Below, piece after piece: positions 1 to 40,212 of a stretch of DNA of 40,212 nt. The position numbers and the translations under genes were made by a program. The notes under the pieces were generated by a model. That model was not told where the DNA came from, did no database searches, and saw only the letters and a program-made list of their open reading frames with translations. Source of the DNA: Streptomyces sp. NRRL S-31 (lineage in GTDB: Bacteria > Actinomycetota > Actinomycetes > Streptomycetales > Streptomycetaceae); NCBI RefSeq assembly GCF_000718775.1, contig NZ_JOCB01000081.1, forward strand, positions 1-40,212. The letters run 5' to 3'. Within the stretch, counting starts at the first letter, position 1; each line of letters starts with the position of its first letter.

Positions 1-686
1 GGCGGGGTCTGGCCGGGCGGCGGCGCGAAGCCCTGTGGTGCGGCGGGCTGTGGTGCGGCGGGCTGCGGCGCCGGCGCGGCGGGGACACCGAACGCGGGCG
101 GCGCGAAGCCGGGGGCCGCGTCGGAGTGGGGCTGCTGCGGGGCGGCGGGCGCCTCCTCCTCCAGCACCTCGCCGCCGAAGTTCTTCAGCAGCGCCTCCAG
201 ACCGCCGTCGAAGCCCTGTCCGACCGCGGCGAACCGCCACCCGTCCTTGAAGTAGAAGTCACCGAGCATCACGGCCCGCTCGGTGGAGAACTCCGAGCCG
301 TCGAAGGAGTAGCGCGCGACCTCCTCGCCGCCCGCCACGACACGCAGGTATCCGGGGGCGATCCGCGACATCTGGCCGGCGCCGTCGATGGTCGCCGTGA
401 AGGACAGCTTGCGGATCGCGGAGGGGATCCGGTCGAGCGTGACCCGGAACGACTCCGTGTCTCCCGCCTGGGCGCCCAGCAGCTGGATGGACTCCTCGGG
501 GGACTTCGGCTGGTTGAAGAAGACGAAGTACCGGTCGTCCGAGAGACGCTCGTCGGCGTCCAGACCGAAGCAGCTGATGTCGAAGGTGAGCCCGGGGCCC
601 GAGATCTGTACGCCTACGTACAGATCCGTGCCCAGCGTGAGGTCACTGATCCTGGCCTTGTGGCCGCGTTGGAATTCCCTGGCCAT
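1..686 (-). CDS. TerD-family (tellurium-resistance/calcium-binding stress) protein, 3' end off window
   Basis: The reading frame begins with ATG at 686 (MAREFQRGHKARISDLTLG) after a GGGGGACGG-like ribosome site and stays open to base 1, so the C-terminus is missing (228 codons seen). Residues 1 to about 180 form one TerD domain: the DISCFGLDADERLSDDRYFVFFNQ region, the acid-rich turn and the GDFYFKDGWRFAAVGQGF block are typical. After it comes a Pro/Ala/Gln-rich linker with PQPAA repeats, which usually leads into a second domain in Streptomyces TerD fusions. TerD proteins are cytoplasmic, bind calcium and are linked to stress and differentiation; a real role in tellurite resistance is not implied. 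The family call is firm; the function is inferred. Confidence 0.9.
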   Translation of the reverse strand, partial: MAREFQRGHKARISDLTLGTDLYVGVQISGPGLTFDISCFGLDADERLSDDRYFVFFNQPKSPEESIQLLGAQAGDTESFRVTLDRIPSAIRKLSFTATIDGAGQMSRIAPGYLRVVAGGEEVARYSFDGSEFSTERAVMLGDFYFKDGWRFAAVGQGFDGGLEALLKNFGGEVLEEEAPAAPQQPHSDAAPGFAPPAFGVPAAPAPQPAAPQPAAPQGFAPPPGQTP

Positions 687-806
687 GCGTTACGACCGTC
701 CCCCATCCCGATGTGAGTGCGTCGCGCCAGGCTAACGGCAAAGACCGGCGGGAACCCGGGCCGGGCACGGTCGGTACACACCCGGTACACAACCGCCCCG
801 GGCCGC

Positions 807-1475
807 TCACCCGGGAAGCCGTCCACCCGGGAGGCCGTCCGCCCGGGAGGCCGTCCGCCCGGGAGGCCGCTCAGTCGTCCCGCTGCCGCGCGCGCCCGGT
901 ACGTGCGGCAGCCGTCCGGCCGCGGCGACGCCCTCGAGGTAGCCGCGGGCCCGTTCGGTGCGCGGATAGGACTCCAGCAGCCGCCAGAAGTCGGCGCCGT
1001 GGCCGGGGACCAGCAGGTGCGCCAGCTCGTGGCAGAGCACGTAGTCCACGACGTACTCGGGCATCCCCTGGAGGCGGTGCGAGAGCCGGATGCTGCCCTC
1101 GGCCGGGGTGCACGAGCCCCAGCGGGTGTTCTGGTTGGTGACCCAGCGCACGGAGGCGGGCCGGGCCCGGCCGTCGAAGTACTGGGCCGACAGCCGCTCG
1201 GCGCGTTCGGTCAGCTCGGCGTCGCCCAGCACCCGTTTGCTCTCCTGGGCGGCGAGCTTGTCCAGCATGAGGGCCACCCAGCGCTGTTCCTCCGCCTTGG
1301 ACATCCGGGCGGGGATCAGTACGACGGTGCGATCGCCCTCGCGGTACGCGGAGACCGTACGCCGGCGCCGGGCACTCCTGCGGACCTCGATCGCGCTCGC
1401 CCCCGAGCCGCCGGGCGGCCGGCTCGTCGTGCTGCGCTGTGGTTCACCGGCGCGGTACAGGGGGTCGGCGGGCAC
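807..1475 (-). CDS. YgjP-like (DUF45/WLM-type) zinc metallopeptidase
   Basis: A 222-aa protein starting at GTG 1475. The zincin helix CHELAHLLVPGHGADFW gives the two His ligands and catalytic Glu (HELAH), with a further conserved His seven residues on. The preceding NQNTRWGSCTPAEGSIRLSH block is the hallmark of YgjP-like/M48-related proteins. No signal peptide or membrane segment is seen, so it is probably cytoplasmic. It lies alone, divergent from the ThiF-like gene. The last ~20 residues (RPPGRTASRADGLPGGRLPG) come from a 16-bp tandem repeat and are unlikely to be functional. The start is the first in frame; a later start would remove only a low-complexity N-terminus. The substrate is unknown. 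Confidence 0.88.
   Translation of the reverse strand: MPADPLYRAGEPQRSTTSRPPGGSGASAIEVRRSARRRRTVSAYREGDRTVVLIPARMSKAEEQRWVALMLDKLAAQESKRVLGDAELTERAERLSAQYFDGRARPASVRWVTNQNTRWGSCTPAEGSIRLSHRLQGMPEYVVDYVLCHELAHLLVPGHGADFWRLLESYPRTERARGYLEGVAAAGRLPHVPGARGSGTTERPPGRTASRADGLPGGRLPG
808..871. repeat. Four tandem copies of a 16-bp GC-rich repeat
   Basis: Units at 808-823, 824-839, 840-855 and 856-871 (consensus CGCCCGGGAGGCCGTC) differ by one or two bases. They overlap the 3' end of the metallopeptidase gene; 16 is not a multiple of three, so each copy is read in a different frame. Confidence 0.9.
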
Positions 1476-1831
1476 GCCCCGACGTTACCCGGTGGGCACG
1501 GACGACGTCCCGGCCGCCGGTCGGTTCGCCGTCGATCCTCCACCATGTGTTTGATTCGTATGACCGGTTCACAGGTATGATTCGCACCGCTTTGCCCCAA
1601 TGTTCGGCCGCCAGGGAGCCGTGACCGGTACGACGAATCTCACGCCCTGTGGATAACTTTCGGCACCCGCCGCCGCAGCGGGGCATGCTGGCTGCAGTTG
1701 GCGGAGGCGTCCGGTTCGCCCGCGGACGGACGGGTCACCTCAGGCGTTCCGGGTGTCTCGCCAGATTTCAGGCTTCTCAAGGGATTTCTTCTCAGGGGAT
1801 TTCGGGTTTCTCAAGGATTCGGGGGGCGGTC
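1476..1831. other. Divergent intergenic region between metallopeptidase and ThiF-like gene
   Basis: 356 bases without a convincing gene. It holds possible promoter elements around 1551-1582 (TTGATT and TATGAT, spacing 19), a DnaA-box match at 1648-1656, and three copies of a TTCTCAAGGGATTT-like repeat at 1774-1787, 1789-1802 and 1808-1819 just before the ThiF-like start. The promoter is a guess from sequence; the repeats are directly visible. Confidence 0.6.
1648..1656 (-). other. DnaA-box match (TTATCCACA on minus strand)
   Basis: TGTGGATAA on the plus strand is an exact TTATCCACA on the minus strand, the classical DnaA box. It is a single isolated site in an intergenic region, so it is no origin; it could be a titration or regulatory site or chance. 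Confidence 0.45.
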
Positions 1832-3046
1832 ATGCATCCGGTGGTGAAGCCCGCGCTGCGGCGCGGCTGGCGCGATCACAGCACCGTGCAGTTCGGGATG
1901 ACCCCGGCGCACGCGGTGACGCTGGGCCCGGTGGACACGGCGACGGGCGGCTTCCTGGCCCTGCTCGACGGCACCCGGGGGCTGCCGCTGCTGCGGGAGG
2001 AGGGCCGCCGCGCGGGCATGCCGGCGGACCGGGTGGACGCGCTGGTGGAACGGCTGTCCCGGGCCGGCCTCGTCGACGACGCCCGCGGCGGCGGTCCGGC
2101 CGCGGACGCGCTGCGCGGGAAGACGGACGTCCTTGAGCGGCTGCGCCCCGACCTGGCCTCGCTGTCCCTCCTCACCCCGGAACCGGGCGACGCCGCGGCC
2201 CGGCTCGCGGCCCGGCGCGCGCTGCGGGTCCGGGTGCGCGGAGCGGGCCGGGTCGGCGCCCTGCTGGCCTCGGTGCTGGCGGCCGCCGGCGTCGGCGAGG
2301 TCGACGTCGAGGACGTGGGCCGGGTGGAGCCGTGGGACGTGGCGCCGGGCGGGCTGGCCGCCGAGTCGCTCGGGGACCGGCGGGACGCGGCGGCGCGGGC
2401 CGCCGTCCGACGCGCCGCCCCGGACCGCCCCCTGCGCCACCCGCACGCCCCCGGGTCCGGAGCCGCCGACCCCGGTCTCTCCCTGGTGGTCCTCACCCCC
2501 CGGGACGACGTCGCCGTGCACGCCCCGGACCCGGCCACCGCCGAACCGCTCATGACCTCCGGAACGCCCCACCTGTACGCCGGTGTCGCGGAAGGCACGG
2601 GCGTCGTCGGGCCCCTGGTCCTGCCCGGTGAGTCGGGCTGCGCCGGATGCCTGGAACGCGACCGCGCCGACCGGGACCCGGCCTGGCCCCGGCTGGTCAC
2701 CCAGTGGCGGTCCGGCAGGGCCCGCCGGACCGGGGCCTGCGATGTGACGCTGGCCACGACCGTGGCCGGTCTCGCGGCGGCGCACGCCCTGGCCTTCCTC
2801 GACGCAGCGTCACCGGCTCGCGCGGGCACCCGCTGGGAGGTGTCCGCGCCCGGCCTCGACTGGCGTACCCGGCCGGTCAGACCCCATCCGGACTGCCGTT
2901 GCGGGGCGGCAGGGAGAGATAACCGGGAACACTCCTCAACCAGCGGGGAACGGCGCGCGACAATGGCGGTGCAACGGCCGTCGACGGAGCGACGAAGCGA
3001 AGCGGGCGCGGCACGGCCGACTGGGACCTGGAGGGCGCATGTCTGA
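1832..3046 (+). CDS. ThiF/E1-like protein (orphan adenylyltransferase-fold, zinc-binding)
   Basis: A 404-aa protein from ATG 1832 (MHPVVKPALRRGWRDHSTVQFG), preceded by GGGGGGCGG. Residues 1-110 resemble the N-terminal leader-binding-like part of actinobacterial E1-like proteins; residues ~125-350 form a Rossmann/E1 domain (RVRVRGAGRVGALLASVLAA). A zinc site is suggested by CAGC (around residue 270) and the late CRCG cysteines. The usual E1 ATP-site DxxDN-type residues and an obvious catalytic cysteine are not evident, so it may bind a peptide or nucleotide without full E1 chemistry. The stop overlaps the next gene (ABC1 kinase) by 8 bases, implying translational coupling. No modified-peptide precursor or cyclodehydratase is nearby. 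The family is fairly sure, the role unknown. The last ~50 residues are low-complexity. Confidence 0.82.
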   Translation: MHPVVKPALRRGWRDHSTVQFGMTPAHAVTLGPVDTATGGFLALLDGTRGLPLLREEGRRAGMPADRVDALVERLSRAGLVDDARGGGPAADALRGKTDVLERLRPDLASLSLLTPEPGDAAARLAARRALRVRVRGAGRVGALLASVLAAAGVGEVDVEDVGRVEPWDVAPGGLAAESLGDRRDAAARAAVRRAAPDRPLRHPHAPGSGAADPGLSLVVLTPRDDVAVHAPDPATAEPLMTSGTPHLYAGVAEGTGVVGPLVLPGESGCAGCLERDRADRDPAWPRLVTQWRSGRARRTGACDVTLATTVAGLAAAHALAFLDAASPARAGTRWEVSAPGLDWRTRPVRPHPDCRCGAAGRDNREHSSTSGERRATMAVQRPSTERRSEAGAARPTGTWRAHV

Positions 3047-4418
3047 TCTTCCCCGGAAGGCGGTCACCCGTACCGCCAAGCTCGCCGCGCTCCCGCTCGG
3101 CTTCGCCGGGCGGGCGACCTGGGGGCTGGGCAAGCGGATCGTGGGCGAGTCCGCGGAGATCGTCGGCCGCGAGCTGCAACAGCGCACGGCGGAGCAGCTG
3201 TTCAAGGTGCTCGGCGAGCTGAAGGGCGGCGCGATGAAGTTCGGGCAGGCCCTGTCCGTCTTCGAGTCGGCGCTGCCGGAGGAGATCGCCGGGCCCTACC
3301 GGGCGGCCCTGACCAAGCTTCAGGAGGCGGCCCCGCCGATGCCGACCCGCACGGTGCACGCCGTGCTGGAGGAGCGGCTGGGTCCGGAGTGGCGCGACCT
3401 GTTCGAGGAGTTCGAGGAGAAGCCGGCCGCCGCCGCCTCGATCGGCCAGGTGCACCGGGCGGTGTGGCACGACGGCCGCGAGGTGGCGGTCAAGGTGCAG
3501 TACCCGGGCGCCGGCGAGGCACTGCTATCCGACCTCGGCCAGTTGAGCCGGTTCGCCCGGCTGCTGGGGCCGCTCATCCCGGGCATGGACATCAAGCCGC
3601 TGATCGCGGAGCTGCGGGACCGGGTCTCCGAGGAACTGGACTACGGGCTGGAGGCCCAGGCCCAGGCGGCGCACGCGGAGGAGTTCGCGGACGACCCGGA
3701 CGTGGTCGTCCCGGCGGTGGTGCACCAGTGCGAACAGGTCCTGGTGACCGAGTGGATCGACGGCGTCCCGCTGTCCGAGGTCATCGCGGACGGCACCCAG
3801 GAGCAGCGCGACCGGGCCGGTCAGCTCCTGGCCCGCTTCCTCTTCTCGGGCCCGGCCCGCACCGGGCTGCTGCACGCCGACCCGCATCCGGGCAACTTCC
3901 GGCTGCTGCCCGGCGGTCCGGACGGGGAGGACGACTGGCGTCTGGGCGTACTGGACTTCGGCACCGTCGACCGGCTCCCCGGCGGCCTGCCGAGCCCGAT
4001 CGGCGTCTCCCTGCGCAGGACCCTGGACGGCGAGGCGGAGTCGGTCTACGAGATGCTCCGCAACGAGGGGTTCGTGAAGGAGACCGTCGAGCTGGATCCG
4101 GACGCGGTGCTGGACTACCTGCTGCCGATCATCGAGCCGGCCCGGGTGGACGCGTTCACCTTCACCCGCTCCTGGATGCGCAGCCAGGCCGCCCGCATCG
4201 CCGATCCCCGCTCCCCCGCCTACCAGCTCGGCAAGCAGCTCAACCTGCCCCCGGCCTATCTGCTGATACACCGGGTGACCCTGAGCACCATCGGGGTCCT
4301 GTGCCAACTGGGCGCGACGGTGCGGCTGCGGGACGAGCTGGAGGAGTGGCTGCCGGGCTTCGCGGCCGGCCCGGCCGACGACGAAGCCGGTGAGGAGGAA
4401 GCGGCGACGGGGGCGTGA
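3039..4418 (+). CDS. ABC1/UbiB (AarF)-family atypical kinase
   Basis: A 459-aa protein starting at ATG 3039 with GGAGGGCGC just upstream. The ABC1-specific KFGQ motif is at residues 67-70 (KxGQ family signature), AAASIGQVHRA is the Ala-rich nucleotide loop, AVKVQYPG carries the catalytic Lys, HADPHPGNF (~280) is the catalytic loop and VLDFGTVD (~305) the metal-binding DFG-equivalent. All key residues are present, so it should be an active ATPase/kinase-fold protein. In bacteria with ubiquinone UbiB supports quinone synthesis; Streptomyces makes menaquinone, so lipid or quinone handling is only an inference. No clear transmembrane helix pair is seen at the C-terminus. It is coupled to the ThiF-like gene, and its mycobacterial relative lies beside whiB7 as here. 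Confidence 0.93.
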   Translation: MSDLPRKAVTRTAKLAALPLGFAGRATWGLGKRIVGESAEIVGRELQQRTAEQLFKVLGELKGGAMKFGQALSVFESALPEEIAGPYRAALTKLQEAAPPMPTRTVHAVLEERLGPEWRDLFEEFEEKPAAAASIGQVHRAVWHDGREVAVKVQYPGAGEALLSDLGQLSRFARLLGPLIPGMDIKPLIAELRDRVSEELDYGLEAQAQAAHAEEFADDPDVVVPAVVHQCEQVLVTEWIDGVPLSEVIADGTQEQRDRAGQLLARFLFSGPARTGLLHADPHPGNFRLLPGGPDGEDDWRLGVLDFGTVDRLPGGLPSPIGVSLRRTLDGEAESVYEMLRNEGFVKETVELDPDAVLDYLLPIIEPARVDAFTFTRSWMRSQAARIADPRSPAYQLGKQLNLPPAYLLIHRVTLSTIGVLCQLGATVRLRDELEEWLPGFAAGPADDEAGEEEAATGA

Positions 4419-4457
4419 GGCGGGACGCCGGGAGGGAGCGCCCCGGTGCGGGTCCGC

Positions 4458-4667
4458 TCACCACCAGGCGGAGTCCAGCCGTCCCTCGATCGCCCGCAGG
4501 TTCTCGCGCGAGCAGGCGTCGCAGAAGTACTGCCGGACGCCGTTCTCCACGGAGCAAGTCCAGGTGACCGGCCGGGCACCGTCGGCGGCGGTGCCGCAGC
4601 GGGCGCACACCAGGCGGCGCTCCTCGATGGGACCGCCCTGATCATCCGCTCCGGGAAGACGCGTCAC
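4458..4667 (-). CDS. Small zinc-ribbon protein
   Basis: A 69-aa protein read from GTG 4667 (VTRLPGADDQGGPIEERRL). Two CxxC pairs, CARC and CDAC, about 27 residues apart, form a treble-clef or ribbon-like zinc site; the C-terminus is SRENLRAIEGRLDSAWW. The upstream frame runs through a 19-bp terminator hairpin, so a longer product is unlikely. The ribosome site is weak and the exact start uncertain. It faces the ABC1 kinase gene tail to tail with 39 bases between. The function is unknown; nucleic-acid or protein binding is typical for such folds. Confidence 0.75.
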   Translation of the reverse strand: MTRLPGADDQGGPIEERRLVCARCGTAADGARPVTWTCSVENGVRQYFCDACSRENLRAIEGRLDSAWW

Positions 4668-4711
4668 CCGGCGACGATAACCCCGGCAGCGGTGGATCGC
4701 CGGGCGCAACG

Positions 4712-4755
4712 CCCCGCGGGGGCCGGTCCGTTCGGCCGGACCGGCCCCCGCGGGG
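4712..4755. terminator. 19-bp perfect hairpin ending the whiB7 operon
   Basis: Arms 4712-4730 and 4737-4755 are perfect complements around a 6-base TTCGGC loop. It lies 51 bases past the stop of the whiB7-coupled small gene (minus strand). There is no U-tract, which is common for Streptomyces terminators. Confidence 0.85.
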
Positions 4756-4806
4756 AGAGGCTTCGCCTCCCGGGTCCGGGAGGCCACCGCTGCTCGGGTG
4801 TGCGGG

Positions 4807-5130
4807 TTACTGCATGACGGCCATGGCGAGCGCGCGGCGCGCGCGCAGCGAGGCGCGCTCGGCCCGGCGCTGCATCCGCTGGGCGACCGCCAGGCGCATG
4901 GCCCGGCGTTCCCGCACGGCGTCCTGGAGTCGCTCGTGCATATGCGCACGAGCCAGGGCTTCTTGCATGAGTTGCATCTCGCGGTTCCTGTTCTGGCGCG
5001 CTTCGGTCGCGCCGGTGGTGGTGCAGTCTGAGGTCGCGGAGCCGGCGGGCTCGCTGGTGGACGGCTTCATCGGGGCCTGCTTCTTGGGGTCGTGCGTGAG
5101 GGGGCGATCGATCGTTCCTGCGGTGTTCAT
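4807..5130 (-). CDS. Small basic coiled-coil-like protein translationally coupled to whiB7
   Basis: A 107-aa protein from ATG 5130 (MNTAGTIDRPLTHDPKK). Its start overlaps the whiB7 stop as ATGA, so it is probably translated by reinitiation from whiB7. Residues 1-48 look disordered. Residues ~50-107 are a continuous, Arg-rich, Gln/Met/Ala-rich helix (for example MQLMQEALARAHMHERLQDA and the RERRAMRL region) that could form a coiled coil or bind RNA or the ribosome. No known domain was recognised. Its place in the antibiotic-stress operon implies synthesis with WhiB7. An in-frame ATG at residue 21 is an alternative start. A perfect hairpin follows. Confidence 0.82.
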   Translation of the reverse strand: MNTAGTIDRPLTHDPKKQAPMKPSTSEPAGSATSDCTTTGATEARQNRNREMQLMQEALARAHMHERLQDAVRERRAMRLAVAQRMQRRAERASLRARRALAMAVMQ

Positions 5131-5495
5131 GCCGTGACCGGGTTCTTCCGCGGGCGACCACGCGGACGCTTGCGGGCGACGACGACACCCTGGACGAACA
5201 GCTCGCCACCCCAGACGCCCCAGGGCTCGCGTCGCTCCTTGGCCCCGGCGAGGCAGGCCTCGATCAGCGGGCAGGTGCGGCAGAGGGACTTGGCGTACTC
5301 GACGTCCGCGGGCGACTCGGCGAAGAAGACCTCCGGGTCGTAGGAGCGGCAGGGGACCGGTACGCCGAGGTTCTCGATGGCGTCGTCGAGCGCGGTGAGC
5401 GCGGTGAGGGGGATCAAGGCGGAGTCCTCCGTGAGGCCGGGCGGGGGGATGGTTTGTGAAGGCGGTACGGACGGGGCGTGCGCTTCGAGATGCAC
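5127..5495 (-). CDS. whiB7: WhiB7 (WblC) antibiotic-stress transcription factor
   Basis: A 122-aa protein from GTG 5495 (VHLEAHAPSVPPSQ), with GACGAGGAAAACC upstream as ribosome site; an in-frame start further up would cross the attenuator region and is rejected. Four iron-sulfur ligands are visible: Cys49, Cys72, Cys75 and Cys81. EPWGVWGGE at 90-98 is the sigma-contact turn, and RGRPRKNP (AT-hook RGRP at 112-115) is the DNA-binding tail specific to WhiB7. WhiB7 binds sigma-A/HrdB region 4 and activates promoters with an AT-rich block upstream of -35, inducing efflux, ribosome-protection and antibiotic-modifying genes after ribosome stress. All of its typical control parts are found upstream. 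The downstream small gene is coupled to it. Confidence 0.97.
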   Translation of the reverse strand: MHLEAHAPSVPPSQTIPPPGLTEDSALIPLTALTALDDAIENLGVPVPCRSYDPEVFFAESPADVEYAKSLCRTCPLIEACLAGAKERREPWGVWGGELFVQGVVVARKRPRGRPRKNPVTA

Positions 5496-5610
5496 GGTTG
5501 GTTTTCCTCGTCTGGTCGTTCCGGCCGGTTGACCGGGTGTCGGCTGGGTACCGGGTTCTTTTCCTGTCCCGAGGCCCCTTCGCTCCGTCATCCCGTTCGG
5601 GACAAACAGA

Positions 5611-5645
5611 AGGGCCGCGGATCCCGGATGGGGTTCCGCGGCCCT
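5611..5645 (-). terminator. Intrinsic terminator/attenuator in the whiB7 leader
   Basis: Arms 5611-5620 and 5636-5645 (AGGGCCGCGG and its complement) form a perfect 10-bp stem with a 15-base loop. On the minus strand it is followed by the T-rich TCTGTTTGTC. It lies between the upstream ORF and whiB7, where attenuators of whiB7/wblC leaders are known. A 6-base GCGGCC segment inside the upstream ORF (5753-5758) could pair with the 5' arm and disrupt it; this is inference. Confidence 0.88.
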
Positions 5646-5656
5646 GAAGGCGCCGG

Positions 5657-5673
5657 CCTGATCGGCGATCAGG
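5657..5673 (-). promoter_or_regulatory. Hairpin at the upstream-ORF stop codon in the whiB7 leader
   Basis: CCTGATC (5657-5663) and GATCAGG (5667-5673) are perfect arms around a 3-base loop, and they contain the TGA stop (5669-5671) of the upstream ORF. A second small hairpin (CTGGA 5674-5678 with TCCAG 5683-5687) is directly upstream. A terminating or stalled ribosome would cover both, which fits a ribosome-sensing switch feeding the terminator. Confidence 0.6.
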
Positions 5674-5989
5674 CTGGATCACTCCAGGGTTCTGGCCCAC
5701 GGAAGGCCCACATCAGGTGGTGCTGCGTCGTCTGCTTCAGGAATCCGGCACCGGCCGCCGCAAAGGCATAGGCGTGAGCCTGTGCCGCTACCGCTTCCAG
5801 TGCCTTGGTCGGTCGCTCATTGCGCTCACGGACGGGGAGGACCGCGAGGGCAGGGGAGGACGCCGGACGGACGGCACGGATGCCGGACAGACCGGTGCCC
5901 TGGTTCGAGGCGCCGAGCATGCACGTGGAGACGGTCGAGCGATCGGTCAGTTTGGCCGCGCTGATGGTGCTGAAGTTGATGCTGATCAC
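5669..5989 (-). CDS. Upstream ORF (106 aa) in the whiB7 leader, probable regulatory uORF
   Basis: The frame starts at GTG 5989 (VISINFSTISAAKLTDRSTV) with an excellent ribosome site GAGAGGAGGCGAG four bases upstream, and ends at TGA 5671-5669. The first half has strong G/C third positions, so it is truly translated; the end (HHLMWAFRGPEPWSDPA) overlaps the leader hairpins. No domain is recognised. Known biology: whiB7 leaders in actinobacteria carry uORFs whose translation controls a terminator before whiB7. I infer that slowed translation here, for example by ribosome-targeting antibiotics, alters folding and lets transcription through. The peptide itself may also have a function, because 106 codons is long for a pure sensor. 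Confidence 0.78.
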   Translation of the reverse strand: MISINFSTISAAKLTDRSTVSTCMLGASNQGTGLSGIRAVRPASSPALAVLPVRERNERPTKALEAVAAQAHAYAFAAAGAGFLKQTTQHHLMWAFRGPEPWSDPA

Positions 5990-6092
5990 TGGACTCGCCT
6001 CCTCTCGGCGTCTCAAGGACCGGGGTGAACCGATCCGTTCGGATATGTAAGTACAGCACGGAACCGGGCCTTCGAGAAGGCCGCTGCGTCCG

Positions 6093-6139
6093 TGCCTAGA
6101 ACCTATGGGGATTGCCGGGGCATGCGCAAACTATTTTTT
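6093..6139 (-). promoter_or_regulatory. whiB7 promoter with WhiB7-type AT-rich element
   Basis: On the minus strand an AAAAAATAG block (6139-6131) sits directly next to a TTGCGC -35 (6129-6124), then an 18-base spacer and TAGGTT -10 (6105-6100), predicting a start near 6093. An AT-rich block just upstream of -35 is the recognition feature of WhiB7-sigma-A promoters, so autoregulation is expected. It is strikingly AT-rich for this genome. It begins 14 bases past the uvrD2 stop, with no terminator in between. Confidence 0.85.
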
Positions 6140-6152
6140 CGACGAGTTCGCA

Positions 6153-8348
6153 TCAGTCCTCCCCGTCAACTCCGCCAGGTTCCCGACCAGCGCAGATAGC
6201 GAGAACATCGGCTCCATAGCTGCGCAGCTTGCGACTGAGGACGCCGGGGATGCGGGAGAGTTCGGCGGGGTTTTCCGGGCACGCCTCCGCGATGGCCATC
6301 AGCGTGCGGTCGGTGAAGACGCAGAAGTCCGGCTGGCCGCTGCTGCGGGCCTGGACCGCCCGCCACTCCCGGAGCCGTGTGTAGAGCCCTTCGTCCATGT
6401 CCGAGGGGCAGTCCTCGCAGCGCATCAGTTTCATCTCGCCCGCGTCGGTGAGCGTGCGGCCGCAGACCCGGCAGCGGGCGGGCGTGCGCTGGGCCCGCCG
6501 GGGCACCGGAGCGGCGCTCGCGGTGAACCCGCGCTCGACGCCGCCGCCCGCACCGAAGCCGCCGTACCCGGCGGTGGGCGTGGTGCCGGAGCGCAGGCCG
6601 TCCAGGAAACGGCTCGGTCTGCGGCTCGCCCGTCCGCCGGGTGACCGGGACACGGCCCAGGAGACGTGGAGGCGTTCCCGGGCCCGGGTCACGCCGACGT
6701 AGAGCAGCCGGCGCTCCTCCTCGATCTGCTGGTCGGTGCGGGCGTAGGTGATGGGCAGCATGCCCTCGGCGACGCCGACCAGGAAGACGACGTCCCACTC
6801 CAGGCCCTTGGCCGCGTGCAGGGAGGCGAGGGTGACGCCCTGCACGGTCGGGGCGTGCTGGGCGTTCGCCCGCTCGTCCAGTTCCGCCACGAAGTCGGCG
6901 AGGGTGGCCCCGGGCCGGGCGGCGGCGAGGTCCTGGGCGAGACGGACCAGGGCGGCCAGGGACTCCCAGCGCTCTCTGACGGCGCCGGAGCCGGCCGGCG
7001 GCTCGCCGGTCCAGCCTTCCCCGGAGAGGACGGCGCGCACCTGCGAGGGCAGGTCCACGACGTCGTCGAGGAGGGAGTCGTTGCCGCCGAAGCGGGCCGC
7101 GCCGCGCAGGGCGATGTGGGTCTTGCGGATCTCGGGCCGGTCGAAGAAGCGTTCGGCTCCGCGCAGCTGGTAGGGGACCCCGGCGTCGGCGAGCGCCTGT
7201 TCGTAGGTCTCGGACTGGGAGTTGGTACGGAACAGGACGGCGATCTCGGCGGCCGGGACGCCGGCGTCCATCAGCTCGCGGATGCGGCGGGCGGCGCCTT
7301 CGGCCTCGGCGGGCTCGTCGGTGTACTCGGTGTAGACGGGGTCGGGTCCGGCGGGGCGCTGGGAGACGAGTTCCAGCCGGTGGTCGGCGGCACGGCCGCG
7401 GGCCTGGGCGAGCAGACCGTTGGCGAGGCGGACCACCTGCGGGGTCGAGCGGTAGTCGCGGACCAGCCTCACGACGGTGGCGCCGGGGTGCCGGGCGCGG
7501 AAGTCGAGGAGGTGGTCGGGCGTTGCTCCCGTGAATGAGTAGATGGTCTGACTGGCGTCACCGACGACACACAGGTTGTCCCGGTCGCCGAGCCACAGGT
7601 CGAGCAGCCGCTGCTGGAGCGGGCTGACGTCCTGGTACTCGTCCACGACGAAGTGCTGGTACTGCGTGCGGACCTGTTCGGCGACGTCCTGCCGGTCCTG
7701 GAGGACGGCGACGGTCAGCAGCAGGACGTCCTCGAAGTCGATGACCGCGCGGTCGCGCTTGAGGTCCTCGTAGGCCGCGTAGAGATGGGCGATCTCGGCC
7801 GGGTCGCGGGGGGCCTCACGGCCGGCCTTCGCAGCCGCGTACGGGTAGTCGGCGGGGACGGTCTGGGTGACCTTCGACCATTCGATCTCCGCGGTGACGT
7901 CCCGCAGCTCGTTCCGGTCCAGGCGGGTACCGAGGGCGGCGGCCGCGTCGGCGACGAGCTGGATCTTGCGGTCGACGATCCGGGGCATGGAGCCGCCGAT
8001 CGCTTTCGGCCAGAAGTACTGGAGCTGGCGCAGGGCGGCGGAGTGGAAGGTACGGGCCTGGACGCCCTGCGCGCCGAGCTGGCGCAGCCGGCCGCGCATC
8101 TCCCCGGCGGCGCGGGCGGTGAAGGTGACGGCGAGCACGCTGGACGGTTGCAGGATGCCGGCCCGCACCCCGTAGGCGATGCGGTGGGTGATCGCCCGGG
8201 TCTTGCCCGTGCCCGCCCCGGCCAGCACGCACACCGGACCGTGCAGGGCGGTGGCCACCTCGCGCTGCTCCGGGTCGAGCCCTTCGAGCACCGCGTCGAC
8301 CGATTCCGGTGCCTGCGGGAAAAGGGTGGAATGCGTTGCTGCTGTCAC
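6153..8348 (-). CDS. uvrD2: UvrD2-type superfamily 1A DNA helicase with zinc motif and HRDC domain
   Basis: A 731-aa protein from GTG 8348 (VTAATHSTLFPQ); a TGA closes the frame's alternatives just upstream. Walker A GAGTGKT is at residues 44-50, VDEYQDVSPLQQ is motif II, GDASQTIYSF motif III, and LYVGVTRARERLHVSWA motif VI. A cysteine-rich element (CRVCGRTL and CEDC, near 600-625) and a C-terminal HRDC domain (FTDRTLMAIAEACPENPAEL) are the UvrD2 architecture known from mycobacteria. It is a 3'-5' ATP-dependent helicase acting in DNA repair and replication. It is divergent from the mycoredoxin gene, and a DnaA-type box lies in the shared control region. It has no terminator before the whiB7 promoter, so some read-through is likely. 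Confidence 0.95.
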   Translation of the reverse strand: MTAATHSTLFPQAPESVDAVLEGLDPEQREVATALHGPVCVLAGAGTGKTRAITHRIAYGVRAGILQPSSVLAVTFTARAAGEMRGRLRQLGAQGVQARTFHSAALRQLQYFWPKAIGGSMPRIVDRKIQLVADAAAALGTRLDRNELRDVTAEIEWSKVTQTVPADYPYAAAKAGREAPRDPAEIAHLYAAYEDLKRDRAVIDFEDVLLLTVAVLQDRQDVAEQVRTQYQHFVVDEYQDVSPLQQRLLDLWLGDRDNLCVVGDASQTIYSFTGATPDHLLDFRARHPGATVVRLVRDYRSTPQVVRLANGLLAQARGRAADHRLELVSQRPAGPDPVYTEYTDEPAEAEGAARRIRELMDAGVPAAEIAVLFRTNSQSETYEQALADAGVPYQLRGAERFFDRPEIRKTHIALRGAARFGGNDSLLDDVVDLPSQVRAVLSGEGWTGEPPAGSGAVRERWESLAALVRLAQDLAAARPGATLADFVAELDERANAQHAPTVQGVTLASLHAAKGLEWDVVFLVGVAEGMLPITYARTDQQIEEERRLLYVGVTRARERLHVSWAVSRSPGGRASRRPSRFLDGLRSGTTPTAGYGGFGAGGGVERGFTASAAPVPRRAQRTPARCRVCGRTLTDAGEMKLMRCEDCPSDMDEGLYTRLREWRAVQARSSGQPDFCVFTDRTLMAIAEACPENPAELSRIPGVLSRKLRSYGADVLAICAGREPGGVDGED

Positions 8349-8387
8349 ACCGCCATGCTGCCAGGTCGCCCGGGGCGGCTGCGCCGG

Positions 8388-8396
8388 TTGTCCACA
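8388..8396 (+). other. DnaA-box match (TTGTCCACA) upstream of uvrD2
   Basis: TTGTCCACA is the preferred Streptomyces DnaA box. It lies 40 bases upstream of the uvrD2 start in the divergent region with the mycoredoxin gene. A regulatory DnaA site is possible; a single site proves nothing. Confidence 0.5.
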
Positions 8397-8470
8397 GGCG
8401 GGGGCTCGCAGTCGTACTAATGCGGCAGGTCTCACAGCCGGGGGCCCGGGGAGCGGGTATACCCCCGGCG

Positions 8471-8496
8471 GGAATGGTCCGCCGGGGGCACGCGTT
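8471..8496 (+). promoter_or_regulatory. Sigma-R-type promoter of the mycoredoxin gene
   Basis: GGAAT (8471-8475), 18 bases, GTT (8494-8496): an exact match to the SigR consensus (GGAAT-N18/19-GTT), 47 bases before the ATG. Mycoredoxins belong to thiol-stress regulons in actinobacteria, which supports it. Confidence 0.85.
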
Positions 8497-8543
8497 CTCC
8501 GAGTGGACGACCTTTTCCGAGCCGTCAGAGGAGAGCGAGAGAC

Positions 8544-8801
8544 ATGCAGGGCACCGTGACGATGTACAGCACGACGTGGTGCGGCTACTGCCGGCGGCTG
8601 AAGAGTCAGCTGGACCGGGAGGGCATCGCCTACACCGAGATCAACATCGAGCAGGACCCCGAGTCCGCCGCCTTCGTGGAGAAGGCGAACGACGGCAACC
8701 AGACGGTCCCCACGGTCCGGGTGGTCCCCTCCAGCGGCGGTTCCGAGGTCGTCATGACGAACCCGAGCCTGGCCCAGGTCAAGCAGGCCCTCACCGTCTG
8801 A
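8544..8801 (+). CDS. mrx1: Mycoredoxin (glutaredoxin-like, mycothiol-dependent)
   Basis: An 85-aa thioredoxin-fold protein from ATG 8544 with GAGGAGAGCGAG as ribosome site. The active site is WCGYC (Cys13, Cys16), the cis-proline loop is TVPTV (Pro56), and MTNPSLAQV closes the fold. It reduces mycothiol-protein mixed disulfides in the cytoplasm, taking electrons from mycothiol. Length and motif equal mycobacterial Mrx1, whose gene also neighbours uvrD2 and whiB7. A sigma-R promoter upstream implies induction by disulfide stress. A hairpin follows the stop. Confidence 0.93.
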   Translation: MQGTVTMYSTTWCGYCRRLKSQLDREGIAYTEINIEQDPESAAFVEKANDGNQTVPTVRVVPSSGGSEVVMTNPSLAQVKQALTV

Positions 8802-8819
8802 TCCCCGCACGGGTGCCGA

Positions 8820-8848
8820 GCCCCCTCCGGCCGAGGCCGGCAGGGGGC
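8820..8848 (+). terminator. Hairpin after the mycoredoxin gene
   Basis: Arms 8820-8832 and 8835-8848 pair with one bulged base; they start 18 bases past the stop. GC-rich with no U-tract. Confidence 0.65.
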
Positions 8849-8961
8849 CGCTCCGTACCGGCGGCCGGACCCCTCTTCACCGGGTCACGGTGCCCCTCGC
8901 GTCGCCGCGTCGAAGTGCTCGTCGGTCAGCGCTTCACCCCGGTTGAGCTGCGCCTTTCCGG

Positions 8962-9000
8962 CGGCAGGGCGGCCCCGATCGCTCCGGGGCCGCCCTGCCG
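8962..9000 (-). terminator. 15-bp perfect hairpin after nudC
   Basis: Arms 8962-8976 and 8986-9000 (CGGCAGGGCGGCCCC and its complement), 9-base loop, directly past the nudC stop on the minus strand. It also faces the mycoredoxin gene and may act in both directions. Confidence 0.85.
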
Positions 9001-9002
9001 TG

Positions 9003-9947
9003 TCACACGAAGCCGCGGGTCGGCAGGGGCTTGCCGTACCACATCTCGATCAGCCGGGCCGCGATGGAGATGCCGTAGGGCGGCAGCACCTCACCGGACT
9101 CGAAGCCCGCGTGCAGTTCCTCGCGGGAGAACCAGCGGGCCTCGTGTATCTCGTCCCCGTCGACATCGATCTCGGTGGACGTGGCACGGGCCATGAAGCC
9201 CAGCATCAGGCTGGACGGGAAGGGCCAGGGCTGGCTGGCGACGTACTCGACCGGGCCGACGGTGACACCGACCTCCTCGCACACCTCGCGGCGCACCGCC
9301 TGCTCGATGGACTCGCCGGGCTCGACGAAGCCGGCGAGCGTGGAGAAGCGGCCCTCCGGCCAGTGGACCTGGCGGCCGAGCAGGATGCGGTCCTCCTCGT
9401 CCGTGACCGCCATGATCACGGCCGGATCGGTGCGCGGGTAGTGCTCGGCGCCGCAGGCCGGGCAGCGGCGGATGTGCCCGGCCGCCGCGATCACCGTGCG
9501 CTCACCGCAGCGGGAGCAGAAGCGGTGGGTGCGCTGCCAGTTCTCCAGGCCGACCGCGTGCACCATCAGCCCGACGTCGCGCGGCGACAGCAGGAGGCCG
9601 GCCTCCCGCAGCCCCGCGGGACGCGCGGACTGGTCGATACGGCCGGGCAGCGAGTCCTTCTGGAGCGCGAAGTAGCTCACGCCTTCCACGTCGGTGCCGA
9701 GGAAGTAGCGGTGCGCCTCGGTGAGCGGCGCCTCGAAGGACGGCGTCATGACGAGTTCGGTACGGCCGTCCGGCGTCTCGTCGATGAGCACCTGGCCGCC
9801 GGAGACCACGAAACAGCGGGTCGTGGGGTGGCTCCACGCTGCCGCGAGCCATGCCTCGTCCAGTCGGTGGTGGGCGGCGCGGTCGATGCCGCTCGGGGCG
9901 GTCAGCGAGATGGGTCGGTCGGCTGTGTGGTCGGTCCAGGTGGTCAC
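9003..9947 (-). CDS. nudC: NAD+ diphosphatase NudC (Nudix hydrolase)
   Basis: A 314-aa protein from GTG 9947 (VTTWTDHTADRPISL) with GGAAG upstream; a TTG four codons earlier is a weaker choice. After an N-terminal domain comes a four-cysteine zinc site (CSRCGERT and RRCPACGAEHYPRTDP), then the Nudix box (GFVEPGESIEQAVRRE through CEEVGV), and the NudC-specific SQPWPFPSSLML motif that sets NAD(H) specificity. The enzyme splits NAD(H) into NMN(H) and AMP, and NudC enzymes also remove NAD caps from RNA. The same gene lies beside uvrD2 in mycobacteria. A strong terminator follows. Confidence 0.95.
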   Translation of the reverse strand: MTTWTDHTADRPISLTAPSGIDRAAHHRLDEAWLAAAWSHPTTRCFVVSGGQVLIDETPDGRTELVMTPSFEAPLTEAHRYFLGTDVEGVSYFALQKDSLPGRIDQSARPAGLREAGLLLSPRDVGLMVHAVGLENWQRTHRFCSRCGERTVIAAAGHIRRCPACGAEHYPRTDPAVIMAVTDEEDRILLGRQVHWPEGRFSTLAGFVEPGESIEQAVRREVCEEVGVTVGPVEYVASQPWPFPSSLMLGFMARATSTEIDVDGDEIHEARWFSREELHAGFESGEVLPPYGISIAARLIEMWYGKPLPTRGFV

Positions 9948-10103
9948 GTGTGCTTCCAACTCCCCCAGTACAACGGTTCTTGCGGCGGGTGGTTCGGCGG
10001 GACGTAGGGCGGGAGGGCACCGGGTCTCGGGCGCGGGCGGGGCGGCGGGGTGGTCGGTCCAGTGTCCCCCGCGCGCGGTGCCCGTCCGTACGGCGCCGGC
10101 CGG

Positions 10104-11507
10104 TCAGGGTGTGGGGCGCCAGTTTCCGGCCAGATCACCCCACAGGTAGGCGCTGGTCTCGACACCCTTGAGGAGGAGGTCCAGCTCGACCTTCTCGTCG
10201 GGGGCGTGCCAGCCGTCGGACGGGACGGAGATGCCCAGGAAGAGCACCGGGGCGGCGAGGACCTCCTGGAGGTCGGCGGCGGGTCCGGAGCCGCCCTCGC
10301 GGGTGAAGCGGACCGGTCCCTCGAAGGCGCGGCCCATGGCGCGGACGACGGACTGCAACGCGGGGTGGTCGAGCGGGGTCAGGCACGGGCGCGTGGCCGA
10401 GCCGAAGTCGATGTCGTACCGGATCCCGGCGGGCACCTGCTCGGCGGCCCAGGCGCGGACGGCCTTCTCGATGTGGTCCGGGTCCTGGCCCGCGACCAGC
10501 CGGAAGGAGAGCTTCACCATCGCCGTGGCCGGGATGATCGTCTTGCTGCCGGGGCCCTGGTAACCACCGCCGATGCCGTTGACCTCGGCGGTCGGACGGG
10601 CCCAGATGCGCTCCAGGGTGGTGAGCCCGGCCTCGCCGTGGGTGGCGTACGACTTGGCGGCGCGCAGCCAGCGCTCCTCGTCGAAGGGCAGCTCGGCGAA
10701 GAGCTCTCGCTCGCGCTCGGTCAGCTCGACGATGCCGTCGTAGAAGCCGGGGACCGCCACGCGCGCGTCCTCGTCGTGGAGGGCGGCGACCAGGCGGGCG
10801 GCGGCGGTGGCCGGGTTGGGCACGGCGCCGCCGAAGGAACCCGAGTGGATGTCCTGGTCCGGGCCGTACAGCCGGATCTCGCACTCGGCCAGGCCACGCA
10901 TGCCGGTGCACACGGTCGGGGTGTCCGCGGCCCACATGCCGGTGTCGGAGACGATCACGGCGTCGGCGGCGAGCCGCCCGGCACGCTCCTCCACCAGGGC
11001 CCGGAAGTGCGGGGAGCCGGACTCCTCCTCGCCCTCGATCAGCAGCTTGAGGTGGACGGCCGGCGCGGTGCGGCCGGTGGCGGCGAGATGGGCGCGGACG
11101 CCGAGTGTGTGGAAGAACACCTGGCCCTTGTCATCGGCCGCCCCGCGCGCGTAGAGGCGGTTCTCCCGGACGACGGGCTCGAAGGGGTCGCTGTCCCAGC
11201 CGTCCTCGCGGGCGGCGGGCTGCACGTCGTGGTGGCCGTAGACCAGGACCGTGGGCGCCTCCGGGTCGTCCGAGGGCCACTCGGCGAAGACCGCCGGGGC
11301 GCCCGGGGTCGGCCAGACCTCGGCCGTCGGGAAGCCGGTCTCCTTGAGTTTGGCGGCGAGCCAGTCGGCGCTGCGCCGCACGTCGGGCGCGTGGTCGGGC
11401 TGGGCCGACACGGACGGGATGCGCAGCCACGCGGTGAGGTCGTCGAGGAAGGCCGCGCGGTGCTGCTCGATGTACGTGCGGACGGCGCTGTCCGGGGTCT
11501 GGCTCAT
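10104..11507 (-). CDS. M20-family metallodipeptidase
   Basis: A 467-aa protein starting at ATG 11507 (MSQTPDSAVRTYIEQHRAAF). Metal and catalytic residues of the M20 family are all visible: VYGHHDVQPA near residue 90, ARGAADDKGQ near 123 (bridging Asp), EGEEESGSPH near 157 (catalytic Glu and metal Glu) and VSDTGMW near 185. A dimerisation lid domain sits in the middle. It hydrolyses dipeptides or amidated amino acids in the cytoplasm using two zinc ions. It is 53 bases downstream of adnB on the same strand, with nudC following 156 bases later, so a shared transcript is possible. The exact substrate is unknown. Confidence 0.92.
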   Translation of the reverse strand: MSQTPDSAVRTYIEQHRAAFLDDLTAWLRIPSVSAQPDHAPDVRRSADWLAAKLKETGFPTAEVWPTPGAPAVFAEWPSDDPEAPTVLVYGHHDVQPAAREDGWDSDPFEPVVRENRLYARGAADDKGQVFFHTLGVRAHLAATGRTAPAVHLKLLIEGEEESGSPHFRALVEERAGRLAADAVIVSDTGMWAADTPTVCTGMRGLAECEIRLYGPDQDIHSGSFGGAVPNPATAAARLVAALHDEDARVAVPGFYDGIVELTERERELFAELPFDEERWLRAAKSYATHGEAGLTTLERIWARPTAEVNGIGGGYQGPGSKTIIPATAMVKLSFRLVAGQDPDHIEKAVRAWAAEQVPAGIRYDIDFGSATRPCLTPLDHPALQSVVRAMGRAFEGPVRFTREGGSGPAADLQEVLAAPVLFLGISVPSDGWHAPDEKVELDLLLKGVETSAYLWGDLAGNWRPTP

Positions 11508-11560
11508 GCTCCCGAGCCTATCCGCCCGCGACCGCATCCTCGGAGGGCGATTCGTCACAC

Positions 11561-14500
11561 TCAGGTCGCCCCCGGTGACCGTTTCGTCACCCGTGTCGCC
11601 GACCGGGCGGTTTCCCCGGTGAGCAGCCGCTCCAGCGCGGCCCGGTCCGGCAGCCCCCGGGGACGTACGACCTCGCCGCTGCGCACGTACAGGAAGGCGG
11701 CCGTGACCGACTCGGGGGGCACGCCCTGCTGCTCGGCCCAGGCCAGCCGGTAGACGGCGAGCTGGAGCGGGTCGGCGGTGCGGCTGCGGCTGGTCTTCCA
11801 GTCGACGATCTCGTACGTCGCCCCGTCGCCCTCGCCGTGCCGGTAGACGGCGTCGATGCGGCCCCGGACGACGCGGCCGGCCAGGGTGAGCTGGAAGGGC
11901 GCCTCGACCCGGTACGGGGTGCGCCGGGCGTACTCCGTGCGCTCGAAGGCTTCCTTGAGGGCTTCCAGATCGCGTTCGTCGTCGATCTCGGCGTCCCCGC
12001 CGGGCAGCTCCTCCGGCTCCAGCAAGGGCAGGGTCAGCTCCTCGAAGCGGGTCTCGACCCAGGCGTGGAAGCGGGTGCCCCGGCGGGCGGCCGGCTGCGG
12101 GGGGCGCGGCATGGGGCGCGCGAGCTCCTGTGCCAGGCCGTCCGGGTCCTCGGCGAGACGCAGCAACTGGGACGCGGTGAGCGTGGCGGGCAGGGGGACG
12201 TCGGTGACGGTCCGCCGGGCACGCAGCAGCTCTCCGGTGAGCGCGTCCAGGTCGCGGTCCCAGGAGGCGATGGCGCGCGCCTCCTCGGGGGTGAGGGGGG
12301 CCGGGACCGACGGCCCGCCGGAGCGGGGGCGGCTCGGCGGGGCCGGCGCCTGGTGGGGAACCGTGGGCCGCCCGGCGTCACGGGCTGCTTCGGCGTCCCG
12401 GGCCTCCGGGGCTGCGGGGGTGTACGGGAGGGGGGCGGACGTGTCGTCCTGAGGCGGATCGTCGGGGGCGAAGGGGTCCTCGTCGGGTGCGAAGGGGTCC
12501 TCGGCGTAGGCGAAAGGGTCCTCGTCGGGTGCGAAGGGCTCCTCGTCGTAGGAGAAGTGGTCCTCGTCGTGGGGGAAGTCCTCACGGGTGGAGTCGTCGT
12601 GGGGGATGTCCTCCTCGCCGGGGACGTCCTCGTACGGCTCGGCGTCGTACGGCGGGTCCTCCGGTGGCGGCGCGGGCCAGTCCGGGTGCTGGTCGCCGAC
12701 GGGATCGTGCGGGGCCGGACGGGGGCGGGTGGCGAGGGCGTCCAGGTGGGCGAGGACGGTCTCGGCGGCGGCGCGGCGGCGGGCCAGCGCGGCGTCGTCC
12801 AGCGGGAGCGGCCACACCTGGTCGGCGGTGGCCGCGTGCAGGGCCGGGTTCTCCGCGTCGTCGGCCGGTTCGTCCGCCCACGCCTCGATCTCGCCGTACC
12901 CGGCGGCGCAGTGGTCGTACAGGGCCCGGAGGAAGTCGGAGGGGCCGCGCTGCTTCTTCTGGCTGGGCCCCCACCAGTGGCCGGAGCCGAGCAGGAGCGA
13001 GCGGGGGCGGGTGAAGGTGACGTAGCCGAGCCGGAGTTCCTCGGTGTGCTGGTGGTCCTTCATCGCCTCGTGGAAGGCCTTCATGCCGCGCGAGTCCCAG
13101 CCGTCGACGTCGGGCAGGGTGTCGGCGTCGCCGCGCAGGGCGTGCGGCAGCACCTTGGCCTGCGCGGTCCACTTCTCACGGCCCTGGGCGCTGGGGAAGG
13201 TGCCGGTCACCAGTCCGGGGACGGCCACGACGTCCCACTCCAGGCCCTTGGACTTGTGCGCGGTGAGCACCTTGACGGTGTTCTCGCCGCCGGGCAGGGC
13301 GTTGTCGAGCCCCTTCTCGTACTGGGCGGCGGTACGCAGGAAGCCGAGGAACGCCAGCAGGGTCGCCTCGCCGTCGCTCGCGGCGAAGGCGGCGGCGACG
13401 TCCAGGAAGTTGGACAGGGTCTCGCGGCGGCGGGCGGCGAGCGCGTGCGGGGAGGCGGCCAGTTCAACCTCAAGCCCGGTGACGGCGAGGACGCGGTGCA
13501 GCACGTCCATCAGCGGGTCGGCCAGCGAGCGGCGCAGGTCGCGCAGTTCGGCGGCGAGCCGGGCGAAGCGCACGCGCGCGTCGGGGGAGAACGGCAGCCC
13601 GTCGTCGGCGCCGCTCTCGGCAGAGCCGTTCATCGGCGTCTCGAGGAAGGTGTCCAGGGCGTCCGCGAGCGAGATGACCTCGGCCGGGTCGACGCCCTCC
13701 ACGGCCGCGGCGAGGCGGCGGTCGGGGTCGTCGGTGCCGTCCACGCGCGCGTGGGCGACCAGCAGACGGGCGCGGCGGCCGAGCAGGGCGAGGTCGCGGG
13801 GGCCGATGCGCCAGCGCGGTCCGGTCAGCAGGCGCACCAGGGCGGCGTTGGCGCCCGGGTCCTGGAGGACCTCGCAGACGGCGACGAGGTCGGCGACCTC
13901 GGGCAGGTGCAGCAGCCCGGAGAGGCCGACCACCTCGACGGGGACGTCACGGGTGACGAGGGCGCCCTGGATCTCGGCGAAGTCGGCCGCCGTCCGGCAC
14001 AGGACGGCGATCTCGCCGGGCGGCGTGCCGGTGCGCACCAGGTGGGCGAGGGAGTCGGCGATCCAGTCGATCTCCTCGGCGTGGGTGGGCAGCAGGGCGC
14101 AGCGGACGGTGCCGTCGTGCTCGGCTCCGGGGGCCGGGCGCAGCGCCTCCACGCCCGCGTGCATGGCGCGCAGGGGTGTGGCGAGGCCGTTGGCGAGGTC
14201 GAGGAGGCGACCGCCGCTGCGGCGGTTCTCGCTGAGCGCCTGCCGGGTGGCGGGCCGGCCGTCGGCGTGGCGGAAGTGGTCGGGGAAGTCGTCCAGGTTG
14301 GCGACGGAGGCGCCGCGCCAGCCGTAGATGGCCTGGCAGGGGTCGCCGACGGCGGTCACCGGGTGGCCGGTGCCGGCGCCGAACAGGCCCGCCAGCAGGA
14401 CGCGCTGGGCGACCGAGGTGTCCTGGTACTCGTCCAGGAGCACCACGCGGAACTCCTCGCGCAGTACGCGGCCCACCTCGGGGATGCCGGCGAGGCGGGC

Positions 14501-15241
14501 CGACAGGGCGATCTGGTCGCCGAAGTCGAGCAGGTCGCGCCGGCGCTTGGCGGTCCGGTAGCGCTGGACGAGGTCGGTCAGCTCGCGGCGGGCCGCGGCC
14601 GTCTCGGGGACCTTGCGCAGCTCGGCGTTGCTGAGCTTGGCGCCTTCCAGGGTGTGCAGCAGGTCGGCGTCCCAGGCGCGCAGTTCCTCGGGGTCGACGA
14701 GGTGTTCGGCGAGTTCGGAGTCGAGGGCGAGCAGGTCGCTGACGAGGTCGGCGAAGGAGCGGGTCAGCGCCGGGTACGGCCCCGGGGCCTCGCGCAGCAC
14801 GCGCGCGGCGAGCTGGTAGCGGGTGGCGTCGGCCAGGAGGCGCGAGGTCGGTTCCAGGCCGAGCCGCAGGCCGTGATCGGTCAGCAGCCGGCCGGCGAAG
14901 GCGTGGTACGTCGAGATGACCGGCTCGCCGGGAGGGTTGTCCGGGTCGATGGTGTCGGGGTCGGTGACACCGGCCTTGACCAGCGCCTTGCGGACGCGCT
15001 CGGCCAGCTCGCCGGCGGCCTTGTTGGTGAAGGTCAGGCCGAGGACCTGCTCGGGGGCGACCTGCCCGGTGCCGACCAGCCAGACCACGCGCGCGGCCAT
15101 CACGGTGGTCTTGCCCGACCCGGCGCCGGCCACGATCACCTGCGGGGCGGGCGGCGCGGTGATGCAGGCCGTCTGCTCCGGGGTGAACGGGATGCCGAGG
15201 AGCTCCTTGAGCTGCTCGGGGTCGGTGATACGGGCGGGCAT
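11561..15241 (-). CDS. adnB: AdnB-like helicase-nuclease subunit
   Basis: A 1226-aa protein from ATG 15241 (MPARITDPEQLKELLGIPF). The motor begins with Walker A GAGSGKTT (39-46); VLLDEYQDTSVAQR is motif II, GDPCQAIYGWRGA motif III, LTAHKSKGLEWDVV motif V and LGYVTFTRPRSLLL motif VI. A RecB-type nuclease domain lies at the end (EIVDWKTSRS near 1147, followed by QLAVYRLAW). AdnA-AdnB heterodimers resect double-strand breaks in actinobacteria. The order, AdnA gene first and this one 94 bases after, matches mycobacteria. Between motor and nuclease is an acidic repeat-rich insert (about 865-930) that lengthens it beyond the ~1100 aa of mycobacterial AdnB. Motif VI reads TFTRPRS instead of the usual TRAR, a possible weakening of ATPase function. 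Confidence 0.92.
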   Translation of the reverse strand: MPARITDPEQLKELLGIPFTPEQTACITAPPAPQVIVAGAGSGKTTVMAARVVWLVGTGQVAPEQVLGLTFTNKAAGELAERVRKALVKAGVTDPDTIDPDNPPGEPVISTYHAFAGRLLTDHGLRLGLEPTSRLLADATRYQLAARVLREAPGPYPALTRSFADLVSDLLALDSELAEHLVDPEELRAWDADLLHTLEGAKLSNAELRKVPETAAARRELTDLVQRYRTAKRRRDLLDFGDQIALSARLAGIPEVGRVLREEFRVVLLDEYQDTSVAQRVLLAGLFGAGTGHPVTAVGDPCQAIYGWRGASVANLDDFPDHFRHADGRPATRQALSENRRSGGRLLDLANGLATPLRAMHAGVEALRPAPGAEHDGTVRCALLPTHAEEIDWIADSLAHLVRTGTPPGEIAVLCRTAADFAEIQGALVTRDVPVEVVGLSGLLHLPEVADLVAVCEVLQDPGANAALVRLLTGPRWRIGPRDLALLGRRARLLVAHARVDGTDDPDRRLAAAVEGVDPAEVISLADALDTFLETPMNGSAESGADDGLPFSPDARVRFARLAAELRDLRRSLADPLMDVLHRVLAVTGLEVELAASPHALAARRRETLSNFLDVAAAFAASDGEATLLAFLGFLRTAAQYEKGLDNALPGGENTVKVLTAHKSKGLEWDVVAVPGLVTGTFPSAQGREKWTAQAKVLPHALRGDADTLPDVDGWDSRGMKAFHEAMKDHQHTEELRLGYVTFTRPRSLLLGSGHWWGPSQKKQRGPSDFLRALYDHCAAGYGEIEAWADEPADDAENPALHAATADQVWPLPLDDAALARRRAAAETVLAHLDALATRPRPAPHDPVGDQHPDWPAPPPEDPPYDAEPYEDVPGEEDIPHDDSTREDFPHDEDHFSYDEEPFAPDEDPFAYAEDPFAPDEDPFAPDDPPQDDTSAPLPYTPAAPEARDAEAARDAGRPTVPHQAPAPPSRPRSGGPSVPAPLTPEEARAIASWDRDLDALTGELLRARRTVTDVPLPATLTASQLLRLAEDPDGLAQELARPMPRPPQPAARRGTRFHAWVETRFEELTLPLLEPEELPGGDAEIDDERDLEALKEAFERTEYARRTPYRVEAPFQLTLAGRVVRGRIDAVYRHGEGDGATYEIVDWKTSRSRTADPLQLAVYRLAWAEQQGVPPESVTAAFLYVRSGEVVRPRGLPDRAALERLLTGETARSATRVTKRSPGAT
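12457..12640 (-). repeat. In-frame acidic repeat coding for DEDPFA-like units in AdnB
   Basis: GTCCTCGTCGGGTGCGAAG-like units recur at ~30-base spacing and encode repeated (D/E)EDPFA(P/Y) blocks, such as FAPDEDPFAYAEDPFAPDED. This Asp/Glu/Phe/Pro segment lies in a linker between motor and nuclease and is likely to vary in length among strains. Confidence 0.85.
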
Positions 15242-15335
15242 GTCGAAAGAGGCTAGCGGCCGGCACTGACAGTCGAGGGCGCGACGGCCCGCCGGGAGAA
15301 GGAAAGCGCAGGTCGGGGACGGATGGTGCCGTTCG

Positions 15336-18300
15336 TCACTCCACCACCTGCCGCCCTTCCGGGCGCGCGCTGCACGAGGCGCGGAACGCGCAGTGCGCAC
15401 AGTGCTGGCCGGTGCTGGGCGTGAACCGCTCGTCGAGGACCTTGCCGGCCGCGGTGGCCAGCAGTTCGCCGACCCACTCCCCCGACAGCGGCTCCTGCGT
15501 CTGTGTCCTGGGAAGGCTGTCGCCTCCGTCGCGTTTGGCGGCGCCCTGTCTGAGGTGGACCAGTTCGGCGCCGCCAGGTTCGGGGTGCGCGCCGTCGAAC
15601 GCCGTGTCGACGGCGCCTTCCCGGACGGCGAGCTGGTAGACGGCGAGCTGCGGGTGCCGCTCCACCTCACGCGCGGTGGGCGCCTGCTTGCCGGTCTTGA
15701 AGTCGACCACGTAGGCGCGGCCCGCCGGGTCCGTCTCCACGCGGTCCATCTGGCCGCGGATGCGGACCTGGTAGTCGCCCGCCCCGAGGGTGACGTCGAA
15801 GTCCTGTTCGCTGGCCACGGGGGTGCGGCCGGCGCGGTTCAGCACGTGCCAGTTCAGGAAGCGTTCGAGGGCCGCGCGCGCGTTGTCCTTCTCCTGGTGC
15901 GACTTCCAGGGGGCGTCGAAGGCGAGCGCGTTCCACACGGAGTCCAGGCGTTCCATCAGGGCGTCCAGGTCGGCGGGGGTGCGGCCGGAGGCGACCTCGT
16001 CGGCGAGGACGTGCACGACGTTGCCGAAGCCCTGCGCGGTGGTGGCGGGGGCGTCGGCCTTCACCTCGCGGCCCAGGAACCACTGGAGCGCGCAGGTGTT
16101 GGCGAGCTGGTCGAGGGCGCTGCCGGAGAGCACCACGGGCTGGTCGCGGTCGCGCAGCGGCACCCTGCTCTCGGTCGGCTCGAACATGCCCCACCAGCGG
16201 TAGGGGTGCGCGGAGGGCACGAGCGGGCGGCCGTCCTCGTCGGTGAGCGCGGCGAGCCGGGCGAGCCGGCGGGCGGCGGCCTCGCGCAGGGCCGCCGACG
16301 CGCGCGGGTCGACCGTGGTGGCGCGCAGCTCGGCGACGAGCGCGGCCACGGACAGCGGGCGGCGGGGGCGCGCGGTGACGTCCTTCGGTTCGACACCCAG
16401 CTCGGTCAGGAACCGGGACGGCTGGTCGCCGTCGTCGGCCGGTGCCTTCACGGCGGTGACGACGAGGCGGTCACGCGCGCGCGTGGCGGCGACGTAGAAC
16501 AGCCGGCGCTCCTCGGCGAGCAGCGCCCCCGGGGTCAGCGGCTCGGCGAGACCGTCACGGCCGATGCGGTCGGCCTCCAGCAGCGAGCCGCGGCGCCGCA
16601 GGTCCGGCCAGAGGCCCTCCTGGACGCCGGCGACGACGACCAGCCGCCACTCCAGGCCCTTGGAACGGTGCGCGGTCATCACGCTGACCGCCTCGGGGCG
16701 TACCGCGCGGCGGGTGAGCGTGTCGGCGGCTATGTCCTCGGCGTCGATCTCCTCCAGGAAGTTCAGGGCGCCGCGGCCCCCGGTGCGTTCCTCCGCGCGG
16801 GCGGCGGTGGCGAACAGCGCGCACACGGCGTCCAGGTCGCGGTCGGCGTTGCGGCCGGCGGCGCCGCCGCGCCGGGCGGCCCGCTCCAGGCGCGCGGGCC
16901 AGGGTGTGCCCTCCCACAGGTCCCACAGCGCCTCCTCGGCCGTACCCCCGCCGGCGAGGCGCTCACGGGCCTTGCGCAGCAGCGCACCGAGGCGCTGCGC
17001 CCCGCGCGCGTACGCCGGATCGTGCACGGCCAGCCGCTCGGGTTCGGCGAGCGCGCGGGTGAGCAGGTCGTCGGACGGGGGCGGCAGGGGGTTGCCGGCG
17101 GCGCGCTCCTCCTCGCGCAGGGCGCGTCCGAGGCGGCGCAGATCGGCCGGGTCCATGCCGGCGAGGGGCGAGGCGAGCAGGGTGAGCGCGGTCTCGGTGT
17201 CGAGCCAGGAGGCGGCGGCCTCCGGGGCGTGGGCGGAGCCGGCGGCACCGGCACCGTCCAGGGCGTCCGCGGCCGCGCCTTCCGGCTCCGCGACCGTGGA
17301 GGACTCGGTTCCGTCGCCCCCGGCTTCGTCGGCCTCCGCTTCACCGGGCTCGGCCGCTCCGCTCCCGGGCTCGGTCTCAAGCCCGGCTGCGCCGGTCGCG
17401 GCCCCGGCCCCGGTCTCGGTGCCGTCCGCCTCGCCGGGCGCGTCGTCCTCGTGGTCCTCCTCCCGGCGCCGTACCTCCGCCGTGGCCACCGCGCGCAGGG
17501 CCGTGAGCAGCGGTGCCACCGCCGGCTCGTGCCGCAGCGGCAGGTCGTCGCCGTCGATGTCGACGGGCACACCGGCCGAGGTGAGGGCCCGGCGCAGGGT
17601 CGGCAGGCTGCGGGAGCCGGCACGCACCAGGACGGCCATGTCGGCCCAGGGGACGCCGTCCTCCAGGTGCGCGCGGCGCAGGACGTCCGCGATGTTGTCC
17701 AGTTCGGCGCCGGCCGTCGGGTACGTGTGGACCTCGACCCGGCCGCCCTCCCGCACGGGGACCTGCTCGCGGTGGGCGCGGACCTTGTCGGCGGGCAGCC
17801 GGGTCAGCGGCATGCGCTGGGTGATCAGACGGGTCGCGGCCAGCAGGGCGGCACCCGAGCGGCGGGAGGTGCGCAGCACCTCGACGGGGGCGGGGCGGCC
17901 GTCCGCGCGCGGGAAGACGGCCGGGAAGTCCAGGATGCCGTTCACGTCGGCACCCCGGAAGGCGTAGATCGACTGGTCGGGGTCGCCGAAGGCGACCAGG
18001 GTGCGCCCCTGGCCGGCCAGGGCGTGCAGCAGCCGGACCTGGGCGGGGTCGGTGTCCTGGTACTCGTCGACGTACACGGCGTCGTACCGGGCGGCGAGCT
18101 GTGCGGCGGTCTCGGGGCGGCGGGCGAGCAGGACCGCGCGGTGGACCAGTTCCGCGTAGTCGAGCACGCCCTGGAGGTCGAGTGTGTCGAGGTAGTCGGC
18201 GAGGAACGCGGCGGCCGCCCGCCAGTCGGGGCGTCCGATGCGGCGCGCGAAGGCGTCCAGGGCGTCCGGGCCGAGGCCCAGCTCGCGGGTGCGGGCGAGG

Positions 18301-18866
18301 ACGGCCCGGACCTCGTCGGCGAACCCGCGCGTGGTGAGGCAGGCGCGCAGGTCGTCGGGCCAGCGCACGTGGGACAGGCCGAGCCGCTCCAGCTCGGGCT
18401 GCCCGGCGAGCAGCTCGCGGACGGTGACGTCCTGCTCGGGGCCGGAGAGCAGGCGCAGCGGCTCGGCGAACCGGTCGCTGTCCTGGTGGGCGCGGACCAG
18501 CGCGTAGCAGTACGAGTGGAAGGTGGTCGCCCGGGGCGCGCGGGCCGCGCCGATGCGCAGCGCCATGCGGTCGCGCAGGTCGACGGCGGCCTTGCGGCTG
18601 AACGTCAGCACCAGGATGCGCGCGGGGTCGCCGCCCCGGGCGATCCGCGCGGCGACGGACTCGACCAGGGTGGTGGTCTTGCCGGTGCCGGGACCGGCGA
18701 GGACGAGCAGCGGTCCGGTCCGGTGATCAACCACGGCGCTCTGTGCCGCGTCCAGACGGGGGGGATCCGTGGCGGGCGGCGGGGTACGGACCAGTCGGTA
18801 AGCGCCACGGCTCCCCTGCCGCACCGAGGGGTGCGGCAGGCGCCTGGTGGAGGAAGAGGAGCTCAC
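15336..18866 (-). CDS. adnA: AdnA-like helicase-nuclease subunit with Fe-S nuclease domain
   Basis: A 1176-aa protein from GTG 18866 (VSSSSSTRRLPHPSVRQG). Walker A GPGTGKTTT is at 58-66, VYVDEYQDTDPAQ motif II, GDPDQSIYAFRGAD motif III, MTAHRSKGLEWRLV motif V, YVAATRARDRLVV motif VI. The C-terminal nuclease has VVDFKTGKQA (near 1057) and the iron-staple cysteines: CALQWFLG near 924 and CAHCAFRASC in the last 25 residues. With AdnB it forms a double-motor resection machine for double-strand breaks. An acidic, Gly/Ala-rich insert (about 465-550) interrupts the motor domain, absent from typical family members. The TTG/GTG choice upstream is uncertain; homologues also have ragged N-termini. Confidence 0.93.
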   Translation of the reverse strand: MSSSSSTRRLPHPSVRQGSRGAYRLVRTPPPATDPPRLDAAQSAVVDHRTGPLLVLAGPGTGKTTTLVESVAARIARGGDPARILVLTFSRKAAVDLRDRMALRIGAARAPRATTFHSYCYALVRAHQDSDRFAEPLRLLSGPEQDVTVRELLAGQPELERLGLSHVRWPDDLRACLTTRGFADEVRAVLARTRELGLGPDALDAFARRIGRPDWRAAAAFLADYLDTLDLQGVLDYAELVHRAVLLARRPETAAQLAARYDAVYVDEYQDTDPAQVRLLHALAGQGRTLVAFGDPDQSIYAFRGADVNGILDFPAVFPRADGRPAPVEVLRTSRRSGAALLAATRLITQRMPLTRLPADKVRAHREQVPVREGGRVEVHTYPTAGAELDNIADVLRRAHLEDGVPWADMAVLVRAGSRSLPTLRRALTSAGVPVDIDGDDLPLRHEPAVAPLLTALRAVATAEVRRREEDHEDDAPGEADGTETGAGAATGAAGLETEPGSGAAEPGEAEADEAGGDGTESSTVAEPEGAAADALDGAGAAGSAHAPEAAASWLDTETALTLLASPLAGMDPADLRRLGRALREEERAAGNPLPPPSDDLLTRALAEPERLAVHDPAYARGAQRLGALLRKARERLAGGGTAEEALWDLWEGTPWPARLERAARRGGAAGRNADRDLDAVCALFATAARAEERTGGRGALNFLEEIDAEDIAADTLTRRAVRPEAVSVMTAHRSKGLEWRLVVVAGVQEGLWPDLRRRGSLLEADRIGRDGLAEPLTPGALLAEERRLFYVAATRARDRLVVTAVKAPADDGDQPSRFLTELGVEPKDVTARPRRPLSVAALVAELRATTVDPRASAALREAAARRLARLAALTDEDGRPLVPSAHPYRWWGMFEPTESRVPLRDRDQPVVLSGSALDQLANTCALQWFLGREVKADAPATTAQGFGNVVHVLADEVASGRTPADLDALMERLDSVWNALAFDAPWKSHQEKDNARAALERFLNWHVLNRAGRTPVASEQDFDVTLGAGDYQVRIRGQMDRVETDPAGRAYVVDFKTGKQAPTAREVERHPQLAVYQLAVREGAVDTAFDGAHPEPGGAELVHLRQGAAKRDGGDSLPRTQTQEPLSGEWVGELLATAAGKVLDERFTPSTGQHCAHCAFRASCSARPEGRQVVE

Positions 18867-19123
18867 GTGATCGGCCGGTCCTGGTGGTTGTACTGGTGGG
18901 CGGGCGGTCACGCGCGCGAGGCGGTGGCCGCGGGGTGAGCGGGACGCGAGCTGCCGACGCTACGCCGCCGATCCGGGCGGAAGCAGGGCTTCCCGTTCAT
19001 CCCTCGGGGCGCTCGGGGCACGCGTGTCCCACTCCTCACGAACGTACGGCATGCCACCGACGTCCCCGGTGTCACCCGAACGGGCCACGGGTCTGCCCTG
19101 GGGGCAGCGGATGGCGGAAGCTG
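18867..19123. other. Intergenic region upstream of adnA
   Basis: 257 bases between adnA and the alkyltransferase-like gene. I see no convincing promoter or hairpin. A 30-codon ATG frame on the minus strand (19052 to 18960) lacks a ribosome site and third-position bias and was not accepted. Confidence 0.4.
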
Positions 19124-19510
19124 TCAGATGTGACCCTCCGCGTCCGCGCCGCCGTCCCACCGGGCCCGTCGCATGTCGAGCCGCGGCAGGTGGCCCTGTG
19201 CGCCGCGGCCCGCCTGCTTCAGCGGGGTGCCCTCCGCGCGGTAGTGGCCGAGCGCCCGCAGCTCGTGGCCGGGCAGCAGCACCCCGTCCGCGCGCACCAC
19301 GCGCCACCATGGGACGGCGCTTCCGTAGAGAGCCATCACCCGGCCGACCTGGCGCGCGCCTCCCTGCTCCAGCCACTCCGCGACGTCGCCGTAGGTCATG
19401 ACCCGGCCGGGCGGGATCAGCTCGGCGACCTCGAGGACCCGCTCGGCGTACTCCGGCAGCGCGTCCGCGTGCTCCTCGCGGGCGTCTTCGGGAGGGATCA
19501 GCTCGCTCAT
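19124..19510 (-). CDS. Alkyltransferase-like protein (MGMT fold without catalytic Cys)
   Basis: A 128-aa protein from ATG 19510 (MSELIPPEDAREEH); an ATG three codons earlier (MGW) is possible. The helix-turn-helix MTYGDVAEWLEQGGARQVGR and the following VPWWRVV correspond to the O6-methylguanine methyltransferase fold, but the active-site PCHRV is replaced by PWWRV: the cysteine is a tryptophan. Such alkyltransferase-like proteins bind O6-alkylguanine and hand the lesion to nucleotide excision repair rather than remove it. The position next to adnAB and uvrD2 supports a DNA repair role and matches the mycobacterial order. Confidence 0.9.
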   Translation of the reverse strand: MSELIPPEDAREEHADALPEYAERVLEVAELIPPGRVMTYGDVAEWLEQGGARQVGRVMALYGSAVPWWRVVRADGVLLPGHELRALGHYRAEGTPLKQAGRGAQGHLPRLDMRRARWDGGADAEGHI

Positions 19511-19696
19511 CCACCCCATCCTGCCGCACCGCGCGGGTGTCCCGGCGGGGTGCGCGAGCCGCGGTCCGCTCGCCCCCGGGCGGTGCTTCGGGCAGACTGT
19601 GCGCCCGCGCATCCGCACCCTGATGCCCCCGTGGGCCGGTGGGGCATGCCACCATCGTGCGGGCGGTGACTGGTGATACGAGACCAAGAAGAGACC

Positions 19697-22600
19697 ATGA
19701 GCGAGCAGGGCGTGCACCCAGACGGAGCGGCGGGCACCCCTGACGCCGCCGCGCGCCCGGACACCGCCCGCGCGGGCGGTGTCGACGGCGGCGCGCACCA
19801 GGAAGACGCCGGTCCACGCGCGGACGTCGGCTCGCGTGACGACGCCGGTTCCCGGGGGGACCTCGGCCCGCCGGAGGGCGCCGGCCCCCGCGAGGAACCC
19901 GGTAATCGAGAGGACGCAGGCCCACGCGCGGAAGCCGGTCCTCGACAGGACGCGGACCCACGCGCGCGGGCGGACGGCTCCGAAGCGGCCGAGACGCCCG
20001 CAGCGGCCGGCACCCCTCCGGCGGCCGAGAAGTCCGGAGCGGCCGAATCCCCCGCCCCCGTCGTCACACGCGCGCGTGGCCGCGGCGCGGAGGCCGCCGG
20101 AGGAGCGCCCGGCTCCGCGAGCGCGCCCCCGGTCCGGTCCCCGCACGACGACGACCCGCACGCCGAGCGGGTGGAGGGCGACGAACCGCTGCTCCCCGCG
20201 CGCGTGCACCGCCCCTCCGACCTCATGCGGCTGCTGGTGGGCGTGCTCGGGATCGTGGTGCTGCTCGCGATCGCCGCGTTCGCGCACGGCACCACCTCGG
20301 GCCTGGAACAGGACATCAACAAGGGCACCGGCCAGGCCCCCGACCTGCTGATCAAGATCGCGGGGCTGGCGTCCAGCATCGCGATCCTGCTGGTGCCGGT
20401 CGCCTTCGCGATCGAGCGGCTGATCAAACGGGACGGTCTCCGCATCGCCGACGGCGTCCTCGCGGCGGTCCTGGCCCACGGAGTGACGCTCGCCACCGAC
20501 CTGTGGGTCGCCCGGGCCGCCCCGGACTCGATCCAGGAGGCGCTCACCCAGCCCTCACCGGGCGACATCCACGCCCTGACCGACCCGGTGCACGGCTATC
20601 TGGCGCCCGTGATCGCCTACATGTCGGCCGTCGGCATGTCCCGCAGACCCAGATGGCGCGCGGTGCTGTGGATCGTGCTGCTGCTCGACGCGTTCTCGAT
20701 GCTGGTCACCGGCTACACCACCCCCTTCTCGATCGTCCTGACGGTCCTGATCGGCTGGAGCATCGCCTACGGCACCCTGTACGCGGTCGGCTCCCCCAAT
20801 GTCCGTCCGACCGGCCAGACCCTGATGGCGGGCCTCAGGCACGTCGGCTTCCACCCCGTCAGCGCCGCCCGCGAGGAGACCGCGGAGTCGGAGAACGGCG
20901 ACCGGGGCCGGCGCTACTTCGTCACCCTGGAGGACGGCCCGCCGCTGGACGTCACGGTCGTCGACCGGGAACAGCAGGCCCAGGGCTTCTTCTACCGCGC
21001 GTGGCGCAACCTGACCCTGCGCGGCTTCGCCACCCGCTCCAGCCTCCAGTCGCTGCGCCAGGCGCTGGAGCAGGAGGCGCTGCTGGCGTACGCGGCGATC
21101 GCGGCGGGCGCCAACGCGCCCAAGCTGATCGCCACCTCCGAACTCGGCCCCGACGCGGTGATGCTCGTCTACGAGCACACCGGCGGTCGCACCCTGGACT
21201 CGCTGGCCGACGAGGAGATCACCGACGAACTGCTGCACAAGACCTGGCACCAGGTGAGGGCCTTGCAGTCGCGGCGCATCGCACACCGCAGGCTGGCCGG
21301 CGACGCGATTCTGGTGGATCGTTCCGGCAGGGTGATCCTCACCGAGCTGCGCGGCGGCGAGATCGCGGCCGGTGAGCTGCTGCTCCGCATGGACGTCGCC
21401 CAGTTGGTGAGCACGCTGGGCCTGCGGGTCGGCGCCGAGCGTGCCGTCGCCTCCGCGGTCGGCGTGCTCGGCCCGGACGCCGTCGCCGACTGTCTGCCGA
21501 TGCTCCAGCCGATCGCGCTGACGCGCTCCACGCGCGCGACGCTGCGCCGGCTGGCCCGGGAACGGGCCCAGCGCGAGCGCGAAGCGGTGCTCGAAGCCTC
21601 CCGGCAGACCAAGCTGGCCCGTGCGGAGGAGGCGTCCGAGGACACCTCGGCCGCCGCCGGGAAGCCCGACAAGAAGGCGGTCCGCGCCGAGCAGCGCGCG
21701 GAGAAGAGAGCCCTGGACGTGGCCCTCGAAGAGGCCCGCGAGGAGGATCTGCTCACCCAGATCCGGCACCAGGTGCTGCGCATCAGGCCCCAGGCGCCCG
21801 TGGAGCCGGCCCGGCTGGAGCGGGTCCGGCCCCGCACGCTGATGAGCTTCATCGCCGGTGCGATCGGCGCGTACTACCTGCTGACGCAGCTGACCCACAT
21901 CGAGTTCGGCACGCTGTTCGCGCAGGCCCAGTGGGGCTGGGTGATCGCCGCGGTGCTGTTCTCGGCGCTCAGCTACGTCGCCGCGGCGATGGCGCTGCTG
22001 GGGTTCGTGCCGGAGCGGGTGCCGTTCCCGCGGACGGTCGCGGCACAGGTCGCCGGGTCGTTCGTGAAGATCGTGGCACCGGCCGCCGTCGGCGGTGTCG
22101 CCCTCAACACACGCTTCCTGCAACGCGCCGGCGTGCGCCCGGGACTCGCGGTGGCGAGCGTCGGCGCGTCGCAGCTCTTCGGGCTGGGCTGCCACATCCT
22201 GATGCTGCTGTCCTTCGGCTACCTGACCGGTACCGAGAAGACGCCCTCGCTGTCGCCGTCCCGCACGGTCATCGCGGGCCTGCTGACCGTGGCCGTCCTG
22301 GTCCTCGTGGTGACCTCGGTGCCGTTCCTGCGGAAATTCGTCGTCACGCGCGTGAGGTCACTGTTCGCCGGTGTCGTACCCCGCATGCTCGACGTGCTCC
22401 AGCGGCCCCAGAAGCTGATCACCGGCATCGGCGGCATGCTGCTGCTGACCGCCTGCTTCGTGATGTGCCTGGACGCCTCCATCCGGGCCTTCGGCGACGG
22501 TTCGGTGTCGCTGAGCATCGCCAGCGTCGCCGTGGTCTTCCTCGCCGGCAACGCGCTCGGCTCCGCGGCTCCCACCCCCGGTGGCGTGGGCGCGGTCGAG

Positions 22601-22750
22601 GCCACCCTCACCGTCGGACTGATCGCCGTGGGCCTGCCCAAGGAGGTCGCCGCCCCGGCCGTCCTGCTGTTCCGGCTGCTGACCCTGTGGCTGCCGGTGC
22701 TGCCGGGCTGGCTGGCCTTCAACCACCTCACCCGCAAGGGAGCGCTGTGA
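19697..22750 (+). CDS. Large membrane protein: kinase-like segment plus LPG-synthetase/flippase-type (UPF0104) membrane domain
   Basis: A 1017-aa protein from ATG 19697 (MSEQGVHPDGAAGT). Residues 1-170 are disordered with GPR/DAGSR-type repeats. About five membrane helices follow (LLVGVLGIVVLLAIAAFA onward). Residues ~400-640 are cytoplasmic and kinase-like (LAYAAIAAGANAPKLI, MLVYEHTGGRTLDSL, RRLAGDAILVD replacing a canonical HxD loop), so it may be a pseudokinase. A charged coiled stretch precedes a C-terminal 8-helix domain (IGAYYLLTQLTHIEFG to LPVLPGWLAFN) of the MprF-flippase/AglD type. No lysyl-transferase domain is present. I infer lipid or lipid-linked sugar translocation with an attached regulator; the substrate is unknown. 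It is divergent from the alkyltransferase-like gene and followed by a lipoprotein hydrolase after 76 bases. Confidence 0.85.
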   Translation: MSEQGVHPDGAAGTPDAAARPDTARAGGVDGGAHQEDAGPRADVGSRDDAGSRGDLGPPEGAGPREEPGNREDAGPRAEAGPRQDADPRARADGSEAAETPAAAGTPPAAEKSGAAESPAPVVTRARGRGAEAAGGAPGSASAPPVRSPHDDDPHAERVEGDEPLLPARVHRPSDLMRLLVGVLGIVVLLAIAAFAHGTTSGLEQDINKGTGQAPDLLIKIAGLASSIAILLVPVAFAIERLIKRDGLRIADGVLAAVLAHGVTLATDLWVARAAPDSIQEALTQPSPGDIHALTDPVHGYLAPVIAYMSAVGMSRRPRWRAVLWIVLLLDAFSMLVTGYTTPFSIVLTVLIGWSIAYGTLYAVGSPNVRPTGQTLMAGLRHVGFHPVSAAREETAESENGDRGRRYFVTLEDGPPLDVTVVDREQQAQGFFYRAWRNLTLRGFATRSSLQSLRQALEQEALLAYAAIAAGANAPKLIATSELGPDAVMLVYEHTGGRTLDSLADEEITDELLHKTWHQVRALQSRRIAHRRLAGDAILVDRSGRVILTELRGGEIAAGELLLRMDVAQLVSTLGLRVGAERAVASAVGVLGPDAVADCLPMLQPIALTRSTRATLRRLARERAQREREAVLEASRQTKLARAEEASEDTSAAAGKPDKKAVRAEQRAEKRALDVALEEAREEDLLTQIRHQVLRIRPQAPVEPARLERVRPRTLMSFIAGAIGAYYLLTQLTHIEFGTLFAQAQWGWVIAAVLFSALSYVAAAMALLGFVPERVPFPRTVAAQVAGSFVKIVAPAAVGGVALNTRFLQRAGVRPGLAVASVGASQLFGLGCHILMLLSFGYLTGTEKTPSLSPSRTVIAGLLTVAVLVLVVTSVPFLRKFVVTRVRSLFAGVVPRMLDVLQRPQKLITGIGGMLLLTACFVMCLDASIRAFGDGSVSLSIASVAVVFLAGNALGSAAPTPGGVGAVEATLTVGLIAVGLPKEVAAPAVLLFRLLTLWLPVLPGWLAFNHLTRKGAL

Positions 22751-22826
22751 TCGGTCCCGCCGGGCGGGGTACCCCGGACGGCCCGCGCCCCGCGCGAGCC
22801 GGCGTGCGCACGCTCACGATGGGAGC

Positions 22827-24371
22827 ATGGCGAACCCCTTCCGGCTGCGCGCCGTCGCGCTGACCACCTCCGCTGTGCTGTGTGCCGCTGTGCTGGCCGG
22901 GTGCGGCGGCAGCACCGAGAACGGGGATCTCCGGCAGCAGAAGCTGGACTGGAAGGACTGCCCGGCCCCGTCCGAGGCGGAGGGCGGCGGCAGCGCCCCG
23001 TCCCCGCTGCCGAACGGCGGCACCTGGCAGTGCGCCACCATGAAGGCGCCGCTGGACTGGGGCAAGCCCAAGGGCGACACGATCGGCATCGCCCTGATCC
23101 GCACCCGTGCCACCGGCCCCGCGAGCGGACGGATCGGCTCGCTCGTGTTCAACTTCGGCGGCCCGGGCGGCAGCGGCGTCACCACGCTGCCCGCGTTCGG
23201 CCCGGACTACTCCACCCTGGGCACCCGTTACGACCTGGTCAGCTTCGACCCCCGTGGGGTCGGCCGCAGCGCACCGGTGAAGTGCGAGAGCGACGCCCAG
23301 CTGGACGTGTACTTCCAGCAGGACGCCACCCCGGACGACAACGCGGAGATCGCCCAGTTCCTGAAGCGCACCAAGCGGTTCAACGGGGCCTGCGAGGAGA
23401 ACTCCCGGCAGATCCTGCCGCACGTGCGCACCACGGACGCGGCGCGCGACATGGACCTGATGCGCCAGGTCCTCGGCGACCGGAAGCTGCACTACTTCGG
23501 CATCTCCTACGGCACCGAACTCGGCGGTGTCTACGCCCACCTGTTCCCCAAGAACGTCGGCCGGGCCGTCTTCGACGCCGTCGTCGACCCCACGGAGGAC
23601 CCCGAGCAGAGCGCCCTGAGCCAGGCGAAGGGCTTCCAGCTCGCTCTCGACAACTTCGCCGAGGACTGCACCTCGAAGACCACGGAATGCCCCATCGGCG
23701 ACACCCCGAAGGAGGTGAAGGACCGGATCGCGAAGCTCCTCGCCGACCTGGAGAAGAAACCGATCCCGGGCATCTTCCCGCGCGAGCTGACCCAGACCGC
23801 CGCCACCAACGGCATCGCGCAGTCCCTGTACTCGAAGGACTTCTGGGAGTACCTCACGGAGGGCCTGGAGCAGGCGTACGACGGTGACGGCAAGATCCTC
23901 ATGCTGCTGTCCGACTCGATGAACGGCCGCGGCGAGAACGGCGAGTACAGCAACCTCATCCCCGCGAACACCGCCATCAACTGCGCCGACGACAAACCGC
24001 GGTACACCACCGCCGACGTCCAGCGGGGGCTGCCCCGGTTCCGAGCCGCCTCCCCGCTGTTCGGGGATTTCATGGCCTGGGCCATGCTGAGCTGCATCGA
24101 TTGGGCGGTGCCGGGCGCCGCCAACCATCCCGAGGTCAGCGCACCGGGCGCGGGGCCGATCCTCGTCGTCGGCAACACCGGCGACCCGGCCACCCCGTAC
24201 GGGGGCGCGAGGGCGATGGTGGAGGCGCTCGGCAAGGGCGTCGCCGTCGAGCTGACGTACCAGGGCCAGGGTCACGGCTCCTACGACAGCAAGGACAAGT
24301 GCGTGCAGAGCGCGGTGAACGCCTACCTGCTGGACGGAAAGCTGCCGAAGGCCGACACCGTCTGCTCCTGA
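22827..24371 (+). CDS. Secreted lipoprotein alpha/beta hydrolase (tripeptidyl aminopeptidase TAP family)
   Basis: A 514-aa protein from ATG 22827. The N-terminus MANPFRLRAVALTTSA and lipobox LAGC (Cys26) mark a lipoprotein anchored outside the membrane. The oxyanion block FNFGGPGGSG is followed by the nucleophile FGISYGTELGG (Ser ~228); Asp is in VVGNTGDPATPY (~452) and His in YQGQGHGSYD (~483), giving a full triad. A C-terminal TAP-like domain closes it. Such Streptomyces enzymes remove tripeptides from secreted proteins or act as mycelial peptidases. Several Cys pairs fit the extracellular site. It may share a transcript with the membrane protein upstream. Confidence 0.93.
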   Translation: MANPFRLRAVALTTSAVLCAAVLAGCGGSTENGDLRQQKLDWKDCPAPSEAEGGGSAPSPLPNGGTWQCATMKAPLDWGKPKGDTIGIALIRTRATGPASGRIGSLVFNFGGPGGSGVTTLPAFGPDYSTLGTRYDLVSFDPRGVGRSAPVKCESDAQLDVYFQQDATPDDNAEIAQFLKRTKRFNGACEENSRQILPHVRTTDAARDMDLMRQVLGDRKLHYFGISYGTELGGVYAHLFPKNVGRAVFDAVVDPTEDPEQSALSQAKGFQLALDNFAEDCTSKTTECPIGDTPKEVKDRIAKLLADLEKKPIPGIFPRELTQTAATNGIAQSLYSKDFWEYLTEGLEQAYDGDGKILMLLSDSMNGRGENGEYSNLIPANTAINCADDKPRYTTADVQRGLPRFRAASPLFGDFMAWAMLSCIDWAVPGAANHPEVSAPGAGPILVVGNTGDPATPYGGARAMVEALGKGVAVELTYQGQGHGSYDSKDKCVQSAVNAYLLDGKLPKADTVCS

Positions 24372-24410
24372 GAGATCACCGACAACCGGACGAAGTCGCA
24401 GGTCGGAGCG

Positions 24411-24419
24411 TTATCCACA
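24411..24419 (+). other. DnaA-box match (TTATCCACA)
   Basis: Exact TTATCCACA, 40 bases past the hydrolase stop and at the edge of the accessory segment. Isolated; role unknown. Confidence 0.4.
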
Positions 24420-24504
24420 GGCCACAACGGACTGGGTCCCGGGCGCCTGCCATTCGGGTGACCCGGTCGGCGCCGGCGCTGACGGCGGTGCTGGAAGCCG
24501 CCGC

Positions 24505-24819
24505 TCACTGCGTCCACACCCGCAGGAACTCTTCGGCCGGGATGGCCTCCAGCAGATCCTCTTCAGGGTCGATCGCTTGGTCTGTCAGGCCACCGTGCTC
24601 GTCCTCCAGGTGCTCCCGGCTGTACCGGTGGAGATGGCCGGCGGAAGTCAGCTCGGCTTGTTTGATGACGACCAACTCACCGCGGTCAGGTACAGCCTCG
24701 ATGTACCACAAGCCGCCCTCCTCGTCAGCGTGGCGGAAGTGGTGCCGCTGGGTGGCGGCTTCATCGAGTGCTCGGAAGTACGCCACGGTCTCTGCTTTGA
24801 TGCGCTCCAGGTCAACCAC
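24505..24819 (-). CDS. Unrecognised small acidic protein
   Basis: A 104-aa protein from ATG 24819 (MVDLERIKAETVAYFRALD). It is acidic, with no signal peptide, membrane helix or known motif. The sequence alternates charged helix (DEEGGLWYIEAVPDRGELVV) and ends AEEFLRVWTQ. Its G+C is lower than that of flanking conserved genes, and it lies next to a tRNA fragment, so horizontal origin is likely. A partner gene is not visible. The steady acidic composition and complete frame suggest a real gene; the function is unknown. Confidence 0.6.
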   Translation of the reverse strand: MVDLERIKAETVAYFRALDEAATQRHHFRHADEEGGLWYIEAVPDRGELVVIKQAELTSAGHLHRYSREHLEDEHGGLTDQAIDPEEDLLEAIPAEEFLRVWTQ

Positions 24820-25244
24820 GGGACCATCGTGTCAGCAGGCGCACGCGGTGACCCCGTTCTGGCATCCACAAGTGACATCAACAGCGCCGGACGCCAGCAC
24901 TCCCAGGCGGTCTGGCACGGCCGGCATGGCCAGGCGGTTCCCCGGGGGTGTGACGAAGTGATCGAACTCCTAAAGCGGGTGTCGCAGGTTCGAATCCTGC
25001 CGTCCCTACCGAACCCGAAGCGGTGCAGTGGATGGTTGTCGCCGCCCGACGTACGTATGGGGCATGGGAGGACTCACGACACCGACCAAGGGTTGTGCAT
25101 GCCGGCCCAACTCGACGCGTGAGAAGGGACATGCGTGCAACCTGTGACGTCTGGGCTTCCGCTGCGCGCTGAGTGCATGTAGGGAGGTGTCCTCGAAGTT
25201 CGCCTCCACTCGCATTCCTGTGTCCACACATCCCAGGGGGACCC
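24820..25244. other. Intergenic region with tRNA 3' fragment
   Basis: 425 bases with no convincing gene. The tRNA-like fragment at 24967-25008 is the only recognised element. The minus-strand frame across it (containing GFEPATP) is the usual phantom translation of a tRNA T-arm. Confidence 0.55.
24967..25008 (+). repeat. 3' half of a tRNA-Arg(CCT)-like gene; probable orphan attachment site
   Basis: The match begins exactly at the anticodon loop CTCCTAA (anticodon CCT), runs through the 3' anticodon stem and variable loop, has a perfect T-arm (GCAGG 24984-24988, TTCGAAT, CCTGC 24996-25000), then seven acceptor bases CGTCCCT and a discriminator A. The 5' half is absent: the bases before the loop do not pair, and no AGGGACG lies within 75 bases upstream. 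Integrases often cross over in the anticodon loop and leave such a 3' half at one end. No integrase is seen nearby. Confidence 0.72.
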
Positions 25245-26156
25245 TTGAACCTTCGCGTGCCCAACCGCGCCTTCACCCGAGTTGCCACCGCGCTCGCGCT
25301 CACTCTGGCCTTCGCCGGTGCGAGCACCGGCCTGCTGCACGGGCCCGAAGCGCAGGCACTGACCGTATCGTCCGGCTCGATGAGCTTCAGCGGCGACGCG
25401 GGCGACTACATCAGCGGCGGCCAGTCGTACTCCTACTCGCCGGCCGCCGGCGATACCCTCAACGTCAACGGTTCGAGCGACGACAACCACATCTCCGTCA
25501 GCGTCGACGGCGCCAACGGTGACTGGTGGTACCTCGATCTCGCTGCTCCCGCCGGGCAACAGCTCGCGCCCGGTGACTACACCGGCGCCACCCGCTATCC
25601 GTTCAACGAGGCCGCGGAGCCCGGCCTTTCCGTCGACGGCAACGGTCGCGGGTGCAACACGCTGACCGGATCGTTTTCCGTAGCAGACGTGGTCTTCGGC
25701 CCGAACGGCTATGTGCAGAAACTCGACGCCACCTACGAGCAGCACTGTGAGGGCGGCACCGCCGCGCTGCGCGGCGAGATCCACATCGACAACCCGGCGC
25801 CGCCGGCTGCGCTCGACCTGGGCGTCGCCATCGACCTCAAGGGCACGGCGAGCTACCTGAACGGCAAGGCCACCATCGGCGGCACCGTCAGCTGCAACGA
25901 GCCGACCCAGGTGGACGTCTCCGGCACCGTCACTCAGGTCGCCCACCGCATCCTCATCAAGGGCTCCTACGCCACCAAGGTGGCCTGCGAGCCCGGCGCC
26001 CCGGTCACCTGGACCGCGACGGCCGCGCCCACCGGAACCACCCCGTTCCAGAAGGGCGACGTCGAGGTGCAGGCCCAGGCTCAGGCCCAGGACCCGCACT
26101 ACGGCCAGACCGTGACGGTGACGCAGACCGCCGTGGTCGCGCTGAGCAAGGACTGA
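25245..26156 (+). CDS. Unrecognised secreted protein with four cysteines
   Basis: A 303-aa protein, most likely from TTG 25245 (LNLRVPNRAFTRVATALALT) with CAGGGGGAC as ribosome site; GTG 25257 is the alternative. A Sec signal peptide ends at PEAQA (about residue 38). The mature part is Gly/Ser/Asp-rich, beta-rich, with four cysteines (RGCNT, QHCEGG, VSCNEP, VACEPG), probably two disulfides. Two halves can be seen: ~40-190 (GDYISGGQSYSYSP, WWYLDLAAPAG) and a C-terminal beta-sandwich-like part (~200-303). A short VQAQAQAQD repeat lies near the end. A hairpin terminator follows. I do not recognise the family. It lies in the accessory segment. Confidence 0.82.
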   Translation: MNLRVPNRAFTRVATALALTLAFAGASTGLLHGPEAQALTVSSGSMSFSGDAGDYISGGQSYSYSPAAGDTLNVNGSSDDNHISVSVDGANGDWWYLDLAAPAGQQLAPGDYTGATRYPFNEAAEPGLSVDGNGRGCNTLTGSFSVADVVFGPNGYVQKLDATYEQHCEGGTAALRGEIHIDNPAPPAALDLGVAIDLKGTASYLNGKATIGGTVSCNEPTQVDVSGTVTQVAHRILIKGSYATKVACEPGAPVTWTATAAPTGTTPFQKGDVEVQAQAQAQDPHYGQTVTVTQTAVVALSKD

Positions 26157-26204
26157 TCAGCCGCACACCGTGGCAATGAACTCAACCGGGTGAACCGTTC
26201 TTCG

Positions 26205-26247
26205 AGGTGAGGTTCCGCGTCGGCGTAGCCGGTGCGGAACCTCACCT
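26205..26247 (+). terminator. 14-bp hairpin terminator after the secreted-protein gene
   Basis: Arms 26205-26218 (AGGTGAGGTTCCGC) and 26234-26247 are perfect complements around a 15-base loop, followed by TTGTTATG. It is 49 bases past the stop. Confidence 0.85.
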
Positions 26248-26588
26248 TGTTATGTCCTGGTTCTCAGGAGTTGCGTACGGCGATCGAGGACAACCCCGGA
26301 TCCCGGACCAGGTGATGGCTGACATGCGCCTGCGACCGGGGGTCGGCTCGACGCGGAACCCGAAGGCGCGTGCCAGAGGCCCTGTCTTCATGCTCCGCCA
26401 CGCCGGAATCACCCGCCCCGAGGGCCACTTTCGATCACACCGCACTCCCGATCGATAGGACAACAGCTTCAGCCCTTACAACTGGTGCTCGGTGTCCGCA
26501 GCTTCCCAAGCTGATGGCTCCCCGTTCACCCCGTAACGATCAAGCATCATCGCGACAGCGGCTATGGCGCCGGTGTGATGATCTCGCC
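26248..26588. other. Intergenic region, no gene recognised
   Basis: Bases between the terminator and the next gene. The open frames on both strands lack ribosome sites and coding bias. No repeats or promoter could be supported. Confidence 0.45.
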
Positions 26589-27242
26589 ATGGCCAGCGAG
26601 GACACCTCAACTCACGACAGTGGCTCAGCCGTGGACTCTCCCAGGGAAGCGGCTGCGGCTCTCACGAAGCGCCGTCGTAACCCTGCAAAGAGCTTGCTGG
26701 TCCTCACCGCAGTGCTCTCTCTTGCTGTCGGCTCCGGCCTCGGCTACGCCATTGCGCACTCATCTGGGTCTACAAGGGCCTCGGTGCCTGGAGACGCTCC
26801 GATCATTGCCGGGGTCAGCAAGAAGACCGTCTGCAAGCTCGTGAGCGGTGCGATGCGACAGCAGTTCAGCATCAGAGAGGCATCTCCCATGGCTGAGGAG
26901 AAGGGTGGCGCCTCCTGCTATCTGCTGATGACACAGGACGACGCGGCTGAACCAGCTGGGTTCGTGGTCGCCTTCTACCCCACCGCAGAGTCCTTGCAGC
27001 AGACGGTGGATGGTACAGACGTAATCCCGGAGAAGGCAGAGCCGTTGCTGATCCAGGGGCGAGCAGCGGCCCGCCAAGTCCTGTACGGCGACGCCTGGAA
27101 AGCTCAGCTCACCGTTGATGTAGGTAATAAGGCAACGCTCTACGTTGAGCGGTTCGGCCCCAAGGATTCACTGTCGGATCGAGAGCTCCGTCGGTCTGTC
27201 GACGACCTAGCCACCGCTGTTCTCAAGCGCCAGAAAGCGTGA
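26589..27242 (+). CDS. Unrecognised single-pass membrane-anchored protein
   Basis: A 217-aa protein from ATG 26589 (MASEDTSTHDSGSAVDSPRE). Residues 1-35 are polar and end in a positive patch (TKRRRNPAK); one membrane helix follows (SLLVLTAVLSLAVGSGLGYA, ~37-56), so the rest should be outside. The outer domain has two Cys (KTVCKLVSG, GASCYLL) likely joined by a disulfide, and a pattern (AGFVVAFYPTAESLQQTVDG) resembling small secreted sensor or DUF3558-like domains, though this is not secure. G+C and third-position G/C are clearly lower than in flanking core genes, indicating acquired DNA. It is followed by a bidirectional terminator. Confidence 0.78.
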   Translation: MASEDTSTHDSGSAVDSPREAAAALTKRRRNPAKSLLVLTAVLSLAVGSGLGYAIAHSSGSTRASVPGDAPIIAGVSKKTVCKLVSGAMRQQFSIREASPMAEEKGGASCYLLMTQDDAAEPAGFVVAFYPTAESLQQTVDGTDVIPEKAEPLLIQGRAAARQVLYGDAWKAQLTVDVGNKATLYVERFGPKDSLSDRELRRSVDDLATAVLKRQKA

Positions 27243-27288
27243 GGTCAGCAAGAGGCCAAAGGTCAGCCAAAGCCGACCGACAACGACA

Positions 27289-27328
27289 GAAGCCCACGGC
27301 ATCTGAGCTGGTCAGAGCCGTGGGCTTC
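27289..27328. terminator. 12-bp hairpin between convergent genes
   Basis: GAAGCCCACGGC (27289-27300) and its complement (27317-27328) flank a 16-base loop. It lies 46 bases past the membrane-protein stop and 30 past the moeZ stop, so it can serve both strands. Confidence 0.85.
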
Positions 27329-27358
27329 GTCAGGTTCCCCGGTAGGGGGAAGGGAGGG

Positions 27359-28537
27359 TCAGTAGACCGGCTTCTCCGGTTCGATCTGGTTGACCCAGCC
27401 GATGACGCCGCCGCCGACGTGGACCGCGTCGGCGAAGCCCGCCGACTTCAGGACCGCGAGGACTTCCGCACTGCGGACACCCGTCTTGCAATGCAGGACG
27501 ATCTTCTTGTCCTGCGGCAGGGTCTCCAGGGCGGTGCCCATGAGGAACTCGTTCTTCGGGATCAGCTTGGCGCCCGGGATGGAGACGATCTCGTACTCGT
27601 TCGGCTCCCGGACGTCGATGATCTCGATGTTCTCGCCGTCGTCGATCCACTCCTTGAGCTGCTTCGGAGTGATCGTGGAGTCGGCCGCGGCCGCCTGGGC
27701 CTCCTCGGAGACGACGCCGCAGAATGCCTCGTAGTCGATGAGTTCCGTGACGGTCGGGTTCTCGCCGCAGACCGCGCAGTTCGGGTCCTTGCGGACCTTG
27801 ACCTGGCGGTACTGCATCTCCAGGGCGTCGTAGATCATCAGACGGCCGACCAGCGGGTCGCCGATGCCGGTGAGGAGCTTGATGGCCTCGTTGACCTGGA
27901 TGGAGCCGATGGACGCGCACAGCACGCCCAGCACGCCGCCCTCGGCGCAGGAGGGGACCATGCCGGGGGGCGGGGGCTCCGGGTAGAGGCAGCGGTAGCA
28001 GGGACCGTGCTCGGACCAGAACACGGACGCCTGGCCGTCGAAGCGGTAGATCGACCCCCACACGTACGGCTTGTTCAGCAGTACGCACGCGTCGTTGACC
28101 AGGTAGCGGGTGGCGAAGTTGTCGGTGCCGTCGATGATCAGGTCGTACTGGCTGAAGATGTCCATCACGTTGTCGGCTTCCAGCCGCTCCTCGTGAAGGA
28201 TCACGTCCACGTACGGGTTGATGCCCTTGACGGTGTCACGGGCCGACTCGGCCTTGGAGCGGCCGATGTCCGACTGGCTGTGGATGATCTGGCGCTGGAG
28301 GTTCGACTCGTCGACCTCGTCGAACTCCACGATGCCGAGAGTGCCCACGCCCGCGGCGGCCAGGTACATCAGCGCCGGCGAGCCCAGGCCGCCGGCGCCC
28401 ACACAGAGCACCTTGGCGTTCTTCAGCCGCTTCTGCCCGTCCATGCCCACGTCGGGGATGATCAGGTGGCGGGAGTACCTGCGGACCTCGTCTACGGTGA
28501 GCTCAGAGGCTGGCTCGACCAGGGGTGGCAGCGACAC
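27359..28537 (-). CDS. moeZ: MoeZ: adenylyltransferase/sulfurtransferase for sulfur-carrier proteins
   Basis: A 392-aa protein from GTG 28537 with ACGGAGTCCCC upstream. The E1-like half (to ~270) has the nucleotide loop VGAGGLGS (47-53), DGTDNFATR (ATP and Mg binding), and zinc CxxC pairs CYRC and CAVC. The C-terminal rhodanese domain carries the persulfide loop HCKTGVR near 349. It adenylates and thiocarboxylates ThiS/MoaD/CysO-type carriers for thiamine, molybdopterin, thiolated tRNA and cysteine synthesis; one such enzyme serves several natural-product pathways in actinomycetes. A sigma-R-type promoter lies upstream, implying induction by thiol stress. Confidence 0.96.
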   Translation of the reverse strand: MSLPPLVEPASELTVDEVRRYSRHLIIPDVGMDGQKRLKNAKVLCVGAGGLGSPALMYLAAAGVGTLGIVEFDEVDESNLQRQIIHSQSDIGRSKAESARDTVKGINPYVDVILHEERLEADNVMDIFSQYDLIIDGTDNFATRYLVNDACVLLNKPYVWGSIYRFDGQASVFWSEHGPCYRCLYPEPPPPGMVPSCAEGGVLGVLCASIGSIQVNEAIKLLTGIGDPLVGRLMIYDALEMQYRQVKVRKDPNCAVCGENPTVTELIDYEAFCGVVSEEAQAAAADSTITPKQLKEWIDDGENIEIIDVREPNEYEIVSIPGAKLIPKNEFLMGTALETLPQDKKIVLHCKTGVRSAEVLAVLKSAGFADAVHVGGGVIGWVNQIEPEKPVY

Positions 28538-28581
28538 GGGGACTCCGTTGGTCGGTCGATCACTACAGTTGTTCTCGTGGT

Positions 28582-28607
28582 AACACTGCCACGCCCTTCT
28601 TCATTCC
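28582..28607 (-). promoter_or_regulatory. Sigma-R-type promoter of moeZ
   Basis: On the minus strand GGAAT (28607-28603), 18 bases, GTT (28584-28582), 44 bases before the GTG start. Identical element and spacing to the mycoredoxin promoter in this window. Confidence 0.82.
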
Positions 28608-28717
28608 GAGACACCCGTTCCGACCAGCGAGACGATGGTGTCCCAGCAGCCGGGCATCGCCTTCCCGGGGCGGTTCTCCGAGGGCCGTCTCCCAAGGGCC
28701 GCCGGGGCGGGCGCCGG

Positions 28718-29677
28718 TCAGATGCGGCATGCCGCCTCCATCCAGATGTCCGCCAGGGACTCCTCCAGGTTGATGCGGGGCCGCCAGCCGAGGCGGTCGC
28801 GGGCGGTGCGCACGTCGGCCTGCTGCCAGGTGCCGCAGCCGTCCGGGTAGGGGTACGCCACCGGGACGGCGTGGTCGGAGTCGGTGCGCGGGTGCCCGAT
28901 GGCGGCGCGCAGCGCTCCCGGCGGAACGTCGAGTTCGTGCAGCGCACCGCCGTATCCGGCCACGCGCGCGAGGACGGCCGCGGCGTCCCTGAGCCGGACG
29001 GCACGGCCGGACCCGATGTTGATCACGCCCTGCGCCGCGGAGAGCGAGGCGGCGTGCACGGCCCGGGCGACATCGCGCACGTCGATGAAGTCCCGCTGGA
29101 CACCCAGGCCGGCCAGCTTGAGTTCACCGTCGCCGGACTGCATGGCGCGGCGCATGGCCTCGGCGAGCCGGCCGAGCGGGGAGCCGGCCGGGGTGCCGGG
29201 GCCGGCCGGCGAGAAGACGCGCAGGACGACGGCGTCCAGACCGGAGCCGAGGACCAGTTCGGTCGCGGCGAGCTTGCTCACGCCGTACGGGCCGCCGGGG
29301 CGCGGCACGGCGTCCTCGGCCGTGGAGGAGCCGGGCTGGCTGGGGCCGTACTCGGAACCGCAGCCGACCTGCACCAGGCGGGCACCGCAGCCGCTGCGGC
29401 GCAGCGCCTCGCAGACGGTGGCCACGGCGACGGTGTTGTGCCGAGTCAGGTCGCGGGCGCCGCCGCGGGTGGCGCCCGCGCAGTTGACGACGACCCCGGG
29501 GTGGACCGCGTCCAGGAAGCGGGTGAGCGCGCCCGGGCTGCCGGTGGCGAGGTCGAAGCGGACGTCGGCGTCGTCACCGCGGCCGAGCGCGGTCAGCTGG
29601 ACGGCCGGGTCGGCGAGCAGGCGGTCGGCGACGAAGCGGCCGATGAACCCGTTGGCTCCGATCAGCAGGACCCTCAT
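28718..29677 (-). CDS. NAD-dependent epimerase/dehydratase (extended SDR)
   Basis: A 319-aa protein from ATG 29677 (MRVLLIGANGFIGRFVADRL); its start overlaps the preceding 40-codon frame as ATGA. GANGFIG binds NAD(P), and the catalytic pair is in YGVSK (Tyr ~131). The later GVQRDFIDVRDVARA, NIGSGRAVRL and LGWRPRINLEESL blocks are typical of sugar-nucleotide C4-epimerases and dehydratases. It ends an operon with a PelF-like glycosyltransferase and a membrane protein. Known biology: Pel-type loci may carry PelX, a UDP-GlcNAc C4-epimerase that provides UDP-GalNAc. By analogy it may supply the sugar nucleotide for this system; the exact reaction is not proven by sequence. Confidence 0.9.
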   Translation of the reverse strand: MRVLLIGANGFIGRFVADRLLADPAVQLTALGRGDDADVRFDLATGSPGALTRFLDAVHPGVVVNCAGATRGGARDLTRHNTVAVATVCEALRRSGCGARLVQVGCGSEYGPSQPGSSTAEDAVPRPGGPYGVSKLAATELVLGSGLDAVVLRVFSPAGPGTPAGSPLGRLAEAMRRAMQSGDGELKLAGLGVQRDFIDVRDVARAVHAASLSAAQGVINIGSGRAVRLRDAAAVLARVAGYGGALHELDVPPGALRAAIGHPRTDSDHAVPVAYPYPDGCGTWQQADVRTARDRLGWRPRINLEESLADIWMEAACRI

Positions 29678-29796
29678 CGGGCGGCTCCCGGGGTGTGCGC
29701 GCCGGTGGTACCGGTCGTGGCGACGGCTCGTGCGGCCGCTCCGGACGCTCCGGCGGTTCCGGTGGGTCCGGACGCTCCGGGTCGGGAGGTGGTCAT
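29674..29796 (-). CDS. Possible 40-aa Gly/Ala/Thr-rich peptide coupled to the epimerase gene
   Basis: ATG 29796 is preceded by a strong ribosome site GAAGGAGAA, and the stop overlaps the epimerase start as ATGA. The peptide (MTTSRPGASGPTGTAGASGA at the start) is low in complexity, without signal or membrane helix. Third positions are moderately G/C-rich (many GGA). It may be a true small protein, or only a translated lead-in that delivers ribosomes to the epimerase gene. The operon context makes translation likely; function is unknown. Confidence 0.45.
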   Translation of the reverse strand: MTTSRPGASGPTGTAGASGAAARAVATTGTTGAHTPGAAR

Positions 29797-29864
29797 CTGG
29801 TGTTCTCCTTCAAAAGGGGTGGTGCGGGTGCCCGCGGCCGTGGGTGGGCCGGCGGGCGGAAGGG

Positions 29865-31331
29865 TCACTCGGCCGCTCCCGTGGGGGCGTGCGCCGAGGC
29901 CCGGGTGAGGGTGCGGCAGGCGTGCCAGAGCAGGGCCAGGGCGGCCGTGCCGCAGGCGAGGGTCGGTACGGCGGGTTCGCCCCACGCGTCCACGAGGGTC
30001 TCGACGGGGGCCGCCAGGAAGGCGCAGCCGGGCAGCCGGCCGGCCACCGGCAGCGCGAGGGCCGCCGCCTCCGTGGCCGCGGCGGCGCCCAGCGCGAGGG
30101 CGGGGGTGTGCCGGTGGCGGTGCACGGTGAGCAGGCGGGCGAGCAGGAGGAGGGCGCCCAGGGTGAGCGCCTGGGGGTAGCCCGCGGGCTCGTGCAGGAC
30201 ATTCCCGCACAGCCCGAGCAGGGCGCCGAACACGCCCAGGAACAGGGCGAACACGCCGATCAGCAGCGGTTTCGCGGCGGCCGTGAACTCCTTCAGACCC
30301 CGGCTGCGGGCCAGTGCGCGGCGGGCGCCGGCGGCGAGGAGGTGGGCGGACCAGGCGGCGGGGGCGCAGGCCGGCAGGAGGGCCAGGGCGGGTGCGGCCG
30401 TGATGGGCCAGGTACCGCCGGGGACCGTGGCGGGCAGGGCGTCGGGGCCGCCGGCCAGGACGACGCGGAGGAGGCCGTCACCGGCGACGGCGTAGCCGAG
30501 CAGCCAGAGCGTCCACACGCGCGGGCCGGCCGCGGAGCGCCGCGCGCGTGGGCCGGGCGGGCCGGCGAGCGGGCCGTGGCGCAGGACGGCACGGACGGCG
30601 AGCCCGGTGGTGAGCAGTCCGGCCAGGATCACCAGCAGCCGGGGGTGGCCGCCGGTGAGGCGGGCTCCGGTCACGGTGGCCGCGCCGAGCGCCCCGGGCA
30701 GGAGGGCGAGCAGGGCCCAGCCCACACGGGCCCGGGGCACCGGCAGGGGCCGTGGGCGCGGCCCGGTGTCGTGCGGCACGCGCGCGTACAGCTCTTCGGC
30801 GAGCGAGAAGACGTCGCGGTGGCGTAAGCGGGCGGCGGTCCGGTCGGTGACGCCGTGCGCCTCCAGTCCGGCGGCGATCTCCAGCGGGTCCACCGCCCGC
30901 TCGCACAGCTCGCGGTGCCGGTGCAGCAGGGCCTTCACCGGGTCGGCGGACACCCGGCGGGGGCCGGCGCCCCGCTCCCACCCGGACCGCGCGTCCGGCC
31001 CCGCGTACGACCTGGGGTCCGGTCCCTCGTCCGGTTCCGCGTCCGGCCTGGGGTTCGGTCCCTCGTCCGGTTCCGCGTCCGGCCTGTTCACCGGCCTGGT
31101 GTGTGCGCGCGCGGGAGGCACGGCCTCCCCCGACGGCTGTACGGCGGCCCCCCGCCGCGCCTCCGGATCGGCCGGCAGCCACGCCCTGGACCGCGCGTCC
31201 CACGGATCGGCGCCGCCGGGTCTCCGCGGCCGGTCCGCACCGGCCGGCTCCCTCCGGTCCAGGGCGCCGTCGAAGGCGGGACCGTCCTCGCCCGCCGCGG
31301 CGCCGGGGGTCCGGCTGTCGAGGCCGCTCAT
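29865..31331 (-). CDS. Polytopic membrane protein of the PelF-like operon
   Basis: A 488-aa protein from ATG 31331 (MSGLDSRTPGAAAGEDG), overlapping the glycosyltransferase stop as ATGA. Residues 1-130 are disordered with PDAEPDEGP repeats; ~140-190 is a soluble segment (ALLHRHRELCERAVDPLEIA); from ~205 about eight membrane helices follow (ARVGWALLALLPGALGAATV, RVWTLWLLGYAVAGDGLL, LLIGVFALFLGVFGALLG and others). No enzyme motif is seen. Partner proteins of PelF in Pel systems (PelE, PelG) are also membrane proteins, so export or scaffold of a polysaccharide is a reasonable inference, but I cannot show homology to PelG, which has ~12 helices. Confidence 0.83.
   Translation of the reverse strand: MSGLDSRTPGAAAGEDGPAFDGALDRREPAGADRPRRPGGADPWDARSRAWLPADPEARRGAAVQPSGEAVPPARAHTRPVNRPDAEPDEGPNPRPDAEPDEGPDPRSYAGPDARSGWERGAGPRRVSADPVKALLHRHRELCERAVDPLEIAAGLEAHGVTDRTAARLRHRDVFSLAEELYARVPHDTGPRPRPLPVPRARVGWALLALLPGALGAATVTGARLTGGHPRLLVILAGLLTTGLAVRAVLRHGPLAGPPGPRARRSAAGPRVWTLWLLGYAVAGDGLLRVVLAGGPDALPATVPGGTWPITAAPALALLPACAPAAWSAHLLAAGARRALARSRGLKEFTAAAKPLLIGVFALFLGVFGALLGLCGNVLHEPAGYPQALTLGALLLLARLLTVHRHRHTPALALGAAAATEAAALALPVAGRLPGCAFLAAPVETLVDAWGEPAVPTLACGTAALALLWHACRTLTRASAHAPTGAAE
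31016..31086 (-). repeat. Two 35/36-bp tandem repeats in the membrane-protein gene
   Basis: Units beginning near 31016 and 31051 are almost identical (core CCCTCGTCCGGTTCCGCGTC) and encode PDAEPDEGPNPR-like copies in the disordered N-terminus. Confidence 0.8.
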
Positions 31332-33046
31332 CGTGCCGCCTCCACCGCCGCCGGGGTGGCCCGGACCGGGGTGCTCGTCACCCAGCCGGGGATGGCGCGC
31401 GGCAGGGCACGGGCCGTGGGGCCCGTCCAGTGGCCGGGGACGCGGGACTCGGCGGGGGCGGCGAAGGGCAGGGGCTCGCCGGACTCGTCCAGGGCGACCC
31501 GGCGGACCGGGCAGTGCGAGACGATCTCCAGGTAGATGCCGTGGAAGGCCGCGGTGTTCCGCTCGACGGTGAACAGTTCGAGCGCCCGGGCGCGCGCCGC
31601 CGCACCGAGGCGCTCGCGGCGCTCGGGGTCGCGCAGCAACGCCACGCACGCCTCTGCGAGCGCCCGGGGGTTGCGCGGGGGCACGACCAGTCCGGTGCCC
31701 CCGATGACCTCCACGACGGCGCCCACGTCGGTGGACACGGTTGCCCGGCCGCAGAACATGGCCTCGACGAGGCCGACCGGGAAGCCCTCCAAGGCGCTGG
31801 ACAGGACGACGACCGCGCCGGCGGCGTACGCGTCGGGCAGCGTCGGGATCTCGGGGGCGCCGATCTCCCGGAAGGAGACGGGGTTGTCCCCGGCGGCGTG
31901 CGCGCCCCCCGCCTCGTCCGGGAAGAGCCGCGCGGCGAGCACCCGGCAGTGTCCGAGGTAGGCCGCGCCCTCGGCGCCGGAGGGGGCGCCCACGATCCGC
32001 AGGCGGGCCCTGGGCTCCTCCCTGCGGACCTCGGCGAAGGCGTGCAGCAGCGACACCAGGTCCTTGGTGGGGTCGACGCGCCCGACCCAGACCAGCGTGT
32101 CCGCGTCGCCCCGGTCCGGGGACTCGCCGGCCTCCGTGAACCGGTCGGCCGCCATGCCGGGGTACACCGTGCGGATGCGGGCGCGGTCGGCACCGCACCG
32201 TTCCTGCCAGCGGCGCGCGTGCGCGTTGCCCGGGGTGAGGATCTCGGCCCGGCGGTAGACCTCGGCCGCGAGCCGGCCGTGGAAGGCGGCGAGCAGCGTG
32301 CGGACGGCGGGGGTCGCGGCGTCGGGGCCCAGGGTCAGGTAGTGGCCGCGCAGCCGCACGCCGTACTCGGTGACGAGCAGCGGGACGCCGCAGAAGTGCC
32401 GGGCGAGCAGCCCGCCGAGCGCGGCGGGGCCGCCCGCGGTGGCGTGGCAGAGGTCGGCCGCGCCGAGTCCGTCGTCGTCGTACCAGTCGAGGGAGAGGGG
32501 GCGCAGGGCGCGTTCGAGGTGCGCGGTGACGGCGAGCAGGTCGGACACGCCCGCCTCGCGCGCCGTGCGCGGCGTTCCGGGGGCGCGGCAGGCGTGCTCC
32601 AGGGCTCGTACGGCGATGTCCGAGCGCAGGGCGCCGGCCAGGCCGCCCGCCTCCCGGGCGAGTTCGGCGAGCCCGTACAGCGCGCTGCCGAAACGGTCCG
32701 CCAGGTCGCCGGACCCGACATCGGCAATGCCCGCACTCGCACCCCGCGCGCCGGTGCTCGCGCACACCGCCCGCACCAGCTCGCCGTAGCACTCGGTGAA
32801 GCGCCGGCGTGCGCGCCGCCCGTGGGCGACCCCGTCCTCCCCGGTCGCCCACAAGGGTGCCGTACGGACCCGGCCGACGTGCGGCGGGAGCGGGGCGCGG
32901 CGCTCGCCCGCCCGGTGCGGGGCGCGGGAGAGCGCGTAGACGTCGAACCGGTGCTGCCCGAGCCCGCGCACGAGCCGGTCGTACCAGGGACTGGCGTCAC
33001 CGCACGCATGCGGGAAGTCACCCTCGGTCAGCAGTCCTACGCGCAC
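31328..33046 (-). CDS. PelF-like GT4 glycosyltransferase (DUF3492 plus GT-B domain)
   Basis: A 572-aa protein from GTG 33046 (VRVGLLTEGDFPHACGDAS). The N-terminal VGLLTEGDFPHACGDASPWYDRL stretch and CHATAGGPAALGGLLA are marks of the DUF3492 domain of PelF. The GT-B C-terminal half has VWVGRVDPTKDLVSLLHAF and the donor-site EGFPVGLVEAMFCGRA (E-x7-E), ending with an ELFTVERNTAAFHGIY helix. PelF is the cytosolic UDP-sugar glycosyltransferase that builds the partly deacetylated GalNAc/GlcNAc Pel polymer in Pseudomonas; here it would act with the coupled membrane protein and the epimerase. It is the first gene of the operon. The polymer is inferred. Confidence 0.9.
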   Translation of the reverse strand: MRVGLLTEGDFPHACGDASPWYDRLVRGLGQHRFDVYALSRAPHRAGERRAPLPPHVGRVRTAPLWATGEDGVAHGRRARRRFTECYGELVRAVCASTGARGASAGIADVGSGDLADRFGSALYGLAELAREAGGLAGALRSDIAVRALEHACRAPGTPRTAREAGVSDLLAVTAHLERALRPLSLDWYDDDGLGAADLCHATAGGPAALGGLLARHFCGVPLLVTEYGVRLRGHYLTLGPDAATPAVRTLLAAFHGRLAAEVYRRAEILTPGNAHARRWQERCGADRARIRTVYPGMAADRFTEAGESPDRGDADTLVWVGRVDPTKDLVSLLHAFAEVRREEPRARLRIVGAPSGAEGAAYLGHCRVLAARLFPDEAGGAHAAGDNPVSFREIGAPEIPTLPDAYAAGAVVVLSSALEGFPVGLVEAMFCGRATVSTDVGAVVEVIGGTGLVVPPRNPRALAEACVALLRDPERRERLGAAARARALELFTVERNTAAFHGIYLEIVSHCPVRRVALDESGEPLPFAAPAESRVPGHWTGPTARALPRAIPGWVTSTPVRATPAAVEAAR

Positions 33047-33126
33047 GTGTGCACCCCCGATCTCCCGTCTGGGGAGCCGTCGTGGTTCCGGCGGCTCGCG
33101 GCGGGACGAAGGTAAGCGCACACGGT

Positions 33127-33160
33127 GGTGGCGCGACGGACGGTTGTCCGTCGCGCCACC
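33127..33160 (-). terminator. 15-bp perfect hairpin between ABC operon and PelF-like operon
   Basis: Arms 33127-33141 (GGTGGCGCGACGGAC) and 33146-33160 with a GGTT loop. It is 87 bases past the ABC ATPase stop, upstream of the glycosyltransferase gene on the same strand, so it separates the two operons. Confidence 0.85.
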
Positions 33161-33247
33161 GAAAGGGGTGAAGCGTCGTAACTTTCGCGTGCGGGCCGCG
33201 TTCCGCCGCGCTATGGCTCCGTACGGCGGTCAGCCGGGCACGAAACG

Positions 33248-34888
33248 TTACGCCACGGCGGGCTCCCGGCGGGCGGCACGCCGCCGGGCCGCCAGTTCCG
33301 GGTCGAGCGCCGGTACGGCGGCCAGGAGCTGCTTGGTGTACGGCTCGCGCGGGCTGTCGTACACCTCGTCGGCGGGCCCGTACTCGACGAGCCGGCCGCG
33401 CCGCATCACCGCGACCCGGTCGCTGACCTGGCGGACGACGGCGAGGTCGTGCGCGATGAAGACGAGCGCGAGGCCGAGTTCCCGCTGGAGCTCGCCGAGC
33501 AGGGCGACCACCTGCGCCTGGGTGGTGACGTCGAGCGCGGAGACGGGCTCGTCGCACACGATGGCGCGCGGCTCGGCGGCGAGCGCCCGCGCGATGCCGA
33601 TGCGCTGGCGCTGTCCGCCGCTGAACTCGTGCGGGTAGCGGTCGTAGTGCGCCGCTTCGAGCCCCACGCGCTCCAGCAGTTCCGTCACGCGCCCCCGGAT
33701 GCGTTCCTCGTCCCGGTCGCCCCGCGCGCGGAGCGGGTCGGCGATGGACTCGCCGACGCTGCGGCGGGGATTGAGGGAGGAGACGGGGTCCTGGAAGACC
33801 ATCTGCACGGCCGGGTTGACGCCGGTGTGCGGGCGCCCGTCGTAGCGGATCTCGCCGGCGGTCGGCTCCAGCAGCCCGACCAGCATGCGGCCGAGCGTGG
33901 TCTTGCCGCTGCCGCTCTCACCGACCACGCCGAGGGTCTCCCCGCGCCGTACGGTCACCGAGACGTCGTCCACGGCCGCGGACGCCCGCTTGCCGCGCCC
34001 GAACTCGCGCCGTACGCCGGTGGCTTCCAGCACCACTTCGCCGTCGGCCGGGGAGCCGGTCCGGCGGGCGTCCAGGCGCGGGACGGCGTCCAGCAGTTCC
34101 CTGGTGTACGCCTCGGCGGGCGCCGCCAGGACGGTGCCGACCGGGCCGCGCTCGACGGCCCTGCCGTGCCGCATGACGAGGATGTCGTCCACGCTCTCGG
34201 CGGCCACGCCCACGTCGTGGGTGACGAGCAGCAGGCCCATGCCGGTCTCCTCGCGCAGCGCGTGCAGCAGGTCGAGGATCTGGGCCTGGACGGTGACGTC
34301 GAGGGCGGTGGTCGGCTCGTCGGCGATCAGCAGGTCCGGCTCGCAGGCGAGGGCCATCGCGATGAGGGCGCGCTGGCGCATGCCCCCGCTGAACTCGTGC
34401 GGGCGGAACCGGGAACGCCGTGCCGCGTCCGGGATGCCGACCCGCTCCAGCACCTCCACCGCACGCGCGCGTGCGGCGCGGCGCGACACGCGCGTGTGGA
34501 CGCGGTGGACCTCGGCGATCTGGTCGCCGATCGCGTGGTACGGGTCGAGCGAGGACAGCGGGTCCTGGAAGACCATGGCGGCCTTGGCGCCGCGCAGCCG
34601 CCGCAGCTCCTCGTCGGAGGCCGCCTGTACGTCGGTGCCGGCCACCCGGACCGAGCCGCCGACCCGGGCCCCGGTGCCCCGGTGCAGGCCCAGCAGGGCG
34701 CCCGCGACCGTGGACTTGCCGGAGCCGGACTCGCCGACCAGGGCGAGGGCGGCGCCCTTCGCCAGGCTGAAGGAGAGTGTGTCGACGGCCCGCAGGCCGC
34801 CGAACTCGACGGTCAGGTCCGTCACGGCCACCAGGCTCGTGTCCGCCGCTTCCACCCGGCTCATGTCCGTCACTCCCACCCGGCTCAT
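33248..34888 (-). CDS. Fused double ATPase of an Opp/Dpp-type ABC importer (OppD-OppF fusion)
   Basis: A 546-aa protein from ATG 34888, overlapping the permease stop as ATGA. Two complete nucleotide-binding domains: the first has Walker [20 protein letters not shown], signature FSGGMRQR, Walker B LLIADEP and a switch THD; the second has [34 protein letters not shown] and AHD. The oligopeptide-transporter C-terminal motif ([24 protein letters not shown]) follows each. The two halves are normally separate proteins. It drives import for the upstream permeases and binding protein. The first codons repeat MSRV-like starts, so the exact N-terminus is uncertain by 8 residues. Confidence 0.94.
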
Positions 34889-35883
34889 GCGAGCACCACC
34901 CGTCGGTCGGCCACCGCGTACAGGACGTCCGCGACGGCGTTGGCGAGGACCACGAAGAAGCCGATGACCAGGACCATGCCGACGACCACCGGCAGGTCGA
35001 CGACCTTCACGGCGTGCACCATCTCCTGGCCGAGGCCGGGCAGCCCGAAGAGGGTCTCGGTCAGGACGGCACCGCCGACGGCCGAACCGAAGGTGACCGC
35101 GTTGAGCGCGATGACGGAGGCCGTCGCGCCGCGCAGCGCGTGCCGGGCGATCACGGCGCGCTCGGAGACGCCGTAGGCGCGGAACGTGCGGATGTGGTCC
35201 TCGGCGAGCGTCTCCAGCATCGACGCTCGGGTCAGCCGGGCGAACCCCGCGGCCTCGATGAGGGCGAGGGAGAGCCAGGGCAGCAGCAGGTTCCACGCCC
35301 ACTGTTCGGGGTCGTCGGTGAAGTTCACGTACTGCGGGAAGGGCAGCAGCTGGAGTTCGCCGCAGACGACGATCATCAGGATCAGTCCGATGACGAACAC
35401 GGGCGTGGCCGTGCCCGCGAGGGTGATCGCGGTCAGGACGCGTTCGGAGAACCGGCCGCGCCGCCAGGCGGACAGCACGCCGGTGCCGACGCCGAGCAGC
35501 AGCCAGATCACCATCCCGCCGATCACCAGGGAGAAGCTGACCGGCAGCTTGGTCAGGATGATGTCGGTGACCTGCCGGCCGGTCTGGTACGACTGGCCGA
35601 GGCAGGGCGCCGAGCAGTGCTCCACGGAGGTGCCCGTGGAGAAGTCCTGGCCCACGAAGAGCCCCTGGAGGAAGTGCCAGTAGCGCACGTACAGCGGGTC
35701 GTCCAGGTGGAGCTGCTGGGCGACCTGGTGCACCTGGGCCGGGGAGCAGCGGGGGCCGCAGGTGATCTGGGCGACGTCGCCCGGGGTGACGTAGAAGACG
35801 ACGTAGACGATCACCGAGAGCACGAGCAGGGTGATCACGGCGCCGACGACCCGGCGCAGGACGAAGCCGGTGAAGGCGTTCAC
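34885..35883 (-). CDS. ABC importer permease (DppB/OppB type)
   Basis: A 332-aa protein from GTG 35883 ([20 protein letters not shown]) with GGAGGAGCGGCC directly upstream; the start overlaps the previous stop as GTGA. Six membrane helices are visible and the EAA loop reads [16 protein letters not shown] loop between helices 1 and 2 has four cysteines ([18 protein letters not shown]), unusual for this family and facing outside, so disulfides are likely. It is the inner-membrane channel with the partner permease. Confidence 0.93.
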
Positions 35884-37016
35884 GGCCGCTCCTCCTCCTT
35901 CTTCGGCTTCTGCGGCTTCTCCGGTCCGCCGTCCGCCACGGAGGACACGGAGGCGGTCCCGGGCGTCGCGGAGGTCCCGGGGGTCGCGGTGGTCCCGGGG
36001 GTCCCGGACGTCGTCGCCGTTCCGGCGCGCGCCTCGCGCTTGCGGCCGGTGCCGACGCGCAGGCGGGAGGCGGCGCGCGGGTCCAGGGCGACACGGACGC
36101 CGTCGCCGAGGACGGTCATCGCGAACACGGTCACGAACAGGGCGAGCGCGGGCAGCAGCAGATACTGCGGGGCCGCCTGGTACCAGACGTCGGCGGAGGT
36201 GAGCATCTGGCCCCAGGACGGGGTGGGCGGCTTCACGCCGACGCCGAGGAAGGACAGGGCCGCCTCGGCGCTGATGTTCGACGGCACCAGCAGCGCCGCG
36301 TAGGTGATGACCGGCGCGGCGAGGCCCGGGAGCAGTTCGCGCACGGCGGTCCGCCAGGTGCTCCAGCCGCTCAGCCGGGACGCGGAGACGTAGTCGAGGT
36401 TCTTCAGCGCGAGGGTCTGGGCGCGCACCATCTTCGCCATGGTGCTCCACCCGGAGACCAGGGCGATGATCAGCGCGACCAGGACTGGCCGCGGGAAATC
36501 GCCGGGCACCACGGCCAGCAGCGCGAGCGCCATGACCATCAGCGGTATCGCGAGGAAGAGGTCGGTGATACGGCTCAGCACCAGGTCGACCCAGCGGTTG
36601 CCGAGGCCGGCGGCCACGCCCATGGCGACGCCGACGAGGATCTGCACCAGCGTGGCGGCCAGCGAGACGCCCAGCGACACCCGGGCGCCGTAGACCAGCC
36701 GGGCGAACAGGTCGCGTCCGGTCTGCGGCTCCACGCCCAGCCAGTGGTCGGCGCTCGCGCCGCCGAAGGAGCCGATGGGCACGCCGCCGCGCGCGGAGTC
36801 GATCAGCGCGGGGTGGTACGTGGTGGGGTCCTGGCCCTCCAGCGCGGTGAGCAGCGGCGCGGCGAGCGCGACCAGGACGAGCAGCGCGACGACGGCCGCG
36901 GCGACGAGGGCGGCGCGCTGCGCCCGCAGCCGCCGCCAGAACTGACGTGCCCCCGAGACCGCCGGGACGGTGGTGTCCGTCCCGGCGGTCTCGACGACGA
37001 CAAGTGCCTCGCTCAC
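35880..37016 (-). CDS. ABC importer permease (DppC/OppC type) with repetitive C-terminal tail
   Basis: A 378-aa protein from GTG 37016 (VSEALVVVETAGTDTTVP). The OppC N-terminal domain and six membrane helices are present (AALVAAAVVALLVLVALAAP, LVQILVGVAMGVAAGLG, PVITYAALLVPSNISAEAAL); the EAA-loop motif is VRELLPGLAAPVI. The last ~55 residues form a hydrophilic tail with TPGTTATPGTSATPGT repeats ending in Lys/Glu-rich sequence, absent in most family members. It starts 4 bases after the binding-protein gene and overlaps the next permease. Confidence 0.93.
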   Translation of the reverse strand: MSEALVVVETAGTDTTVPAVSGARQFWRRLRAQRAALVAAAVVALLVLVALAAPLLTALEGQDPTTYHPALIDSARGGVPIGSFGGASADHWLGVEPQTGRDLFARLVYGARVSLGVSLAATLVQILVGVAMGVAAGLGNRWVDLVLSRITDLFLAIPLMVMALALLAVVPGDFPRPVLVALIIALVSGWSTMAKMVRAQTLALKNLDYVSASRLSGWSTWRTAVRELLPGLAAPVITYAALLVPSNISAEAALSFLGVGVKPPTPSWGQMLTSADVWYQAAPQYLLLPALALFVTVFAMTVLGDGVRVALDPRAASRLRVGTGRKREARAGTATTSGTPGTTATPGTSATPGTASVSSVADGGPEKPQKPKKEEERP

Positions 37017-37020
37017 GGTG

Positions 37021-38739
37021 TTACTTCACCGCGACCTGGGAGACGTCCAGGACGCCGGTCCAGTCGCTGATGACGACGTTCTTGACGTCCTTGCCGACCA
37101 GGCGCTTGTAGACCGGGTGGAACAGCGGCACGACGAGGGCCTTCTCGCCGATCTTCCGGTCCAGCGCGCCCCACCGCTTGGCGGCGGCGTCAAGATCGGT
37201 CAACTTGTTGATCGCGTCAATCTCGTCATTGACCGACTTGTCGTCCAGCAGGCCCGTGTTGAAGTTCGCTCCATCCTTGACGATCTGCCGGCCGTCGAAG
37301 ATCGGGGCGAGGAAGGGACCGCCGGAGGGCCAGTCGGCACCCCAGTGGGCGAGGAAGAAGCCCGGCTCGGTCCTGACGCTGCGGATCTTGTCCTTGTAGT
37401 CGTTGTCCTCCAGGCCCTGGAGCTTGACCGTGATGCCGGCCTTCTTGAGGGCGTCCTGGACGGCGGTGGCGATCTCCGGGCTGGTCTCGAAGTCCTTGCT
37501 GTTGGAGTGGGTCAGCGTGACGGTGAGCCCGTTCTTGTGGCCGGCCTGGGCGAGCAGCTCCTTGGCCTTGGCCGCGTTGCCGGAGGCGCCCGCCGGGAAG
37601 GGGTCGTACGGCGTGTAGCCGAAGGACTTCTGGTTGGGCAGGAAGGTGGTGGCGGGCTCGGCGAGGGCGCTGCCGCCGGCCGCGTTGACGACCGAGGACC
37701 GGTCGATGGCGTAGGCGATCGCCTGGCGCACCTTGGGGTCGTCGAACGGCTTCACGCTCGGGTTGAACGCGATGTAGTTCGTGTAGCCGAAGTGGCCGGT
37801 GCCCACGCGCGCGGCCAGCTCCTTGTCACCGGTGACCTTGGCGAGTTCGGCGGGGCCGAGGTTGGTGTCCGTGGTGACGGCGGCGGCGTCCGCGCCCTGG
37901 GAGGCGGACAGCCGCTGGTTGATCACCGAGGAGTCGAGACCGGAGCGCACGTCGATGGTGTCCGGGTACGCCTTGCGCTCGGCGTCGGTCGCGGCCGACC
38001 AGTTGGTGTTGCGCTCCAGGACGAGGTGCTCGCCGTCGTTCTCGTTCTTCACGACCTTGTAGGGGCCGGACGAGACCGGGTGCGACTCGTACTTGGTGCC
38101 CGTGTCCTTGCTCTTGGGAACCGGGGTGAACTGCGTCTGCGTGGCGAGGTACGGGAACTCGCCCTCGGGCTTGTTCAGATGGAAGACGATGGTCCGGGCG
38201 TCCGGCGTCTCGATCGCGGACAGGCCCTTCTTGTCCTTGTACGGCCCCTGGTAGTCGGCCGCGCCGACCAGCCAGTCGCGCAGGTAGGGGGCGCCGCCGG
38301 AGAGTTCGGGGGCGAAGGAGCGCTCGATGCCGTACTTGATGTCGGCCGAGGTGATCGGGGTGCCGTCCTCGTACTTGAGGCCCTTCTTCAGGGTGTACGT
38401 CCACACGGTCGCGTCCTTGTTGGGGCGCCCGGTGTCGGTGGCGAGGTCGGGGACGACCTTGGCGCCGGCCGCGCCGTTCTCGCGGTTGCGCGTGGTGAGG
38501 GTGCGGAAGACCAGCGAGGGAACGTTTCCGCCGCCGGAGGTGTACAGGCGCGCGGGGTCGAAGTCGCTCTGCGGCTGCGAGTTCAGGATCGAGAGCGTGC
38601 CGCCCTTGTGGGGCGCGGAGTCGCCGCCGGAGGCCTTGGCATCGCTGTCCTTCGGGCCGCACGCGGCAGCACCCGCTGCCACCAGCAGGCTGACGGATGC
38701 CGCTGCCACGCGGCGCGCTGTGACGGACGGTTGACGCAT
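37021..38739 (-). CDS. Peptide/nickel-type (SBP family 5) lipoprotein binding protein
   Basis: A 572-aa protein from ATG 38739 with GAGAGGTCGTC upstream. A lipoprotein signal with lipobox GAAAC (Cys27) anchors it outside. Family 5 landmarks: GGTLSILNSQPQSDFDPARL, VWTYTLKKGLKYEDGTPITS, LERNTNWSAATD, VRQAIAYAIDRSSV, and the C-terminal WGADWPSGGPFL. It is the substrate receptor of the following importer genes. Oligopeptide or dipeptide is the default substrate; the binding pocket cannot be assigned from sequence. A peptide ORF and terminator upstream imply attenuation control. Confidence 0.95.
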   Translation of the reverse strand: MRQPSVTARRVAAASVSLLVAAGAAACGPKDSDAKASGGDSAPHKGGTLSILNSQPQSDFDPARLYTSGGGNVPSLVFRTLTTRNRENGAAGAKVVPDLATDTGRPNKDATVWTYTLKKGLKYEDGTPITSADIKYGIERSFAPELSGGAPYLRDWLVGAADYQGPYKDKKGLSAIETPDARTIVFHLNKPEGEFPYLATQTQFTPVPKSKDTGTKYESHPVSSGPYKVVKNENDGEHLVLERNTNWSAATDAERKAYPDTIDVRSGLDSSVINQRLSASQGADAAAVTTDTNLGPAELAKVTGDKELAARVGTGHFGYTNYIAFNPSVKPFDDPKVRQAIAYAIDRSSVVNAAGGSALAEPATTFLPNQKSFGYTPYDPFPAGASGNAAKAKELLAQAGHKNGLTVTLTHSNSKDFETSPEIATAVQDALKKAGITVKLQGLEDNDYKDKIRSVRTEPGFFLAHWGADWPSGGPFLAPIFDGRQIVKDGANFNTGLLDDKSVNDEIDAINKLTDLDAAAKRWGALDRKIGEKALVVPLFHPVYKRLVGKDVKNVVISDWTGVLDVSQVAVK

Positions 38740-38756
38740 CGGAATGACGACCTCTC

Positions 38757-38790
38757 GGGGGGGGGTGATTCGGGGTTGATTCGGGGGGTG
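38757..38790 (-). repeat. G-run and GATTCGGGG repeats in the binding-protein leader
   Basis: A run of nine G (38757-38765) is followed by GATT-CGGGG units (three imperfect copies to ~38790), between the attenuator and the start codon. Length variation would alter the leader. Confidence 0.7.
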
Positions 38791-38874
38791 ATCGAGGGTT
38801 TCTCGACTGGTGAGACATGTGGACGAGGAATGAGACGACTGCGGACAGACGTCGGCCCCGGCGTCGGGTCGTCG

Positions 38875-38898
38875 AAAAATCCGTGACCGGGTCACGGA
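38875..38898 (-). terminator. Intrinsic terminator (attenuator candidate) ahead of the ABC importer operon
   Basis: On the minus strand an 8-bp perfect stem (TCCGTGAC, loop CGG, GTCACGGA; 38880-38898) is followed by TTTTT (38879-38875), a rare U-tract in such GC-rich DNA. It sits 46 bases past the small peptide ORF and 136 before the binding-protein start. Since the importer has no visible promoter of its own after it, it probably acts as a conditional terminator. Confidence 0.8.
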
Positions 38899-38943
38899 CG
38901 AAAAGGAGAAAAAGGTCGCGACGCGAACGCCCGGGAGGCGGCG

Positions 38944-39039
38944 TCAGCGACAGTGGATGTCGGCCACGCAGAGCGCGGTCACGCCAATGAGCGCCAGCTC
39001 GATGGCGGCGCTGTTGGAGACGGCGTGACGGGACCACAT
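38944..39039 (-). CDS. Leaderless 31-aa peptide ORF, probable leader peptide of the ABC importer
   Basis: ATG 39039 to TGA 38946-38944. The peptide begins MWSRHAVSNSAAIELALIG and ends ALCVADIHCR. It has 28 of 31 codons with G or C third and lacks any upstream ribosome site; the predicted transcription start falls on or next to the ATG, so it is probably a leaderless mRNA. There is one short hydrophobic stretch but no signal peptide. The C-terminal Cys and Arg recall actinobacterial cysteine-sensing leader peptides, but only two Cys occur. With the terminator behind it the layout is that of a translational-sensing attenuator. A free role for the peptide is not excluded. Confidence 0.65.
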   Translation of the reverse strand: MWSRHAVSNSAAIELALIGVTALCVADIHCR

Positions 39040-39046
39040 GCGCAGA

Positions 39047-39084
39047 AATATGGACGACCATGCGGGCTCATGTCAATGTGACAT
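39047..39084 (-). promoter_or_regulatory. Consensus promoter with palindromic operator ahead of the peptide ORF
   Basis: Minus strand: TTGACA (39076-39071), 18 bases, CATATT (39052-39047), giving a start at about 39040. The perfect palindrome ATGTCA-N3-TGACAT (39070-39084) overlaps the -35, so a dimeric regulator bound there would block or alter transcription. The regulator is unknown. Confidence 0.8.
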
Positions 39085-39096
39085 AAGCGGTCCCCG

Positions 39097-40212
39097 TCAA
39101 CTCCCGGGATAGGGCCACGGATTGGGCCGACAGTGGATTCCGTCATGGTCGAGGAACTTGGTCTGCTGCTGCATGACGGGCGCCAGCTCGCCGTCCTTCT
39201 GGCAGCTGACGTGCCCGTTGCCGAGCCGGTGCCCGACCTCATGGTTGATCAACATCTGCCGGTACGCATGGATCCGGTCACCGTACGTCTTGCTGCCTTG
39301 AGCCCATCGGTACGCATTGATCATGACGCGTTCGGTCGCGGCGGAGTCGCAGGAGACGTTGTCCTCCGTGGTGTCCAGGCCGGACTTGGCGCACCACTTG
39401 GCGGTGGTGCCGGGGCTGGCCAGGGTGATCACGAAGTCGGGCTTGCCGGAGGAGACGCGCTCGAAGGTCCGGGCGCCGCCGTGCGCCCAGCTGCGTTCGT
39501 CGTTCAGGGTCATCTGCACGGCCTCGGCGAACAGCGCGCCGTCCAGACCCAGCCCCTGCTCGATGTCGACGCGGTACCGGTACTTCTGCCCGGTGCCGGG
39601 CGCCTTGTCGAAACCGGGCACGGCGTCGAACTTCCCCGGCCCGGTCAGCCCGGCCGCGAGCGGATACTTCGTACCCATCTTCTGGTCGTACGTCAGGGGC
39701 ACCGTGCTCGGCGTGCCGGAGGGCGTCGGCCCGCCGGATGCCACGGAGCCACCGGCCTGGTCGGCCGCGGACCGCGACGACGCGCCGGCGTCGTCCCGGC
39801 CGTCGGACACCTGTCCGGCCACGACCACCGCAAGCACGGTGGTGACGGCGGCCGCCGCGATGCCGGTGAAGGCCCAGCCCTTGGTGCCGCCGCGCTGCCC
39901 GGGCAGACCGGCGCCGTCCGCCGCGGTGGCGGCCGGTCGCGGTGCCTCGGGCGGCTGCCCGCCCGCGCGGCGGGCCGCGGCCGTCCCGGCCGCGGAGCCA
40001 CCGCCCTCCCGGGCGTCATGAGCGGCGCGGGCGTCCCGCGAGGCGCCTCCGGCGCCGTCGAAGGCGTCCAGGTACTCCTGCCGGGGGCCGGAACCGGAGC
40101 CGCGTCCTCGCCCGCCCGAGCCCGCCCGGCGCTGCCGGGGCAGCACCACACCGGGCCCGCCGGCGTCGGCCGTCCGCCGGCCGAACTCGCCCCAGCCGCC
40201 GCCGGGTTCCCG
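39097..40212 (-). CDS. DUF3152 zincin-like membrane-anchored protein, 5' end off window
   Basis: The frame is open to the right edge (upstream codons read GGGWGEFGRRTADAGG), so the start is missing; 371 codons are seen. The first ~130 residues are Gly/Ala/Arg-rich and cytoplasmic; one membrane helix follows (WAFTGIAAAAVTTVLAVVVA), then a Ser/Pro linker and the DUF3152 domain outside the membrane. INHEVGHRLGNGHVSC contains the HExxH...H zinc signature; cysteines (KWCAKS, VSCDSA, VSCQKD, IHCRPN) suggest two disulfides. A protease role is inferred from the zinc motif; no substrate is known. An unrelated gene begins 57 bases past its stop. Confidence 0.9.
   Translation of the reverse strand, partial: REPGGGWGEFGRRTADAGGPGVVLPRQRRAGSGGRGRGSGSGPRQEYLDAFDGAGGASRDARAAHDAREGGGSAAGTAAARRAGGQPPEAPRPAATAADGAGLPGQRGGTKGWAFTGIAAAAVTTVLAVVVAGQVSDGRDDAGASSRSAADQAGGSVASGGPTPSGTPSTVPLTYDQKMGTKYPLAAGLTGPGKFDAVPGFDKAPGTGQKYRYRVDIEQGLGLDGALFAEAVQMTLNDERSWAHGGARTFERVSSGKPDFVITLASPGTTAKWCAKSGLDTTEDNVSCDSAATERVMINAYRWAQGSKTYGDRIHAYRQMLINHEVGHRLGNGHVSCQKDGELAPVMQQQTKFLDHDGIHCRPNPWPYPGS

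Follow-up and report, generated by a model that had tools for sequence, protein, structure and literature searches.

Cysteine-responsive leaderless short ORFs of mycobacteria have reportedly been described, by Canestrari et al. in 2020 (Mol Microbiol 114:93-108). Depletion of methionine and cysteine is a mark of proteins made during sulfur starvation, and the sulfate-binding protein of enteric bacteria is a sulfur-free protein made under sulfate starvation. Mycobacterial relatives of the leader treated here are presented as cysteine-responsive attenuators in the relevant parts of PMC9094748 and PMC13236596. In Streptomyces lividans TK24, the attenuators named in PMC8079986 include leuL, trpL, ilvL and metL, among others, with metL located before the metNIQ importer.

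In the window analyzed here (the whole stretch of 40,212 nucleotides from Streptomyces sp. NRRL S-31), a 31-codon ORF preceding a peptide importer operon is, by its profile match, a conserved leader peptide and a member of family NF042937. The locus is likely to be an attenuator with an Ms4533A-family leader peptide, through which cysteine would control the expression of a peptide importer that scavenges sulfur, and the tiny leader gene would probably sense cysteine shortage.

A literature search yielded no paper on Ms4533A, on the Cys-rich leader peptide or on SCO5477, which we take to be a possible S. coelicolor counterpart of the leader, and none on this locus was recognized by title or beginning of abstract among the matches listed. 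An earlier sequence-only reading of this DNA had regarded such a switch as not described. This had to be corrected, as this kind of leader is already known and curated by NCBI, and mycobacterial relatives are published as cysteine-responsive attenuators (relevant parts of PMC9094748 and PMC13236596); its setting before a peptide importer seems new.

Two sets of Streptomyces loci, which share species, were used for comparison. In 150 Streptomyces genomes searched with NF042937, 71 matches were over the cut-off and 77 were obtained at E 0.01. The working set consisted of 72 loci, namely the 71 over the cut-off and G087 (25.6 bits); the sub-cut-off matches of G008, G043, G100, G121 and G137 were left out, as was a second, weak match in each of G042 and G053. 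For the other set, called the named loci here, the best 80 of 273 relatives were taken.

The leader, the hairpins and the importer operon were all located on the minus strand in the ORF and motif scan of the window, in the order DUF3152 gene, 20 nt, TTGACA-N18-CATATT, 7 nt, leader ATG, P1, P2 and importer genes. By sequence scan, the promoter, the palindrome, the 31-codon ORF, the hairpin with five Ts and the importer operon were all found where the sequence-only reading had placed them. The features are as follows.

39097-40149, minus strand: DUF3152 protein gene, directly upstream of the leader promoter (domain match).
39070..39084, no strand assigned: ATGTCA-N3-TGACAT, a perfect palindrome lying over the -35 box (33 of 80 named loci have it in perfect form).
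39047..39076, minus strand: promoter TTGACA-N18-CATATT, 7 nt before the ATG (promoter scan and upstream sequences of 72 loci).
38944..39039, minus strand: leader peptide ORF of 31 codons, Ms4533A family NF042937 (profile match of 53.6 bits, cut-off 31).
38948..38962, minus strand: possible hairpin P0, 5 bp, CGACA/TGTCG, in the last codons (consensus fold).
38950..38952, minus strand: TGT (Cys), invariant second-last leader codon (72 of 72 loci and 80 of 80 named loci).
38920..38945, minus strand: hairpin P1, GACGC...GCGTC, with the 5' arm beginning within the stop codon (folding and arm matching).
about 38875-38898, minus strand: terminator-like hairpin P2, TCCGTGAC-CCG-GTCACGGA followed by T5 (folding, -12.8 kcal/mol).
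38811..38836, minus strand: two GTCTCA direct repeats, 20 nt apart (sequence scan).
38751..38756, minus strand: Shine-Dalgarno-like GAGAGG of the binding-protein gene (placed by eye).
37021..38739, minus strand: peptide-binding lipoprotein, SBP_bac_5, PF00496 (domain match; 1 Met, 1 Cys).
35880..37016, minus strand: OppC-like permease (domain match).
34885..35883, minus strand: OppB-like permease (domain match; start set by eye from the frame).
33248..34888, minus strand: protein with two ABC ATPase domains (domain match; start set by eye from the frame).

According to their reading frames, the importer ORFs abut or overlap. The DUF3152 gene was matched beside leader and importer in 68 of the 72 Streptomyces loci and in none of seven short order-level stretches, the one of L113 reaching no more than 146 nt upstream of its leader. 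At 27359-28537, downstream of the importer by about 5 kb and on the same minus strand, lies a gene for the sulfur-transfer enzyme MoeZ, an adenylyltransferase/sulfurtransferase (NCBIfam PRK07878).

The linkage of leader and importer was consistent across genomes. A binding-protein search of the same 150 genomes gave 91 matches at E 1e-100, of which 71 were clear orthologues (at least 72% identity) and the rest shared 37-45%. The leader was matched in all 71 genomes with a clear orthologue, in 70 over the cut-off and in G087 below it, so that none of them carried the importer without the small ORF. The claim of the sequence-only reading that the ORF is tied to the importer was thereby borne out, and since the link is conserved in 71 genomes, it lies far beyond chance. 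In G079, a genome with the leader, only a partial binding-protein match was found in the fetched stretch.

All 80 named loci likewise carried the leader, 79 as found by pattern and L168 with a leader located further upstream and ending in a TAG stop. In another family of the order, all 7 loci fetched had the leader before the binding protein, whose matched part showed 59-64% identity, and the eighth fetched order-level locus, L117, was a Streptomyces locus with a binding protein of 76% identity.

The ORF translates as MWSRHAVSNSAAIELALIGVTALCVADIHCR, with the C-terminal end ...CVADIHCR. The profile NCBIfam NF042937, "Ms4533A family Cys-rich leader peptide", aligned over its full length with the peptide, from residue 2 through the last one (53.6 bits; cut-off 31). 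The peptide contains two Cys residues, only one of them invariant, and is not polycysteine: one Cys precedes the last Arg, and two adjacent Cys were observed in 11 of 72 loci. Because the run of Cys codons is absent, the leader was not assigned to the polycysteine attenuators; judged by analogy, it probably works like them despite the missing run. In L035 (G031), the usual leader stop is lost and the peptide continues to ...VADIHCRQGQRHLTSA.

A marked codon preference was observed at the second-last position, where TGT, a rare codon, stood without exception in all 72 loci of the working set, all 80 named loci, all 7 order-level loci and L117. Among the named loci, the binding proteins use TGC for 80 of 80 Cys codons; TGC also accounts for 45 of 50 codons at the other Cys of these leader peptides and for 11 of 11 where the last leader codon encodes Cys (Fisher 4e-28 for the TGT bias, with relatedness ignored).

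The last codon itself varied (Arg 56, Cys 11, Ser 4, Leu 1 in the 72 loci). Cysteine and arginine had both been proposed as the signal in the sequence-only reading; since the second-last Cys codon never changes in the 72 loci and the last one does, cysteine is the likelier of the two. The kept UGU might be due to slow wobble reading. The small P0 hairpin in the last codons is another candidate cause, predicted by folding; no pair of P0 passed the filter for double changes.

In a class-wide sample, NF042937 was matched in 29 of 296 genomes at E 0.001, with 25 over the cut-off. The matches comprised 13 Streptomyces, 15 members of family f6 and one of family f20; f6 is taken here, from the name of the leader family alone, to be mycobacteria-like. 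In all 15 f6 loci, the gene following the leader encodes a sulfate ABC transporter substrate-binding protein; the TIGR00971 score exceeds its cut-off in 13 of them and falls short of it in L098 and L110. TGT was the second-last codon in 13 of the 15 f6 leaders and lay further in for L106 and L087; in the 14 f6 loci counted, the leader Cys codons were 29 TGT and 10 TGC. In the f20 locus (L107, 1480-1584), the leader reached 29.9 bits, below the cut-off, and has a longer end, ...VADISCRRVAR; the next gene there encodes a sulfatase (PF00884).

The binding protein of the window, 572 residues long, contains one Met (the start) and one Cys (that of the lipobox). Among the 80 named orthologues (the best 80 of 273; mature length 544-549 residues), 78 have no Met and two have one, and the lipid Cys is the single Cys in all 80. 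Comparable results were obtained for 30 partial Streptomyces orthologues of 391-424 residues, with no Met in 29 and one Cys in 29.

The 11 other family-5 matches of the same genome, which holds 12 such binding proteins at E 1e-20 or better, served as the control. They contain 54 Met+Cys per 3891 domain residues, 1.4% on average, in a control limited to one genome, counted in the matched frame and including a 174-residue piece. At this rate, the chance of zero Met+Cys is 0.004 for 391 residues and 0.0005 for 545. The remaining importer proteins were not depleted (1.9-3.1% Met+Cys), and five order-level relatives of the binding protein were less strict, with 0-1 Met and 2-3 Cys in 231-292 residues.

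The sulfate-binding proteins of f6 gave, as raw counts (n = 15), no Met in 12, one in two and two in one, with one Cys each. The same leader therefore precedes two nearly sulfur-free binding-protein families in two lineages, Streptomyces and f6. The sulfur-free binding protein appears to be a new and independent clue to the role of the importer: because a cysteine leader precedes an almost sulfur-free binding protein, the sequence evidence suggests that the importer collects sulfur as peptides. Among solved structures, the binding protein matched 2wok best, with 283.8 bits; this structure, clavulanic acid oligopeptide-binding protein 2, did not indicate the substrate.

According to the proposed mechanism, RNA polymerase would start at or next to the leader ATG, with a ribosome behind it that decodes the leader end UGU(Cys)-nGC-UGA. 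When Cys-tRNA is sufficient, the ribosome would finish and leave, allowing P1 to form at the stop codon, while the RNA beyond it would be shut off by the terminator-like hairpin P2 and/or Rho and/or a closed binding-protein start site. When Cys-tRNA is scarce, the ribosome would wait at UGU, covering the 5' arm of P1, and the importer would be made, bringing in peptides as a cysteine or sulfur source. Being almost sulfur-free, the binding protein could be made in quantity during sulfur shortage.

The region 38740-39039 folded better than shuffled sequence (z -3.3), and at gathering thresholds Rfam had no match in the window. When 71 P1 regions were aligned, their consensus structure contained no pairs, and P1 was examined instead by matching arm by arm. 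In 40 of 50 distinct sequences, GACGC was accompanied by GCGTC, and in 4 of 5 GACAC was accompanied by GTGTC, with no cross-over.

An exact partner was found for 7 of 22 non-consensus P1 arms in the 72 loci (permuted mean 0.93, maximum 5 in 2000), for 7 of 36 when the named loci were added (permuted maximum 6) and for 11 of 50 when 14 f6 loci were also included (permuted maximum 10); these permutation figures are not probabilities, because arms are shared among related species through common ancestry. The 80 named loci taken by themselves gave 0 of 14. The same GACAC/GTGTC pair was present at P1 in the f6 loci L088, L089 and L093. From the covariation of the arms and this shared pair, P1 is probably real and old.

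With regard to the output step, three results failed to establish that the importer depends on an intrinsic terminator. A strict terminator scan yielded no site in the window and did not list P2, whose first T pairs with a G of the stem, which is the probable reason. The energy of P2 in the window (-12.8 kcal/mol) was equaled by one of ten shuffles. When stalling was imposed, the probability of P2 in the window changed only from 0.98 to 0.93, and the mean of 41 loci from 0.65 to 0.64 (equilibrium folding only).

In close relatives, P2 is CCGTGAC/GTCACGG with a varying T-run, and the T-run is not kept beyond them. A loose count of terminator-like hairpins was hardly above that in shuffled sequence (49 of 71 loci versus 43); in 17 of the 49 loci listed, none of 10 shuffles reached the observed hairpin energy.

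In another Streptomyces clade (L056, L064, L069, L075 and others), a long conserved hairpin, GCCGCGCCCGG...CCGTCCGCAGGCGCGGC, occupies the place of P2. Its sequence is unrelated, its energy about -20 to -31 kcal/mol and its tail T-rich; as it is alike even in the bulge, it may be more than a terminator.

Two candidate switches were not supported. Antitermination by freeing of the P1 3' arm was evaluated in 70 loci (L035 and L076 left out), 41 of which have a P2 candidate; the probability dropped by more than 0.2 in 4 and rose by as much in 6. Closure of the binding-protein start site as a conserved switch found no support in equilibrium folding, with mean unpaired values of 0.20 free and 0.19 stalled (71 of 72 loci, without L076). 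Start-site closure hardly exceeded that of shuffled sequence (0.194 against 0.225), with a value below the shuffle mean in 43 of 71 loci.

Rho-dependent termination in the C-rich leader, acting instead of P2 or start-site closure, is a possible output, though an unlikely one. C exceeded G in the untranslated stretch of 71 of 71 loci (mean 0.41 and 0.26, as raw composition), and the lack of a kept P2 T-run beyond close relatives is consistent with Rho, whereas strong hairpins with T-rich tails, differing in sequence, are found in two clades.

A role of the peptide itself was also considered, in which the nascent chain would arrest the ribosome and sense cysteine or another small molecule, with the conserved residues acting in the exit tunnel and Cys-tRNA charging being less important. 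Such arrest would agree with the pattern of conservation, since G, V, V, D and the second-last C never vary among the 72 loci (L is kept in 71, another L in 69 and E in 67 of 72), and a single invariant Cys codon would be a weak starvation sensor. Streptomyces and f6 leaders mostly agree in the residues V, A, D and C but use different codons for them, TGT excepted (for example GTT GCT GAT against GTG GCC GAC), and for this reason an additional role of the peptide is favored.

However, codons other than TGT are also biased in the Streptomyces leaders (GTG 69/72, GCG 66/67, CTG 66/69), so that the constraint lies partly at the RNA or codon level. The pN/pS over the leader core is only 0.44 (33 distinct sequences, taken from every second locus), and mycobacterial members of the family are read as codon-based attenuators in the relevant parts of PMC9094748 and PMC13236596. 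Arrest by the nascent peptide is thus doubtful as the main principle, and attenuation through cysteine-dependent stalling is preferred.

A broader generalization, equally doubtful, would be that a regulatory nascent peptide is common to the class, carries a conserved LALxxV...VADxxC body with an invariant UGU close to the end, and acts inside the ribosome as a cysteine sensor that switches the sulfur importer following it. This importer would serve for sulfate in f6 and for peptides in Streptomyces, whose peptide-binding protein would have become nearly sulfur-free in the course of evolution. If this were true, peptides would be a regulated sulfur source in Streptomyces.

With regard to initiation, TTGACA-N18-CATATT was the sole promoter-like site within 38650-39150 (one found; mean of 0.1 in shuffles), and 72 of 79 named loci had CATATT at the corresponding position. 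Because the promoter ends 7 nt before the ATG, a leaderless start of the leader ORF is probable.

A perfect palindrome over the -35 box was observed in 33 of the 80 named loci (L168 and 32 of the other 79), and in the 79 named loci, with sequences anchored on the -35 box, the inner GTCA/TGAC was better kept. The left arm was present in only part of the genus, and species of other clades, without the palindrome, retain leader and importer; the palindrome is real yet clade-limited. A second copy was absent from the 8.74 Mb genome with one mismatch allowed, and the palindrome as part of a regulon thus found no support.

At least two GTCTC motifs were observed between leader and binding-protein gene in 30 of 72 loci, with a pair exactly 20 nt apart in 28. 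A GAGAC/GTCTC inverted repeat lies upstream of the leader start, near the promoter, in 17 of 72 loci by a loose pattern.

The sequence-only reading had also considered a DNA-bound regulator. As the main switch, bound at the palindrome over the -35 box and leaving the ORF a secondary part, such a regulator is improbable. Its case consists of the perfect 6-3-6 palindrome with the well-kept inner GTCA/TGAC and, possibly, the inverted repeat upstream of the leader; against it stand the incomplete conservation of the palindrome, the absence of a second genomic site and the species that lack the palindrome and still retain leader and importer, and conservation of the right arm is confounded with that of the -35 box. 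A regulator at the palindrome or the repeats is possible, and attenuation at the leader does not need one.

That the ORF encodes a small structural or signaling protein, co-transcribed with the importer by chance, would account for the amino-acid conservation but is highly improbable, as the leaderless-type promoter, the invariant TGT, the covarying stop-codon hairpin and the sulfate-type targets fit a leader.

To our knowledge, the cargo of family-5 importers is mostly not known. The leader and the nearly sulfur-free binding protein together give one of the many importers of this family a likely role, the uptake of peptide sulfur. Since the polycysteine explanation does not apply, the locus also offers a clear-cut case for testing how a leader can work with a single invariant Cys, and why UGU is kept over the preferred UGC.

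Compared with the known systems, the locus resembles the mycobacterial Ms4533A leaders in its NF042937 match over the cut-off, the LALxxV...VADxxC core, TGT near the end, the leaderless-type promoter and the position before the binding protein of an importer. It differs from them in having one invariant Cys codon, where theirs form a run, and from the f6 leaders in that a peptide importer lies downstream instead of a sulfate-binding protein. With the S. lividans TK24 attenuators, it shares the short ORF, often leaderless there, and hairpins before amino-acid genes, whereas the table of eight attenuators in PMC8079986 includes neither a cysteine leader nor a peptide importer. As in the case of the enteric sulfate-binding protein, a secreted binding protein is depleted of Met and Cys; in contrast to it, the depleted protein here is a family-5 peptide-binding protein.
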